From the NCBI GenBank assembly GCA_012520515.1, contig JAAYOD010000005.1, forward strand, positions 1 to 46,164: a DNA stretch of 46,164 bases, written 5' to 3'. Below, piece by piece: positions 1 to 46,164 of the stretch (position 1 is the first letter of the stretch; each line of letters opens with the position of its first letter). A model generated the notes under the pieces. The model made no database searches and was not told where the DNA came from. It was given only the letters and a program-made list of their open reading frames with translations. Made by a program: the position numbers and the translations under genes. The DNA comes from Clostridiales bacterium. Lineage in GTDB: Bacteria > Bacillota > Clostridia > Christensenellales > DTU072.

Positions 1-305
1 ACTAAAAACTTTCTGACATTTAATTAATCGTAAATGTTGTCTAGCTTTAAGTTTCTTTCTCAAAAAAATTAACGCGATTTAATTTACTTCAAACCTTTCT
101 GTTCTGTTGTTAAGGTACGCTTTGCGTCTTTTTGCGACGCTACTATATAGTAATACAACTTATAAAATAAGTCAACTATTTTTTATGTTTTTTCCTTTTA
201 GTTAATAATTTATCTAAAATTATACTTATAATTATTAATAATATACCTCTTTAGTATATAAAATACTCTTTTTAATAATTTTTTTAGATAAGTTTTTATA
301 AAAAC
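1..305. other. AT-rich left-edge intergenic region
   Basis: No open reading frame of credible length is visible here. Apart from the leftward promoter at 147-175, the stretch holds two small inverted repeats within the presumed leftward transcript: GCGTC/GACGC arms just downstream of the -10 element (124-140), and an arm pair around 17-41 (gacattta with taaatgttgtc). About 180-300 is very AT-rich and shows nothing I can name. A strong promoter with a structured, ORF-free leader would fit an rRNA or other stable RNA operon beyond the left edge, but no rRNA sequence is present in the window, so this is a guess. Confidence 0.4.
147..175 (-). promoter_or_regulatory. Strong sigma-A-type promoter reading out of the window
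   Basis: On the minus strand TTGACT (170-175) is followed after exactly 17 bases by TACTAT (147-152). It lies downstream of the rpsI terminator and points away from it, so it must serve a gene or RNA to the left of the window. The target is not visible. Confidence 0.6.
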
Positions 306-341
306 AAAAAAAGAGCGATACATTTTCGCTCTTTTTCTTTT
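305..341 (-). terminator. Rho-independent terminator of rplM-rpsI
   Basis: An inverted repeat (aaaagagcga and tcgctctttt, loop tacattt or shorter) ends in a T-run on the minus strand, beginning about 16 bases past the rpsI stop codon. This is a canonical intrinsic terminator for the leftward operon. Confidence 0.85.
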
Positions 342-356
342 AACTTAATTAAAATA

Positions 357-770
357 TTATCTCTTGCTAAATTGTGGAGCTTTTCTAGCTTTATGCAATC
401 CATATTTCTTTCTTTCTTTCATTCTTGCATCTCTTGTTAAAAATCCAGCTTTCTTAAGCTCTGGTCTTAAACTTGCATCAGCTTCACAAAGCGCTCTAGC
501 AAGGCCTTGTCTTATAGCGCCTGCTTGACCTGTAAGTCCGCCACCATACACATTTACAAATACATCATACTTGCTTGCTGTGTCGGTAAGAACTAGGGCT
601 TGATTTGCTACATATCTTTGCGCATCAAGGCTAAAATATTCTTCCATTGGTTTTTTATTTACAATAAATCCTTTTTCTCCTCCGGGAACAACTCTTACTC
701 TAGCTATAGCTTTCTTTCTCCTGCCTACTCCCCAAAATTGGATTTTCTTAACTACTTTTTTAGCTGTCAT
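357..770 (-). CDS. rpsI: 30S ribosomal protein S9
   Basis: The 137-residue product has the S9 family hallmarks: an N-terminal [13 protein letters not shown] segment, the central [19 protein letters not shown] block, and a basic C-terminal tail ending KAPQFSKR, which reaches the P-site tRNA in the small subunit. Length is normal. The start ATG lies 10 bases after the rplM stop and has a GAGGTG ribosome binding site, so it is the second gene of an rplM-rpsI operon followed by a terminator. In most Bacillota this pair sits at the end of the large ribosomal protein cluster, after truA; here it is next to dnaA, transcribed divergently. Confidence 0.97.
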
Positions 771-780
771 ATTTCACCTC

Positions 781-1212
781 TTAATCTAGCGTTAACACTT
801 TAGGTTGTTGAGCTTGTTGTTTGTGCTCTGCGCCTTTGTAGATAAACAGTTTCTTAATCATTTGCCTACCTAGCTTATTTTTAGGAAGCATTCCTTTTAT
901 GGCTTTTCTCACTACAAAGTCACTTCTTGTTTGCATAAGTTTGTCATATCTAATTTCTTTAAGTCCACCAACATAACCTGTGTGATAGCGATAATATTTT
1001 TGCTCTAGTTTATTTCCTGTTAGTACTACTTTGTCGGCATTAATTACAATAACATAATCACCAGTATCTACATTGGGCGTAAACACAGGCTTATTTTTTC
1101 CTCTTAATATTGCGGCTACCTGAGAAGCAATTCTGCCAAGCGGTTTACCAGCTACGTCCACAACAAACCACTCTCTTTTTACTTCTTCTGGTTTTGCCAT
1201 ATATGTTTTCAT
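781..1212 (-). CDS. rplM: 50S ribosomal protein L13
   Basis: The 143-residue protein matches L13 throughout: [16 protein letters not shown] near the N-terminus, the [19 protein letters not shown] block, a [12 protein letters not shown] segment, and [13 protein letters not shown]13 is an early-assembling protein of the large subunit. The start ATG at 1210-1212 has a GGAGG ribosome binding site 8 bases upstream. A near-perfect promoter and a stem-forming leader precede it. It is the first gene of the rplM-rpsI operon and is divergent from dnaA. Confidence 0.97.
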
Positions 1213-1238
1213 GGTAAAAACCTCCGTTAATTCTATTC

Positions 1239-1288
1239 TTGGTTATTAAAACATAGCAAGGGGCTAATTTGCCATTTTAATGCACCAA
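1239..1288 (-). promoter_or_regulatory. Candidate structured L13 (rplM) mRNA leader
   Basis: In the rplM 5-prime leader (minus strand) TTGGT...TTAAAA (1284-1288 and 1275-1280) can pair with TTTTAA...ACCAA (1246-1251 and 1239-1243), an 11-bp stem with a small internal loop. The enclosed loop contains a GGC/GCC hairpin. A ribosomal-protein leader upstream of rplM-rpsI (the L13 leader family) is known in Bacillota; I assign this one by position and pairing only, not by a covariance match. Confidence 0.4.
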
Positions 1289-1298
1289 TAGCTTTATA

Positions 1299-1327
1299 AT
1301 AATATACCAGTCATTTTTTTTTGTCAA
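1299..1327 (-). promoter_or_regulatory. Promoter of rplM-rpsI
   Basis: TTGACA (1322-1327) and TATTAT (1299-1304) on the minus strand are separated by 17 bases. The predicted start point leaves a leader of about 80 bases before rplM. Confidence 0.8.
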
Positions 1328-1379
1328 CAACTTTTAGACGCTTTTCTAAATCTTTTAGTTATTTTTATGCCTTTTCTTA

Positions 1380-1408
1380 TTGAAAAAAAGTTTGCCGTGT
1401 GCTATAAT
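1380..1408 (+). promoter_or_regulatory. Promoter of dnaA
   Basis: TTGAAA (1380-1385), a 17-base spacer and a perfect TATAAT (1403-1408). The -10 element ends only 9 bases before the likely dnaA start codon at 1418, so transcription should begin at or within about 3 bases of the ATG. The position also rules out the in-frame ATG at 1367, which lies upstream of the -35. Confidence 0.8.
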
Positions 1409-1417
1409 ATTTTCACT

Positions 1418-2788
1418 ATGGAAAACGCAGTAAAAATATGGGATAAGGTTAAAAAAGAACTAAGTAACAAGCTTTCCGCTACTGCATTTTTGGTATGGAT
1501 AAACAGCATTGAAGCACTTACTATTAAAGATGGCGAATTGGTTTTATGCGCTCCTAGCAAAAACAGCAGAGATACAGTGGAAAAAAACTATTTAGAAGAC
1601 ATCAAGTATTGTATCAACATACTTGGCTACAACTTTACTTCAGTACTTATTATAACAGAAGATGAAAAACAATATTTTGTCACTGAAGATGATGCAGCTA
1701 CCACACTTTCTAGCATGATAGATGTAAAAAAAGAAAAGCCACTTAGTCAATTTGTGTCAAAATACACTTTCGACAATTTTGTTGTTGGCGAAAGCAACAA
1801 ACTTGCATTTGTAAGCGCCAAAACAGTTGCCGAAAACCCAGGAGTTAATGACAATCTCCTTACCTTAAATCCTCTATATATATACGGCGGAGTGGGACTT
1901 GGTAAAACTCACCTTCTTCACTCCATAGGTAATTATCTTAACGAACACAATCCTTCTATAAAAGTTTTGTATGTTCCTACCGAAACCTTAACTAATGAAT
2001 ATTTTGCTTCCCTTAGCAAATATTCTTCTGACAAAGACGCATATAGGAATTTTAGAGAAAAATATACTTCTGTCGATGTCCTTATGATAGACGACATACA
2101 ATTTTTGCAAAGAAAAGGCGGTCTTCAGGATATAATATTCCATATTTTTAATGCCTTATACATAAATGGAAAACAAATTGTGCTTTCATCAGACCGCGCG
2201 CCAAGAGAAATAAATGACATTGAAGACCGTTTGCGCACAAGGTTTGAAGGCGGTCTTATGACAGATATTGACACTCCTAATATAGAAACTAGGATAGCTA
2301 TCATAATTAAAAAGTTAGAAAAAGAAAATATTGCGCTTAGCGACGACATTATTTATTTTTTAGCAGAAAAAATAAACAGCAACATAAGAGAGCTAGAAGG
2401 GGCCCTTCTTAAAGTTATAATGTACTCTCAACTTATAAATAAAGTACCTACGCTAGAGCTTGCTAAAGAAGCATTAAAGGTAGACAATATAGATAATGGC
2501 AACAATATTGACAGCAACAAAATTATAGAAGCTGTGTGCCAATATTTTAGAATAAGCCATAGCGAAATAGTAGGCAAAAAGAGAACTAAAGATATAGTGG
2601 AAGCAAGAATGATAGCAATATATCTTATAAGAGAATTCCTTGACCTTCCCTTAGTAACCATTGGTCAAATTTTTGGTGGAAGAGACCACTCTACCATCAT
2701 TTATTCTCATGAAAAGATAAGCTCTTCTATAAACACCTTAAAAACTTCCACTCAAATTAAAGATATTAGAAGTATGCTTAATATTTAA
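1418..2788 (+). CDS. dnaA: Chromosomal replication initiator DnaA
   Basis: A 456-residue AAA+ protein that binds DnaA boxes, opens oriC and loads the helicase. Visible motifs: N-terminal domain I (about 1-85), Walker A GGVGLGKT (157-164), Walker B LMIDD (222-226), sensor 1 LSSDRAP, the box VII arginine region RLRTRFEGG, sensor 2 NIRELEGAL (R324), and the domain IV signature GGRDHSTIIYSHEKI (from 420). The segment after Walker B reads QRKGGLQDIIFHIFNAL, where the usual KERTQEEF-type sequence is altered. An in-frame ATG at 1367 was rejected because the promoter lies between it and 1418. No Shine-Dalgarno sequence precedes 1418, in keeping with a leaderless transcript. Length is typical. Confidence 0.96.
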   Translation: MENAVKIWDKVKKELSNKLSATAFLVWINSIEALTIKDGELVLCAPSKNSRDTVEKNYLEDIKYCINILGYNFTSVLIITEDEKQYFVTEDDAATTLSSMIDVKKEKPLSQFVSKYTFDNFVVGESNKLAFVSAKTVAENPGVNDNLLTLNPLYIYGGVGLGKTHLLHSIGNYLNEHNPSIKVLYVPTETLTNEYFASLSKYSSDKDAYRNFREKYTSVDVLMIDDIQFLQRKGGLQDIIFHIFNALYINGKQIVLSSDRAPREINDIEDRLRTRFEGGLMTDIDTPNIETRIAIIIKKLEKENIALSDDIIYFLAEKINSNIRELEGALLKVIMYSQLINKVPTLELAKEALKVDNIDNGNNIDSNKIIEAVCQYFRISHSEIVGKKRTKDIVEARMIAIYLIREFLDLPLVTIGQIFGGRDHSTIIYSHEKISSSINTLKTSTQIKDIRSMLNI

Positions 2789-2798
2789 AAAACAACAT

Positions 2799-2963
2799 TG
2801 TTGATAATAAATGATAATTGTTGATACTTTGTTAAAATGTATAAACAACTTATCCACAATATTTGGAGAAATAAATACTAAATACTTACGATAAACTTGC
2901 ATTATCACCCAAAATTGAAGCTTATCAACATATCCACACAGCTAATAGTAATAGTAATTGTAA
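2799..2963. other. oriC: Replication origin oriC (DnaA boxes and DnaA-trio array)
   Basis: The dnaA-dnaN gap contains DnaA boxes: TTATCCACA at 2850-2858; TTATCAACA in reverse at 2799-2807 and forward at 2922-2930; GTATCAACA in reverse at 2819-2827; ATATCCACA at 2930-2938; and a weaker TTATCACCC at 2902-2910. Directly after the last pair comes a run of DnaA-trio triplets, TAA-TAG-TAA-TAG-TAA-TTG-TAA (2943-2963), then an AT-rich tract. Box pair, short spacer, trios, AT-rich DNA is the arrangement of the basal unwinding system described in Bacillus subtilis. The location between dnaA and dnaN is a usual oriC site. Confidence 0.85.
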
Positions 2964-2994
2964 ATTAAATAAATAAAAAATAAAGGAGAATGGT

Positions 2995-4101
2995 ATGAAA
3001 TTTTATTGTAACGGAATGGATTTATCAAACGCCACCAACATAGTTAGTAGAGCGCTTGCTGTAAATAAAAATATTCCAATTTTAGAAGGTATTAAAATTT
3101 ATGCTAAAGCAGACACTGTAACTTTTAGTGCATACAATCAAGAATTATATATAGAAAAACAAATAAAGGCAGAAATTTTAATAGAAGGCGAAGTTGTAGT
3201 TAATGGCAAGCTATTTAACGATTATGCTAATAAGCTTTCAAGCCAAGAAAGAATTGCAATAGAAAAAGGGGATAACAACAAAATAAGCATTCTATTTAAT
3301 AGTAGCCAAGCAGAGATTACATATTATGATATAGAAAATTTTCCTCCTCTTGGCAATTATAATGATGATATAAGTATTAAAATAAAAGAAAGTGATTTTA
3401 AACAACTAATAGAAAAGGTAATATTTTGCGCAAGCTTAAATGATACAAGGTTGCTTTTAAAAAGCTGTAATATGGAAGTTATAGATAATTATATTGAAGC
3501 TGTTTGTTTAGATGGATATAGAGTAGCTATATCAAGAAATGAATTAATTGAAAAAAAAGGGCAATTAAAATTTATTATACTTGGAAAAATTTTAAGTGAC
3601 ATTAGCAAAATACTAGATGATAGTGATAATGAAATTACTATAAGCAGAGTAAATAATATGATAGTTATGGATCTTGGCCACACAAAGATAAGAACTACCA
3701 CGGTAGAAGGCGATTTTTATAATTATAGAAATAATTTACCGCAAGAAATAAATAATGTAATTATAATAAATAAAGAAGAGCTAGAAAGCTGTCTATCAAG
3801 AGTTAGCATAATAAGCAAAGACCTTGCATTTAATAGAATAACAATAACAATAGAAGAAGGAAAGTTTAACATCTTTTCCGAAAGCGAAAAAGGCAGAGTA
3901 AATGAAACTATAGATTGCAAGGCAGAAGGAGAAAAAATTAGAATAGGATTAAATTCTAAATATTTGATGGATGCTATACTAAGAATAAAGGAAGATTATT
4001 TGAAGATAGAGATAGAGCGCGCAATTAAGCCAATTTTAGTTAAGAGAGTGGAAGGTGACGATTATAAATGCGTAATTCTGCCCCTTAGATTAATTGGATA
4101 A
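2995..4101 (+). CDS. dnaN: DNA polymerase III beta subunit (sliding clamp)
   Basis: A 368-residue DnaN: the N-terminal pattern of NATNIVSRAL...NIPILEGIKI, three repeated clamp domains, and the C-terminal VEGDDYKCVILPLRL segment that forms the conserved tail near the protein-binding pocket. It forms the ring that tethers polymerase to DNA. An AAAGGAG site lies 7 bases before the ATG. It follows dnaA across oriC, the standard order. I see no clear separate promoter; it may be read from the dnaA promoter through the origin. Composition is strongly A-rich. Confidence 0.95.
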   Translation: MKFYCNGMDLSNATNIVSRALAVNKNIPILEGIKIYAKADTVTFSAYNQELYIEKQIKAEILIEGEVVVNGKLFNDYANKLSSQERIAIEKGDNNKISILFNSSQAEITYYDIENFPPLGNYNDDISIKIKESDFKQLIEKVIFCASLNDTRLLLKSCNMEVIDNYIEAVCLDGYRVAISRNELIEKKGQLKFIILGKILSDISKILDDSDNEITISRVNNMIVMDLGHTKIRTTTVEGDFYNYRNNLPQEINNVIIINKEELESCLSRVSIISKDLAFNRITITIEEGKFNIFSESEKGRVNETIDCKAEGEKIRIGLNSKYLMDAILRIKEDYLKIEIERAIKPILVKRVEGDDYKCVILPLRLIG

Positions 4102-4114
4102 TTATGTAAAAAAT

Positions 4115-5494
4115 ATGTCAAAAGTATATTTAACAAAAACTCCAAACACTGTAAAAGATGATATTTATTACCTAATAAAAAATGGTGAAATATCATTTTT
4201 TTATAAGGAGTTTTTATTATTTAAACACAATAAAAATAATCCTGTAATTAGCGTAATATTAAGTAAAGGTGAAGTAGAAAAGGAAATTCCTCTTATAAAC
4301 TATGATATTAATAAGCTTAACATAAATGAATATAATATAGAGTTTTACTACCAAATATATAAAATAAAGGTTTATATAAAGCTTGTAGATAACATTCTTA
4401 CAATAAAGGTAAAAAATAAAAATAACTATTATGGTATAAAGTTAAGTGTAAAAAATAGTGTAGGAAAGATATACGGCTTTGGCTTAAATAAAGAAGAGAT
4501 AAGCGTTGGAAAAGAATTTTGTTCTGGGCTTTTTTATTGTAAAAACAATAATAATTTATTTACAGATAACATTCTTGCTTTTCACAAAGAAAAAAAATAT
4601 TATTTACACGCATTAGGCAACTACGAATGGAAAATGCGAATAGGAAGCTTACTAGAGATGTATTTTAAAAAGACATCAAAAGTAAAAATTAATGTGGCAT
4701 TTTGTAAAGATATTACTTGGTTTTGTAATTATGCGCCAAAACCTTTAGGTAATTTATTTGAACAAAAAAAGTATGTTGTAAAAACAACTACTGATAAGCT
4801 AGATGATATTTTAATGAATTCAAAAAATATAGAAGCAGTAATATTTGTTGATGATTATATAGATTTTTGGCATCTTAAAACGATTAGGGAAAAATTAAAA
4901 AAAAGATACAATATTAAGGTAATTAGACAAGTACAACCAAAAATAGCAGAAAACGACGATTATTTTAATGAGTTTAAAAGTATAGACTTTGTAAAATCAA
5001 ACAACGGTAAGGTGTATGTTGAAAATGGCAAAGAAAAAATGTATTATTTTGATTTGTCAAATATGGATACCTATAGAAAGGTAAAAAACTATATAAGAAG
5101 AATTTTGGGAACAAATATAGACGGCTTAATTTCTAAGGAAAAGCAAAATATACTTATAGAAAAAAAAGAATATAAAGATATCTATAATATGATATCTTTA
5201 AGGTGGCAAAAAATACTCTATGAAGCAAGTTTAGAATATTACTTGCCAAAAACTCTTATTTATGACACTTTAACGCCTTATACTTATAGATATGGATACT
5301 ATGTAGTTGACATAAAAAATCTAACTAAGACAAAATATAAAAAACAACTAAATAATTTAAAGCATTCTGGCATTACTAATATTATAATAAACTTAAGCAA
5401 AGGTGTTAGAAAAAGAAAACTAAAAAAGAACCTTACAAAAAACTATAATGTAATATATGCTAAATTAAAGTGTTGTATTTTAAGTAAAAAGTAA
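4115..5494 (+). CDS. Degenerate GH31-like (alpha-glucosidase/xylosidase fold) protein
   Basis: About 459 residues from the ATG at 4115 (an in-frame TTG at 4094 overlaps the dnaN end; neither has a clear ribosome binding site). The sequence follows the order of glycoside hydrolase family 31 segments: a beta-rich N-terminal half with IYGFGLNKEE resembling the YGLGE strand, PKPLGNLFEQ in the place of the PPxWxxG entry strand, VIFVDDYIDFW (barrel strand), YNIKVIRQVQPKI (compare GIKVxVWINPYI), FDLSNMD (compare DFTNPD), then IDGLISKEKQ where GxDxFKxDFGE is expected. There K341 stands in the place of the nucleophile Asp. RYGYYVVD keeps a D (399) at the acid/base site, but the preceding arginine motif is lost. 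The protein stops after an SGI segment, short of the usual 650-800 residues. I infer a pseudoenzyme or decaying gene; the fold assignment is by eye and could be wrong. Cytoplasmic, with no signal peptide. Confidence 0.55.
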   Translation: MSKVYLTKTPNTVKDDIYYLIKNGEISFFYKEFLLFKHNKNNPVISVILSKGEVEKEIPLINYDINKLNINEYNIEFYYQIYKIKVYIKLVDNILTIKVKNKNNYYGIKLSVKNSVGKIYGFGLNKEEISVGKEFCSGLFYCKNNNNLFTDNILAFHKEKKYYLHALGNYEWKMRIGSLLEMYFKKTSKVKINVAFCKDITWFCNYAPKPLGNLFEQKKYVVKTTTDKLDDILMNSKNIEAVIFVDDYIDFWHLKTIREKLKKRYNIKVIRQVQPKIAENDDYFNEFKSIDFVKSNNGKVYVENGKEKMYYFDLSNMDTYRKVKNYIRRILGTNIDGLISKEKQNILIEKKEYKDIYNMISLRWQKILYEASLEYYLPKTLIYDTLTPYTYRYGYYVVDIKNLTKTKYKKQLNNLKHSGITNIIINLSKGVRKRKLKKNLTKNYNVIYAKLKCCILSKK

Positions 5495-5556
5495 TTAAAA
5501 CAAGTAAAAATAAGCAGTAAAAAAATGGAAAAAAGTTTACCGTGAAATCTTCATAG

Positions 5557-5572
5557 TGTTCCACGTGAAACA
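5557..5572 (+). promoter_or_regulatory. parS: parS centromere-like site
   Basis: TGTTCCACGTGAAACA differs from the palindromic consensus TGTTTCACGTGAAACA at one position and fits the degenerate form TGTTNCACGTGAAACA. ParB (12728-13603) is the expected ligand; it would load and slide from here. It lies about 2.6 kb from oriC, in the gap before rpmH. The rest of this 287-base gap is AT-rich, with only the rpmH promoter recognisable. Confidence 0.9.
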
Positions 5573-5681
5573 ATTTTCATAAAAATAAAAACAAAAATGT
5601 ATTGTGTTTTTAGTATTTTATAATATATTTTATTGTTAAATTTTTATTAAATTTAGATAAATTTTTTAAGTTATGAAGTGT

Positions 5682-5710
5682 TTGACAAGGTTTAACTATT
5701 ATTATATAAT
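5682..5710 (+). promoter_or_regulatory. Promoter of the rpmH-rsmG operon
   Basis: Perfect TTGACA (5682-5687) and TATAAT (5705-5710) with a 17-base spacer. The leader is about 65 bases. All nine downstream genes to rsmG (12609) are separated by at most 11 bases or overlap, so this promoter can serve them all. Confidence 0.9.
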
Positions 5711-5781
5711 AATTAAGCTTATGCATAATTAATAAATGCAAGCCAATAATAGTTTAAAATTAAGTAAGCGAGGATATAAAA

Positions 5782-5916
5782 ATGAAAAGAACTTATCAAC
5801 CCAAAAAGAAGTATAGGTCAAGAGTACACGGTTTTAGAGCAAGAATGGCTTCAAAACCTGGCCGCAATGTGCTAAGAAGAAGAAGGAACAAGCAAAGAAA
5901 GAGATTGTCTGCGTAA
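5782..5916 (+). CDS. rpmH: 50S ribosomal protein L34
   Basis: A 44-residue, very basic protein beginning [10 protein letters not shown] and ending RKRLSA, with the family segment [20 protein letters not shown]. This is full length for L34. A GAGGA site precedes the ATG. It is the first gene of the origin-proximal rpmH-rnpA-yidD-yidC operon, a conserved order in bacteria. Confidence 0.97.
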
Positions 5917-5922
5917 AAAATA

Positions 5923-6258
5923 ATGCAAAAAATTTATCGTTTGACGCTAAATGGAAGTTTCAAGTATATTTACCGTCACGGTACTAGCGTATCTACCAAA
6001 CTGCTTATTTTATATAAAGTGCCGGCTCATCACATAAAGGTAGGCATATCTGTTGGAAAAAAAGTTGGCAATAGCGTAAAAAGAAGCTTGGTTAAAAGAA
6101 GGATAAGGGAAAGCTTTAGATTGCTTATTCCAAAGATTTCACCAAAATATAATTTTGTTATTGTGGCGTTGCCTGCGTGTAGCGAAGCTACATTTGCTCA
6201 AATAAACAGTGATATGTTATATTTGCTTAAAAAAAGCGGAGTTTTACTAGAGCAATGA
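5923..6258 (+). CDS. rnpA: Ribonuclease P protein component
   Basis: A 111-residue basic protein that assists the RNase P RNA in tRNA 5-prime maturation. It shows the family pattern: RLTLNGSFKYIYRHG at the start, VGISVGKKVGNSVKRS, then KRRIRESFR. The conserved RNR motif (RNRxKR) reads R54-S55-L56-V57-K58-R59, so the central N and R are replaced. No Shine-Dalgarno sequence is evident; the start lies 6 bases past rpmH, suggesting translational coupling. The stop overlaps the yidD start by 4 bases. Confidence 0.95.
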   Translation: MQKIYRLTLNGSFKYIYRHGTSVSTKLLILYKVPAHHIKVGISVGKKVGNSVKRSLVKRRIRESFRLLIPKISPKYNFVIVALPACSEATFAQINSDMLYLLKKSGVLLEQ

Positions 6259-6500
6259 TTAAAAAAATTTGCAATAAACTAATTGTATTTTACAAAAGAC
6301 ATATTTCTCCGTCACTAGGGAAAACTTGTATTTACACGCCAACTTGCTCAATGTATACTCAAGACGCCATAGAAAAATATGGAGTAGTTAGAGGAATATT
6401 AAAAGGTTGTAGGCGAATATTAAGGTGTAATCCCTTTGCAAAGGGAGGGTTTGACCCCGTTAAAGAAAATCTAAAAGGAAGTGCGAAATGGACTTTATAA
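6255..6500 (+). CDS. yidD: Membrane protein insertion efficiency factor YidD
   Basis: An 81-residue member of the YidD family with its cysteine-containing core: YKRHISPSLGKTCIYTPTCSMY, followed by GVVRGILKGCRRILRCNPFAKGGFDPV. The amphipathic N-terminus should lie on the membrane. It overlaps rnpA by 4 bases (ATGA) and yidC by 13 bases. The family is linked to YidC-dependent insertion mainly by this conserved gene order. Confidence 0.95.
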   Translation: MIKKICNKLIVFYKRHISPSLGKTCIYTPTCSMYTQDAIEKYGVVRGILKGCRRILRCNPFAKGGFDPVKENLKGSAKWTL

Positions 6501-7603
6501 CATTATTAGGCGCCAATGGAATTAGCGATGGAATAGGCAAGCTCATTTATGAAATTTTGTATAAATGGATTGATGGCTGGTCTAGTAATTGGGGCATAAT
6601 AGGTGCATTTAGCGTAACAGTTATTATGTTTACGCTATTTTTAAAAGCGTTGGTTTTTCCGCTAGATGTTTGGCAAAAGATGTTGACTAGAAAAAACGCT
6701 AAAATAATGGAACAAATGAAACCAGAGCTTGAAAAAGCAAACAAGCAGTGTGGCGCAAATAAAGAATTGCAAATGCAAAAACAAAGAGCAATCTATAAAA
6801 AATATAAGTATAGCGCCTTTTCAAGCTGTTTGCCTATGATTTTGACGCTTGTGGTTTTCTTTATTGTGTTTGGCGGTTTTAACAATGCCGTTGCTAGACA
6901 TAATTTAAATATGTATCAAACAATGGAAGAAGTATATGACACATCTTACCAACAAGTTTTTGATAAATATATAGAAGAAGGCGTATTGGAAGAAAAAATA
7001 AATAAAGAATTTAATATAACAGAGTATGAAGTAGTATCAGGCGATAAGACAAGAGAAGAGATAAAAGCTGAAGCCATAAGCTCAGCTGAAAAAGCCGTGC
7101 TAGAAGCTCATGAGCCAGAGTCATTTTTGCTTACTAAAAATATATTTGTTAGCGATTCATGGAAAAGCGTAATACCTGATGCTGCCAGTTTTGTAAGGTC
7201 AGCAAGAGGAAATGATTTGGATGTTGACGCAGGAAAGTATGAAACAGTTATGCGTCCTCTTACAGAGAAATATAAAGGGCAGTGGAATGGTTACCTTTTA
7301 CTGCCAATAATAGCATTTGTAATAAATATTTTGTCAATGAGACTTAATAAAATGCCCGAACAGCCAATAATGGCGGGGCAGTCGGAAGAGCAAATTAAAG
7401 CGCAACAGTCACAAGCTAAGATTATGCAATATATGATGCCTGTGCTAATGCTTGTATTTGCGCTATTTTATTCGGCGGCGTTTACATTATATATGATAAT
7501 AAACTCTTTAATTACCACCTTATTTAACCTAATTTTTAATATGGTGACCAAGAGAAAAGATGCCATCGAAAAGGATAGAATAATGAGCACCACAGTAAAA
7601 TAA
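6488..7603 (+). CDS. yidC: Membrane protein insertase YidC/Oxa1 with enlarged internal loop
   Basis: A 371-residue Oxa1-family protein. Hydrophobic segments lie at about 38-59, 112-134, 262-280 and 316-355. The first reads IMFTLFLKALVFPLDVWQK, in which K53 sits where the groove arginine is usual. The cytoplasmic loop after it is the expected basic helical hairpin (KMLTRKNAKIMEQMKPELEKA). There is no lipobox or cleavable signal, unlike Bacillus SpoIIIJ. Between the second and third membrane segments lies a charged loop of about 125 residues that makes the protein roughly 100 residues longer than Bacillus homologues. AAGGAAG precedes the start inside yidD. Confidence 0.93.
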   Translation: MDFITLLGANGISDGIGKLIYEILYKWIDGWSSNWGIIGAFSVTVIMFTLFLKALVFPLDVWQKMLTRKNAKIMEQMKPELEKANKQCGANKELQMQKQRAIYKKYKYSAFSSCLPMILTLVVFFIVFGGFNNAVARHNLNMYQTMEEVYDTSYQQVFDKYIEEGVLEEKINKEFNITEYEVVSGDKTREEIKAEAISSAEKAVLEAHEPESFLLTKNIFVSDSWKSVIPDAASFVRSARGNDLDVDAGKYETVMRPLTEKYKGQWNGYLLLPIIAFVINILSMRLNKMPEQPIMAGQSEEQIKAQQSQAKIMQYMMPVLMLVFALFYSAAFTLYMIINSLITTLFNLIFNMVTKRKDAIEKDRIMSTTVK

Positions 7604-7614
7604 GGAAGTATAAA

Positions 7615-8307
7615 ATGAAAGAAAATGAGTTTAAGGGCAGTAATGTAAAGGAAGCTACAGAAATAGGGCTGCAAAGTTTAGGGCTTACTGAAGAAGAAGT
7701 AGAGATTTCAGTAATAAAAGAAAGGGGAATCTTTTCTAAAGCTGCAGTAAGCATTGTGCCAAAGCAAGAAGAAGTTAAGCAAAAAAGCCAAGGGCAAATG
7801 TATTTAGAAGGTATTTTATCTAGAATGAACTTGCAAGTTAAGGTGCAAGAAAAAATAAAAGATGATGAGATTTGTTACTATATAAGCGGAGAAAACGCAA
7901 ATAGAGCAATAGGTCACCGCGGCGATACGCTAGACGCTATACAATACCTTGTAAGTCAGTACATTAATAAGCAAAGAACAGAGCGCATAAGAGTGAGCGT
8001 AGACGCTGATTTTTACAGAGAAAAAAGAAAGAGAACGCTTGTTTCTTTGGCAAAACGCCTTGCTAGAGACGCAGAGCGCAACGGTAGAGAAATAGCCTTA
8101 GAGCCAATGAATTCTTATGAGAGAAGAATTATTCACTCCGCGCTTATAGAAAGTGACAGCGCCACGACAAGAAGTGAAGGAGAAGGCAGAGAAAGGCATG
8201 TAATAATTACGCCAAAAAATGCAAAAATAGAGTACGGCATAACGGATTTTAAAAAGATAGGGCCAACCAAGACAAGAAGTTTTGGTTATAACAAAAAGAA
8301 GTTCTAA
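7615..8307 (+). CDS. jag: RNA-binding protein KhpB/Jag
   Basis: A 230-residue protein with the three Jag parts in order: Jag-N (about 1-52, GIFSKAAVSI), a KH domain with IGHRGDTLDAIQYL (99-112), and a C-terminal R3H domain containing ERRIIHSAL (169-177). Jag/KhpB (EloR) binds RNA and links cell elongation and division in Gram-positive bacteria. It has its usual place after yidC. The stop and the mnmE start share a base (TAATG). Confidence 0.95.
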   Translation: MKENEFKGSNVKEATEIGLQSLGLTEEEVEISVIKERGIFSKAAVSIVPKQEEVKQKSQGQMYLEGILSRMNLQVKVQEKIKDDEICYYISGENANRAIGHRGDTLDAIQYLVSQYINKQRTERIRVSVDADFYREKRKRTLVSLAKRLARDAERNGREIALEPMNSYERRIIHSALIESDSATTRSEGEGRERHVIITPKNAKIEYGITDFKKIGPTKTRSFGYNKKKF

Positions 8308-9626
8308 TGGATACCATAGTTGCTATCTCCACTTCGCAAGCTACTAGCGCCGGTATTAATATAGTAAGGATAAGCGGGAAAGATAGCTTGCCCATTGCAA
8401 AAAGAATTTTTTCCAGCAAAAGTTTTAACGATAACATTGTGCCTAGCACCATGTATTTAGGTACAATAAAGGCAAAATTATTTTCAGAAAAGGCGTTTTG
8501 CGTGTATTTTAAAGCGCCAAAATCATATACAGGAGAGGACATAATAGAAATCCATTGCCATGGCGGAATAGGCATAGCAAATGCCATTGTGCGCCTTATT
8601 AGAGAGCATGGAGCGCGACCAGCGCAACCCGGTGAATTTACCAAAAGGGCATTTCTTAATAACAAGCTTAACTTAGTGGAAGCTGAAGGCATACTTGATA
8701 TGATAAACGCATCAACTGAGGGAGAAATGTACAATGCCTATCGTCTAATGTCGGGCGAAGTTTCAAAAAAGATAACAAAAATAGAAGAATTACTAATTGA
8801 AACCATAGCTATGCTGGAAGTAAAATTAGATTATCCAGACGAGCTTGAAGAAGAGACAAGTCCAAAGGCATATAAAAATTTGCAGCTTATTAAAGATGAT
8901 TTAGTTAAGCAGGTTAAAGCATCAAGCTATGCAAAAACATTAAAAGACGGTGTAAACATTGCTATAGTGGGCGCGCCAAATGCAGGGAAAAGCAGTTTGT
9001 TAAATGCCCTTATTCAAGAAGAAAGAGCAATAGTTACTGACATTGCGGGAACTACAAGAGATATAATTTCAGAAAGTATACAAGTAGATGGAATTAAGCT
9101 TAATTTTTTAGATACCGCAGGCATAAGAGAAAGTCAAGATATAATTGAAGAGATAGGCATAGAGCGGTCGCAAAAAGCCATTTTAGGAGCAGAAATAGTC
9201 ATTTTTGTCAAAGATGCAAGCGTAGAAAATTTTGAACAAGAAAGTAAAATAGAAAAGCTATTAGAAGGCAAAAGGGTAATTACAGTATGTAATAAATGCG
9301 ATATTAAAAAAGTGCAAAAAGAAGGGCTAGACATCAGCGTTAAGCAAAACATAAATATTCAAGCAATTTTGGATAAAATTATGAAAATGATAAATAGAGA
9401 CAGCATTTTTAGTCAGCCCGTTTTAACAAATGAAAGGCAAATTTTTGCGCTAGAGGAGTGTTTAAGACATATACAAAGCGCGCTAGACGCTTATAATTTT
9501 GCGCCAACTGAGTGCGTGCTTGTAGACTTGCATCAAGCGGTGGCAAGCTTAGCAAAAATTACAGGAAGGGAGGTTTCAGAAAGCATAGTAGAAGAAGTAT
9601 TTAGTGCTTTTTGCGTAGGAAAATAA
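8307..9626 (+). CDS. mnmE: tRNA modification GTPase MnmE
   Basis: A 439-residue protein of the MnmE-MnmG complex that installs the cmnm5 group on wobble uridine in tRNA. An N-terminal folate-binding domain (about 1-118, TGEDIIEIHCHGG) is followed by a helical region and an inserted G domain: P-loop GAPNAGKS (222-229), switch I DIAGTTRD, DTAGIRE (269-275), NKCD (329-332). The protein ends in the catalytic FCVGK (C-terminal CxGK), so it is complete, at slightly under the usual 450-460 residues. Confidence 0.97.
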   Translation: MDTIVAISTSQATSAGINIVRISGKDSLPIAKRIFSSKSFNDNIVPSTMYLGTIKAKLFSEKAFCVYFKAPKSYTGEDIIEIHCHGGIGIANAIVRLIREHGARPAQPGEFTKRAFLNNKLNLVEAEGILDMINASTEGEMYNAYRLMSGEVSKKITKIEELLIETIAMLEVKLDYPDELEEETSPKAYKNLQLIKDDLVKQVKASSYAKTLKDGVNIAIVGAPNAGKSSLLNALIQEERAIVTDIAGTTRDIISESIQVDGIKLNFLDTAGIRESQDIIEEIGIERSQKAILGAEIVIFVKDASVENFEQESKIEKLLEGKRVITVCNKCDIKKVQKEGLDISVKQNINIQAILDKIMKMINRDSIFSQPVLTNERQIFALEECLRHIQSALDAYNFAPTECVLVDLHQAVASLAKITGREVSESIVEEVFSAFCVGK

Positions 9627-9629
9627 GTT

Positions 9630-10064
9630 ATGCGTTGTGTAATTCAAAGGATAAGCAAAGGTAAAGTATTTGTAAATAATGAAGTTGTTGGAGAAATTGA
9701 TAAAGGATTGTTAGTGCTTTGCGCATTTTTGGCGACAGACACACAAAAAACTATAGATTGGATGACAAACAAAGTGGCAAACTTGCGCATATTCCCAGAT
9801 GAAAATAACAAGTTAAATAAGTCGCTTTTAGATGTAAAAGGAAAAGCGCTAGTAGTTAGTAATTTTAGCTTATATGGCGATTGCGCTAACGGCAGCCGAC
9901 CAAACTTTGCGCAGTCTGCCCCAAAGGAAATAAGTGAGCCACTATATAATAGCTTTGTGCAAAAGTTAAAAGAAAAAGTACCAGTGGCAACGGGGCGATT
10001 TGGCAAAAAAATGGAGCTAGAATTATATAGCGATGGACCAATAACTGTGGTGGTGGAAAAGTAA
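9630..10064 (+). CDS. dtd: D-aminoacyl-tRNA deacylase
   Basis: A 144-residue Dtd that removes D-amino acids from mischarged tRNA. The start MRCVIQRISKGKV, the GSRPNFAQSA loop and the C-terminal GPITVVVEK are family features. The two active-site motifs deviate: SNFSLYG where SQFTLYG is usual, and SDGPIT where NxGPVT is usual, although the Gly-Pro pair is kept. AGGA lies 9 bases upstream of the ATG. It sits between mnmE and mnmG, which are normally adjacent; dtd often follows relA. Confidence 0.92.
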   Translation: MRCVIQRISKGKVFVNNEVVGEIDKGLLVLCAFLATDTQKTIDWMTNKVANLRIFPDENNKLNKSLLDVKGKALVVSNFSLYGDCANGSRPNFAQSAPKEISEPLYNSFVQKLKEKVPVATGRFGKKMELELYSDGPITVVVEK

Positions 10065-11920
10065 TGACAAAGTTTTATGATGCTATGGTAATAGGCGCTG
10101 GGCACGCTGGCATAGAAGCTGCGCTTTGCTTAGCAAAAAAAGGACATAATACTTTAATAATTACCACTAGCTTGCACTCTATTGGATTTTTAGCGTGCAA
10201 CCCAAATATAGGCGGAACGGCAAAAGGTCATTTAGTAAAGGAAATTGATGCGCTTGGCGGAGCTATGGGTATAGTTACTGACAAAGCCACAATTCAAACA
10301 AGAATGCTAAATTTAGCAAATGGACCGGCTGTACATTCACTGCGCAACCAGGTAGACAAAAATAAGTACCATGTGCTTATGAAGCAAATGCTGGAAAAAC
10401 AGCAAAATTTAACGCTGTTTGAGGGAGAAGTGGTAAAACTTTATCATAAAAACGGCAAAATTAATGGTATTAAAACAGAGCTTGGCGAAAAGATTACGAC
10501 AAACGCCGTTGTGCTTTGCACAGGTGTTTACCTAAATAGCACCATAATAATAGGTGACTATGTTAAAAATACAGGCCCTGCTGGTTTTCAGGGCGCAAAT
10601 CAATTAACGGATAGCTTAATAGAGATGGGTTTGCCTATAAGGCGATTTAAGACAGGCACACCGCCAAGAGTGCTAAAGAGCAGTTTGGATTTTTCCAAGC
10701 TTGAAGTGCAAGAGGGCGACAAAGATATATATCCATTTAGTCAAGACACTAATTTTGAAATAAATAACGATAGTCCATGTTACCTAACTTATACCAATGA
10801 AAAAACGCACAAACTTATTCTTGATAACCTAGATAGAAGCCCATTATATAATGGCAAAATTTTAGGCGCAGGGCCTAGATATTGTCCAGCTGTTGAAGTT
10901 AAGGTCGTTAGGTTTAAGGATAAGGAAAGACACCAAATTTTTATTGAGCCAGAAGGTCAAAATACAGAGGAAATGTATGTGCAAGGGCTTTCTACTTCTA
11001 TGCCTTATGATATACAAGAACAACTTGTACACAGCGTAAAAGGCTTAGAAAACGCAAAAATTATGCGCTATGGGTATGCAATTGAATATGACTGTTTAGA
11101 TTCTATGGCGCTGTTGCCTACTTTGGCTGTAAAAAATTATAAAGGGCTTTACGCAGCAGGACAAATAAACGGTTCATCAGGGTATGAAGAAGCTGCAGCG
11201 CAAGGCTTGGTGGCGGGAGTAAATGCCGCGCTTTACCTAGAGGGCAAAAAAGAAATCACAATAACAAGGGATATTGCGTATATAGGCGTGCTTATTGACG
11301 ACCTTGTCACAAAAGGTACTCAAGAGCCTTACAGAATGATGACATCGCGCGCTGAACACAGACTGCATTTAAGGCAAGATAACGCAGATATAAGACTTAC
11401 AGAGCTTGGCCATAAGCTAGGGCTGGTTAGTGATGAAAGATATAACAAATTTAAAGAAAAAAAGCGCAAAAAAGAAAGGCTTATGGCAATGCTGGATAAA
11501 AATTATTCGCCCAAGATGTGTCAAGAGGTGTTTTCTAAAAAGAATCAGCCTATAAAAGGCGGTATAAGCGCAAGAGAGGTGCTAAGAAGAAATGGGCTAG
11601 ATTATCGTGATTTAATTGCAATAGATAAAGAGTTTGACATAGGGGAAAATGAAATTCTTAAGCAGATAGAGACGGAAATTAAATATCAAGGGTATTTGGA
11701 AAAACAGCAAAAAGCCATAAAAGAAATGAAAAAGATGGAAAACAAGGAATTAAACGCCGATATAGACTATGAGCTTATTCCTTCCCTTAGAGTGGAAGCA
11801 AGAGAAAAGCTAAAGAAAGTAAAACCGCTTACTTTAGCGCAAGCGGCAAGAGTTAGTGGAGTAAATCCAGCGGACATTATAGCCATTATGGTTTATTTGC
11901 AAAAGGGCGGCAACAAGTGA
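10064..11920 (+). CDS. mnmG: tRNA uridine-5-carboxymethylaminomethyl modification enzyme MnmG
   Basis: A 618-residue FAD enzyme, partner of MnmE. The dinucleotide-binding GAGHAGIEAA (11-20), FLACNPNIGGTAKGHLVKEIDALGG, the LANGPAVHSLRNQVDK segment, RFKTGTPPR and the GYEEAAAQGLVAG motif are all present, and the C-terminal helical domain (SLRVEAREKL...RVSGVNPADI) is complete. The start shares a base with the dtd stop (TAATG), and the TGA stop overlaps the rsmG GTG start by 4 bases. Confidence 0.97.
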   Translation: MTKFYDAMVIGAGHAGIEAALCLAKKGHNTLIITTSLHSIGFLACNPNIGGTAKGHLVKEIDALGGAMGIVTDKATIQTRMLNLANGPAVHSLRNQVDKNKYHVLMKQMLEKQQNLTLFEGEVVKLYHKNGKINGIKTELGEKITTNAVVLCTGVYLNSTIIIGDYVKNTGPAGFQGANQLTDSLIEMGLPIRRFKTGTPPRVLKSSLDFSKLEVQEGDKDIYPFSQDTNFEINNDSPCYLTYTNEKTHKLILDNLDRSPLYNGKILGAGPRYCPAVEVKVVRFKDKERHQIFIEPEGQNTEEMYVQGLSTSMPYDIQEQLVHSVKGLENAKIMRYGYAIEYDCLDSMALLPTLAVKNYKGLYAAGQINGSSGYEEAAAQGLVAGVNAALYLEGKKEITITRDIAYIGVLIDDLVTKGTQEPYRMMTSRAEHRLHLRQDNADIRLTELGHKLGLVSDERYNKFKEKKRKKERLMAMLDKNYSPKMCQEVFSKKNQPIKGGISAREVLRRNGLDYRDLIAIDKEFDIGENEILKQIETEIKYQGYLEKQQKAIKEMKKMENKELNADIDYELIPSLRVEAREKLKKVKPLTLAQAARVSGVNPADIIAIMVYLQKGGNK

Positions 11921-12609
11921 ACAAAATAAAAGAGCTGTTTAGTAAAGAAAATATTCCGCTTAATGATGAGCAATTAAAGCAGTTTGTAACATATAGAGAG
12001 CTTATTTTAGAGTATAATAAAAAATTTAACCTGACAGCGATAACGGATAATGATGAAATTGCTGTAAAACACTTTTTAGACAGCGCTTTAGGGTATAAAT
12101 ATCTTAAAGATAACTGGCAAGGGGTAGATATAGGCTCTGGGGCGGGATTTCCTGCCATTCCCATAAAGATAACAAACCAAACCCTTAACCTAACGCTATT
12201 AGACGCACTTCAAAAAAGAGTTAATTTTTTGCAAACTGTATGTGATAAACTAAATTTACAAAATGTTGAATGTCTTCATAAAAGAGCAGAAGAGCATGCA
12301 AAAGATAACTTAGAAAGATATGACTTTGCGCTAGCTAGAGCAGTTAGCGGACTAGCGACACTTCTAGAATACGCGTTGCCGCTATTAAAGGTAGGCGGCA
12401 TATTTATTGCGTATAAAGGCGATAAAGTAGAGGAGGAAATATCTAATGCAAAAAATGCGCTTAAAATTCTTGGCGGAGAGATAGTATCAGTCGATAAATT
12501 TTTATTAGATGGCCAGCAAAAGCGCAGTTTTATTGTAGTTAAAAAGATTAAAAAAACACCGCCTATATATCCTAGAGGACAAAACAAACCTAAAAATAAT
12601 CCTTTATAA
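11917..12609 (+). CDS. rsmG: 16S rRNA (guanine-N7) methyltransferase RsmG
   Basis: A 230-residue SAM-dependent methyltransferase, GidB family, acting on G527 of 16S rRNA (E. coli numbering). The SAM-binding motif DIGSGAGFPAIPIKI, the FLQTVCDKL segment, ARAVSGLATLLEY and the C-terminal YPRGQNKPKNNPL (compare YPRxxGxPxxxPL) are diagnostic. The start is GTG within the mnmG stop (GTGA). It is the last gene of the operon from 5782; no hairpin terminator follows before the parB promoter. Confidence 0.96.
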   Translation: MNKIKELFSKENIPLNDEQLKQFVTYRELILEYNKKFNLTAITDNDEIAVKHFLDSALGYKYLKDNWQGVDIGSGAGFPAIPIKITNQTLNLTLLDALQKRVNFLQTVCDKLNLQNVECLHKRAEEHAKDNLERYDFALARAVSGLATLLEYALPLLKVGGIFIAYKGDKVEEEISNAKNALKILGGEIVSVDKFLLDGQQKRSFIVVKKIKKTPPIYPRGQNKPKNNPL

Positions 12610-12612
12610 ACA

Positions 12613-12641
12613 TTTACAAATTTTCTTTAATGTGTTAATAT
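12613..12641 (+). promoter_or_regulatory. Probable promoter of parB
   Basis: TTTACA (12613-12618), 17 bases, TAATAT (12636-12641). It begins 4 bases past the rsmG stop. No parA gene fits in the 118-base gap. Confidence 0.6.
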
Positions 12642-12727
12642 GATTTTATGTATAAGTTGCCTTATATAAAGTTGCTAAGGCTACAACATAGTATTGTTTT
12701 TATCACTTACATTGTAAAGGAGAAATC

Positions 12728-13603
12728 ATGGCAAGAAGGGTGAGCAGAGGCATAAGCCAGCTACTAGCTAATGCAGAAGATGTTAGAGAAGTTGCTATAG
12801 CAGAAGACAAGATATTAATGCTGCCTATAGATAAGGTAGTTCCCAACCCAAACCAACCAAGAAAAAATTTTGCTAAAGAGAGTTTAAAAGAGCTGTCTGA
12901 CAGCATTTTAGAGCATGGAATAATTCAGCCTTTGGTTGTAAAAAAAGAAAAGTCGCACTATATGATAATTGCTGGGGAAAGGCGTTTTAGAGCGGCAAAA
13001 GAGGCAAACTTAACAGAAGTTCCTGTCATTGTGCGCCAAATGGATGAGAAAAAAGTAAAAGAGACCAGCCTTATTGAAAACTTACAGAGAGAAGACTTAA
13101 ACGCAATAGAAGAAGCTGAAGCAATAAAAGAGCTAATGAAAAGCTATAATCTAACGCAAGAAGATGTAGCAAAGCAGCTAGGCAAAGCAAGACCTAGCAT
13201 AGCAAATACATTAAGACTGCTTACTTTAAGTGAGCAAGTACAGCAAATGGTTAGAGATAACTTACTTAGCGCAGGTCACGCTAGAACGCTTGTGCCTGTA
13301 ACCAATCAAGAAGACCAAATTGAGCTTGCGCAAAAAGCAATAATAGAAAGCTGGAGCGTAAGAGAGATGGAAAAGCGGGTAAAGTATTACTTAAAGCCCG
13401 AAACTGAGCCAAAGAAACTTACCGATACCGTTAGGCAAAAGCTTAGTTTAGAGATGAGAGAGTTTGTAAACGATATGACACGCGTTTTTGCAACCAAAGT
13501 CAAGCTTATGGGCAATGAGACAAAGGGAAGAATAACCATTGACTACTACTCAAATGACGACTTGCAAAGAATTTATGAAATTATAGATTCATTAAAAAAA
13601 TAA
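12728..13603 (+). CDS. parB: Chromosome partitioning protein ParB (Spo0J)
   Basis: A 291-residue CTP-dependent clamp that loads at parS. The motifs are in order: IDKVVPNPNQPRKNF, the CTP-binding GERRFRA (83-89) and ENLQRED (117-123), a helix-turn-helix at about 143-165 (TQEDVAKQLGKARPSIANTLRLL), AGHARTL, and a C-terminal dimerisation region ending RIYEIIDSLKK. AAAGGAG precedes the ATG. It is transcribed alone, with its own promoter and terminator, and without the usual upstream parA/soj. The ENLQRED motif fits Spo0J rather than Noc, as does the cognate parS site at 5557. Confidence 0.95.
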   Translation: MARRVSRGISQLLANAEDVREVAIAEDKILMLPIDKVVPNPNQPRKNFAKESLKELSDSILEHGIIQPLVVKKEKSHYMIIAGERRFRAAKEANLTEVPVIVRQMDEKKVKETSLIENLQREDLNAIEEAEAIKELMKSYNLTQEDVAKQLGKARPSIANTLRLLTLSEQVQQMVRDNLLSAGHARTLVPVTNQEDQIELAQKAIIESWSVREMEKRVKYYLKPETEPKKLTDTVRQKLSLEMREFVNDMTRVFATKVKLMGNETKGRITIDYYSNDDLQRIYEIIDSLKK

Positions 13604-13627
13604 AAGTGATATTTTTTAATAGAAAGA

Positions 13628-13659
13628 AAGGGCTTGCTAAAAAATAGCAAGCCTTTTTT
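13628..13659 (+). terminator. Terminator of parB
   Basis: A 9-bp GC-containing stem (ggcttgcta 13631-13639 with tagcaagcc 13645-13653), a 5-base A loop and a T-run to 13659. It begins about 25 bases after the parB stop. Confidence 0.92.
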
Positions 13660-13725
13660 ACTTACATTTTATAGCAAAATATTATAAAAAAATTTATAAA
13701 AACAAAAAGAGCGCAAATTGAAGGG

Positions 13726-13744
13726 TTATTACCAAAGGTAATAA
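13726..13744. repeat. Perfect inverted repeat upstream of gyrB promoter
   Basis: TTATTACC-AAA-GGTAATAA is an 8-bp perfect dyad with a 3-base centre, ending 13 bases before the gyrB -35 element. No T-run follows on the plus strand, so it does not look like a terminator. A protein-binding site is possible but not shown. Confidence 0.5.
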
Positions 13745-13757
13745 AAACAAATATTTA

Positions 13758-13787
13758 TTGACTTTTTTACAACAAATGTGTTATTAT
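13758..13787 (+). promoter_or_regulatory. Promoter of gyrB-gyrA
   Basis: TTGACT (13758-13763), 18 bases, TATTAT (13782-13787). A second perfect TATAAT (13793-13798) follows but lacks a suitably placed -35. Confidence 0.65.
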
Positions 13788-13826
13788 TAGTATATAATAT
13801 AGTTATACTTATATATAAGGAATTAG

Positions 13827-15740
<1,914 letters not shown>

Positions 15741-15749
15741 GAGGGGGAA

Positions 15750-18308
15750 ATGGCAGACAAAAAAAATAAAGCAATAGATATTAATAATATCAAGGAAATA
15801 TTGTCGCGCACAAAGATTATTCCCACAACGGTAAAAGAAGAGATGGGCAGGTCCTTTATAGCGTATGCAATGGCTGTTAATGTAAGCCGCGCCATTCCCG
15901 ATGTAAGAGATGGACTAAAGCCTGTGCATAGAAGAATTCTTTATGCCATGCATGACCTTAATAATACCTATGATAAGCCCACCAAAAAATGCGCAAGAAT
16001 TGTGGGCGAAGTGCTAGGAAAATATCACCCCCATGGCGATAGTTCTGTCTATGACGCGTTAGTTAGGCTTGCGCAAGATTTTAGTATAAATGTACCTCTT
16101 GTTCATGGACAAGGTAACTTTGGAACTATAGACGGCGACCCGCCAGCTGCGCAAAGGTATACTGAAGCTAAGCTTAGCAAGATTGCTTCAGAAATGCTTC
16201 GCGACATTGAAAAAGAAACAGTTGATTTTTATCCTAACTTTGACGATACGCTAATGCAGCCCTCTGTGCTTCCTTGCTATTTTCCAAACCTATTAGTAAA
16301 CGGCAGCGAGGGTATAGCTGTTGGTATGGCAACAAGCATACCGCCCCATAACCTAAGAGAAGTTATAAATGGCGCAATTGCACTAATTGATGACCCTGAT
16401 ATTACAGTAGATGAGCTTATGGAGTATATTCCCGCTCCCGACTATCCAACAGGCGGTCTTGTGCTTGGCAGAGCGGCAATTAGGCAAGCTTATCGCACAG
16501 GGCGCGGCGGTGTTGTAATAAGGTCAAGAGCAGAAATAGAAGAAAATAACGGCAAAGAAGAAATAGTTGTCACCGCTATTCCTTATCAAGTAAACAAAAC
16601 CAACCTGATAAAGTCCATTGTGGACCAAGTAAAAGATAAGAGAATAGAGGGTATAAGCAATGTAAGAGAAGAAAGCGATCGCTTTGGCATGCGCCTTGTT
16701 ATAGAAGTAAAGAGAGATGCAAACGCTCAAGTGGTTTTAAATACTCTTTATAAGCAAACCAACTTGCAAATTAGCACAGGCATTAATCTTTTGGCGCTTG
16801 TTCGCGGTGTGCCCACTGTTATGAACTTAAAACAAATGCTAGAAGAGTATATTGCGCATCAAGTGGAGATTATAGAAAGACGCACACGTTTTGAACTTAG
16901 AAAGGCGACAGAACGCTGCCACATTGTGGAAGGCTTGGTAATAGCGGTAGCTAACATTGATGAAGTTGTAGATATTATTAAAAAGAGCCGTGATAGAAAT
17001 GAAGCAGCGCAAGCGTTAACTGCAAGGTTTGAGCTTACGGAAAAGCAAGTTAACGCCATTTTAGATATGCGCCTTAGCAGCTTAACTGGCTTGCAGGTGG
17101 AAAAACTTCAAGCAGAACTAGAACAGCTTAAAGCCACTATTTTAGACTTAGAAGATATTTTGGCAAAGCCAGAGAGAGTTAAGGCAATAATTAAGGAAAA
17201 CCTAAGTTGCATAGCCCAAACTTATGGCCAAGACAGAAAGAGCGAACTTAGCTATGACGAAAGCGAAATTAACATTGAAGATCTTATTGTGCGTGAAGAT
17301 GTGGTAATTAGCATGACTTACCAAAACTACATTAAGAGAATGGCCGTTACAGAATACCGCAGCCAGCATAGAGGTGGCATGGGAGTTACTGCGCATAAGT
17401 TAAAAGACGACGACTTTGTAAGCAATATGTTTGTATGCAACAGCCACGACGACCTGCTATTCTTTAGCAACAAAGGCAAAGCGTACAGCCTAAAGGCTTA
17501 TATGGTGCCGGAGGCGTCTAAAACGGCAAGAGGCAGAGCTATGGTTAATGTGCTGCCTTTAGAGCAAGGAGAGAAAATAACAGCTTATCTGTCTATAAAA
17601 GACTATGATGAAGGCGGTTATATCGTAATGTGCACTAGAAAAGGGCTTATTAGGAAGAGCGAACTAAGAGAATTTGAAGTGGTGCGCTCCAACGGTAAGA
17701 TAGCAATAACTTTGCTTGGCGATGACGAATTAATTGGCGTGGAAAGAACAACAGGCACAAGCGACATTATGGTTGCTAGCAAAAAAGGCAAGAGCATACG
17801 CTTTAGTGAGCAAGATGTAAGGCGCACAGGGCGGGGCAGCCAAGGTGTGCGCAGCATTCGACTAGATAAAGACGATTATGTTGTGGATATGTGCGTCATA
17901 AATGACGAAACAGCGCTAATTACCATAAGTGAAAACGGATATGGCAAGATTACTGCAATTGAGGAATATAGGCGGCAAAATCGCGGCGGAAAGGGCATAA
18001 AGGCAGGTAACTTTACTGAAAAGACAGGATTGCTTGTAAATATGAAGTTAGTTTACAAAGACGAAGACCTAATAATAATAGCTGATAACGGCACTATGAT
18101 AAGAATACAAGCAGCCCAAGTGTCTAAGATAGGCAGAAATACTCAAGGTGTTACCATAATGAAGCTAAAAGACGGAGCAAAAGTGGTAGCTATGGCAAGA
18201 ACACCTCACGACGACAATGCGGAATTTGAAGAAGTTGAAGTTGACCAAGAAGCTTTAAAGCAAGCAGAGCAAGAGGCCGCAATGGCAAAAGACGATGACC
18301 AAGATTAA
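15750..18308 (+). CDS. gyrA: DNA gyrase subunit A
   Basis: An 852-residue GyrA. The catalytic tyrosine is Y137 in [10 protein letters not shown]. The quinolone region reads [10 protein letters not shown] (S98 and D102), the susceptible-type residues. The C-terminal beta-propeller contains the GyrA box QNRGGKG, which distinguishes gyrase from topoisomerase IV ParC. The acidic tail ([19 protein letters not shown]...DDDQD) is typical. AGGAGGGG precedes the start, 9 bases after gyrB. A bidirectional terminator follows. Confidence 0.97.
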
Positions 18309-18326
18309 ATAAGCTATAAGAAAGCA

Positions 18327-18358
18327 AAAAGCAGCCAAAGGAATGCGGCTGCTTTTTT
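18327..18358. terminator. Bidirectional terminator between gyrA and the DUF1508 gene
   Basis: aaaagcagcc (18327-18336) pairs with ggctgctttt (18347-18356) across a 10-base loop, with T-runs on both strands. It serves gyrA rightward and the convergent gene ending at 18362 leftward. Confidence 0.9.
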
Positions 18359-18361
18359 GTT

Positions 18362-19507
18362 TTAAATTTTATCAGCAGGAGTTATTAACGCAAACTTATA
18401 AACGCTGTTTATGCTTTCTTTGCATCCGTCTAGCGTTTTGTAAAATTGTCCTATGTATTGAGCTTGAGAACTAGGTTTATTGCTGCGCAAAATAAATTTG
18501 TAGCGGCCTGCTTTATCCGAATCTATTACAAAATAGCCATTTTTAACATTTTCTATAAAGGTAAACAAACCGTTTTTGCAAGATGCATAACTTTTATATT
18601 CTTGACTTTCATACAAAAGCTGGCCATTGTTTGCGTAGAGCAAATATTCATAAAACATTTCATTGTCATACTCAAGGGTGGTTATCTCCCATCTTCCTTT
18701 TGCGCCTTCTTTATTTTTAACGGCGTCAATTACATTTTGCGGCATTTTATACTCTATACTCTCTGCAATAAAGTCATCGCTTGTGCGGTCGATAATGGGC
18801 GACTTAGCAAAGACAAATCGCCTTACGCTTTCTATATTGCTTAAACACCCCGTTTTGTCTTTAAAAGATTCTCCAACATAAAGGGAGTTCGGGTTGTTTT
18901 TTTGTCGTAGCACAAACTTATATCTATCAAACTTATCTTTTTTTACAATAAAATTGCCTTCTTTTACAGCGGCTATAAATTTTTCAATAGCAGCTATACA
19001 GGTGTTTTTTGCTTTGTAGTCGCGGCTTTCATACAAAAGTTGTCCATTGTTTGCAACAAGCATGTAGCGAAAACCGCCCACATTGCTATTTACTATGGCA
19101 AATTTGCCTGCAATTTGCTTGCCTAATTTATCTTCTTTTATAAATGCAATATCATCAACAGTCTTTGTAACTTCTTTTTTTACTTCGATTTTTTGCGGTG
19201 GTCTTTTTTCTTCTTGCTTTGGTACTATTTCTTTTTTATTAAAGGTAGGCAAAACTTCTTTTGGCAGCTCAATGTCTTTATTTACTATTTCAAAATACTG
19301 CTTACTTGCTTGGTCTGCTGTTAAGGCAGGTTTTTCTTGCTCTTTTTGGCTGCTTTCTTGGCTTGATTTTATGTCTTTTGTGCCAAAAATTAGAACAACG
19401 ACAACTAGCGTTAAGGCAAGCAAAATGGTAAAGAGCACCCAAACTTGCACGCTTAGCAAATCAGAAAGTTTTATTCGTGTTGTAAAAAAGTTGATAATAT
19501 TATCCAT
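18362..19507 (-). CDS. Membrane-anchored protein with four DUF1508 (YegP-like) repeats
   Basis: A 381-residue protein. After a short cytoplasmic start comes one membrane helix (about 20-42, VWVLFTILLALTLVVVVLIF), then a charged linker of about 90 residues rich in Lys, Glu, Gln and Pro. From about residue 135 two pairs of DUF1508 repeats follow: GKFAIVN...YMLVANNGQLLYES, GNFIVKK...YKFVLR...YVGESF, GRWEITT...YLLYANNGQLLYES and GYFVIDS...YKFILR...YIGQFY. The repeated NNGQLLYES and YKF(V/I)LR cores are clear. The function of DUF1508 is not firmly known. The start has GAGG close upstream and its own promoter. Topology suggests repeats outside the membrane. Confidence 0.75.
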   Translation of the reverse strand: MDNIINFFTTRIKLSDLLSVQVWVLFTILLALTLVVVVLIFGTKDIKSSQESSQKEQEKPALTADQASKQYFEIVNKDIELPKEVLPTFNKKEIVPKQEEKRPPQKIEVKKEVTKTVDDIAFIKEDKLGKQIAGKFAIVNSNVGGFRYMLVANNGQLLYESRDYKAKNTCIAAIEKFIAAVKEGNFIVKKDKFDRYKFVLRQKNNPNSLYVGESFKDKTGCLSNIESVRRFVFAKSPIIDRTSDDFIAESIEYKMPQNVIDAVKNKEGAKGRWEITTLEYDNEMFYEYLLYANNGQLLYESQEYKSYASCKNGLFTFIENVKNGYFVIDSDKAGRYKFILRSNKPSSQAQYIGQFYKTLDGCKESINSVYKFALITPADKI

Positions 19508-19533
19508 ATAAACCTCACATAGTAATTATCTAA

Positions 19534-19562
19534 ATAGTAAAGTATTTACATATAAAAGTCAA
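19534..19562 (-). promoter_or_regulatory. Promoter of the DUF1508 repeat gene
   Basis: TTGACT (19557-19562), 17 bases, TACTAT (19534-19539) on the minus strand, giving a leader of about 20 bases. Confidence 0.75.
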
Positions 19563-19607
19563 TTAGCTAAGGATATAATATAAGTAAACTCTTTATACTA
19601 AATAGCG

Positions 19608-20813
19608 ATGAAAACACGGATAATTTTGGGGGCAATATTATTAATTTTTTTAAGTATTTTTGTACTGCAAGGAAGCGCTATTTTTAATAGAGATAGCGTA
19701 GTTACTATTTATGACGGCAAAAATATAATATTGAAAAAAACATACAAAATAGACACCAAAACTTTACTTAAGACCAAAATCTTGCACAAAGGAAGCTACA
19801 AAAGACTTTATGATAAACTAGCAGAAAAAGACTCTAATCTACTTGAACAAATAAATAAAGACCTTTCAAAAGATGTGTTAGCCTTGCCAAAAAAATATGA
19901 TAAAAAGCCAATTGATGCAAAAGTTAAGTATTTAGGCAATGGTAAATTTATTTATCAAATGGAAGAAATTGGCTATACAATTAATGTGGATAAAGTAGTA
20001 AAAGCTATTTTCTATGCTCTTGACTCTGATGGTAAAGTGCAACTAGCAAAAGATTACATTACGCCTGAAATAAGTAAAAAACACCTTGAGGAAAGCACGC
20101 AAAAGATTGCAGAATTTTCCACATCTTTTGCTGGCAGTAGCGCGCAAAGAAAGCATAACATAGCGCTAGCTTGCAAAAAGATAGATGGTAGCATAGTGCA
20201 ATCTTTAGATGAGTTTTCTTTTAATGAAACAGTTGGGCCAAGAACGGAAAAAGCAGGATTTAAGGTGGCAAAAATAATACTTTCTGGCGAATTTGTAGCA
20301 GGAGTTGGCGGTGGAGTGTGTCAAGTTTCCTCTACTCTTTATAATGCGTGGTGTTTATCTGGACTAAAAGTTTTAAAAAGCGCAACACACTCTTTACCTG
20401 TTCGCTATGTTAGCCCAGGTCTTGACGCCATGGTTGCAAGCAGTAGTGATTTAGTTTTATTAAACGACAGCGATAGCGCTGTTTATATAGACGCAAAATG
20501 CATAGGCGCTACAGTAAAATTTACGCTGTATGGCAAACCTTGCGGCTTTGTGGTAAAACTTAAGTCAGAAGTACTGGAAATACTGTCAACCAATCAATAT
20601 GTTGAAGAAAAAATAGAGATTACCGATTGGAAAGAAGAAGAGATTTTTCGCATAATAAGAAAACCAAAGGACGGCTTAGTTAGCGCGTCCTATCGTGAAT
20701 TTTATGATAATGATGGTAATTTAATCTATAAAGAGCGGCTTAGAAAAACGGTATATCTAGCTCAAAAAGGCAAAATTGTCTATAAGTATAGTATAAACAG
20801 CCAAGCAAGCTAG
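19608..20813 (+). CDS. VanW family protein, membrane anchored
   Basis: A 401-residue protein with an N-terminal hydrophobic anchor (about 4-27), then a region resembling the peptidoglycan-binding-like domain that commonly precedes VanW, containing GYTINVDKVVKAIFYAL. The VanW domain spans about 165-310: FSTSFAGSSAQRKHNIALAC, SFNETVGPRTEKAGF, GGGVCQVSSTLYNA and THSLPVRYVSPGLDA. The C-terminal 90 residues are beta-like and resemble a G5-type tail. VanW is named for vancomycin clusters but is widespread in Clostridia, and its role is unclear; no resistance genes lie nearby. There is no Shine-Dalgarno sequence. A TATACT at 19594-19599 sits 8 bases before the ATG, which could give a leaderless mRNA, but I find no good -35. 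Confidence 0.85.
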   Translation: MKTRIILGAILLIFLSIFVLQGSAIFNRDSVVTIYDGKNIILKKTYKIDTKTLLKTKILHKGSYKRLYDKLAEKDSNLLEQINKDLSKDVLALPKKYDKKPIDAKVKYLGNGKFIYQMEEIGYTINVDKVVKAIFYALDSDGKVQLAKDYITPEISKKHLEESTQKIAEFSTSFAGSSAQRKHNIALACKKIDGSIVQSLDEFSFNETVGPRTEKAGFKVAKIILSGEFVAGVGGGVCQVSSTLYNAWCLSGLKVLKSATHSLPVRYVSPGLDAMVASSSDLVLLNDSDSAVYIDAKCIGATVKFTLYGKPCGFVVKLKSEVLEILSTNQYVEEKIEITDWKEEEIFRIIRKPKDGLVSASYREFYDNDGNLIYKERLRKTVYLAQKGKIVYKYSINSQAS

Positions 20814-22201
20814 ATTTTTGTTACCTTTACCCCATCTCTTGTGTCGGCAATATTAAAGCCAAGCGCGTTTATCTTTGCGCGAATTTCATCAGCCAGCGCA
20901 AAGTTCTTTAGCTTTTTAGCCTGCGCTCTTTGCTCTATCAGCTTTGCCACATTTTCTCCATACTTTGCCGTATCGTCTTTATCAGCTTCAGCTTGGTCTA
21001 AAGAAAGTCCAAGCACTTTGTCAAACTCTAAGCAAAGATTATAGATATCGATAGACTTAGGTTCTTTAACCATAGTAAACAGTACACCAAGCGCAAGCGG
21101 AATGTTGATATCGTCATTTATAGCGTCTACAAATTGTTGTCTATAATTATTAAGCACTTCTTCGTCTGTTTTAACTGTGTCGGCAATTTTGTGCTGATAA
21201 ATACTGGCAAGCAGTCTTTCTCTGCTAACTTTTGCCGCCGTCATTCCTTCAAAAGTAAAATTCAATTTTTTTCTATAATGCGCATTTAAGCAAAAGAAAC
21301 GAAAATCAAGGGGAGAATAACCTTTTTCTTCCAATTGGCTTATAGTGTAAACATTGCCAAGAGATTTGCTCATCTTGCCGCCGTCAACTAGCATAAATTC
21401 GCCATGCAGCCAATAATTTACGCTCTTTTCTCCCGTAAGCGCTTCATTTTGCGCAATTTCATTTTCGTGATGAATGGGAATATGGTCTACGCCGCCAGAG
21501 TGTATATCAAAAAATGTGCCAAGATATTTTTGACTCATTACGCTACACTCAATATGCCAACCAGGATATCCCATTCCCCACGGGCTTTCCCATTGCATAA
21601 TATGGTTAGGCTCAGCTTTTTTCCACAGCGCAAAGTCGGCAGGGTGGCGTTTTTCTGTGTTTACTTCCACTCTTGCGCCAGCAATTTGGTCATCAAGATT
21701 AATGCCGCTTAATAAGCCATAATTTTCAAACTTTGAGATATCAAAATAAATACCGTCTGAAGTTTCATAAGCTATGCCTTTTTCTAAAAGCTTTGACACA
21801 TACTCTATCATTTCACCAATATGGTCTGTTGCCTTTGCTATAATTTCTGGTCTTTCTATATTTAATTTTTCAAAATCATCAAAAAACACCTTAGTATAGT
21901 ACTCAGCAATCTCCATAGGGCTTTTTTGCTCCTTTTTTGCAGCAAGCGCCATTTTGTCTTCACCGGAGTCAGAATCATAGATTAAGTGCCCAACATCAGT
22001 TATGTTAAGCACGCCTTTTAGCTTTAATCCGTTATATTTTAACACTTTGCGAATAAGGTCCATAAAAATATAGGTGCGCAAATTTCCTATATGAGCATAG
22101 CTATAAACGGTAGGCCCGCAACTATACATTCTGACCACATTTTCATCAATGGCAACAAAATCTTCTTTTTTTCTTGATAAAGTATTGTATACTTTTAGCA
22201 T
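20810..22201 (-). CDS. cysS: Cysteinyl-tRNA synthetase
   Basis: A 463-residue class I synthetase. The HIGN signature (37-40) lies in CGPTVYSYAHIGNLRTY, and KMSKS is at 276-280. The zinc ligands C28, C219, H244 and E248 are all recognisable (HIECS and HHENE motifs). I place the start at the ATG at 22199-22201, 6 bases after AGGAG, rather than the adjacent in-frame GTG at 22204. It is the last gene of a leftward operon with cysE, a common pairing for cysteine supply and charging. Its TAG stop and that of the convergent VanW gene share the palindrome CTAG. Confidence 0.97.
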   Translation of the reverse strand: MLKVYNTLSRKKEDFVAIDENVVRMYSCGPTVYSYAHIGNLRTYIFMDLIRKVLKYNGLKLKGVLNITDVGHLIYDSDSGEDKMALAAKKEQKSPMEIAEYYTKVFFDDFEKLNIERPEIIAKATDHIGEMIEYVSKLLEKGIAYETSDGIYFDISKFENYGLLSGINLDDQIAGARVEVNTEKRHPADFALWKKAEPNHIMQWESPWGMGYPGWHIECSVMSQKYLGTFFDIHSGGVDHIPIHHENEIAQNEALTGEKSVNYWLHGEFMLVDGGKMSKSLGNVYTISQLEEKGYSPLDFRFFCLNAHYRKKLNFTFEGMTAAKVSRERLLASIYQHKIADTVKTDEEVLNNYRQQFVDAINDDINIPLALGVLFTMVKEPKSIDIYNLCLEFDKVLGLSLDQAEADKDDTAKYGENVAKLIEQRAQAKKLKNFALADEIRAKINALGFNIADTRDGVKVTKI

Positions 22202-22210
22202 CACTCTCTC

Positions 22211-22915
22211 CTATTTATCCTTTTGACTGTCGTCATTTTGTTCTTGGTTTTCTGCATTTTGAGAAATGGAATATCTGCAAGCGTGTATTCCAAGCTGGTC
22301 TTCTAACATTGCTATGCGCTTATTTAAGCGATTAAGTTCATCTAAAATTGGGTCTGGCAGTTTTTGGTCCATTTCGTCGACATACTTTTTGCCATGCATC
22401 TTTACAACGCGGCCAGGCACGCCTACCACTGTGCAATATGGCGGAACATCTTTTAACACAACGCTTCCTGCGCCTATTTTAGAGCCTTTGCCAATTACAA
22501 CAGGACCTAAAACTTTAGCGCCTGCGCTCACCATTACATCGTCTTCAATGGTGGGGTGACGCTTTCCTACATCTTTTCCAGTACCGCCCAAAGTCACGCC
22601 TTGATAAATGGTGACATTGTTGCCAATTTCTGTAGTTTCGCCTATGACAATACCAGAGCCATGGTCTATAAAAATGCCATGACCTATTACTGCGGCAGGA
22701 TGAATTTCAATGCCTGTATGCTTTTTAGCTCGCGCCATGATGAGTCTTGCTAAAAATGTACGCTTGCGCTTATAAAGCCAATGCGCAATGCGATACTTAA
22801 CCAAAACGCGAAAACCGCTATATGTTAATATTACTTCCCATTTGCTTTTTGCAGCCGGGTCTTTTTCCAAGGCTGCTTGCAAGTCTGCTTTTATTTCTTT
22901 AATCATATCTTTCAC
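22211..22915 (-). CDS. cysE: Serine O-acetyltransferase (EpsC/CysE type)
   Basis: A 234-residue hexapeptide-repeat acetyltransferase that makes O-acetylserine, the first step of cysteine synthesis. Family motifs include GIEIHPAAVIGHGIFIDHGSGIVIGETTEIG, GVTLGGTGKDVGKRHPTIED, GAGSVVLKDVPPYCTVVGVPGR. It is the short EpsC form, lacking the long N-terminal domain of enteric CysE. The start is GTG at 22915, or ATG at 22906; neither has a clear ribosome binding site. A C-terminal coiled segment (PDPILDELNRLNKRIAMLED) is followed by a polar Gln/Asn/Asp tail. The 36-base gap upstream is too short for a T-box. Confidence 0.95.
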   Translation of the reverse strand: MKDMIKEIKADLQAALEKDPAAKSKWEVILTYSGFRVLVKYRIAHWLYKRKRTFLARLIMARAKKHTGIEIHPAAVIGHGIFIDHGSGIVIGETTEIGNNVTIYQGVTLGGTGKDVGKRHPTIEDDVMVSAGAKVLGPVVIGKGSKIGAGSVVLKDVPPYCTVVGVPGRVVKMHGKKYVDEMDQKLPDPILDELNRLNKRIAMLEDQLGIHACRYSISQNAENQEQNDDSQKDK

Positions 22916-22951
22916 ACTATATAGCTTTTTAGGCTATACTCTATCTCTTAT

Positions 22952-24283
22952 TTATACTAGATTTTTTAAGACTTCCTCATCCATAAGGTAAGGGTCGTCT
23001 TGCGCTAGACGCTGTTTATTGCCCCTAGGTACTGATGTTACGCGTCGTTTTAGACGATTGCGGAATATCTTGGGACAGACAAGTAGCAGCAAGCTACACG
23101 CTGCGGGAATCAAGAAAAGAATGCCTATACCCGCTGTCACATCGCCAGATGCGGCAAACTGTTCGACATTGGTTAAGTTCATAAAGTAATTCGTAAATGC
23201 CGCTGTAAGCTCTGTTCCTTCAATAGACGCAAGCGCTGGGCTAATAAAGGCAAGCAGAGAAAATATGAGCAGCAACCAATGAAGCACATGTAGCTTTCTA
23301 GTAGTATATGTAAACATTCTAATAATTGTGGATATTAGCACAATAATACCTAGCAAAAATGAGATTATCATAAATAATATAGTGCCATAAGTGCCTATGT
23401 GGCGTAAAATAACAGAAAAGTCATAGCTGCCTTCAGCATCTTTTTGAATTTTCAAGTCGTCCATTTTATTGCCCGACAAAAAGCATAGATAATAATAGCT
23501 TGCCCCTTGAAAGTGCTTGTTATCTTCCAAAAAGTCAAGTCTTGTCTTTGCCAGCATAGGCGTTCTAAACCATGCTTTAATAATGTCAAAAGCTGATATA
23601 TCAATGCTGGTCATATTTAAGTCTTTATAAAGCTTCACTGTTTCTGGCACATTACCTTGCAAGTCTTCATAAATCTCTCCTTGCTTAGGAGCTTGCCCAG
23701 AGTAAGTGCCGCTTGGCCATTTGCCGTCATTTGCAATCTCTATGTCAAAATCTTCTGATAATTTATATACAAACATAGCGTTTATGTTAAACTGATACTC
23801 TTGCGCGGTATCTTTTATATTGGCAGGCAAAAAAGTGCCCATGATAAAAACGCACAAAAATGCCGCTATTAAAATAAACATCACAAAGGGAAGAGCAAAA
23901 CCATAATACCTTGTTTTGCGAAAAGCCGCCTCATAGTCAAAGTCCATATCTTGATAGGAATTTACATACTGTCTGCCATTGGTGACTTTGCTGTAAAATT
24001 CCATTTTGCCTTGCTGTTCGCCTCTAAGCGCGGCGGCAGCTTGCATTTCAGCAAATATAATATCGCCGTTATAAACGCCAGTTTCTACCTTTGCAAGCAT
24101 TTGCCTATAATGCTGTCTAGTCTCTTTAAGGCGCGCTCTTTCATAAGGTGTGTTGCACTCTCTAATGGAAATACCTATTTCCCTTATTTTCTTTTTAAGC
24201 AGCAAGCTTAAAGCTGCGTCATCTTTTTCATTCCAACGCTTTGATTTGCGAATAGTTTGGGTGTTGTTGACTTTAACAGCCAT
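22952..24283 (-). CDS. Uncharacterised four-helix membrane protein upstream of cysE-cysS
   Basis: A 443-residue protein I do not recognise. The ATG at 24283 has GGAGG 5 bases upstream; an in-frame GTG at 24298 would place that site inside the gene. The first 125 residues are charged and helical, with coiled-coil character (KRWNEKDDAALSLLLKKKIR), and should be cytoplasmic. A hydrophobic helix at about 129-153 is followed by an extracellular-type loop of about 140 residues, then helices at about 300-325, 332-353 and 385-410, and a basic tail ending EEVLKNLV. It begins the leftward operon with cysE and cysS, but nothing ties it to cysteine metabolism except position. Confidence 0.6.
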   Translation of the reverse strand: MAVKVNNTQTIRKSKRWNEKDDAALSLLLKKKIREIGISIRECNTPYERARLKETRQHYRQMLAKVETGVYNGDIIFAEMQAAAALRGEQQGKMEFYSKVTNGRQYVNSYQDMDFDYEAAFRKTRYYGFALPFVMFILIAAFLCVFIMGTFLPANIKDTAQEYQFNINAMFVYKLSEDFDIEIANDGKWPSGTYSGQAPKQGEIYEDLQGNVPETVKLYKDLNMTSIDISAFDIIKAWFRTPMLAKTRLDFLEDNKHFQGASYYYLCFLSGNKMDDLKIQKDAEGSYDFSVILRHIGTYGTILFMIISFLLGIIVLISTIIRMFTYTTRKLHVLHWLLLIFSLLAFISPALASIEGTELTAAFTNYFMNLTNVEQFAASGDVTAGIGILFLIPAACSLLLLVCPKIFRNRLKRRVTSVPRGNKQRLAQDDPYLMDEEVLKNLV

Positions 24284-24338
24284 TGGTCCTCCAGTCACGC
24301 GGCGTTTAAATTTTTTACTACAAGCCTAAAGTAGTTCT

Positions 24339-24367
24339 ATTATAATATATTATATTATATTTGGCAA
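24339..24367 (-). promoter_or_regulatory. Promoter of the membrane protein-cysE-cysS operon
   Basis: TTGCCA (24362-24367), a 17-base AT-only spacer, and TATAAT (24339-24344) on the minus strand. Confidence 0.7.
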
Positions 24368-24404
24368 GGGGATTTTTTGGTCGCAATACTAGCAAAAATG
24401 CCCA

Positions 24405-25487
24405 TTATACATTAAAGCGGAACAGCACCACATCTCCATCTTTAAAAACATAGTCTTTTCCTTCACTTCTTAGCTTGCCTTTTTCCTTAGCTCCATTATA
24501 CCCGCCGCACTCAATAAGGGTGTCATAATCGACAACTTCAGCTCTAATAAAGCCCCTTTCAAAGTCGGTGTGTATCTTGCCTGCAGCTTGTGGCGCTTTT
24601 GTACCTTCTTTTATAGTCCACGCCCTAGTTTCCGTTTCCCCTGCCGTCAAAAAGCTAATAAGTCCAAGCAAGCGATAACACTTTTTAACTAGTTTTTGAA
24701 GCGCGCTCTCTGTAAGTCCCATCTCTTGCAAAAAAACTTGCCTGTCTTCACTATCTAGCATGTTTAGCTCTTCTTCTAGCTTCGCTGAGATAGAAACAGC
24801 TTCGCTACCTTCACTTTTTGCGTATTCTTCAACCTGTTTTACATATTGGTTATTGTCATCTATATCCATAACATTTGCACAGTAAATAACGGGCTTTGAA
24901 GTTAGCAAAAACCAGCTTTCAACTATGTCTTTTTCATCTTTGTCAAGCTTAGCTAGCCTAATGGGCTTACCTTCTTGCAAAAGCGACAGTAATTTTACTT
25001 GCAAATCTAGCTCTTTTTGATATTTTTTATCGCCGCTTTTCATGGCGGACTTTGTTTTATCCATTCTTCTTTGCAAAGACTCTATATCGGCAAAAACAAG
25101 CTCTAAGTTTATAGTTTCGATATCTCTTATAGGGTCAATACTACTACTGACATGAGTTATATTTTCACTGTCAAAGCACCTTACCACATGGACAATTGCA
25201 TCAACTTCTCTTATGTGGGAAAGAAATTTGTTGCCAAGCCCTTCTCCCTTGCTTGCGCCTTTTACAAGGCCTGCTATGTCGACAAATTCAACGGTGGCAT
25301 AAGTGGTTTTTTTACTGCTGTATAACTTTGAGAGAGCATCTACTCTATCATCTTTTAGCGCCACAATACCCACATTTGGCTCTATAGTGCAAAAAGGGTA
25401 ATTAGCCGCCATAGCGCCTGCGTTTGTAAGTGCGTTAAACAATGTGCTTTTGCCTACATTGGGAAGTCCTACAACACCTAACTTCAT
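24405..25487 (-). CDS. ychF: Redox-regulated ATPase YchF (OLA1 family)
   Basis: A 360-residue Obg-family nucleotidase. P-loop GLPNVGKST (7-15), [43 protein letters not shown], then a coiled-coil insert rich in Lys/Gln, and the C-terminal TGS domain with [17 protein letters not shown] and [15 protein letters not shown]. YchF prefers ATP over GTP; it binds ribosomes and is linked to stress responses in other bacteria. AAGGAG precedes the ATG. It is transcribed alone from its own promoter; I see no hairpin terminator after it. Confidence 0.96.
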
Positions 25488-25544
25488 AAAATCTCCTTAA
25501 AATCATTTGTTTCCATGTAATAAACAGGTAGATATATTCATAAA

Positions 25545-25573
25545 ATTATACTATAAATTCTATGTATTGTAAA
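25545..25573 (-). promoter_or_regulatory. Promoter of ychF
   Basis: TTTACA (25568-25573), 17 bases, TATAAT (25545-25550) on the minus strand. The -35 overlaps the AAAGGA ribosome binding site of uppP on the other strand. Confidence 0.75.
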
Positions 25574-25588
25574 GGAATAAACAGCTAA

Positions 25589-26359
25589 ATGAACAGTAAT
25601 ATTGAAGCAGCTTTAAGAGGTCTTATTCAAGGCCTAACAGAGTTTTTGCCCATCTCTAGCAGCGGGCATTTGTTGCTTATGAATATGCTAGGGCTGGGAC
25701 AGCAAACTTTGCTTTTTGACATACTACTTCATGTAGCAACGCTAATTGTAGTAGTTGTCATTTATAGAAAAAGTATAATAAGCATTATAAAAAATCCGCT
25801 TGGATATAAGGCGAAATTTATACTAATTGCGTCCATTCCAACAGCGCTTTTGGCAGCGCTTGTGCGCTATTTTTTATATGATTATGCCACCAAGATGTTA
25901 CCCTTTTGCTTTATGCTAACTAGCGCTATGCTTTTTTCAACTGCTTTTGCACAAAAAGAAAATATGGCTCTAAAATGGCGCAATGGGTATACCAAAGTGG
26001 CTGTTCTTGCCGGAGTTTTTCAGGGCATTGCAACGCTAAGCGGAGTATCTAGAAGCGGTTCTGTTATAACTTGTCTAAGACACGCGGGCCTTGAAAAAGA
26101 AGAGAGTTCAGAATTTACATTTTTGCTATCTATTCCAATAATAATAGGCAGCGCCCTTGTGGAAATACTCTTTTATAAAGGCGGTGAAAAAATAGTTTTT
26201 ACAGAATTATTTTTAGGAATGATATTTGCGCTTATCGGCGGTTTTGTTGCCATAAAAACATTCATTAGGCTACTAAGCAAGGAGAAAATTTGGTATTTCG
26301 GGATTTATACTTTTTTGGTGAGTATTGTCGCTTTTTATATGGTTTTTAATAGCGCATAA
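25589..26359 (+). CDS. uppP: Undecaprenyl-diphosphatase UppP (BacA)
   Basis: A 256-residue integral membrane phosphatase that recycles the undecaprenyl carrier for cell-wall synthesis. The two catalytic regions are present: GLTEFLPISSSGHL (16-29), and SGVSRSGSVI in place of PGxSRSG. About seven to eight hydrophobic segments fit the family. The AAAGGA site is 12 bases upstream of the ATG, rather far. No convincing promoter is visible in the 101-base gap with ychF. Known for bacitracin resistance when overexpressed. Confidence 0.95.
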   Translation: MNSNIEAALRGLIQGLTEFLPISSSGHLLLMNMLGLGQQTLLFDILLHVATLIVVVVIYRKSIISIIKNPLGYKAKFILIASIPTALLAALVRYFLYDYATKMLPFCFMLTSAMLFSTAFAQKENMALKWRNGYTKVAVLAGVFQGIATLSGVSRSGSVITCLRHAGLEKEESSEFTFLLSIPIIIGSALVEILFYKGGEKIVFTELFLGMIFALIGGFVAIKTFIRLLSKEKIWYFGIYTFLVSIVAFYMVFNSA

Positions 26360-26427
26360 TGACAAAAAAAGGCGAAAAGGATATATGCAAACTGCACAAA
26401 AAGTGCCGTACTTTAGTTAATAAATAA
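26359..26427 (+). CDS. Possible 22-residue ORF coupled to uppP
   Basis: The uppP stop TAA shares a base with an ATG (TAATG) opening a 22-codon frame for a Lys/Cys-rich peptide, MTKKGEKDICKLHKKCRTLV-NK, ending TAA. Coupled start geometry is the only support; it may be chance. Confidence 0.2.
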   Translation: MTKKGEKDICKLHKKCRTLVNK

Positions 26428-26806
26428 AAGGAAAAATAGCTTAAAAATAGCAATAAAGCTAGTATGTATGGCTATTTTGTGTAAAAAAGGGCACTTTTCC
26501 ACAACAAAGGCAAAGCGGGAAAAACAACGAAAAGAGAAGAAAGCACAAAAATAGCAAAAAAATCATCAAAAAGGCAAAAAGAAAGCAAGTTTCAAAATGT
26601 GGATAACTTTGTGGATAACTATGTGGGGAACTCATTCCAAGGGGTTAAATACCTAATTTATATGCTAATTTGGGAGCCTAAAGGGTGTAAAGATGTACTT
26701 ATCCACACCTAAAAACAACAAAATTATTAACAAAAATAATTAAAAATCAGTTAATGAAAACTGCATAAAAGCAAAAATTAAAAAAATTCAAGGAAATGGT
26801 GGAAAA
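26428..26806. other. Non-coding region with a distal DnaA-box cluster
   Basis: A 379-base A-rich gap without a credible gene. It holds DnaA boxes: TTATCCACA in reverse at 26598-26606 and 26610-26618 (3 bases apart), forward at 26699-26707, and near-matches at 26495-26503 (TTTTCCACA) and 26622-26630 (reverse, TGTGGGGAA). This is three perfect boxes and two one- or two-mismatch boxes within 213 bases. Candidate roles are DnaA titration, origin control, or DnaA regulation of the downstream amidase. No DnaA-trio run follows them. The cwlD promoter is not evident. Confidence 0.7.
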
Positions 26807-27520
26807 ATGAAGATTTTAATAATTAAAAAAAGGACGCTTTTTGCAATAATAGCAATAATTTTAGTTGCCGTAGTGGTTTTGAGTGTTTCTCTTACATATG
26901 CAAGCAAGCAAACGGCAAAACCTATTGGTGCAAAAGTTATCGTGCTTGACGCAGGGCATGGTGGAATAGACGCAGGCGTTATTGGAAAGAGTGGACTTAA
27001 AGAAAGCGACTTTAACTTAAAGATGACATTTTTGTTGCGTGACTTACTTGACAAAGCTGGGTTTAAGGTGGTGCTTACAAGAGAAAATGAAGACGGATTA
27101 TATGGAAAAGTCACAAAAAACAGAAAAAGAGCTGACATGGCGGCAAGGAAAAAAATAATTCAAGAGGCAAACCCAGGCATAATTGTAAGCATTCATGCAA
27201 ACAAATATCCAAGCAGTGAAAGACGGGGCGCGCAAGTGTTTTATGATGAATACAACAAAGCGGGAATGCGCCTTGCAAAAAGTGTGCAAGCAAATGTAAA
27301 CTTGCTTAATCAAGAGTATATAAAAAGAGACTTTAGTGCGCTTAGTGGCGACTACTTTTTGTTAAAATGCAGTCATGCGCCCTCAATAATTATGGAATGC
27401 GGATTTTTAAGCAATTTGGAAGATGAAAAATTACTGTCTGATGATGGGTATTGTAACAAGCTAGCATTTTGCATATATGGTGGTATTGTAGCATTTTTAG
27501 AAACAGAGGAAACAGCTTAA
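26807..27520 (+). CDS. N-acetylmuramoyl-L-alanine amidase, Amidase_3 (CwlD-like)
   Basis: A 237-residue exported amidase with an N-terminal membrane anchor or signal (about 8-32). The Amidase_3 zinc ligands are visible: H51 in DAGHGGID, E66 in LKESDFNLK, H130 in SIHANK; the catalytic E197 lies in IMECGFLSN. It cleaves the bond between muramic acid and the stem peptide. Size and single-domain layout resemble CwlD, the spore-cortex amidase, but cell-separation amidases look alike, so sporulation cannot be inferred. GGTGG precedes the ATG. Confidence 0.88.
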   Translation: MKILIIKKRTLFAIIAIILVAVVVLSVSLTYASKQTAKPIGAKVIVLDAGHGGIDAGVIGKSGLKESDFNLKMTFLLRDLLDKAGFKVVLTRENEDGLYGKVTKNRKRADMAARKKIIQEANPGIIVSIHANKYPSSERRGAQVFYDEYNKAGMRLAKSVQANVNLLNQEYIKRDFSALSGDYFLLKCSHAPSIIMECGFLSNLEDEKLLSDDGYCNKLAFCIYGGIVAFLETEETA

Positions 27521-27530
27521 AGGGCAAGAA

Positions 27531-27560
27531 TTGACAAATATATTCGCAATAAGGTATAAT
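27531..27560 (+). promoter_or_regulatory. Promoter of the lipid-kinase gene
   Basis: Perfect TTGACA (27531-27536) and TATAAT (27555-27560) with an 18-base spacer, beginning 10 bases after the cwlD-like stop. Confidence 0.85.
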
Positions 27561-27570
27561 CCATTTATGT

Positions 27571-27615
27571 TTGTCCGCTAAAAATAAGTCCATAATACAT
27601 TAAAACAGCGGACAA
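27571..27615 (+). promoter_or_regulatory. Stem-loop in the leader of the lipid-kinase mRNA
   Basis: ttgtccgct (27571-27579) and agcggacaa (27607-27615) form a perfect 9-bp stem with a 27-base loop. It falls within the predicted 5-prime leader, immediately before the AGGA ribosome binding site (27617-27620). Confidence 0.5.
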
Positions 27616-27630
27616 TAGGATGTGCGAATT

Positions 27631-28506
27631 TTGAGCAGATGTAAACTTATCATAAATAGGATGAGTGGCAACTCAAAGCCTGTTAAAAAAGAGCAAGACT
27701 GGATTAAGTTAATAAAGAGCTCTTATGGTTTTGTGGATACCGTTTATATTGATGCAGAGCATGATATCAATATGAGAGAAGAAATAGACGGCTTTGACGC
27801 ACTTGCTGTTTGCGGTGGTGACGGCACGCTAAACTCAGCAATAAATGCCGTTAAAAATACAGATATTGACCTTATTTATATTCCAACGGGCACGCTAAAC
27901 GATACGGCAAAAGGGCTTTGTCTAGCAAAAAAGCTTAGCATTGAAAACAAGCGAATAAGGCGGGTGGATTTAGGATGTGTCAATGACACTATGTTCGCCT
28001 ATGTGCTAGCTGGCGGAACTTTTACGCCAATAGGCTATTGCACTGATATAAAGCGCAAAAAAAAGCTCAAGTTTTTTGCCTATCTTTTGCAAGTTTTAAA
28101 AGAGTACAAAATTCACCACATAAAAGCAAAAGTTGAAGTAAACGGCAAGACCTATAACGACGATTATTCGCTAATAATGGCAATAAACAACTCCAGATGT
28201 TTTGGATTTAAGTTTAACAAATTATTTTGCCACAATGACGGGAAGGGACAGCTTTTGCTAATAAAAGCGCCAAAAGGTAAAGGGCTATGGGCAAAAATTA
28301 AGATATTTTTTCCGCTCTTTAGAGTGTTCTTTATGAAATTAAAAAGGGAAATAGATGGCAAAATTATAAAGTTTTGTTCTTTTAAAGAAGTAAAGTTTAC
28401 CTTTGACAAGCCCCAAACCTTTACCGTTGATGGAGAAAAAATAGAGCTTAATGGAAAAGCGGAAATAAAGATATTAAAAAGAAAACTAAACCTTGTGGTT
28501 TTTTAG
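27631..28506 (+). CDS. Diacylglycerol/lipid kinase family protein (DgkB/YegS type)
   Basis: A protein of about 291 residues with the DAGK catalytic domain: KLIINRMSGNS at the start (usually IxNPxSG), AVCGGDGTLNSAINAV (the GGDGT nucleotide motif), and IPTGTLNDTAKGL (compare PxGTxNDxA). The C-terminal half contains KPQTFTVDGEKIELNG, the usual DGE segment. I prefer the TTG start at 27631, 10 bases after AGGA; an in-frame GTG at 27622 would be 1 base from it and gives 294 residues. The substrate (diacylglycerol or another lipid) cannot be told. It has its own promoter and structured leader. Confidence 0.85.
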   Translation: MSRCKLIINRMSGNSKPVKKEQDWIKLIKSSYGFVDTVYIDAEHDINMREEIDGFDALAVCGGDGTLNSAINAVKNTDIDLIYIPTGTLNDTAKGLCLAKKLSIENKRIRRVDLGCVNDTMFAYVLAGGTFTPIGYCTDIKRKKKLKFFAYLLQVLKEYKIHHIKAKVEVNGKTYNDDYSLIMAINNSRCFGFKFNKLFCHNDGKGQLLLIKAPKGKGLWAKIKIFFPLFRVFFMKLKREIDGKIIKFCSFKEVKFTFDKPQTFTVDGEKIELNGKAEIKILKRKLNLVVF

Positions 28507-28510
28507 CCTT

Positions 28511-28538
28511 TTTAAATGCTACTATTTAAATGCTACTA
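28511..28538 (+). repeat. Perfect 14-bp tandem duplication
   Basis: The unit tttaaatgctacta occurs twice without a gap (28511-28524 and 28525-28538), just past the lipid-kinase stop and 18 bases before the rpsF -35 element. Confidence 0.8.
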
Positions 28539-28556
28539 TTTATAGTAAAAAAGCAC

Positions 28557-28585
28557 TTTACAAATTTAGTTTTGTAATATATAAT
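28557..28585 (+). promoter_or_regulatory. Promoter of rpsF-ssb-rpsR
   Basis: TTTACA (28557-28562), 17 bases, perfect TATAAT (28580-28585). The predicted leader is about 115 bases. Confidence 0.8.
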
Positions 28586-28665
28586 TAATCCTAAGTTAAT
28601 TTTGTTTTACTTGTAAGCGTATTTTCCCTTTTACTTTTACTAAGTAGAATAAGTAACAAATCCTT

Positions 28666-28683
28666 GCTATCTAAAAAGATAGC
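28666..28683 (+). promoter_or_regulatory. Hairpin in the rpsF leader
   Basis: gctatct and agatagc pair as a 7-bp stem with a 4-base A loop, 13 bases before the AGGAGG site of rpsF. S6-S18 autoregulatory leaders are known upstream of rpsF, but I do not see their conserved CCG element here, so function is open. Confidence 0.4.
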
Positions 28684-28707
28684 CTAATGACCAAAAGGAG
28701 GTGCTAA

Positions 28708-28989
28708 ATGAACGATTACCAATTGTTGTACATCATTGATAACGACATTGGCGAAGAAGAAAAAGCTGCTTTAGTAGACAGATTTTCTGACCTTATAGTT
28801 TCATTGGGCGGTAGCGTTAGTTCTGTGGATAAGTGGGGCGCAAGAAAGCTTGCTTATCCTATTCAAAACAAGACAGACGGCTACTATGTTCTAGTGAAAT
28901 TTACAGCAGATGCTAATGCTCCAGCAGAAATCAATCGCCAAATGAAAATCAGTGACAGTATTCTTCGTCAGTTGATCACCAGAATCTAG
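28708..28989 (+). CDS. rpsF: 30S ribosomal protein S6
   Basis: A 93-residue S6: NDYQLLYIIDND at the N-terminus, the VDKWGARKLAYPIQNKTDGYYVLVKF block and RQMKISDSILRQLITRI at the end. It pairs with S18 in the small-subunit platform. AAAGGAGGTG precedes the ATG. It is the first gene of the conserved rpsF-ssb-rpsR operon. Confidence 0.97.
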   Translation: MNDYQLLYIIDNDIGEEEKAALVDRFSDLIVSLGGSVSSVDKWGARKLAYPIQNKTDGYYVLVKFTADANAPAEINRQMKISDSILRQLITRI

Positions 28990-28999
28990 GGAGGAAATT

Positions 29000-29404
29000 A
29001 TGAATAAGGTCATCTTAATTGGAAATTTAACAAGAGATCCGGAGATAAACATTACAAGCTCCGATATCACCAATTGTAAATTCACATTGGCGGTAACTCG
29101 CAACTATAACAAGAGAGAGACTGATTTCTTTACCATTGTATGCTGGAGAGGACTTGCTGAAAATTGTGGTAAGTATCTAAGAAAAGGCAGCAAGGTAGGA
29201 GTGAGTGGAAGCATTCAAAACAGAAGTTATGAAGGAAGCGATGGCATTCGCAGGTACACCACTGAGATAGTGGCAGATGAAGTGCAATTTTTAACATCAA
29301 GAGCAGAAACAGAAGAAATTGCCGATGCTGAGCCTGCAAAAGTTGAGCCTGCAAAAATTACAGAGCTTACTCCTGTTGCGGATGACGACAAATTGCCTTT
29401 CTAA
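29000..29404 (+). CDS. ssb: Single-stranded DNA-binding protein
   Basis: A 134-residue SSB with an OB-fold: MNKVILIGNLTRDPEI at the start, FTLAVTRNY, DFFTIVCWRGLAENCGKYLRKG, and VADEVQFL. A short linker contains a two-copy AEPAK/VEPAK repeat encoded by a 15-bp tandem duplication (29330-29359, one base differing). The protein ends in the acidic tip DDDKLPF that recruits repair and replication partners. GGGAGG precedes the ATG. It is shorter than Bacillus SsbA because of the linker. Confidence 0.96.
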   Translation: MNKVILIGNLTRDPEINITSSDITNCKFTLAVTRNYNKRETDFFTIVCWRGLAENCGKYLRKGSKVGVSGSIQNRSYEGSDGIRRYTTEIVADEVQFLTSRAETEEIADAEPAKVEPAKITELTPVADDDKLPF

Positions 29405-29479
29405 GAAGATTAAAAAGGCGCTAAGCACAAAGTTGCTATCTACAAAAATTAGTGACGGGATAACCCGTTTGGAGGTAAA

Positions 29480-29776
29480 ATGAGCAGAGAAGCAAAGGGC
29501 GCTGCATATTATAGACGCGCGCCAAGAAGAAAAGTTTGCCCATTTTGTGCAAACAAAGTAAAAGAAATTGATTATATTGCCCTTGCCAAGGAAGTAGAAA
29601 AAAACAGCGAAAAAAGCTATGATAGAAGTGGGGAAAGAAGACCTAGATATATAGCTGAAAACGGCAAGATAATTCCAAGGCGCACAACGGGCGTTTGCGT
29701 AAAGCATCAAAGATTGCTTTCGCAAGCTATTAAAAGAGCTAGAGTGATGGCGCTTATGCCATTTAAGGGCGAATAA
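29480..29776 (+). CDS. rpsR: 30S ribosomal protein S18 with internal extension
   Basis: A 98-residue S18. The conserved parts are [54 protein letters not shown]20, C23, C73 and H76 form the zinc-type arrangement seen in many S18 proteins. Typical Bacillota S18 is about 75-80 residues; the extra residues lie mainly between about 34 and 58 (charged, [19 protein letters not shown]). GGAGG precedes the ATG, and a 5-bp hairpin (acggg/cccgt, 29455-29468) lies just before it. Last gene of the operon. Confidence 0.95.
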
Positions 29777-29804
29777 TTAAAATAATAATTTAACAACAAA
29801 TCTA

Positions 29805-29848
29805 AAAACGCAAAAATTAGGTAAAGCTAATTTTTGCGTTTTATTTTT
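29805..29848 (+). terminator. Terminator of rpsF-ssb-rpsR
   Basis: A perfect 16-bp stem (29805-29820 with 29827-29842) around a 6-base loop, including acgc/gcgt, followed by ATTTTTT. It lies 28 bases past rpsR. Confidence 0.93.
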
Positions 29849-29973
29849 TAAAAATTGTAAATTTTTGTACAAGAATACAGAAGTCACATAGAAAACTACC
29901 TAAATGCTTCAAAAGGCATAAAAAGCTACACTTTAGCTAAGCTTTTAATGCAAAAATTATTCCCGCGCGTGTA

Positions 29974-30001
29974 TTGACAAGTATAGTTATTATGTTATAA
30001 T
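29974..30001 (+). promoter_or_regulatory. Promoter of the giant lipoprotein operon
   Basis: Perfect TTGACA (29974-29979) and TATAAT (29996-30001) with a 16-base spacer. The predicted leader is about 50 bases and contains a hairpin. Confidence 0.8.
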
Positions 30002-30017
30002 ATATATACTCATTAAC

Positions 30018-30038
30018 AAAGGGCGAATTATGCCCTTT
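30018..30038 (+). promoter_or_regulatory. Hairpin in the giant lipoprotein leader
   Basis: aaagggc (30018-30024) and gcccttt (30032-30038) form a 7-bp stem with a 7-base loop, followed by one more T and then GAC. It resembles a weak intrinsic terminator between the promoter and the start codon, with too short a T-run to be sure. Confidence 0.45.
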
Positions 30039-30059
30039 TGACTGTTGAAGGACGGTGTC

Positions 30060-33000
30060 ATGAAAAAGCGCATAAGCAAAATTATCATTCTTTGCATAAT
30101 GGCAGTGCTAATAGCTCTGACAGTTGCCGCTTGCGAATTTAACGAAGGCGCTGAAAACCAAGCAAAATTTTACATAAACGACAATGAGTACAATCAGCAG
30201 TTAAAAAACAATACCACCAAAGAACAAGCAATAGATAATGTCACAGAGAGTTTAACCAACCTTAGAGATTACCTTAACGAAACCAGCATGGCAACAACAG
30301 GGTATTACATGGGGGTTGAGTTTAACATAAACACCCTAAACCCCGAAACTTTAGATGGCGGCAACTTCCGTCTTAAAGTGCAGGCGCATTTGTATACTTA
30401 CCCTTATGAAGAGGGCACGCCTGTTGTAAAGTACTTAGACGAAGAGACAGGCAAGTATTATGAGCAGCAAAACGAACAGTCCACGCTAACGCCAGTTAAG
30501 GCAGTTTTTAAATATTTAGAAAAGACCAACGGTAATTATTATGACGAACAAAATGAGAAAAACACCCGTATACTTACCAAGGCAGAAGATATTCATAACG
30601 AAGTTATCAAAAAAAGCAATATTCTTATTGAGTGGTATGATGGCGTTACAAACCAAATGCTCATTGGTATGTACTATGACGGCATAAACAACAATGTCGA
30701 TGACCCTGGCAATATTTTATATCTCAACATTCAAGGCTATAAGAGAAGCTTTATAGATTGGGGCGATACTGTTTTATACCGCCAGCTTATAAGGCTGTTA
30801 ACCAGTCTATCGGTGGAAAAATTGCTGGTTGCTTTAAATGGTCAAGGCGACGCTGGCACAGGCATAATTGGCGAATTTTTAAATCTTGCTGTTGAAGATA
30901 ACTATAAAGTTGTGCTAAACGACCCGGTTACTAGCACACTTTTTTATAACCTTGCAGGAACGGCGCTAGCTGGCAGCATTACAGAGTTTTATCAAAAGAT
31001 TTTCCGTCCGTTTAGAAACAGAATAGACCCGTTTACGCAAAAATATGTAGGATTTAAGTTTTCTACTGTGGCAAACGCTGTAACAAACACCATAAACAGC
31101 GATATGCAATTTTTTACAGAGCTAAACCCAGAGGGCACAAAAGATATAGTCACTGGCGCATATATAACTTTTGACGGAACGGCAACGGATAGAACGGGTG
31201 ACCTTTATGACTATGTTTCCGACATAGGCTTCCAGTATGGCGCTTATCCGCCTGAAGATATGGAGCTTGACAAAGAGCATTATAAGGTGTTTGAAAATGG
31301 TCGCTATGAGTTTGTTGGCAACCTTTATGTGCCTATGCTAAACAGCAACTATGACGCTCTTATCCGCACTGATATGAATAGGTATGACAACAGCACCAAC
31401 AATGTGTTCATGGAGTTTAGAGATATAGCAAACGGCGAACTTATGATGGGGCTATATTATAAAAATGAGCTGACATACATGGACATTACTGGGCTAGAAT
31501 ACCTTTATGGCGCAATTGCTCTCCATGAGCTTGGTTTTCCTAAAGTCTATGATGATAGCCTTAATTTAGCAAAAGCTTTAGACAGCTTAATGAATATGAT
31601 TGACAATGTGATAATTAGCATTGTTGACAGTATTTTAAGCCCTGCGCAGTCGGATAAGGAAAACAGCTTATTAGATTATTTAATGGAGTATAATATGAGC
31701 TCCACAGAAAAAGACCCGAACGATATTTTTAGTAAAAATACAGTCACTCTTACTGTGGATATGGCGCTTGTAAAAGAAGTGCTTAAGCAAACGGGCAACG
31801 GCACTTACACCACAAGGCAAATTATAAACATTTTGGACTCATTTAGCCCATACAGCATGGACCAGATAGCTACTATTTTGGGTATAGCAAGTGCTGAAAT
31901 TATGCTAGATAAGACCTATTTTACCTTTACGCTTAATGTAGACACCAACGAAATAACGGTAAAGATGTTTACTGATGTAGGCTTAGAGATAGGCGAACCT
32001 AGCATTATGATTTTCCAGCTTGATGTCATTGCAACAAAGTTTGGTGAATATGTAAACATAGCGGCAGTTAATTTTGATAACTTTAATCCGCTTGGACAAA
32101 TTTATACTTATAGCGCTACCATGGATGGCAACTTTATGTTTAGCACAGCTGAAGTGGTGGACTTAAGTAAATTGCTTGGCGCTACCATTGGCGATAGTTC
32201 TGGGAAAAACACCGTCTATCAGCTTGCTCCTGAAGCAGGAGTTAGCTTTAACCTAACCTATGACCAGTATGTCTTGGACCAAGAAGTTGACGGCGTGCTT
32301 AAAAAAGGCGGTCGAAGCAGCTTTGACTTAGAAGTGTGGCTAACTGGCCACCAGTCTGGTATTTTGCTAAGACTTGCATCTGATGATGTTGCTTTTAACA
32401 ATGAAGTTTATGACAGGCTGCCAGAGTCTGAAGATGAGCTAGGGTATATTTGGGTAGATATTCAGTGTGTCTATGAAAAAGACGGCAGAACAAGGAGAAT
32501 ACCCAAGGTAAAAATTAGAGAAGATATCTTTATGGCGTCTATGCAGGCGTATATGAATAACACTTCTATAAGAGATGACGCGGCAGACCTTGGCAAGAGC
32601 GATTTTAACCTTTCCATAACCACCATACTTTTTGCCCTTATGGAAGACAGCTATGTTGTAGCGCAACCGGAAAAAATAGAAATAACGACATCAAACGAAA
32701 CTGTGCAAAACCTTTTTAGAGTTAAGAGTTTGATAGGAAATATAAAGACGGATGCTGGTTTTAGAAGAAGGGTAGAAGGGTTAGAAGGCGTCAAAAAAGA
32801 CTATGCTCTTTATCATGTTGGACAGTTTTATGACATGGAGTTTTATAGTCCTTACCATGAAGACGCTATACTTCAAGACACAATCCCAACTCATTTTTAT
32901 ACTGACTATCACGATGTTTATGACCCATTTAAGTTTGTCTTTAGGTTGTGTGAAAACGGCGACTTGCAAGTTTATCACATAGGGCGTTTTAGAGAAGATG

Positions 33001-36000
33001 GTTTTGATTATTATGAACAAAGATATACTTATAAAACGGAAATTGTAGACGGTGTAGAAAAGCAAGTTAAAGTACCTATGCGCCAACAAGTTGATAGCGG
33101 TATTATAAGCATAACTAGAGAACCTATTGAAAATGATGCAAACTCCTTCTTTAACAATCAAGGACCGGAAAACCAAGACATAGAAAAGGTGATGTTTGCG
33201 CTAGAGAAGTTAGATAAGCTAGTTTATCTTAATGACTTTAATGAATATTGCTACTTAGATTATGACGGAGAAGAAGTTGTCATTGAAAGCAGGTATGTCA
33301 TAAAAGACGGGCAAAAAGTCTTTATAAAGTGGCAGGGCATAAGAGATAGAGTTTATTATAACGGCAAAAACGCCCAAAGCCTGTACACCTATTATTTCTT
33401 TAATGATAACTTGGCTGTAAAGAATTTAGACACAGGAGAAAATATTTATTTAGATAGAACGGAAAGCCGTAATTATCTATTTGACTATGACCAAAAATCA
33501 ATAGAGATTACCAATGAAGATAAAACGCAATACGCGCCTAGAATTGAAGGAACATTTATGGGCGCTGTCAGAAGATATTACTTATTAATATCTAGCCGTA
33601 TATCAGAAGAAATTTGTATAGTAACTGGACTTAACAATCAAGAATTTTACTCTTATGACGATGAGTTTAACTTGGTAGAAATTTTTGACGAGGACGGCAT
33701 TAAGATAGGGGAAGAACTTATTCCAATACCGCTTTACATAATGGAGCCAGCAAAACCAATTGCTGAAACGGTATCTGTCATTGTGGACACGCCAAAGACA
33801 AAGACAGCAACTATTAGTCATGCTGCGCTTTGGGGCATTGATTGGGATAAAGTGACGCTAAAAGGCGATATGGTGGTAACGGATGTTACCGTAGCGCCAA
33901 ACACAATGGGCGAGGTTGTGTACCCAGTGCGCATTATAGTTACCAACAGAGAAATTATTGCGCTTAAAACAGTGGACCTTTATGATAATAATTCTGAAGT
34001 AAAGGCAGAAGAAGTGCCCGTTGTTGACGCAATAGAGATAGACCCGTATGACTATATACAAGCAAAGTATGAGTTCTTTATGAGCACCCATAACTTTAAT
34101 CCCACCCAGTACACATCTGCTGAGTTTGACCAAAGACTAAAAGATGCAACGGTGGCATTTAATATAGACTTTTTCAAGTCCTATGTCTTTAATATCACAT
34201 TTAACGCAGAAAATAGCATTTTACGCCAAAAAGAAGTAAAAGAAGAGTATATAGCAAAAGAATACTCTAACAAGCTTTCAGACAATACGCTTGCTTTTTA
34301 TGAATGGAAATTGGACGCCTATGAGGGCTCTAATCAAAACATAGAGAGCAACATAAACCCGCAAGGAGGCTGGGTATACATTCATACTCACTTTGAAGGG
34401 CAGCTTATAGCGTTAGAAGTTAAGGTGGGCAAAAGAGAGTTTGAAAAACTTGTCTTTACAGAATATGATAACTTTGAGCCAACCACCATTGAAAATGAAG
34501 TAAAACTAATTGGGCACTATATGGCAAACTATTATGACGAATCAAGCTTCACAGTGCCTGTAAGACCAACATTTGTATTTAAAGATGAGTATGGTATTGA
34601 ATACAACAAGGTTTTTGACTTTGACTATGTCTATGACTTAGACAATAACGGCAACTACCTGATAAGAAAATATGGCATAGAATGGGCTGACCCTGTAGTT
34701 ACCAACATTGGCAGTATGGGCTCATATTTTTATAGGTATAACTTGCTAGCTGCTGAACCTAGCGACTTTACAGAAAATTATAGCAACTACTTTACAAGAG
34801 ATGGTCAAGGTACAGCGGAAGACCCCTACTGCTTCACACCGCTTAAGTCAGCTAAAGAGTTTGAGCAAAATAAATATTATGAAAAAGGTGATATAGTCAA
34901 TAGACCGTTTTATATAAGCAATGTAGAAAGAGATGAAAACGGGCAAATAATTAGTGAAAAAGCGCCAACAGAAACTAATAATGACTCTGACATAGACACA
35001 GCTACATTTAATCTAAAGCATATTATGTGCTTGTATAAGTATGAAAATGGACAAAAAACAGCAATTCCAATGATACCTGATTTAGGGGGCGTAGACTGGT
35101 TCCCTATGCTAGAGTTAAGAGTTAAGGTAGAGTGTCCGCAACTTGATGTAGACGATATTGGAGTATCAGAGTTTGACGAAATTAATGAAGTTACATTTAC
35201 GCCATCTGCGTTAGGAATAGGACAAAGTACTATAGGATACTACCAAATAGACCCACTTAACGCCGCGTCTAAAAAATTGCCAAATCAAATTAGGATATAC
35301 TTTAGAGATGAGTTTGGCAATAGAGTTAGCAGTCACTTGTTTACAAATATTGAATGGTTTAACTTTGACTTAGGCAAGGAAGTTATTGTTTATAATGAAG
35401 AAGAAGACGCCTACTACTTTAATTTGTCTACTGAAACACCGCTAACTACTCAAGTTATGGCAAGAGTGGGCAGCGAAATATCCGGTTTTCAAGAGATAGT
35501 TTTGTGTATAAAGGTGCTTAGCAAAGACCCGCAAAAAGTAGAATTTTATTCTTCAAGCAACATAAACGAAGAAAATCGCTATAAAGAGATTGACCAAATA
35601 TCTGTAAATATGGGCGAAGTGGTAGCTTACGATAAAGATACAGATGTAGGCATAGTGCAAAGCGATAAAAATTATGTTAGCTATTCTTACTATGTAGACA
35701 CTTTTGACAATTTTTCACTGCCAGCATTTTTAGTTGCTACCTTTGGCACTATGGGCAATGAAAGACAGCAAATTTACGCTACCAACTGGCGACTGGTTGT
35801 AGGACAAGAAAGCCCTGTTTATCACCCTGACAGCATTGTTAATTTAGTGACCACCATAGGCGATGGCGATGTTATTATAAATATTTATTTGGCTGTAATT
35901 GTTAAAAATTACACCATAAGCCGTATTGACTTAAATACAGCGCTTAACAACTTCTATGTAAAGGTGGGCGACAACAATAACTTTATGTTTGCCACTTTGG

Positions 36001-39000
36001 CAAGCTTATATCAAAGAAGCATACTTTCTCAAGATAAACTTGGTTTTTACTATGTCGATGAGCAAACGGGTGATGAAAGCTATATTGTGATAAGCACAGG
36101 CAGCGCAAACGACGGCGAAGTGGAAATTGGCAAAATAGGGCTTTACACTCAATCAGATGGCGTATTTGAATTAGCTAATCAAATGTATCCATATGAGTTT
36201 ATAAATGGCTTGTACTCTAATATGAATATAGCCTTTGCCCCTGAGAAAAAGGTGACATATTGGCAATATCCATACGCTTATGAAGATATTTATGTTAGAT
36301 TGCACAACAGCATTGACGGCAGTATTAACAGAAAGCTTAGTGATGTAGTTACAGTAAAATACGCATATGACCACAGCAGTCAAAAAGATACTGTAAGCGT
36401 AGAGTATAAGATGGTGGAAGGAATACCTTTTTATCTGCAGCTAACCGAGGGCGACACGCTAAAATTATACGCCAATATGAGTATGGGCGAAGAGACAGCA
36501 ATAACGGTGTCGCTGCAAGAGCTTACAAACGCCATTATTTTAAGAGAAATGACAAAAGAGCTTGTGCAAAATCAAGTACTAAATGTCAAAAAAGGCGACA
36601 ATACACAAGAGTTTGGTCAAGGCGTAACGCTTGAACAAAGCTATGCGTATTCCCGCGGCGTATATACATTCTATGACCAAGATAGAAATGAAATTACCTT
36701 TGACTCAATTACATTATTAGATGAATTTAATAATGAGTGGACACTGAGCTACCAAGAGCTTATTTATAGACTTAACTATTACAGAAACTATCTTGTGGAA
36801 GGGCGCACACCGCAAATGATAGCAGGAAAATCAGTAGAAATTACCAATATGCTTGGTATATTTAATATAAACGATGTGGTAATTTCTCAAACCGTTGTGT
36901 TCAAGGAAAGCACAAACTACAAAATTAATATAGGCACAGGAAAGGACTCTTATAACCTAACTTTAAGAATTATTTTCTCAGGCGGATTAAATACAGTATC
37001 AACTAGCGACGATGTTACAATTTATGCATATAACGCAAATGGATATGCGCAGTATGGCGAACTTGGCTATGTGTTAGGGACGGAAATACTTACAAATGTC
37101 ACCGCAATAAAACAAGATATCTCATTTGGCCAAGTTACTTATAACTATGGATATTTAGACAGTGAAAAGCTTGTTAATTGGCATGTTGAGTACAGCGGAT
37201 ATCCCCAAATTGAGCAAGGCACATTTATAACTACTATACCGCAAGAAGTGGTGTATGCAAATTCCGAAGAAACCATTACTTTAAGTACGCTAACTAGTCA
37301 AGGTTTCCGCATAAGGAGAAACTTTAGCTTTGTGGGCATACAAGATAACATTACCACCTTTGATAGCGTTGGCTCAGACTTAGTTATAGATAACGGAGTA
37401 ATCTATATTAAGGATATCTATAACTACTATCCTTTATATGAAAACTTTGCAACTGCAAGCAAATTGCCTTCTACCATAGAGATAAAAACACCAAATCAAG
37501 TGCTTAGAGTAACCGATGTGGAGTGGCAGATATCTAGCACATGGAATGACGGCAGAACGGGCAGAATGTATGATATGACCTATTTAGGCACATATAACCC
37601 AACCGTTGGTTATAATAGCAATGAAAGAATAGCTGAAGCAAATATTTTGGGCTGGACAATGATGGAAAACGGCAAGCCAGTGCAAAAGAATACTATAAAA
37701 ATTCAGCTATACCTAAATATAGATAGCGCGCAAGTTGTCAGCTTGCCCTGGTCAGATAAAAACCCCAAGCTTGACACAACGACCTTAAGAGAAAACGGAA
37801 AAGATATTTTTGCGGTCGATGTAGATGCCTATAAAGATTCTCAAAGCTCTGCAATAAGCGGAAAAAACCTAATTTTGCCATCTAATATAGTAGTGCAATA
37901 CTCTAGCGGGCTTACCCATAACTTTAGTGATGTTGTCTATAGATTCCGCAATATTCCAATAGACAATATTCCATATTCTATAAAGGGCATTAATATAGAG
38001 AGTTTAGCAATGGCTCTAAATGCGCCAATAGAACAATTTAACCGTTATTATATAGACCTTGATGTAAACTTAGGCTTAGGACAGCAAATTACCATGCGTT
38101 TCCGCTTCTATGATAAGACCATAGAAAACATAGTGCCAGTGGTGGAATTAAGCGACCAAAACATTAGAAAGAGCATAGCAAACGCTATGGATTATTTAGC
38201 AAAAGAAGCAGAAGAAGAGCTAATAGACAAGTTTAACCTAACAAGAATAGGCGCAAATTTAGAAAATCTTGTGCTTCAAGCTAGGCAAATAAGAGAAAGA
38301 ATGATAATTCCCACTTCAAGCGAAATTGCCCAAGTTGCCAATGACGCAAATCAAATAAGGGCGATGCTAAGAGGTGCGTTTGACGGCATTATACCTTATG
38401 AAGAAGAGTTGCCTATAGAGGGTGAAGCGTATACGGCAAGTTACTGCTGGAATTATGCTTACTATTTTATGGAAGAATATATAAATACCGATGCTAATTT
38501 ATCGCCATATATTGCAAACATTCAAAGGAATAGGTCTAGCAACACCAGAATAGCAGAATATATAAACGCATTCTATAACGATATGTTAATTAGGTGCTAT
38601 GAAACAATAATTTATTATTATGTGCAGGAAGAGCTTGTAAAAGTGTTGACTGTGGAAACAGAAAAAATAGACGCAGTCCAGCTTAATTTAGCAGTTTATT
38701 ATAAAAACTTAGTTGAGTCATACATAGATGTAGAGAACATAATTAGAGAAGTTTATAAAGCGCTTGAGCTTTATGATTGCAGTGTATATTCTGAGCAACA
38801 GCGAAATGAGCATATAATAGGCGCATTTAATGCTAAGATAGAGCAAGCAGAGCAAGAAGCGCAAAAAATAAGTTCAAATGATGCTTTAGCAAATGAAATA
38901 ATTGGGCAAATATTCAGAACGCAAATTGGACTAGGCGAAAACTATCACGATTATATACCGCTTACAGGGTATACCGTTGGCGACTTTATAAATAGCTACC

Positions 39001-41642
39001 TATTAAAGAGCAAGGTAGAGATGAGAGAGATTATAAAGAGCATGATAAATAGGTGCATGGACTTTAGCGTAGATATTGGCTTTGGCCCTGCCTTAACTTC
39101 TCAAATGCGACAAGTGCTTAGCTTAAGCATAGTGCAAGCTTATGCCCAAACGCCAAGCCTAAACACCAGCATAGCTGCAATTAGGTCCAACATTACAACA
39201 GGCATTGCAAATGACACTGCTGTTCATACGCTGTTTACAAGGGCGCTATCTAGCTATGTCAATAAAATTTATATGGAGTGTAAAGTAGCTGGTGAGATAA
39301 AACGAATACAAAGCCAAGGCGTACGCACAGACAGCTATTATATTATGGACCCGTATGGCGATTACTTATATGTTCCTACTAGATTTATTGCTGACTTTAA
39401 TGAAGAATGGGGCGGATTTAGCTATAGCTTTAATATAGTATGGCAAAATGACGATATCTCAAATAGAGCAAGCAGTCAAGGTAACGCAAAGGCTGACGAA
39501 TACGCCTATATAGAACTATGGTTAAAGATGTATGATAAATATAAGGCAAATCCAATTGCATTAGAAAAACTTGACGCAATTATTTTCTATCTTACACCTT
39601 ACCAAAGTTGGCAAGAAATAAAACAAGAGTATCAAAGCATCTATAATATACTTATAAACATTGAGCAAAACTTGACAGAAAGGTTTGCACCCTATGGGCT
39701 TTATGAAAGCGACGCAAGTCTTGACGAAAAAGCACTTATACTTTACTCATATTATAGGTTTGGACAAGATTTATACAATACTGCAAAGACAAATGCCGCA
39801 GCAATTGATGGCGAATGGGAAATGAGCAGTAAAGAAATTTTACGCGTCTTTGAGGAGTACAAATATAGCACGCTAGTGTCAAGCTTGGCGTTATCTACAA
39901 CGGGAGAAACGCAAGAATTACGCCTTGTTGCAAAAGTGCTTGACAGAACAATTGATCCTGGCGATATTCAAATAAAGGATAAAAACGGCACAGTTTATAC
40001 AGAATATGTCATAGAGAACCCATTTACGCAAACACAAAAAGACATTCCTAATATAGTAACCATTGACGGAACTGATTATCCTGTTATTTGGAAAAATGTA
40101 AACATAAGGCCAGCTGGCAACCTAGGCGCAAATAAGACCATTTACGGCAACATAAAAAATAGTCAGGGGCAACAAGTTACTTTGCTTCTTACAGTCAACA
40201 AGTGGGCGTACACTGGTATGCGCTATATTTCTGGCACAGATATAAACGGCGACCCAATTTACACCAATATGAATAGCGGTGGATACCTAAACTTTTACTT
40301 TAACGGATATCAAGAATACGCGTCAAAAGATTATTATCAAGTGGCATTTAATGTGTACTCGGAATCATCTCAAGACAGCACGCCTATGTTTATAAACTTC
40401 TATCCTGAAGACAGCAGGCTACTAAGAAATACCACAAGCGACGCAGGCATGAATGAAGTAAAACAAAGAAGAGATTATATCATCTATTGGGATAGCACAG
40501 CAAAATCAACAGTTATAAACCACGCAAGCAACGCAATTAATCAAGTGGGAAGCGTGTTTATAGGCAATGCAACTGTTGGACAATTTAACCTAACTTCTCT
40601 TTATGACAACACAGTAACTGGCGTAGTTACTCAAGGCAAGTATTTTTATGAAGAGATGGTTATAGATAAAATACAGCTAATTGATATAGATTCAGGAAAA
40701 TACTATGAAGATGTTGCGCCTTACCTAATGGCAAGCAGTGCAGAAACAACGCTAATTACTGATCCTACTTTGAATTTGCCAGTTTCTGGTAAAGTTTTGA
40801 TAAATGACGGTCATGTCGATTACAGCCACAGCGATATAAAAGTAAGACTTATATGGAATGCCTCTTATGAGCTTGCAATAAATAGGCTGGAAGGTTTTGT
40901 GGTGTATACATATAAAGATGTAGCCACAAATGAAGTTAATTCAAAAGCCAAAAACATACTTATGAATTATGACTTGACAGAAACTGAGAGGGCGCAACTT
41001 ATACAAGATGCAGTGGCGTATGTCAAAAATCGTGACGGTTGCGACCATATAGGAACAGAGTGCGATAAATGCTATAAAGAAGCGCTAAAATTGCTTTGCA
41101 TAGATGAAAAGCATGATTACCTTGGCGCAGAAAGTTATCTAAAGGGCGGAATTTATGGCAACAAGTCAGTAACTGTTGTAGTGCAAGTAGGTAAGTCTTT
41201 GGCACTCTATGCAACAACAGTAAAGGTAAAAATGGTGTTTAGCGACTTTACTTCAAGGGGCAATTACTATATGACTAACCCCGATGGCTCTGAGCTAGAC
41301 CCAAATAACTTTACGCTATTTGATGAAGTTTATGAAAACAACTTGCCACAAACAGTTTATATGCTAGTTAGAGCAAGTTACTGGACGCAAGAAAGTAACA
41401 AAAACAGCTACGCAGACCAAGGCGCAGTTAGCCCATATAATACACAAGATACCTATATCTATAAGCTACTAGATATGTTTAATGAAACAAATGAAAGTAG
41501 GCCGCACCTTGCACAAGGCAACCTTGTAAAAGTGACAAACATAGAGTATGGCAGTGTGCAAAATGGACAGGTGTCATCAACTTCATTTGTAATAGACGGG
41601 ATAAGGTATTATAGCAACTTAATATCTTTTACAGTAGCATAA
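30060..41642 (+). CDS. Giant cell-surface lipoprotein (3860 residues)
   Basis: No known function recognised. I place the start at the ATG at 30060, with AAGGA about 8 bases upstream, not the in-frame TTG at 30045. A basic and hydrophobic signal ends in the lipobox LTVAAC with C25, so the mature protein should be lipid-anchored outside the cell. In order: an N-terminal pair of 27-residue repeats (30429-30590); a module with LMMGLYYKNELTYMDITGL and FPKVYDDSLNLAKAL (about 31435-31590) shared with the next gene; long beta-rich stretches with Ig-like units of the pattern LPxxIxVxF...W (for example near 35270, 35720, 37465 and 37880); a helix-rich, proline-poor region (about 38155-39300, residues 2700-3080); further beta-rich DNA to the end; and a Cys cluster CDHIGTECDKC (about 41040-41075). 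It is acidic and rich in Tyr, Asn and Asp. Gap to the next gene is 13 bases. A surface scaffold or adhesin is plausible but unproven. Confidence 0.85.
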   Translation: MKKRISKIIILCIMAVLIALTVAACEFNEGAENQAKFYINDNEYNQQLKNNTTKEQAIDNVTESLTNLRDYLNETSMATTGYYMGVEFNINTLNPETLDGGNFRLKVQAHLYTYPYEEGTPVVKYLDEETGKYYEQQNEQSTLTPVKAVFKYLEKTNGNYYDEQNEKNTRILTKAEDIHNEVIKKSNILIEWYDGVTNQMLIGMYYDGINNNVDDPGNILYLNIQGYKRSFIDWGDTVLYRQLIRLLTSLSVEKLLVALNGQGDAGTGIIGEFLNLAVEDNYKVVLNDPVTSTLFYNLAGTALAGSITEFYQKIFRPFRNRIDPFTQKYVGFKFSTVANAVTNTINSDMQFFTELNPEGTKDIVTGAYITFDGTATDRTGDLYDYVSDIGFQYGAYPPEDMELDKEHYKVFENGRYEFVGNLYVPMLNSNYDALIRTDMNRYDNSTNNVFMEFRDIANGELMMGLYYKNELTYMDITGLEYLYGAIALHELGFPKVYDDSLNLAKALDSLMNMIDNVIISIVDSILSPAQSDKENSLLDYLMEYNMSSTEKDPNDIFSKNTVTLTVDMALVKEVLKQTGNGTYTTRQIINILDSFSPYSMDQIATILGIASAEIMLDKTYFTFTLNVDTNEITVKMFTDVGLEIGEPSIMIFQLDVIATKFGEYVNIAAVNFDNFNPLGQIYTYSATMDGNFMFSTAEVVDLSKLLGATIGDSSGKNTVYQLAPEAGVSFNLTYDQYVLDQEVDGVLKKGGRSSFDLEVWLTGHQSGILLRLASDDVAFNNEVYDRLPESEDELGYIWVDIQCVYEKDGRTRRIPKVKIREDIFMASMQAYMNNTSIRDDAADLGKSDFNLSITTILFALMEDSYVVAQPEKIEITTSNETVQNLFRVKSLIGNIKTDAGFRRRVEGLEGVKKDYALYHVGQFYDMEFYSPYHEDAILQDTIPTHFYTDYHDVYDPFKFVFRLCENGDLQVYHIGRFREDGFDYYEQRYTYKTEIVDGVEKQVKVPMRQQVDSGIISITREPIENDANSFFNNQGPENQDIEKVMFALEKLDKLVYLNDFNEYCYLDYDGEEVVIESRYVIKDGQKVFIKWQGIRDRVYYNGKNAQSLYTYYFFNDNLAVKNLDTGENIYLDRTESRNYLFDYDQKSIEITNEDKTQYAPRIEGTFMGAVRRYYLLISSRISEEICIVTGLNNQEFYSYDDEFNLVEIFDEDGIKIGEELIPIPLYIMEPAKPIAETVSVIVDTPKTKTATISHAALWGIDWDKVTLKGDMVVTDVTVAPNTMGEVVYPVRIIVTNREIIALKTVDLYDNNSEVKAEEVPVVDAIEIDPYDYIQAKYEFFMSTHNFNPTQYTSAEFDQRLKDATVAFNIDFFKSYVFNITFNAENSILRQKEVKEEYIAKEYSNKLSDNTLAFYEWKLDAYEGSNQNIESNINPQGGWVYIHTHFEGQLIALEVKVGKREFEKLVFTEYDNFEPTTIENEVKLIGHYMANYYDESSFTVPVRPTFVFKDEYGIEYNKVFDFDYVYDLDNNGNYLIRKYGIEWADPVVTNIGSMGSYFYRYNLLAAEPSDFTENYSNYFTRDGQGTAEDPYCFTPLKSAKEFEQNKYYEKGDIVNRPFYISNVERDENGQIISEKAPTETNNDSDIDTATFNLKHIMCLYKYENGQKTAIPMIPDLGGVDWFPMLELRVKVECPQLDVDDIGVSEFDEINEVTFTPSALGIGQSTIGYYQIDPLNAASKKLPNQIRIYFRDEFGNRVSSHLFTNIEWFNFDLGKEVIVYNEEEDAYYFNLSTETPLTTQVMARVGSEISGFQEIVLCIKVLSKDPQKVEFYSSSNINEENRYKEIDQISVNMGEVVAYDKDTDVGIVQSDKNYVSYSYYVDTFDNFSLPAFLVATFGTMGNERQQIYATNWRLVVGQESPVYHPDSIVNLVTTIGDGDVIINIYLAVIVKNYTISRIDLNTALNNFYVKVGDNNNFMFATLASLYQRSILSQDKLGFYYVDEQTGDESYIVISTGSANDGEVEIGKIGLYTQSDGVFELANQMYPYEFINGLYSNMNIAFAPEKKVTYWQYPYAYEDIYVRLHNSIDGSINRKLSDVVTVKYAYDHSSQKDTVSVEYKMVEGIPFYLQLTEGDTLKLYANMSMGEETAITVSLQELTNAIILREMTKELVQNQVLNVKKGDNTQEFGQGVTLEQSYAYSRGVYTFYDQDRNEITFDSITLLDEFNNEWTLSYQELIYRLNYYRNYLVEGRTPQMIAGKSVEITNMLGIFNINDVVISQTVVFKESTNYKINIGTGKDSYNLTLRIIFSGGLNTVSTSDDVTIYAYNANGYAQYGELGYVLGTEILTNVTAIKQDISFGQVTYNYGYLDSEKLVNWHVEYSGYPQIEQGTFITTIPQEVVYANSEETITLSTLTSQGFRIRRNFSFVGIQDNITTFDSVGSDLVIDNGVIYIKDIYNYYPLYENFATASKLPSTIEIKTPNQVLRVTDVEWQISSTWNDGRTGRMYDMTYLGTYNPTVGYNSNERIAEANILGWTMMENGKPVQKNTIKIQLYLNIDSAQVVSLPWSDKNPKLDTTTLRENGKDIFAVDVDAYKDSQSSAISGKNLILPSNIVVQYSSGLTHNFSDVVYRFRNIPIDNIPYSIKGINIESLAMALNAPIEQFNRYYIDLDVNLGLGQQITMRFRFYDKTIENIVPVVELSDQNIRKSIANAMDYLAKEAEEELIDKFNLTRIGANLENLVLQARQIRERMIIPTSSEIAQVANDANQIRAMLRGAFDGIIPYEEELPIEGEAYTASYCWNYAYYFMEEYINTDANLSPYIANIQRNRSSNTRIAEYINAFYNDMLIRCYETIIYYYVQEELVKVLTVETEKIDAVQLNLAVYYKNLVESYIDVENIIREVYKALELYDCSVYSEQQRNEHIIGAFNAKIEQAEQEAQKISSNDALANEIIGQIFRTQIGLGENYHDYIPLTGYTVGDFINSYLLKSKVEMREIIKSMINRCMDFSVDIGFGPALTSQMRQVLSLSIVQAYAQTPSLNTSIAAIRSNITTGIANDTAVHTLFTRALSSYVNKIYMECKVAGEIKRIQSQGVRTDSYYIMDPYGDYLYVPTRFIADFNEEWGGFSYSFNIVWQNDDISNRASSQGNAKADEYAYIELWLKMYDKYKANPIALEKLDAIIFYLTPYQSWQEIKQEYQSIYNILINIEQNLTERFAPYGLYESDASLDEKALILYSYYRFGQDLYNTAKTNAAAIDGEWEMSSKEILRVFEEYKYSTLVSSLALSTTGETQELRLVAKVLDRTIDPGDIQIKDKNGTVYTEYVIENPFTQTQKDIPNIVTIDGTDYPVIWKNVNIRPAGNLGANKTIYGNIKNSQGQQVTLLLTVNKWAYTGMRYISGTDINGDPIYTNMNSGGYLNFYFNGYQEYASKDYYQVAFNVYSESSQDSTPMFINFYPEDSRLLRNTTSDAGMNEVKQRRDYIIYWDSTAKSTVINHASNAINQVGSVFIGNATVGQFNLTSLYDNTVTGVVTQGKYFYEEMVIDKIQLIDIDSGKYYEDVAPYLMASSAETTLITDPTLNLPVSGKVLINDGHVDYSHSDIKVRLIWNASYELAINRLEGFVVYTYKDVATNEVNSKAKNILMNYDLTETERAQLIQDAVAYVKNRDGCDHIGTECDKCYKEALKLLCIDEKHDYLGAESYLKGGIYGNKSVTVVVQVGKSLALYATTVKVKMVFSDFTSRGNYYMTNPDGSELDPNNFTLFDEVYENNLPQTVYMLVRASYWTQESNKNSYADQGAVSPYNTQDTYIYKLLDMFNETNESRPHLAQGNLVKVTNIEYGSVQNGQVSSTSFVIDGIRYYSNLISFTVA
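30429..30590 (+). repeat. Diverged 81-bp (27-residue) tandem repeat in the giant lipoprotein
   Basis: Units at 30429-30509 and 30510-30590 encode KYLDEETGKYYEQQNE... and KYLEKTNGNYYDEQNE..., sharing KYL-(D/E)-x3-G-x-YY-(E/D)-x-QNE and a closing KA. The duplication is old, since the DNA has diverged, and lies in the N-terminal domain. Confidence 0.75.
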
Positions 41643-41655
41643 AAAAGGAAAGAGA

Positions 41656-44600
41656 ATGAAGAAAAAGTTAAGTTTAATCTTAATACTCACTATGATAGTA
41701 GCGCTTGCGCTAACGCTTTTTGCATGCTCTCAAAGGCCAGAAGAAGACATTGATGACCCGCTGCCTAATCCTGCTAAGGAAAAAATCACAGTGCCGCAGG
41801 CAATGCAAAGCACTTATGAAGGAATTATGGCAGGGAGCGATGTTATAAGCAAAGCTGATTCCTATGCTGTAGAAAGCGTTTATACCATATTTACAGAGCA
41901 AGAATTAAACTATACAGTTACTTATAAAGCAAATTACGCTGCCAACAAGCAAGACAGCGAAATATATTTATCCTTTTTTGACAATAGCCCAAAAGAGCAT
42001 AGAAACAGGTTGTCGCTATACTATGACAGCAAAAATTTATACATACTAACGGACTATGAGAAAAAGTTTATAGAAAACTTTAGCATGACATCAATGTTTG
42101 ACGCATTTTTTGATTTAGTTAGATATGCCGATTTGTCAGACAAGATGTTTAGTGAAACGGGCGCGTACATATTTAATAGAGAAAACTCTTCTTTAAACCT
42201 AGGTATAGTGCTAGACTCAAGCAGCGTAGACAGAACAGTAGTTAGCCAAACTAGAGATAGCCTTAGCTATACTGACATTACGCTAGATATAATCTCTGAC
42301 ACCGTTAACGCTTATATGGACAACTACTTAGGCGACATAGGCGATAAGTTTGATGTCATTACAAAGAAATATTTAGGTTTTAGACTAAGCCGTGTCATTT
42401 CGCCAAGATTTTCCTATATAAAAGTTAGCGATATGAATTTCCAAAGGGAAAATGGCGTAGCTGACTATGCAAAAGTTAATATGTCAGGCTCTTTTAGAGA
42501 TTCTAGCAAGTATAAGATTGACGCAGAAATAGGCTACAAGACAACAGAAAAAATAAACATTAAAGAAAAGGCAAACTTTGACCCTGAAAGATTTAGCCAT
42601 GTCAATTTAGGACAAAATAACTATGTAGGCAAGATTTATATACCAGCGCTTAGCAAAGAAGATTTTGACATTAGAATAGTCACTAACATAGACACTGAAA
42701 GCAACGCAAACAATGAGCTGTCTTTAGATATAACAGACGCCAAAAATTCTCATCTTGCGGGAGCTTACTATCGCGATGAGATTATGTATTTAGATATATC
42801 AGGACTAGATGAGCAATATGTAAGGGGAGCTGTTGACCTAAACGCATTTAACTTGCCTAAGGTGTATTTTGAAAACATTAATCTAACGCTTATCCTTAAC
42901 GCATTTTATAACAGCGGTATAAAAATGCTCACTACAATATTAGATAGGACCTTTAACATAGGCGATATAGAAAATGAAAATCTATATTCTATTATTATGG
43001 AAAACTTCGACAGCGAAGGCAATACCATATATTACACCATAACAGAAGAGCTTATTCAGCTTATAAGAGAAGATGACACAAGAACGGCTGAGCTAATAGC
43101 AGATTTAATAAATATCCCTGTGGAAAAGATAGACAGCGTTCTAGGCAAAGATTTCTTTGCAAATAGCGCTATAAAGATAAGCTATAATTTAGATACAGGC
43201 ACGATTGGCTTGTCATATTATTATGATGAAAGGCTTGTGTTTGACTTAAGCGTAGACGCCGAAGAGTATAAGGGGGTCATTTTCCCAGAAGACACCCGCC
43301 TTGAAACCAACGCTTACAATAGACTTATTTTCCCCAACGATATCAAGACAGAGCTTATTGTGGAATTTGAAGTAGCAAGCGCTAAAGAATCTAGCGATAT
43401 GAGCAAAGCCTTAGGGGCATTTATTGGTGACCCATCAGGCAATAATACAAAGTACTTAATTAAGAAAGGACAAACGCTTGTGTTAAAGGCGCAAGCAAGC
43501 CAAAAATTTGTATCGCTTGGCAGCAGCGACCTAGTTTCTGAGTACCTAATGCGATTTGACCTTTTTGATGCAAAAGATATAAATAATCCGCTTATGAGCG
43601 TTTATACCAATCCGCGCAATCTAGATGAATATTTGGTAACATATAGATTGCCACTTGGAAAAGACCAATATGTAAATGAACAAGGACTAAACTTTGTTAT
43701 TGCAAAATCTGAAGTTGCCTTAAGCTTAAATAAAATTTTGGGAGATAACAATGTCTTTGAAGACACATCGCTGTTTGGCATAGTTAGCGACATTCTAAAA
43801 GGCAAGTCATCACGCACCTATGTATCAAATTCTGATGGATACTTTAGCTTTGTGCTACAAGTGGAAAACAACCCAAATACTGGAGAAAAATATGACCCTG
43901 TGCAAAGGCTTATTGGCGTATCTGATTTGCTTGCAAGGGTAAAGACAAGATTTTTATTTTCTGGAGTTGTGCTAAATGACATAATGCCAGCTAGCTTTGA
44001 TAAGCCTAAGCTAGATGCAAAGTTCTCTAACGCAATAGGCGTTCAAAGTTTGTATAGTCCAAACAGTATGTGGAAAGATTCCATAGAAGTTGGCATTAAT
44101 AATCAAACTATAAATATGGCGCCTAACTATATTAGTGATAGCATTAAGATAGGGGGCGACAAAAAGACATACACGCCAACTTGTAGACTCTTTGGTCAAG
44201 AAGTTAGCTACACCATGAGCATTTTAAGTGAAATAGGCACATATGAAGTAGCTAGACTTGTTTCTAACATCATTACAATAGACCCGTCCACTACAAACAA
44301 ATTACCAACGCAAATAGAAGTGGAGTTTACAAACGGCAAGACAGGCTGGCTAACTTGCAAGATTGAGGGGCTTACAGACAACATTGTAACGCACGCAGGG
44401 TATAACCTTGAAGTGTTTGCAAATGAGCTTAGCCAGTCATATACGCTAAGAATTGGACAAAACAGCATTATAGAAGCTAACTTTACTGTGCAAGTTGCCG
44501 TATACAATCGTACTGTTATTCCGCTTACCGACGCAAGTACGCTAGAAGGCATGACAGATAGCAACAATGTTCCTGTAATTGGCATAATTAATATAGACCC

Positions 44601-46164
44601 ATACGAATACGCTATGAGAAAGAATGACGACCCGTCATACAATCCTATCTTGGCAGGCATTAATGAGCAAAATATGCGACTTGACTTTTACAATGTCTAT
44701 GGTAAGCATGAAGTTTCTGGAGAGGACTTAAAGTTTAACGCTGAAAATGTAAACTATTTCTTCTTAAAGAAACTTGGACTAGAATGGGAGTTTAATGAGG
44801 AACAAATTAAGTATAATGGCGGAGAGCTTTTTGCATATGCCTACTTTGGACAAGGTCAAACTAAAATTAAGCTAGCTATAAAGGTAAATGTTGTAGCAAA
44901 AACAATTAGCTACGTGCAAATTAATGATGAAAACATAAACACATACACCATAGATAGTTTAATTGCATCCACTTACAAAATTCCCACCCAAACGGGAATA
45001 GGCACAGATGTAAAAGTATTCTTTGCAGACGGTACTTATCGTATTGTGCAATTACATAGGCCAGAGAGCGTAGACGACCAAACTTATTATAAAAGCTATT
45101 TGCCTACTGAGCTTGCTTGGTATATCCCCAATCCTAACTATATGGAAAGAGTTAGCCTTGCTACTGGCGCAAGTGATTTATTTGGCGCAATGGGTAATTC
45201 TACCTATGCAGAGATTAGTATAGGCTCACTTGGCGTTGATAAAGTCGACCTTTATGTAGAAGTGCCAGAAAGATGGATATCTATAGGCGATATGCGAAGT
45301 AAAGATGCTATTAAGGAAATTTCAGAGCATGGCGATGGCACATTTACGCTAGGCAACACCACTCAAGTAAGCATTTCTCCTGTAAAGTTTACTAAAGATG
45401 GCGAACTGTACGAATTTTTCACTATAAACCCATATGATGAGAATGGCAAACTTCCAAATGAAATTTATATGGAAGTGTACAAGCAGTACACAAACAGAAA
45501 TGAACGCATAATTAAAAAATACAAAGTAACTTGGCTAACTACCAATTTAGACAATGTAGAAACCAACATTTTATATATTGACGACGATGGCTTTGCAAGA
45601 CTTAAAAATCCAACAACTGACCAAAACGACTTCTTAGTTTATGGTGTTATAGGCGATGGCATTTTTACCCTTCAAATATCTACTTGGGTAAGAAATCTTG
45701 CAAGCAAACTTGTCACCATACAGTATGAGGGTATGGAAAAAGATGTTATGGAAATGACCATAGACCCTTATAAGCCTTATATATTGCCGTCAGCCTTTAC
45801 CGCAACGCTAGAAAGCGGCGAAAAGGTATACCGCAGCGATATAGAATGGATGGTAAGAAAAGACGGCGATGATATATGGATGCCAATTGTTGTAAAAGGC
45901 GGGCAACAGTATGACCCAGCGTACTATGATAAAGATGGCAAATATCTATTCCACTTTGAAGGCGGAACTTACTATGTTCGTTATATCCTAGAGGCATCAG
46001 GAAGCGTGCTAAGGCAAGAAATGCTTATTCGGATAGATGTTGAGCCAAGAACGATTGTTGCTGACACTATAAACATTTATGAAAGCGGTGGACTAGTAGC
46101 TGGTTATACCGATATTAATTACTATAAGGCAGACAGCCAAAGGCTGTTAGACCGCATTAATGCG
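41656..46164 (+). CDS. Large cell-surface lipoprotein, paralogue of the giant one (partial, runs off the right edge)
   Basis: The frame is open for 1503 codons to the last base with no stop, so the true size is larger. AAAGGAAAG lies just before the ATG, 13 bases after the giant gene, so the two are co-transcribed. The signal peptide ends in the lipobox LFAC with C24. The N-terminal module aligns with the giant protein: AGAYYRDEIMYLDISGL and LPKVYFENINLTLIL (about 42755-42905). A shared VPVIGIINIDPYEY segment (about 44572) matches VPVVDAIEIDPYDY of the giant protein. Ig-like LP...W units occur near 44310 (LPTQIEVEFTNGKTGWL), 45450 and 45785 (LPSAFTATLESGEKV...IEW). No enzymatic motif is seen. 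Function unknown. Confidence 0.85.
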   Translation, partial: MKKKLSLILILTMIVALALTLFACSQRPEEDIDDPLPNPAKEKITVPQAMQSTYEGIMAGSDVISKADSYAVESVYTIFTEQELNYTVTYKANYAANKQDSEIYLSFFDNSPKEHRNRLSLYYDSKNLYILTDYEKKFIENFSMTSMFDAFFDLVRYADLSDKMFSETGAYIFNRENSSLNLGIVLDSSSVDRTVVSQTRDSLSYTDITLDIISDTVNAYMDNYLGDIGDKFDVITKKYLGFRLSRVISPRFSYIKVSDMNFQRENGVADYAKVNMSGSFRDSSKYKIDAEIGYKTTEKINIKEKANFDPERFSHVNLGQNNYVGKIYIPALSKEDFDIRIVTNIDTESNANNELSLDITDAKNSHLAGAYYRDEIMYLDISGLDEQYVRGAVDLNAFNLPKVYFENINLTLILNAFYNSGIKMLTTILDRTFNIGDIENENLYSIIMENFDSEGNTIYYTITEELIQLIREDDTRTAELIADLINIPVEKIDSVLGKDFFANSAIKISYNLDTGTIGLSYYYDERLVFDLSVDAEEYKGVIFPEDTRLETNAYNRLIFPNDIKTELIVEFEVASAKESSDMSKALGAFIGDPSGNNTKYLIKKGQTLVLKAQASQKFVSLGSSDLVSEYLMRFDLFDAKDINNPLMSVYTNPRNLDEYLVTYRLPLGKDQYVNEQGLNFVIAKSEVALSLNKILGDNNVFEDTSLFGIVSDILKGKSSRTYVSNSDGYFSFVLQVENNPNTGEKYDPVQRLIGVSDLLARVKTRFLFSGVVLNDIMPASFDKPKLDAKFSNAIGVQSLYSPNSMWKDSIEVGINNQTINMAPNYISDSIKIGGDKKTYTPTCRLFGQEVSYTMSILSEIGTYEVARLVSNIITIDPSTTNKLPTQIEVEFTNGKTGWLTCKIEGLTDNIVTHAGYNLEVFANELSQSYTLRIGQNSIIEANFTVQVAVYNRTVIPLTDASTLEGMTDSNNVPVIGIINIDPYEYAMRKNDDPSYNPILAGINEQNMRLDFYNVYGKHEVSGEDLKFNAENVNYFFLKKLGLEWEFNEEQIKYNGGELFAYAYFGQGQTKIKLAIKVNVVAKTISYVQINDENINTYTIDSLIASTYKIPTQTGIGTDVKVFFADGTYRIVQLHRPESVDDQTYYKSYLPTELAWYIPNPNYMERVSLATGASDLFGAMGNSTYAEISIGSLGVDKVDLYVEVPERWISIGDMRSKDAIKEISEHGDGTFTLGNTTQVSISPVKFTKDGELYEFFTINPYDENGKLPNEIYMEVYKQYTNRNERIIKKYKVTWLTTNLDNVETNILYIDDDGFARLKNPTTDQNDFLVYGVIGDGIFTLQISTWVRNLASKLVTIQYEGMEKDVMEMTIDPYKPYILPSAFTATLESGEKVYRSDIEWMVRKDGDDIWMPIVVKGGQQYDPAYYDKDGKYLFHFEGGTYYVRYILEASGSVLRQEMLIRIDVEPRTIVADTINIYESGGLVAGYTDINYYKADSQRLLDRINA

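Follow-up and report, generated by a model that had tools for sequence, protein, structure and literature searches.

A family-conserved pair of giant lipoprotein genes in a small-genome Clostridiales bacterium and its candidate role at the cell surface

The question that this locus raises is what kind of proteins are encoded by two adjoining giant genes that form an operon of about 27 kb, or 1.7% of their own 1.6-Mb genome. The host is an uncultured small-genome relative of gut Clostridia, and its assembled genome is 92.7% complete. We analysed a window of 46,164 nucleotides, which is the entire contig C13; its final 127 bases are identical to the end of contig C54.

Anatomy of the operon

Both genes share the same order of parts: a signal peptide with a lipobox, an N-terminal domain and a long stretch that includes immunoglobulin (Ig)-like repeats. 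Two copies of a module of about 84–85 residues lie within each N-terminal domain, about 250 residues apart. The features are as follows (all on the + strand; A6 is the alignment from which the module HMM was made, and each module copy is itself within A6).

29974..30001, +: sigma-70 type promoter TTGACA-16-TATAAT, 12/12 match; TG precedes the second hexamer
30018..30038, +: leader hairpin AAAGGGC-GAATTAT-GCCCTTT in the operon 5' untranslated region, predicted fold, 7-bp stem
30060..41642, +: gene 1, giant lipoprotein of 3860 aa; ATG at 30060, stop ends at 41642
30123..30134, +: gene 1 lipobox VAAC (Cys25), from sequence
30177..32864, +: gene 1 conserved N-terminal domain, residues 40-935; 33-67% identity to 19 relatives, 38-sequence alignment
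30543..30824, +: gene 1 module copy 1, residues 162-255; A6 HMM, iE 8e-18
31329..31625, +: gene 1 module copy 2, residues 424-522; A6 HMM, iE 5e-27; contains the YY..E..Y.DI.GL / PKVY motif
33885..34214, +: gene 1 shared VPV..IDPYDY block, residues 1276-1385; blastp to gene 2 residues 931-1031
35199..39470, +: gene 1 Ig-like (Big_4 type) repeats, residues 1714-1847, 1864-1965, 2586-2713 and 3089-3137; own repeat HMM, iE<=0.05
41656..46164, +: gene 2, 5' part; codes for residues 1-1503 of a giant lipoprotein with about 5225 aa; ATG at 41656, frame open at the window end
41716..41727, +: gene 2 lipobox LFAC (Cys24), from sequence
41893..42144, +: gene 2 module copy 1, residues 80-163; A6 HMM, iE 6e-22
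42640..42942, +: gene 2 module copy 2, residues 329-429; A6 HMM, iE 5e-24
44248..46092, +: gene 2 Ig-like repeats inside the window, residues 865-975, 1248-1349 and 1363-1479; own repeat HMM
44446..44748, +: gene 2 shared VPV..IDPYEY block, residues 931-1031; blastp to the gene 1 block
46038..46164, +: exact 127-bp overlap with the end of C54 (sequence identity), through which gene 2 continues

The first-pass annotation of this DNA had described a gene for a 3860-residue lipoprotein, a spacing of 13 bases and a second gene of at least 1503 codons, with lipoboxes in both products, and all of this was recovered from the sequence. It had also proposed extending the contig to complete gene 2. This was done through the overlap with C54, in which the frame goes on (L008:779-12073:-) for 3764 aa until a stop; with 41 residues common to both pieces, the full length is 1461+3764 = 5225 aa. 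Gene 2 is a single open reading frame (ORF) of 5108–5672 aa in five same-genus relatives, and uncut gene 1 homologues measure 2954–5860 aa. The gene 2 frame of another same-genus relative, G001, has just 2717 aa and breaks at a run of N; homologous sequence resumes in another frame (the two frames were compared apart), and this looks like an assembly gap.

The single consensus promoter predicted ahead of both genes was found, and by eye TTGACA followed by a TATAAT-like box stands upstream of gene 1 in all seven same-genus relatives inspected. We propose that two giant cell-surface lipoproteins are made from this one strong predicted promoter. When a 63-nt stretch with the leader hairpin was folded, its z score was -1.83 and 9 of 200 shuffles folded equally well; a search of locus L004 against Rfam gave no match. 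The sequence AGGGNGAATTATGCCCTTT occurs exactly at two sites in the genome, in the operon leader and upstream of a giant lipoprotein gene on contig C8, and besides the pair the genome encodes a giant lipoprotein of 4001 aa (Big_3 Ig-like) with the same promoter and leader. Inside a uvrC-like frame there is a third, near copy with 2 mismatches, apparently by chance. Visual inspection shows AAAGGG..CCCTTT again ahead of gene 1 in several relatives.

A signal peptide with a lipobox and an invariant Cys is the hallmark of bacterial lipoproteins. A lipobox was present in all 21 gene 2 sequences and in 20 of 21 from gene 1, the remaining one being truncated at the start where its contig ends, and the genome encodes the lipoprotein signal peptidase II, LspA (PF01252, E 2.6e-36). 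Sortase (PF04203) had no match in this genome and was matched in 3 of 14 control genomes; since the assembly is incomplete, a sortase could be hidden in a gap. Neither protein ends in LPXTG with a hydrophobic segment and a charged tail (the C termini read ..YYSNLISFTVA for gene 1 and ..NGIDFVSIY for gene 2). Omp85 was matched in 7 of 14 control genomes and in none of 38 genomes of the family, and a second membrane to be bridged is therefore unsupported. From these sequence features, both proteins are probably anchored at the cell surface by lipid.

A shared N-terminal domain and its distal extensions

Read directly, gene 1 contains YYKNELTYMDITGL followed by PKVYDDSLNL, and gene 2 contains YYRDEIMYLDISGL followed by PKVYFENINL; the VPV..IDPY segments VPVVDAIEIDPYDY and VPVIGIINIDPYEY come in the same order in both proteins. 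The common YY-x2-E..GL / PKVY module and the VPV..IDPY-(D/E)-Y segment, which the first-pass annotation had picked out along with their relative order, are thus real features of the pair. Its view of the two lipoproteins as paralogues also held: a gene 2 query of the genome found gene 1 (E 1.1e-18), and alignment of both N-terminal profiles with hhalign gave Prob 100 and E 3.8e-59 over 711 columns. Blastp within a set of four proteins matched residues 320-720 of gene 1 to residues 230-600 of gene 2, and their IDPY blocks at E 7e-4 to 2e-3. These three comparisons rule out chance as the source of the shared motifs. Judged by their profiles, the N termini are clearly homologous, and the paralogy spans about 750 residues.

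Searches of Pfam, NCBIfam and PDB with the N-terminal domain gave no convincing match (the lowest E values, 0.0012 in Pfam and 0.038 in PDB, were treated as chance), which rules out a wholly known family for this domain, and sequence scans of 38 members found no beta-helix Pfam domains on it. A 26-residue match (E 0.0015) between the 550-aa lipoprotein P0004 and PDB entries for designed 'Cake' proteins was set aside as short and local, and a crude helix/strand propensity scan was uninformative and unused. The earlier claim that no described family covers the proteins therefore stands for the N-terminal part, and none of the families searched covers both proteins wholly; it does not stand for the distal parts, in which known domains were identified mainly in relatives: Big_4 (PF07532), MBG (PF18887 and PF18676) and the right-handed beta-helix (PF13229).

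At E up to 0.1, Big_4 matched 8 of the 37 tiles from gene 2, with a best value of 1.8e-7, and 6 of the 31 from gene 1, with a best value of 7.7e-8. This genome's own gene 2 tile reached 13.7 bits against a cut-off of 22.1 (E 0.046), and its first gene 1 tile had no hit. Our Ig-like repeat HMM, seeded from the same proteins, gave 330 hits in the collected proteins and 0 in reversed sequences, and at iE<=0.05 it placed eight repeats in gene 2 and four in gene 1. The distal end of gene 2 probably carries MBG-like domains and a right-handed beta-helix. Beta_helix matched the C-terminal gene 2 tile of 10 of 19 members (best 5.3e-8); this genome's own tile scored 24.0 bits against a cut-off of 25.9 (E 3.3e-5) only when scanned alone, and Beta_helix was absent, up to E 1, from the hits of the entire 3764-aa piece. 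Alignment A1 comprised 19 of 20 fetched gene 1 loci (near-duplicate L041 excluded) and A2 the window with 37 of 38 loci from the A1 search (partial L096 excluded); two truncated gene 2 sequences, L054 and L061, were left out of A3 and A4, A4 included only the first of our own Ig tiles, and the 31 gene 1 tiles of A5 were picked by hand.

Distribution and selection

Co-occurrence with neighbours was searched across genomes, as had been suggested. By hand count, gene 1 and gene 2 lie on one contig in 28 of 40 family genomes, in identical order in all 28; 39 of the 40 have a match, four show nothing beyond a gene 1-like match, and one shows neither gene. Neighbouring genes vary among relatives and the pair stays together (by eye). 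N-terminal distances of gene 1 and gene 2 correlate across 16 genomes (r 0.86; 0 of 5000 permutations as high), and shared vertical descent alone may account for this parallel divergence.

Between two close species, the two genomes of this test, dN/dS was 0.136 for gene 2 and 0.124 for gene 1 (3275 codons available). It was lowest in the first 1200 residues (0.01–0.08) and highest distally, where it reached 0.25 in gene 2 and, for the short final tile of gene 1, 0.33. Purifying selection means that these are real genes; together with the single ORFs of similar size in relatives, dN/dS rules out a frame artefact or pseudogene. A phage or plasmid origin was rejected as well: the gene 1 domain had no match in the plasmids, phages or viral contigs searched, and there was no PHROG hit.

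A profile search of genome contigs with alignment A1 returned 38 loci, and a search with gene 2 alone found no relative. The module was detected in 81 of 297 genomes of the order and in 0 of 397 others sampled from the phylum. Among the 95 module ORFs listed, 80 exceed 2,000 aa and the longest has 13,589 aa; the larger ones contain tandem units of about 280 residues. By these searches, the pair is a family-wide two-gene unit and not a local oddity, and it shares its module with a set of ORFs across the order that are often larger.

Candidate functions of the pair

The anatomy of the pair is well supported, and from it we infer a function. We consider it somewhat probable that the two products are giant fibres on the cell surface, anchored by lipid, that serve to adhere or to capture substrate. 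Their LspA-processed N termini would be held in the outer face of a single membrane, the conserved N-terminal domain would sit near membrane and wall, and the chain of Ig-like repeats would take the distal end through the wall and beyond. There the distal domains (the beta-helix in gene 2) would bind glycans, plant-fibre polysaccharide or other cells, with lipid anchoring replacing the sortase anchoring that seems absent from the genome. It is probable that both work together, perhaps in one hetero-oligomeric fibre; that they touch each other directly is conjecture. Domains of the beta-helix and Ig-like kinds are also found in enzymes and in proteins with a structural role alone. The main function may sit in the N-terminal domain rather than in adhesion, because this is the best conserved part and has no assigned role.

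Several described giants resemble the pair in part. Apilactobacillus kunkeei, with a 1.5-Mb genome, has consecutive genes for Giant1-5, exported proteins of 3,000–8,000 aa for which adhesion or aggregation was proposed; adjoining genes, repeats and a beta-solenoid-type domain are points of likeness (PMC12863079). However, Giant1-5 have a Sec/SP1 signal peptide and a C-terminal DUF5776, with the solenoid N-terminal in Giant1-4, whereas the present pair has lipoboxes, an N-terminal domain that is conserved and unmatched in the families searched, Ig-like repeats and a probable beta-helix at the gene 2 C terminus; Pfam scans of gene 1, gene 2 and member tiles gave no DUF5776 hit. The Mobiluncus mulieris adhesin is likewise a very long single chain of Ig-like domains with a proposed place at the cell surface (7651 aa, 51 cross-linked domains; PMC10619420), but our pair has far fewer recognized repeats, no recognized cross-link domain and a lipobox. 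Likeness to Big_4, MBG and right-handed beta-helix proteins is limited to distal parts (Big_4 in gene 1, all three in gene 2 of members) and leaves out the N-terminal domain of about 900 residues. The giant ORFs of Omnitrophota, one of 39,678 aa, come from reduced genomes and were proposed to serve cell–cell adhesion or as a coat; those of Velamenicoccia are described as mostly poorly conserved with few annotated domains (PMC10066038), whereas the present proteins carry lipoboxes and make up a family of conserved pairs within an order of Clostridia. No description of them was found in open-licence PMC literature.

Structural surface proteins or adhesins, as the first-pass annotation had suggested, fit best; its other suggestion, parts of an envelope assembly, is less probable. 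The giant lipoproteins might build a surface coat or scaffold that does the work of an S-layer or of wall-anchored proteins; their N-terminal domain would organize the membrane–wall zone, and adhesion would be secondary. We regard this as unlikely, although the domain beside the lipid anchor is the most constrained part, the match in nearly every family genome points to a role that is core and not accessory, giants bearing the same module occur across the order and no sortase was matched; faster-diverging distal parts and a beta-helix tail suit contact with a changing outside.

Two readings place lipids at the centre. A bolder one, which we hold to be improbable, is that an undescribed domain in two to about eight copies is the membrane-proximal core of colossal lipoproteins in one Clostridia order, with the operon as its paired, family-conserved branch; the domain would be a lipid or lipoglycan groove and the proteins lipid-handling bridges through the wall, not simple adhesins. 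Doubtful, too, is the reading in which the module (strands, YY..LY.DI.G, amphipathic helices) forms a LolA/LppX- or AsmA-like groove, so that lipids, lipoglycans or hydrophobic nutrients would be bound by the proteins or moved between membrane and surface. The strand and helix pattern bears a resemblance to LolA/LppX/AsmA, and the tandem units would suit it, but no convincing profile or PDB match emerged, Omp85 had no match in the 38 family genomes searched, and the one hit among 30 unit sequences (MDM31_MDM32, E 0.042) is at chance level. E. coli LolA, LolB, AsmA and TamB profiles did not score above unrelated controls; the positive pairs AsmA–TamB and LolA–LolB failed too, so that test was powerless. 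Finally, giant surface proteins are described in other bacteria (PMC10619420, PMC12863079), but the idea that these are common variable adhesin genes, picked up recently by a single strain and without broader significance, is very improbable and already contradicted by their distribution, given paired conservation across the family, purifying selection and a gene 1 domain unmatched in the plasmids, phages and viral contigs searched.

Giant surface proteins as such are known; here a pair is kept by nearly all family members searched, has lipoboxes in a genome without a sortase match and is built around an N-terminal domain for which no known family was matched. This opens two questions to test: how, without sortases, cells stick to fibre or to partners, and what benefit a two-gene operon of this size brings to so small a genome. 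Because the module recurs in very large ORFs across the order, a solved small member (P0004 might serve) could account for an entire class of such giants.

The operon and its second gene

The window is the entire contig C13 (46,164 bases) of a source genome of 1.56 Mb in 59 contigs that is 92.7% complete. The operon that it carries has the following features.

29974-30001: promoter, 12/12 match, 16-base spacer, TG ahead of the second hexamer
30018-30038: leader hairpin AAAGGGC-N7-GCCCTTT, directly after the promoter
30060-41642: gene 1, coding for 3860 aa
From 41656, 13 bases past gene 1: gene 2, open at the contig end

The leader hairpin might stabilise a 27-kb mRNA. Several relatives have an AAAGGG..CCCTTT-like pattern ahead of gene 1 as well.

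The final 127 bases of C13 recur exactly at the end of contig C54, on which the gene 2 frame continues for 3764 aa and then stops. The two contigs probably join through this overlap, and both pieces of gene 2 were analysed separately. Given the continuation on C54 and the presence of gene 2 as a single ORF of 5108-5672 aa in five relatives of the same genus, gene 2 would encode about 5225 aa (1461 + 3764); together the two genes would hold about 27.3 kb of coding sequence, or 1.7% of the genome. In a sixth such relative the stretch examined ends gene 2 at 6362 aa, although the open frame measures 6743 aa. The G001 frame is interrupted by a run of N and resumes in a different frame; the remaining sequences were read as fragmented or ended by contig ends. 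Runs of N within or between giant genes were seen in two assemblies, at L061 and L030 (G024:C107) and at L132 (G001:C31), with frames broken or partly hidden.

Paralogy and the domains of the two proteins

When the genome was searched with gene 2, gene 1 was matched (E 1.1e-18). Within a four-protein set, blastp aligned residues 320-720 of gene 1 with residues 230-600 of gene 2, and later VPV..IDPY blocks in the same order (E 7e-4 to 2e-3); N-terminal family profiles of the two aligned over 711 columns (probability 100, E 3.8e-59). By sequence comparison, the two proteins are paralogues, and the shared motif and VPV..IDPY segment that the first-pass annotation had placed in both, in the same relative order, are borne out by blastp. 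The motif proved to be part of a module present in two copies per protein, about 250 residues apart. An 84-position HMM (alignment A6) was built from 12 copies, four of them in the window and eight in five ORFs elsewhere in the order. At an iE cut-off of 0.05 it found at least two copies in 21/21 gene 1 sequences and 20/21 gene 2 sequences, L060 having one; the window copies are themselves inside the HMM.

For gene 1, the N-terminal region of ~900 residues gave no convincing match in Pfam (38 members), NCBIfam or the PDB. A Pfam HTH model hit four members (best E 0.0012) and was taken as chance. Searches with the module and with a 280-residue tandem unit likewise brought no convincing match, the lowest E values being 0.038 in the PDB and 0.0024 in Pfam, the latter from one member. 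Farther along, Big_4 was matched in 8/37 gene 2 tiles and 6/31 gene 1 tiles, and gene 2 C-termini matched MBG_3 (8/19) and Beta_helix (10/19). In the organism's own proteins, the distal matches remain below Pfam cut-offs, and a scan of the entire 3764-aa gene 2 piece reported neither Big_4 nor Beta_helix. The earlier view that no described family covers the pair thus stands, within the databases searched, for the N-terminal domain and gives way for the distal parts, mainly in other members. An HMM of the Ig-like repeat (consensus ..YYIDPYDDTFTLPTTITVYFADGSVELTFYNVEWEL..), with seeds drawn from the same proteins searched, had 330 matches in the collected proteins versus 0 in their reversed sequences, including four in gene 1 and three and five in the two gene 2 pieces. 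It found no repeat in any of the six other ORFs of the order within that set (G006:C9, G007:C50, G009:C8, G041, G052 and G300).

Two further lipoprotein genes lie on contig C8 of the same genome.

C8:76697-88699 (L004:1-9699, minus strand, with L123): 4001-aa giant lipoprotein, lipobox LASC, Big_3 Ig-like domains
L123:4525-6174, minus strand: 550-aa lipoprotein P0004, near the 4001-aa gene

P0004 probably holds the module twice (iE 1.8e-6 and 6e-5 within a small set), but hhalign gave only E 0.0025 and a probability of 12% against the unit profile, and a weaker match still against the profiles of gene 1 and gene 2. It is possibly a minimal module member suited to structural work. The 4001-aa gene and gene 1 have a -10 box and leader in common, and the 19-base pattern AGGGNGAATTATGCCCTTT occurs exactly at only these two sites of the genome, which suggests joint control.

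Conservation in the family and the order

Searched with gene 2, 39/40 genomes of the host family gave a match. By hand count, both genes share a contig in 28/40, with constant order and strand; they are on separate contigs in seven and a gene 1-like match stands alone in four. Neither gene was found in one genome (G010), which has one weak module match. The neighbours, with ORF starts read by eye, are the rpsR region in the window and ecfA-, NagD- and AI-2E-transporter-like genes or rnpA-yidD-yidC in relatives; the pair has thus been retained while its surroundings change. Between two close species (G006 and G009), dN/dS was 0.136 for gene 2 (5108 aligned codons) and 0.124 for gene 1 (3275 codons; gene 1 is cut in G006), with 0.01-0.08 in the first 1200 codons and up to 0.25 and 0.33 in distal tiles. 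Across 16 genomes, N-terminal pairwise distances of gene 1 and gene 2 were correlated (r 0.86; 0/5000 permutations as high), which fits joint inheritance and does not alone show interaction.

A search with the gene 1 domain returned 38 named loci, all in records under the names Christensenella sp., Christensenellaceae, Clostridia, Clostridiales, Eubacteriales, Firmicutes, Bacillota bacterium and Candidatus Stercoripulliclostridium; some records name roe deer, sheep or goat rumen, colon or rectum. From these names, the order would be Christensenellales of GTDB. Several other genera carry a third lipoprotein gene (732-1074 aa; module similarity weak) upstream of gene 1, at seven loci.

L029:475-3222
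L031:869-3220
L034:515-3085
L036:12368-15562
L032, L033 and L038

At E 0.001 the module was found in 81/297 genomes of the order, representing 24/125 genera, and in 0/397 other genomes of the phylum sample to which the search was confined. As far as sampled, the N-terminal domain is restricted to one order. The matches listed come from 63 of the 81 genomes and comprise 95 ORFs, told apart by genome and length. Of these, 80 reach 2000 aa or more and 24 reach 9000 aa or more, up to a maximum of 13,589 aa; shorter ones may be contig-end fragments. In addition to the pair, at least 16/20 host-family genomes in the module search carry a module ORF of 6,429-13,589 aa; none of that kind was found in the window's own genome. 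Giants with a lipobox and N-terminal module also occur in the same genus (L111/L112, G009:C8:7086-41099; L113/L114; L115/L116), with sizes of 11,337, 11,348 and at least 12,030 aa (12,531 in the module search). Those of G009 and G006 are flanked on one side by a TtcA-like gene and on the other by a small lipoprotein gene whose C-terminus, by eye, resembles NlpC/P60. CarboxypepD_reg was the sole Pfam domain above cut-off in the G009 giant (five tiles, most of the protein).

A possible role at the cell surface

The genome encodes lipoprotein signal peptidase, no sortase was matched in it (at 92.7% completeness) and no Omp85 in 38 family genomes; these results lead us to picture a single-membrane cell with N-terminal lipid anchors. 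We infer export, lipidation and topology of both proteins from sequence. The parsimonious reading is of giant surface proteins held by an N-terminal lipid, in which the conserved domain would lie close to the membrane, the Ig-like chain would extend outward and diverse distal domains would serve binding, gene 2 terminating in a predicted beta-helix. This fold is frequent in polysaccharide-binding or -cleaving proteins. A rival reading makes the same proteins a surface coat or a scaffold of the wall zone. Another rival, that they are lipid-handling groove proteins, draws on a resemblance of the strand/helix pattern and on profile tests that failed or were without power.

The nearest published cases found come from Apilactobacillus kunkeei, with its Giant1-5 cluster (PMC12863079), and from Mobiluncus, with an adhesin of 7651 aa (PMC10619420). 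Both may work in a similar way, but their anchor and domains are unlike those of the gene 1 and gene 2 proteins. Searches of open-licence papers found no published description of this family. Giant surface proteins are already known as a kind; what is new here is an N-terminal domain without a convincing match to the known families searched.
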